DNA of 6,379 nucleotides from Actinomycetota bacterium (GTDB lineage: Bacteria > Actinomycetota > Humimicrobiia > Humimicrobiales > Humimicrobiaceae). This document shows, piece by piece, positions 1-6,379 of this stretch. Location of the stretch: positions 1-6,379 of the forward strand of contig JAHILC010000289.1 in the NCBI GenBank assembly GCA_018897225.1. Direction: 5' to 3'. The position numbers and the translations under genes were made by a program. Under the pieces are notes generated by a model, which worked only from the letters and a program-made list of their open reading frames with translations, searched no databases and was not told the DNA's origin. Each line of letters starts with the position of its first letter. The stretch's first letter is position 1.

Positions 1-206
1 AATCATCGTAAAATTTACATTAATCATATTACTGAAAATATTGTTACTGATTTTTTATCCAAAATACCCTGTTTTTTATTTAGAATGCATAAATTTTAAG
101 CAAATACCTTATTTATACTTGAGAGATCCAGAAGTTCTTATAAAATTTTATGTAATTTCCTGTCATTTGTTTTTAACATTAATGCTCTATCTCGAAAAAA
201 ATCTAA

Positions 207-1160
207 TCACTTTTTGCCCAGTGCTATCTCTATGAGTTTGTTTATATTATCAATCATAAAAAGCGGGATATTTAACAGGGTTCCATCTTTTTTCAGGTTC
301 CTAAGTGAAAATCTTAAACGTATTTTTGTCAGAGCCTCATATTTTTGCCCATATAGCGCAAGACTTCTGCTATTAATATTTTGATTGGCTTTTACTTCGA
401 TTGGAATAATATCATTACCGCGTTGAATAATAAAATCAACTTCTGCCTGCCCGCCCGATGTCCAGTATCTCGGTATTGCTTCATATTTATCAACTAAGCT
501 CTGTAATACAAAGTTTTCGGACAATGCACCTTTAAATTCAGTAAACAGACGATTACCCTCATTGAATGCTATAGGGTCAAGAAGAGCCAGTCTGCGCAAT
601 AGCCCGATATCCACGGCATATAATTTAAAAGCGCTCAAATCATCATAGGCGGACATGGTAAGTCCGGGTTTTGTACTCCTGAATATTTTGTATGCCAAAC
701 CTGCATTGCATAACCAGGTCAGAGCATCTTCATACTCTCTTGCCCTTGCCCCATCTTTTACTGCACTATATAAGAATTTTTTGTTTTCTCTTGCGAGTTG
801 TGAAGGAATGGAATTCCATACCAGCACTAACTTTGCAATATCTTTTATTTCGAAATGTTTGGAAAAATCAAGCTCATATGCATTTAAAATATTTTTTAAT
901 GCTGTTTGAACCAGCCCGGTATTTCTTTCTTCTGTCCATGAGCGGACAGCTTCGGGCATGCCGCCCGTTATAAAATACATTTTAAACTTCTCCTGTAGCT
1001 GGTTAAAGAAGATTTCAGGTATCGGTTCAATTACACTAATGCTTTTCATATAATCTACCAAATTCCCATCACCATTGGCTGTTAAAAATTCAGTAAAGCT
1101 CATTGGATAGATAGACAGGAAGTCAACTTTTCCTACAGGAAATGATGAAGGCTTAGGCAA
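207..1160 (-). pseudogene. DUF4143 family ATPase, 5'-truncated remnant
   Basis: The family (COG1373-like) has an N-terminal AAA/P-loop ATPase domain and a C-terminal DUF4143 domain with a PD-(D/E)XK nuclease-like fold, usually about 400 residues or more. Only about 317 residues are here. They start at the conserved SSFPVGKVDF...YPMSFTEF block (residues 5-25), which normally follows the ATPase core, so Walker A and B are absent. The C-terminal half looks intact: FKGALSENFVLQSLV near residue 208, YWTSGG then EVDFII (E240, D242) and IPIEVKA (E255, K257), the nuclease-like motif. The only start in reach is a TTG without a clear ribosome binding site. The frame stays open upstream to a TAG at 1224-1226, and a few residues there (TSALLPKP) resemble the family's GSLLG segment, so the break probably lies near 1190. 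No P-loop remains are visible further up. The product is probably nonfunctional. The family assignment is strong; pseudogene status is inferred from the missing domain. Confidence 0.72.
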
Positions 1161-1253
1161 CAGGGCAGATGTAAAAGTGGAGATGGCGGTATTGACGGAA
1201 TAAAATCCCCTACTCCAAATCCACTAAACATTACTATATTTAATTTAATATTA

Positions 1254-1262
1254 TGATATAAT
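1254..1262 (+). promoter_or_regulatory. Extended -10 promoter ahead of the deaminase gene
   Basis: TGATATAAT is a perfect TGnTATAAT extended -10 element in a very AT-rich stretch. There is no good -35, but extended -10 promoters can do without one. Initiation would fall near 1269, leaving a leader of about 125 bases before the deaminase start. In DNA this AT-rich, TATAAT can occur by chance. Confidence 0.4.
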
Positions 1263-1268
1263 ATTAAT

Positions 1269-1361
1269 ATTTAAATCCTTAAAATTATAAGAAAGCAGCT
1301 TGTCTTTCAGGATATATTTCCCGGGTTATTGAAGAATATTTATAAAGTAGTTACTTTTTTT
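1269..1361 (+). ncRNA. Candidate structured leader or AvcI-like small RNA
   Basis: This stretch lies between the candidate promoter and the AvcD-like gene and has no open frame of note. A bulged hairpin is visible: ATCCT (1275-1279) pairs with AGGAT (1309-1313), and inside it GAAAG (1291-1295) pairs with CTTTC (1304-1308), with an unpaired AT-rich bulge on the 5' side. At 1344-1357 AAAGT/ACTTT forms a small stem that runs into a T-tract (1355-1361), a weak terminator-like end. In Vibrio cholerae an RNA named AvcI, encoded just upstream of avcD, inhibits the deaminase; position is the main argument for calling this an analogue. No sequence similarity to AvcI is claimed, and the stems are AU-rich. 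Confidence 0.25.
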
Positions 1362-1395
1362 ATAATAATATTAATTTTTCTATTTAAAAAATGAG

Positions 1396-2634
1396 ATGAA
1401 CAATAAAATAATCATTGGTTTAACTGGACGATTTGGAGCAGGTTGTTCAGCAACGGCTCAATTATTAGAGGTAGGGAACCAATTTAAAAGAAATAGCTTA
1501 TCTACAGTATTAAAAGATTTGGCTAAAGAAGATAGTAAATTTCTAAAATTGCCTGAAAAATATAAGAGAAACTATTTGCAAAACTTAGGCGATGAATTAA
1601 GAAATAAAAATGGTCAAGAATATATAGCTAAAATTATCATCGATAAATTAAGGGAAGAAAATGACAGTAGAAATATCGTAATTGATGGTTTCAAAAATCC
1701 TGCAGAGGTCTGTCTATTCAGGGAGGAATTTTCTAATTTTTATTTATTTGCAATTGATGCTGAAACGGAAGCAAGACGTGAAAGAACTAAAGAAATTTAT
1801 GATAAAGATTTAGAATGCTTTAGAATTGATGACGTAAGAGACGAAGGAACGGACGAGGGGCCATTTTCAGGACAACAAGTAAAAGTTTGTATGAGGATTG
1901 CAGATATACTGGTAAATAGTGACGATCAATTTGTTTTTGAAGATGGCACAAAAAACAATCAGGCCATAGAAGAATATGGTCAAAAAATTAATGGTTATTT
2001 AAAACTTATAGAAAAACCGGGTAGCAGAACTCCAAGCTTGGATGAAATGTTTATGCATATAGCCTGCAGCGTTTCCTTAAGGTCATGTTGTTTAAAAAGA
2101 CAAGTAGGTGCAATTATAGTTAAAAAAGGAAAATCCTTAAATGAGGGTAACTATATTTTATCAACTGGCTGTAATAATGTTCCATATGGAGAAAAGTCCT
2201 GCATAATATGCTATAGGGATGAAAAAAAACAAGACAGTATAGATAAAATAAATTTTTGCAGTAATTGTGGTCAAGAAAATATTAGCAAAAACTCGACATG
2301 TAGTAAATGTGGAGAAAAATTGTTAAATAATTATCCCGGTAAATTATTAGATATTTGCAGAGCTGTCCATGCTGAAGAAGAAGCAATTCTCCAAGCTGCA
2401 AAATTGGGTATTTCTATTTCAGGAACTACGTTATATACATCAACGGATCCATGTTTATTATGCAGCAAAAAAATTATTAATTCAGGAATAAGTGATATAA
2501 TATATTTAGAATCATATCCAATGGTACAGGCTTTAGAAATGCTTGAGAACTGTAATGTCAAAAGACGAAAATTTGAAGGTGTGACATCAAGAGTCTATAA
2601 TAGGTTATTTTTAAAAGATATTGCAATTAATTAA
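1396..2634 (+). CDS. avcD: AvcD-like antiphage dCTP/dCMP deaminase (P-loop NTPase-deaminase fusion)
   Basis: This fusion matches the AvcD/antiphage dCTP deaminase architecture. That family converts dCTP and dCMP to dUTP and dUMP in the cytoplasm, starving phage replication of dC nucleotides. Residues 1 to about 200 resemble a nucleoside-monophosphate-kinase P-loop domain: GRFGAGCS at 11-18 (Cys where Walker A has Lys), then VIDGFKNPAEV and FYLFAIDAETEARRER, then GQQVKVCMRIADI. Residues about 216-395 are a zinc cytidine deaminase: HAE (H325, E327) and PCLLC (C353, C356) supply the zinc ligands and the proton shuttle. Between the first strands and HAE lies an insert with C269/C272 and a zinc ribbon C288xxC291, C302xxC305. 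At 412 residues it is shorter than V. cholerae AvcD as I recall it. An in-frame TAA at 1372-1374 excludes a start further upstream; the ATG has no clear Shine-Dalgarno. A zinc-ribbon gene follows 23 bases later. The alternative is an ordinary dCMP deaminase, which the P-loop fusion and the context make less likely. Confidence 0.85.
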   Translation: MNNKIIIGLTGRFGAGCSATAQLLEVGNQFKRNSLSTVLKDLAKEDSKFLKLPEKYKRNYLQNLGDELRNKNGQEYIAKIIIDKLREENDSRNIVIDGFKNPAEVCLFREEFSNFYLFAIDAETEARRERTKEIYDKDLECFRIDDVRDEGTDEGPFSGQQVKVCMRIADILVNSDDQFVFEDGTKNNQAIEEYGQKINGYLKLIEKPGSRTPSLDEMFMHIACSVSLRSCCLKRQVGAIIVKKGKSLNEGNYILSTGCNNVPYGEKSCIICYRDEKKQDSIDKINFCSNCGQENISKNSTCSKCGEKLLNNYPGKLLDICRAVHAEEEAILQAAKLGISISGTTLYTSTDPCLLCSKKIINSGISDIIYLESYPMVQALEMLENCNVKRRKFEGVTSRVYNRLFLKDIAIN

Positions 2635-2645
2635 TTTTATAATTT

Positions 2646-2653
2646 AGGAGGGG
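2646..2653 (+). promoter_or_regulatory. Strong ribosome binding site of the zinc-ribbon gene
   Basis: AGGAGGGG is a near-perfect Shine-Dalgarno, ending four bases before the ATG. It lies in the short gap after the deaminase stop. This contrasts with the deaminase itself, which has no obvious site, so the small protein may be made in excess over it. Confidence 0.75.
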
Positions 2654-2657
2654 AATA

Positions 2658-2846
2658 ATGCAAAGGTGTCCAATATGCAAAAGATTTAATGTTGAATACG
2701 ATTCTAATATTGGGACAGAAAAATGTTTATGGAAGGATTGCCAGTGGGTTAATAATGACCATGAGAACTTAGAGGATAAAGAATATGAGTGTAATTTTAA
2801 GAAATTTAGAGATTCTATAAAATATAAAACTACCATTTTAACATAG
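2658..2846 (+). CDS. Small zinc-ribbon protein downstream of the AvcD-like deaminase
   Basis: A 62-residue protein that I do not recognise by name. It opens with CPIC (C4, C7) and continues with C23 and C28 (CLWKDC), a CX2C-X15-CX4C arrangement that should bind one zinc as a compact ribbon. The rest is polar and acidic, then basic (NDHENLEDKEYE...FKKFRDS). There is no signal peptide or membrane segment, so it should be cytoplasmic. The gene begins 23 bases after the deaminase stop, on the same strand, behind a very strong ribosome binding site, so co-transcription is very likely. It ends at a TAG directly followed by another TAG. It could be an accessory, sensor or inhibitor of the deaminase, or an independent passenger; the sequence does not decide. 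That it is a real gene rests on the ribosome binding site and the paired cysteines. Confidence 0.72.
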   Translation: MQRCPICKRFNVEYDSNIGTEKCLWKDCQWVNNDHENLEDKEYECNFKKFRDSIKYKTTILT

Positions 2847-2882
2847 TAGTTTCTTGCTTATGCTAATACCATAGATTAGCAT
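2827..2882 (+). terminator. Two tandem hairpins after the zinc-ribbon gene
   Basis: The first hairpin pairs AAACTAC (2827-2833) with GTAGTTT (2846-2852) across the stop codon. The second pairs ATGCTAAT (2860-2867) with ATTAGCAT (2875-2882), eight base pairs around a 7-base loop. They sit where the deaminase operon should end. Neither is followed by a T-tract on this strand (A residues follow at 2884-2890), so they are not classical intrinsic terminators; they may protect the 3' end. Read on the minus strand, the second hairpin is preceded, not followed, by T residues. Confidence 0.35.
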
Positions 2883-2890
2883 TAAAAAAA

Positions 2891-3149
2891 TGTTTAGGTA
2901 TTTGGTTTTAAATGAAAGAAACTTTTCTGGATAATATCAGTCCCATAAAACCCATTTTCCACAAAATACCCCATTAAATCAAAACGTTTTACTGACGCTC
3001 TAAATCTAAACAGGTACTTGCTCCAAGAGTGCTTCATCAACAGGAATTTCTCTGCCGGAGGTTTTCCATTTTTCTCCTATTAAGAAATTTCAGGGTCTCA
3101 TATAATTATTAGAAAATATTTAAAATTCGAATGGTGGAAAGAGGCAAAA
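2891..3149. other. Gene-poor spacer with a possible decayed coding fragment
   Basis: No intact gene. On the minus strand, bases 3089 down to 3006 read as a 28-codon open stretch ending in TAG. It contains EKWKTSGREIPVDEALLEQV, which looks like the C-terminal tail of a real protein, but a TGA at 3090-3092 stops it upstream. A 10-base palindrome AAAACGTTTT lies at 2981-2990. Near the right end are a TATAAT box and the ribosome binding site of the next gene. I cannot assign the fragment to a family. Confidence 0.4.
3101..3106 (+). promoter_or_regulatory. Candidate -10 box for the 190-residue protein gene
   Basis: A perfect TATAAT lies about 45 bases before the start codon. The best -35 (TTAAGA at 3080-3085) is poor and spaced only 15 bases, so activity is uncertain. 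Initiation near 3113 would give a leader of about 37 bases. Confidence 0.35.
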
Positions 3150-3722
3150 ATGACTGAAAAGAAAAAGAAGAATACAAAAAAGGAAATAAATATTTTAGAC
3201 AAGATTAATGCTGATGATGGATTAGCTATATTAAAAATGCTTGCCAAAGAAGATACGTCTCTGCTAAAAAGAATTGAAGATGCTGCATTAGAATATTTTA
3301 GTGAGGTGGAAGTTGAAGACATTGCTGATGAAGTATTTTATGAATTAGATAGCCTTGAAGTTGAAGATGTCTGGGATCAATCCGGTTCTACAAGATATGG
3401 ATATGTGGATCCAAATGAAAAAGCATGGGAAATGCTCGAAGATGCAATAGAATCATATTTGGTCGAGCTTAAGAAATATCAGGAACTTGAAATGGAGGAA
3501 GAGGCAAAAAAATATTGTATGGGTATATTAAAGGGTATCTATAAGTTTGAAAAAGAGTCAAAGAATGAGTTTAAAGACTGGGCCACAGATGCTCCCGGTG
3601 ATAATTTTGAAAGAGTCTTTGATAAATGGAAAGAACGCTGCACAAATCCAAATGATATAAAAGAAATGAAGGAATTTGTTAAGAAAAATTTCCCGGGCTG
3701 GGAAATTCCGGAAGATAAATGA
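3150..3722 (+). CDS. Hypothetical acidic helical protein, 190 residues
   Basis: Not a family I can name. The first 12 residues are very lysine-rich (TEKKKKNTKKE); the rest is strongly acidic and predicted helical. Visible blocks are ILDKINADDGLAILKMLAKED (15-35), a DIADEVFYELDSLEVEDVWDQSG stretch followed by TRYGYVDP, EEAKKYCMGILKGIYKFEKES and FKDWATDAPG, ending FVKKNFPGWEIPEDK. There is no signal peptide, membrane helix or obvious catalytic motif. The ATG follows GAAAGAGG at a suitable distance; an ATG at 3130 is out of frame and stops after eight codons. The coherent, biased composition and good ribosome binding site support a real gene. It precedes the SEC-C gene by about 100 bases with no terminator visible between, so they may be co-transcribed. 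A scaffold or nucleic-acid-mimic role is only a guess from its charge. Confidence 0.72.
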   Translation: MTEKKKKNTKKEINILDKINADDGLAILKMLAKEDTSLLKRIEDAALEYFSEVEVEDIADEVFYELDSLEVEDVWDQSGSTRYGYVDPNEKAWEMLEDAIESYLVELKKYQELEMEEEAKKYCMGILKGIYKFEKESKNEFKDWATDAPGDNFERVFDKWKERCTNPNDIKEMKEFVKKNFPGWEIPEDK

Positions 3723-3823
3723 AGAGACATCTTTGTCTAAGGTGATAAAAAAAGTTAATTTATTATTTATTGCAGAATGTAACTTTTTACGGCTTGAAAT
3801 GAGTTGAAAGAGGGGAGCCAGTT

Positions 3824-4212
3824 ATGAATAAACTTATAGGTAGAAATGATCCCTGTCCCTGCGGGAGCGGAAAGAAATATAAGAAGTGCTGTTTTTTAAA
3901 GATACCGAGGACAATATTCTAGGGGAAAAACCTGAAAATGTTTCTGTCGAGGAATTTAAGGAAGCTGCAATAAAAGAATGGAATATTTTTTATGATATAT
4001 GGTTTCAGCAAGGGGAGGCATCCCTTGGTTATAAATCTCCTGCGGAAGCATTAATGAATGAAAGCGGAAAGCAAAGAGCTCTGGATTTAATAGATGGTAT
4101 TGAAAATGAGATATTGCGTACAAAAAAATTTCTGCATGGAGACGTTGAAAATAAAATAAAATATTTTAACGCGGATGAACTTAGGAAGAGGGTTAATATA
4201 AAAGTACTTTGA
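3824..4212 (+). CDS. SEC-C motif protein with ParS/DUF2384-like C-terminus, split by a -1 frameshift
   Basis: Translation starts at an ATG behind AGAGGGGAG. It encodes [18 protein letters not shown] at residues 6-23, a complete SEC-C zinc motif (C11, C13, C22, C23) as found at the SecA C-terminus and in many small proteins. The frame then ends at TAG 3920-3922, giving only 32 residues. The -1 frame continues from the T-run for 104 codons to TGA 4210-4212, so a shifted product would be 129 residues. Its C-terminal part has W60FQQ...[14 protein letters not shown], then [14 protein letters not shown] up to about residue 95. This resembles the W...P..L.GKTP.E.L...GR..V..L...IE pattern of the MbcA/ParS/Xre antitoxin (DUF2384) family. 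The two halves fit as one protein, so this is either programmed frameshifting at the heptamer or a recent one-base indel. A toxin-like fragment follows at once. The SEC-C assignment is certain; the DUF2384 resemblance is moderate. Confidence 0.75.
3892..3898 (+). promoter_or_regulatory. In-phase T TTT TTA slippery heptamer
   Basis: The codons read TGT TTT TTA AAG, so the heptamer T TTT TTA has exactly the X XXY YYZ phase needed for tandem -1 slippage. The next -1 codon, AAA, opens the rest of the protein. I see no convincing stimulatory hairpin in the following 40 bases, and the nearest purine-rich Shine-Dalgarno-like stretch upstream (GGAAAG) is about 18 bases away, further than the usual bacterial spacing. 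A six-T run is also a hotspot for indels and sequencing errors. Confidence 0.5.
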
Positions 4213-4436
4213 TTCTTAACATATATCATATAGTTTTTAAAGGAAGCATCTATTGTTCTTATAAGCTCATTATTTCTAAAGAAGCACATAACGACGTTGA
4301 TGATATTGTGCATTATATTGCAATAGAACTTTGTAATCCAACTGGTGCAACAGGTTTTCTTGATGGTGTGGAGAAAAGCTACCATACCGTTATAGATAAC
4401 CCACGCATGTATGGTTTTTGTAACGATTATAGGTAA
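4209..4436 (+). pseudogene. RelE/ParE-type toxin, truncated
   Basis: Residues 18-73 (YKLIISKEAHNDVDDIVHYI, then ELCNPTGATGFLDGVEKSYHTVIDNP, MYGFCND) match the N-terminal two thirds of the RelE/ParE toxin superfamily, which cleave ribosome-bound mRNA (RelE) or poison gyrase (ParE). A full protein is about 90-105 residues; this one stops at a TAA just after NDYR, before the final beta strands that carry key residues. Out-of-frame traces (LAQNR, then VIIMVS) follow, suggesting decay rather than a short natural form. The natural start should lie just before Tyr18, but no ATG/GTG/TTG is there. The TTG at 4209, overlapping the preceding TGA, merely opens the frame. It follows the SEC-C/ParS-like gene directly, so the two may once have been an antitoxin-toxin pair. 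Confidence 0.68.
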
Positions 4437-4460
4437 AGTCTTGCCCAAAACCGATAGTTA

Positions 4461-4491
4461 TAATCATGGTTTCACATAAAATTTATGATTA
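4461..4491 (+). terminator. Weak AT-rich hairpin between convergent genes
   Basis: TAATCAT (4461-4467) pairs with ATGATTA (4485-4491), extendable by two G-T pairs, and T-rich DNA follows (4493-4513). The stem has a single G-C pair, so it is at best a weak terminator for the plus-strand genes. The rest of the convergent gap to 4563 holds a palindrome CTTGTACAAG (4521-4530) and nothing else I can support. Confidence 0.22.
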
Positions 4492-4563
4492 ATAATATTT
4501 ATTTTTATCTTTCTAAACTTCTTGTACAAGTCCTATGAGCATAACAAGATATAATGATTATTA

Positions 4564-4971
4564 TCATTCTTCCTTTATTAAATAAGTCAAATATATTGGT
4601 CTGACTATTGGAATGTTTTTATACTTTTTTAGTTTTAAAAGATGCTTATCACCGGATACTATTAAACCGGCATCTCCAGAAACAGCACATTCAAGAACCC
4701 TATTATCTGATTCCCTTTCTTTTATAATATTAAGCTTAATTGCCGGTCTTAAATTTTCACTAATGTCTGACAGCCATCTTACGAATTTATCTATGTTATG
4801 TTCAGGCCATTTAAACTTTTCTCTTAATATTCTTACTGTTTCTGTTACTATTTCATCTGATGTGATAAGGATTATTTCATTTTTTAAAGCTATATCAAGA
4901 ATCTTTCCGGGTATGCCATTAAAAAGAAGCGCAGAAATATATACATTTGAATCAAAAACGATTCTAAGCAT
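4564..4971 (-). CDS. PIN-domain toxin of a type II toxin-antitoxin pair
   Basis: A complete 135-residue PIN-domain protein of the COG1569-like putative toxin family. PIN toxins are Mg2+-dependent RNases that cut tRNA, rRNA or mRNA when freed from the antitoxin. The acidic catalytic set is present: D7 in IVFDSNVYISALLF, E44 in DEIVTETVRIL, D89 in ESDNRVLECA and D108 in IVSGDKHLL. The order (FDSN near the start, SDN..LECA, GDKHL..L) and length are typical, so the enzyme should be active. The ATG lies 8 bases past the stop of the antitoxin gene; AAGAAAGG at the end of that gene is the nearest ribosome binding site, somewhat far, so translation is probably coupled. The stop codon overlaps a small AATGAT/ATCATT hairpin (4553-4568). 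The exact RNA target is unknown. Confidence 0.88.
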   Translation of the reverse strand: MLRIVFDSNVYISALLFNGIPGKILDIALKNEIILITSDEIVTETVRILREKFKWPEHNIDKFVRWLSDISENLRPAIKLNIIKERESDNRVLECAVSGDAGLIVSGDKHLLKLKKYKNIPIVRPIYLTYLIKEE

Positions 4972-4979
4972 TAAATTAT

Positions 4980-5237
4980 TTAAGACCTTTCTTCGTCTAA
5001 GATTTTAAAGAGTTCTTCTTCATCCTTTATCTTGAATCTTTCTGCTGTTTCTTTCCCAAAACTCAAAAGTTCTCTCCACTCTCTTTCTGCAAGCGACTCT
5101 TTATAGGTCCTAAACATCTCCTTAAATATCTCACTCCTGCTCTTGTCTTCAGTTTTAACCATATTATCCAGTTCCCGGGCTATTTCTGGAGATACAGACA
5201 GACTTAATATTTTACTTTTTCTACTCAAATTCATCAC
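4980..5237 (-). CDS. Ribbon-helix-helix (CopG-like) antitoxin partner of the PIN toxin
   Basis: An 84- or 85-residue protein with an N-terminal ribbon-helix-helix DNA-binding domain: beta strand KILSLSVSPEIARELDNMV, then the turn KTEDKSRSEIFKEMFRTY. An acidic, helical tail (ERFKIKDEEELFKILDEERS) should wrap and inhibit the toxin. It comes first in the operon and the PIN toxin follows after an 8-base gap, the usual antitoxin-toxin order. Either a GTG at 5237 or the adjacent ATG at 5234 can start it; the ATG is the likelier, with AGGTG only just upstream as a poor ribosome binding site. As in other RHH-type pairs it probably represses its own promoter, and repeats suited to this lie directly upstream. 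Confidence 0.87.
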   Translation of the reverse strand: MMNLSRKSKILSLSVSPEIARELDNMVKTEDKSRSEIFKEMFRTYKESLAEREWRELLSFGKETAERFKIKDEEELFKILDEERS

Positions 5238-5248
5238 CTATAATTTGT

Positions 5249-5300
5249 TATTACATAGTATTACAATAATAAATTTTATCATAAATATAGTGACTTTCAA
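5249..5300 (-). promoter_or_regulatory. Promoter and direct-repeat operator of the RHH/PIN operon
   Basis: On the minus strand a -35 TTGAAA (5300-5295), a 16-base spacer and an extended -10 TGATAAAAT (-10 at 5278-5273) predict initiation near 5266. Immediately downstream, TGTAATA occurs twice (5265-5259 and 5255-5249). The repeats are 10 bases apart, one helical turn, the spacing on which tandem RHH dimers often bind. Occupancy would cover the start of transcription, giving simple autorepression. Element positions are read from the sequence; function is inferred. Confidence 0.5.
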
Positions 5301-5637
5301 ACATTTTTTCTTATATAAAGATTATATCAATTGAAGAATTTAAATTCCTGTTGTAAATGAAATTATAGCTATACATCAATAATATATTATAATATAAATT
5401 TATAAAATTATATCAATAAAAAATATAAATTAATTATTTTGTAATTTAAAATTAAGCCAAAAAAGCAATTAGATTTATACGTGATTTATTAGATAAATCT
5501 GTTGAAGTCTATGGGCCGTCAGTCGTATTGGCTGTAGAAGGAAAAGGAAGGGGATAGCAGAATCTGATTTTGTTATAAGTTCATCCAGCATATAAATTGC
5601 TGTAAATTAAATCTATTTATTTTTCCACTTACAGTAG
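5301..5637. other. Long AT-rich intergenic stretch with a decayed coding fragment
   Basis: Bases 5301-5455 are almost pure A/T with no gene. On the plus strand 5456-5557 is open for 33 codons between TAA and TAG, reading KAIRFIRDLLDKSVEVYGP followed by SVVLAVEGKGRG. It has no start codon but a protein-like composition, so it is probably a remnant of a lost gene; I do not recognise the family. A CAGCA/TGCTG hairpin (5586-5602) lies between it and the end of brnA, without a convincing T-tract on either strand. Confidence 0.4.
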
Positions 5638-5901
5638 TCATGCGCTTAATTCTTTTTTAATTCTTTCAGACAAAAATATTTTCATCAGAGACTGATATGG
5701 TACATCTCGCTTATTTGCCAGAAGTTTAATTTCTTCAAGCAAAGATTCAGGCAGCCTTAAAGAGATAGTTTTTACTGAAGGTTTTAATTCAGGAAAAACT
5801 ACTTTTTTTGCTTTTTTCCAGTCGACATATTCTAAAGAATCAGCCTTTGCCCAGAACTGCCTTTCTTTATCTTCATTTTCAAATTCAGGAATCTTTTTCA
5901 T
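5638..5901 (-). CDS. brnA: BrnA antitoxin
   Basis: An 87-residue antitoxin of the BrnA/CopG-antitoxin family, which neutralises BrnT and represses the brnTA promoter. The N-terminal part has the family signature KIPEFENEDKERQFWAKADS followed by YVDW and VVFPELKPS (residues 3-42). Then comes a ribbon-helix-helix domain: strand KTISLRLPESLLEEIKLLA (44-62) and second helix VPYQSLMKIFLSERI (67-81). The length is normal and the protein looks intact. The gene overlaps the 3' end of brnT by 17 bases, with AGGTG inside brnT as its ribosome binding site, so the two are co-translated. The toxin-first order is typical of brnTA and opposite to the neighbouring RHH/PIN operon. Confidence 0.92.
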   Translation of the reverse strand: MKKIPEFENEDKERQFWAKADSLEYVDWKKAKKVVFPELKPSVKTISLRLPESLLEEIKLLANKRDVPYQSLMKIFLSERIKKELSA

Positions 5902-6199
5902 AATTTATATACACCTGTCTTTCTTTCTTATTCATATCTCTTGCGGATATAATTCTTATTTGTTTATTACGGATTGTAAATACAATGTAAAGAAACCTGT
6001 TTGCATCAGTTTTTCCAAGTGCATAATATCTTGCCTCTTTCTGAGAATGCTTTAAATCTTCATAGGAGATAAGTGGAATATTTAAAAACGCCTGCTCACA
6101 CTCAGGAGAGCTGACATTGTGTGTTAGCAAGTTTTTATCTATATTGGCTTTATCCCACTCAAAACCTGTACATTTTTCAAGTTTCTTATAAATATCCAT
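5885..6199 (-). CDS. brnT: BrnT toxin (RelE-fold ribonuclease)
   Basis: A complete 104-residue BrnT, a RelE-like RNase toxin that blocks translation until bound by BrnA. Family landmarks are CTGFEWDKANIDKNLLTHNV (10-29), the A-x-x-x-x-x-N-x-P-L segment (37-43), KHSQKEARYYALGKT (50-64), LYIVFTIR (70-77) and the C-terminal IRIISARDMNKKERQVY (81-97) with its conserved Arg/Asp/Glu residues. All are present, so the toxin should be active. The MDIYKKLEKCTGFEWD beginning resembles other BrnT proteins of the longer type, supporting the ATG. No Shine-Dalgarno precedes it and the best promoter would start transcription only a few bases before the ATG, so it may be translated from an almost leaderless mRNA. 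brnA follows, overlapping. Confidence 0.92.
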   Translation of the reverse strand: MDIYKKLEKCTGFEWDKANIDKNLLTHNVSSPECEQAFLNIPLISYEDLKHSQKEARYYALGKTDANRFLYIVFTIRNKQIRIISARDMNKKERQVYINYEKDS

Positions 6200-6202
6200 T
6201 CT

Positions 6203-6237
6203 TATACATGTATATCATGATAATATACAGATGTCAA
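6203..6237 (-). promoter_or_regulatory. brnTA promoter with two overlapping palindromes
   Basis: On the minus strand a perfect -35 TTGACA (6237-6232), a 17-base spacer and an extended -10 TGATATACA (-10 at 6214-6209) form a strong sigma70-like promoter. Two perfect palindromes overlap the -10: TATCATGATA (6213-6222) and TATACATGTATA (6203-6214). Both are good candidates for the operator bound by BrnA, which is known to repress its own operon. The predicted start near 6202 is only about three bases from the brnT ATG. Confidence 0.6.
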
Positions 6238-6269
6238 TCTTTGCTTTTTAATTTGTCTCTTTAATTCCA

Positions 6270-6379
6270 GCACACCTTCAGGCCTATTTTTTCAGTTGTA
6301 CTTCTTCAACAGGATATCAGCAGGAATTTTTTATAATCTCACCAACTTTTTCAATACCCAAGTTTTTCCTCCAATTTCT
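6270..6379 (-). pseudogene. Decayed 3' end of an unidentified gene at the window edge
   Basis: Stitching the three minus-strand frames gives a protein-like tail: KLEEKLG in one frame, IEKVGEIIK in the next, then KIPADILLKKYN ending at a TGA near 6290. Two frameshifts would be needed within about 90 bases, so it is a remnant or a chance pattern. Most of the gene would lie outside the window. The family is not recognised. The tail shares an I-P-x-D-x-L-L pattern with the fragment at 3006-3089. Confidence 0.25.

Follow-up and report, generated by a model that had tools for sequence, protein, structure and literature searches.

The window, by which we mean the whole analysed stretch of 6,379 nucleotides, is contig C223 of the 1.66-Mb, 83%-complete genome (G000) of an uncultured Actinomycetota bacterium. 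It contains an open reading frame of 412 aa at 1396-2634 and, after a spacing of 23 bases, a second one of 62 aa at 2658-2846, which we call the partner. The features of the pair are listed below, where rows are those of a 121-row alignment of the deaminase, made of the query and 120 homologues listed out of 395.

1396..2634, plus strand: AvcD-like deaminase gene, 412 aa (P-loop domain and zinc deaminase)
1405..2013, plus strand: P-loop kinase-like domain, N-terminal, residues 4-206; Walker A is GRFGAGCS, the usual Lys replaced by Cys
2029..2631, plus strand: deaminase domain, C-terminal, residues 212-412
2257..2310, plus strand: internal zinc ribbon C288xxC291...C302xxC305 within the deaminase domain, a feature of the clade
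2368..2376, plus strand: catalytic HAE motif, H325-E327; H325 in 120/121 rows
2449..2463, plus strand: zinc-binding PCLLC motif, C353 and C356, each kept in 120/121 rows
2646..2653, plus strand: strong Shine-Dalgarno site AGGAGGGG of the small gene; anti-SD pairing -10.7 kcal/mol against -1.5 for the deaminase
2658..2846, plus strand: small partner gene, 62 aa
2667..2741, plus strand: Cys4 ribbon of the small protein, C4, C7, C23 and C28
2769..2840, plus strand: predicted helix at the C-terminus of the small protein, residues 38-61 (model confidence 50-61)

Toxin-antitoxin genes lie around the pair:

4564-5237, minus strand: PIN_3 gene with the gene of an RHH protein
5638-6199, minus strand: BrnT gene with the gene of a CopG-type antitoxin
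4209-4436: ParE-like piece, scoring under its cut-off

A short frame from 3824 is followed, in a different frame, by an ORF of 108 aa (3824-4212), and the two make up a broken or frame-split gene; the motif in the short frame we take to be a SEC-C motif. An acidic protein of 190 aa is encoded some 300 bases past the pair (3150-3722); for it nothing was found above cut-off in Pfam or NCBIfam and nothing in PADLOC, the best PHROGs match being 0.007. On the minus strand at 207-1160 lies a DUF4143 protein (Pfam), which presumably represents no more than the C-terminal portion of a typical AAA-DUF4143 protein. The letters ATG AGA TGA at 1391-1399 form a two-codon ORF that overlaps the deaminase start codon, and the Shine-Dalgarno site of the deaminase is weak.

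The deaminase

The original prediction read the larger gene as an AvcD-like fusion of a kinase-like P-loop domain and a zinc deaminase, and the domain searches and motifs bear this out. The P-loop kinase-like domain is joined to a cytidine/deoxycytidylate deaminase of the CDA fold, the HAE and PCLLC motifs are both intact, and the unusual Walker A residue 17 is a Cys in 78/121 aligned rows and a Lys in 25/121. The more specific naming, an antiphage dCTP deaminase, holds in part: the sole match in the defence library is the dCTPase model of PADLOC (5.4e-98, no cut-off given), but the NCBIfam model for anti-phage dCTP deaminase, NF041025, which covers nearly the whole protein, scores 250.1 bits against a curated cut-off of 400, and the protein is therefore classed as a relative or variant and not as a member of that equivalog. 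Judged by its domains and motifs, it is related to AvcD, an anti-phage dCTP deaminase.

The ribbon built into the deaminase had been thought peculiar to this protein, an idea that did not survive the comparison with other members of the clade. Its cysteines are widely kept (C288 and C291 in 80/121 aligned rows each, C302 in 100/121 and C305 in 77/121), and two close relatives, P0008 and P0009, have lost it. Three genomes have the partner and no internal ribbon (G534, G695, G715), three others a ribbon-like Cys pattern and no partner (G101, G102, G964), and these opposite patterns show that the internal ribbon is not tied to the partner. As far as the alignment tells, it is real but ordinary for this clade. 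The deaminase of G964 (L150:1459-2685) has two tandem ribbon-like Cys clusters inside the deaminase domain, and no partner gene.

The small ribbon protein

That a gene for a 62-residue zinc-ribbon protein begins 23 bases after the deaminase, as predicted, was confirmed, and a strong Shine-Dalgarno site precedes it. Used as a single query the protein found one database relative (95%), and when aligned with its first relatives nine. Against 100 related genomes at E <= 0.1, five had matches, two of which are real (G000 itself, and G028 at 1.3e-20); the remaining three, at E 0.05-0.08, were not counted as such. In G028, which belongs to the same family, the small gene follows immediately on what is left of a deaminase, a C-terminal piece with 80% identity over 94 residues; the contig edge removes the remainder. 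The small protein matched no PADLOC model, no NCBIfam model above cut-off and no enzyme domain in Pfam. The N-terminal domain of MqsA ranks top among its structural neighbours, its weak matches include TFIIB, RPB9 and C11, and the weak profile matches (TFS_arch at E 0.003, a TFIIB-type ribbon at 0.006) were each obtained for one member of 10.

Occurrence of the pair

Deaminases were surveyed with profile A1 at E <= 1e-40 in six genome groups of together 1147 genomes, and matches were found in 16/1147, which is no unbiased frequency since five of the six groups were picked for an already known carrier.

Phylum of an Omnitrophota MAG: 1/334
Phylum of STD1_36: 4/147
Schekmanbacteria: 2/9
Actinomycetota: 4/396
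Coatesbacteria: 2/14
Phylum of a Bryobacterales MAG: 3/247

As partner we counted an ORF of 40-110 aa with the pattern CxxC-x10-24-Cx2-4C, on the same strand and starting at most 100 nt from the upstream stop. Such a small Cys4 ORF stands behind 11/16 deaminases and behind 1/913 control genes, and with a tighter limit of 60 nt the counts are 9/16 and 1/913. At the deaminase loci the rule also accepted an ORF cut by the contig edge, which admits G468, where there is no closed ORF; otherwise the count is 10/16. The control genes were drawn from 79 genome-contig loci plus 40 stretches of G000 and seven partner genomes, with the deaminase genes removed; with these retained the count is 3/931, and two of the three are deaminases. 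The partner is present in G000, G028, G100, G512, G534, G468, G103, G593, G892, G695 and G715, and absent in G101, G102, G964, G965 (a classical-type AvcD) and G167 (a short type without the ribbon). The hosts of the pair belong to two families of Actinomycetota and to the phyla of Schekmanbacteria, Coatesbacteria and the MAG STD1_36.

The weakest cases are G695 and G715, of one genus, where the small frame overlaps the end of the deaminase. The two frames have a common GTG start, the substitutions past the deaminase stop number 6, 4 and 13 at codon positions 1, 2 and 3, and the similarity stops at the small stop codon, with 32/150 bases identical beyond it in an ungapped comparison. This codon-position bias, and the ending of the similarity at that stop, indicate that the small frame is probably coding. 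The G593 deaminase (L143:1417-2719) is split across two frames, and the partner gene behind it remains open.

The two-protein arrangement proposed from the window thus recurs, with the small gene beside AvcD-like homologues elsewhere, and the adjacency of deaminase and ribbon protein is conserved across distant bacteria. In the literature searched, a scope that ends short of the neighbour tables of the founding AvcD papers, there is no report pairing this deaminase with a ribbon protein.

The distance matrices of the deaminase end and the partner are correlated over 10 pairs (r 0.76, p 1e-4, 20000 permutations), a value to which host kinship contributes and for which G695 was excluded and the G715 row carries one wrong residue. 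A tree built from 22 deaminase domains sets the four classical-type AvcDs apart (100/99), and none of them has the partner. The partner label needs 4 changes on this tree against 7.7 when shuffled, 3/500 shuffles being as low, and the tree is compatible with a single origin of the partner or with several.

Translation and transcription of the pair

Anti-Shine-Dalgarno pairing is stronger for the small gene in 7/7 loci with both starts read, the deaminase start being assigned by eye as the Met before the P-loop (kcal/mol, small gene vs deaminase):

G000: -10.7 vs -1.5
G100: -9.3 vs 0.6
G534: -8.2 vs 0.1
G512: -11.6 vs -6.0
G468: -9.3 vs -2.9
G103: -10.2 vs -2.9
G593: -7.4 vs -3.1

Outside this count are G715, the two loci G028 and G892, whose deaminase start is missing, and G695, where the deaminase scores -16.1 and the start of the small gene is uncertain. 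Deaminase and partner are separated by gaps of at most 60 nt or overlap, and no terminator-like site was found in the window between 1150 and 3200. Together with the stronger pairing of the small gene, this suggests that the pair is on one transcript and that the small protein is made in excess.

Comparison with AvcID

AvcID is described as a type III toxin-antitoxin system of the deaminase AvcD and an RNA antitoxin, AvcI (PMC10511110, PMC12409362). AvcI is presented as a non-coding RNA of slightly less than 300 nt, with a minimum of about 171 nt, which inhibits AvcD by binding it and disappears once host transcription stops (PMC10511110). The window pair is like AvcID in its fusion of P-loop and zinc deaminase with HAE and PCxxC motifs, and in having an adjacent small regulator that would be expected in excess. 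It differs in the downstream ribbon protein at the regulator's place, whereas the classical AvcDs at L138-L141 are without the internal ribbon and no Cys4 ORF was found within 100 nt downstream at the five classical-type loci (L138, L139, L141, L140 and G965); identity to the window deaminase is 27-30% in 25 plasmid rows listed of 76.

The space before the window deaminase gene is 172-235 nt. It gave no Rfam match, folds no better than shuffles (z +0.94), and in these searches shows no sign of an AvcI-type RNA. The distance from a preceding ORF of at least 100 aa to the deaminase is 40 nt in G468, 53 nt in G593 and 89 nt in G100, and 167-607 nt in five other partner loci; in G715 such a frame overlaps.

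Homologues in phages

Scanning IMG/VR with the small protein gave two contigs, L193 (81,342 bp) and L196 (69,856 bp), each with a stand-alone phage homologue:

L193:4001-4183: 60 aa, 39% identical, full-length
L196:4001-4180: 59 aa, 41% identical, full-length

Both have the ribbon and a C-terminal F-x-K-F-x-D-S-I stretch in common with the small protein. No PF00383 deaminase was found at E <= 0.1 in the two records, which are possibly fragments, 12/14 control genomes being positive, and the L193 record had no A1 match at E <= 0.01. The L193 homologue lies, as read by eye, near NrdD/NrdG-like genes, and that of L196 immediately before a 5'-3' exonuclease gene. Phages with the regulator only are what one would predict if the small protein is an inhibitor. 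A phage-encoded antitoxin mimic against DarTG has been published (PMC11481870) and is a precedent for a phage copy of an antitoxin; the toxin there is another one, and for L193 and L196 the mimicry is our suggestion.

Function of the ribbon protein

The conserved adjacency, the apparent excess translation, the scant space for an RNA at some partner loci and the stand-alone phage copies make an antitoxin of the deaminase the most likely role of the ribbon protein, with a chance that we would put slightly below even. We infer that the stronger ribosome-binding site yields an excess of the small protein, which would bind the deaminase and hold it inactive in the uninfected cell. A phage that stops the host's gene expression would bring about the loss of the presumably short-lived small protein, and the freed deaminase, predicted to drain dCTP/dCMP, would deaminate dC nucleotides until phage DNA synthesis starves. 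Such a system would be a protein-antitoxin counterpart of AvcID, with the small protein doing the job of AvcI and the phage copies acting as antitoxin mimics. From what the genes tell, the pair is most likely a two-protein variant of the AvcD defence with the ribbon protein in place of the RNA antitoxin. As a tentative wider hypothesis, a second form of AvcD might exist in several phyla, in which a downstream zinc-ribbon antitoxin has replaced the RNA, and phages might have captured the ribbon protein alone, as an antidote by which the deaminase stays inactive while infection proceeds.

It is not unreasonable, albeit rather unlikely, that the small protein is instead a positive subunit or infection sensor, with a ribbon that would recognise host RNA polymerase, or else a phage-made nucleic acid or protein, and activate the deaminase. 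The recurrent pairing fits this equally, and ribbons of this kind resemble those of nucleic-acid and polymerase proteins, as in the weak matches above, but stand-alone phage homologues suit an inhibitor better, the stronger ribosome-binding site suits a protein needed in excess, and the homologues in G101, G102 and G964 manage without the small protein. We give little credence to a regulated nucleotide-salvage enzyme with its regulator, outside defence. dCMP deaminases are regulated housekeeping enzymes and the score under the NF041025 cut-off would agree with this, but G000 has another, shorter dCMP-deaminase-like ORF (G000:C131, open frame of 156 aa), the occurrence is rare and patchy (4/396 Actinomycetota genomes), the defence-library match is dCTPase at 5e-98, and the gene of the window lies amid toxin-antitoxin genes, while at L042 an AAA_21 gene and one for a protein kinase precede the deaminase. 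Improbable is also an RNA-binding chaperone that helps an AvcI-like RNA to hold the deaminase: zinc ribbons often bind RNA and the 172-235 nt before the window gene would accommodate one, but three partner loci have just 40-89 nt there, and neither Rfam nor the folding gives it any backing. An unrelated neighbour of a deaminase that acts alone, as would agree with the dCTP deaminases known to us from PADLOC and NCBIfam, all single-gene systems, is very improbable given 11/16 against 1/913 and is contradicted by the conservation across phyla.

The gene order of the pair resembles that of MqsRA, where the toxin gene comes first and that of a zinc-containing antitoxin second; this antitoxin is MqsA, whose N-terminal domain heads the structural neighbours listed for the small protein. 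The survey found the small gene conserved beside the deaminase gene (11/16 vs 1/913), as one expects of a type II toxin-antitoxin pair. In Clover, as described, CloA is an HD-type dGTPase and CloB a nucleotidyltransferase making an inhibitory nucleotide (PMC12265719). This resembles the window pair in that a nucleotide-depleting effector is, or in our case would be, restrained by the product of a second gene, but in the window partner, a ribbon protein of 62 aa, no enzyme domain was found. Membership in Clover was considered and rejected, as Pfam recognises a deaminase but no HD dNTPase and no nucleotidyltransferase domain in the two proteins.

Defences that deplete dNTPs have to be restrained while the cell is uninfected, and two means of doing so have been described so far, the RNA AvcI and the nucleotide signal of Clover. 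If the ribbon protein is an antitoxin, control of the AvcD-type enzyme by a protein would be a third, and would show that one toxin can swap an RNA antitoxin for a protein antitoxin. The pair consists of directly testable genes, and the two phage homologues are candidate counter-defence proteins.

The four classical AvcD loci L138-L141 have a small frame of their own on the other side of the deaminase. A hypothetical ORF of 56-61 aa lies upstream of the deaminase in the three annotated loci (L138:2648-2818, L139:705-887, L141:2688-2873), and L140 has a frame from 854. All four have a basic end and a C-terminal Trp (..KIRW, ..SLKW, ..KITW, ..KTDW), the annotated ones being 56, 60 and 61 aa long, and the AvcI locus, described as a non-coding RNA, may encode a conserved peptide too.
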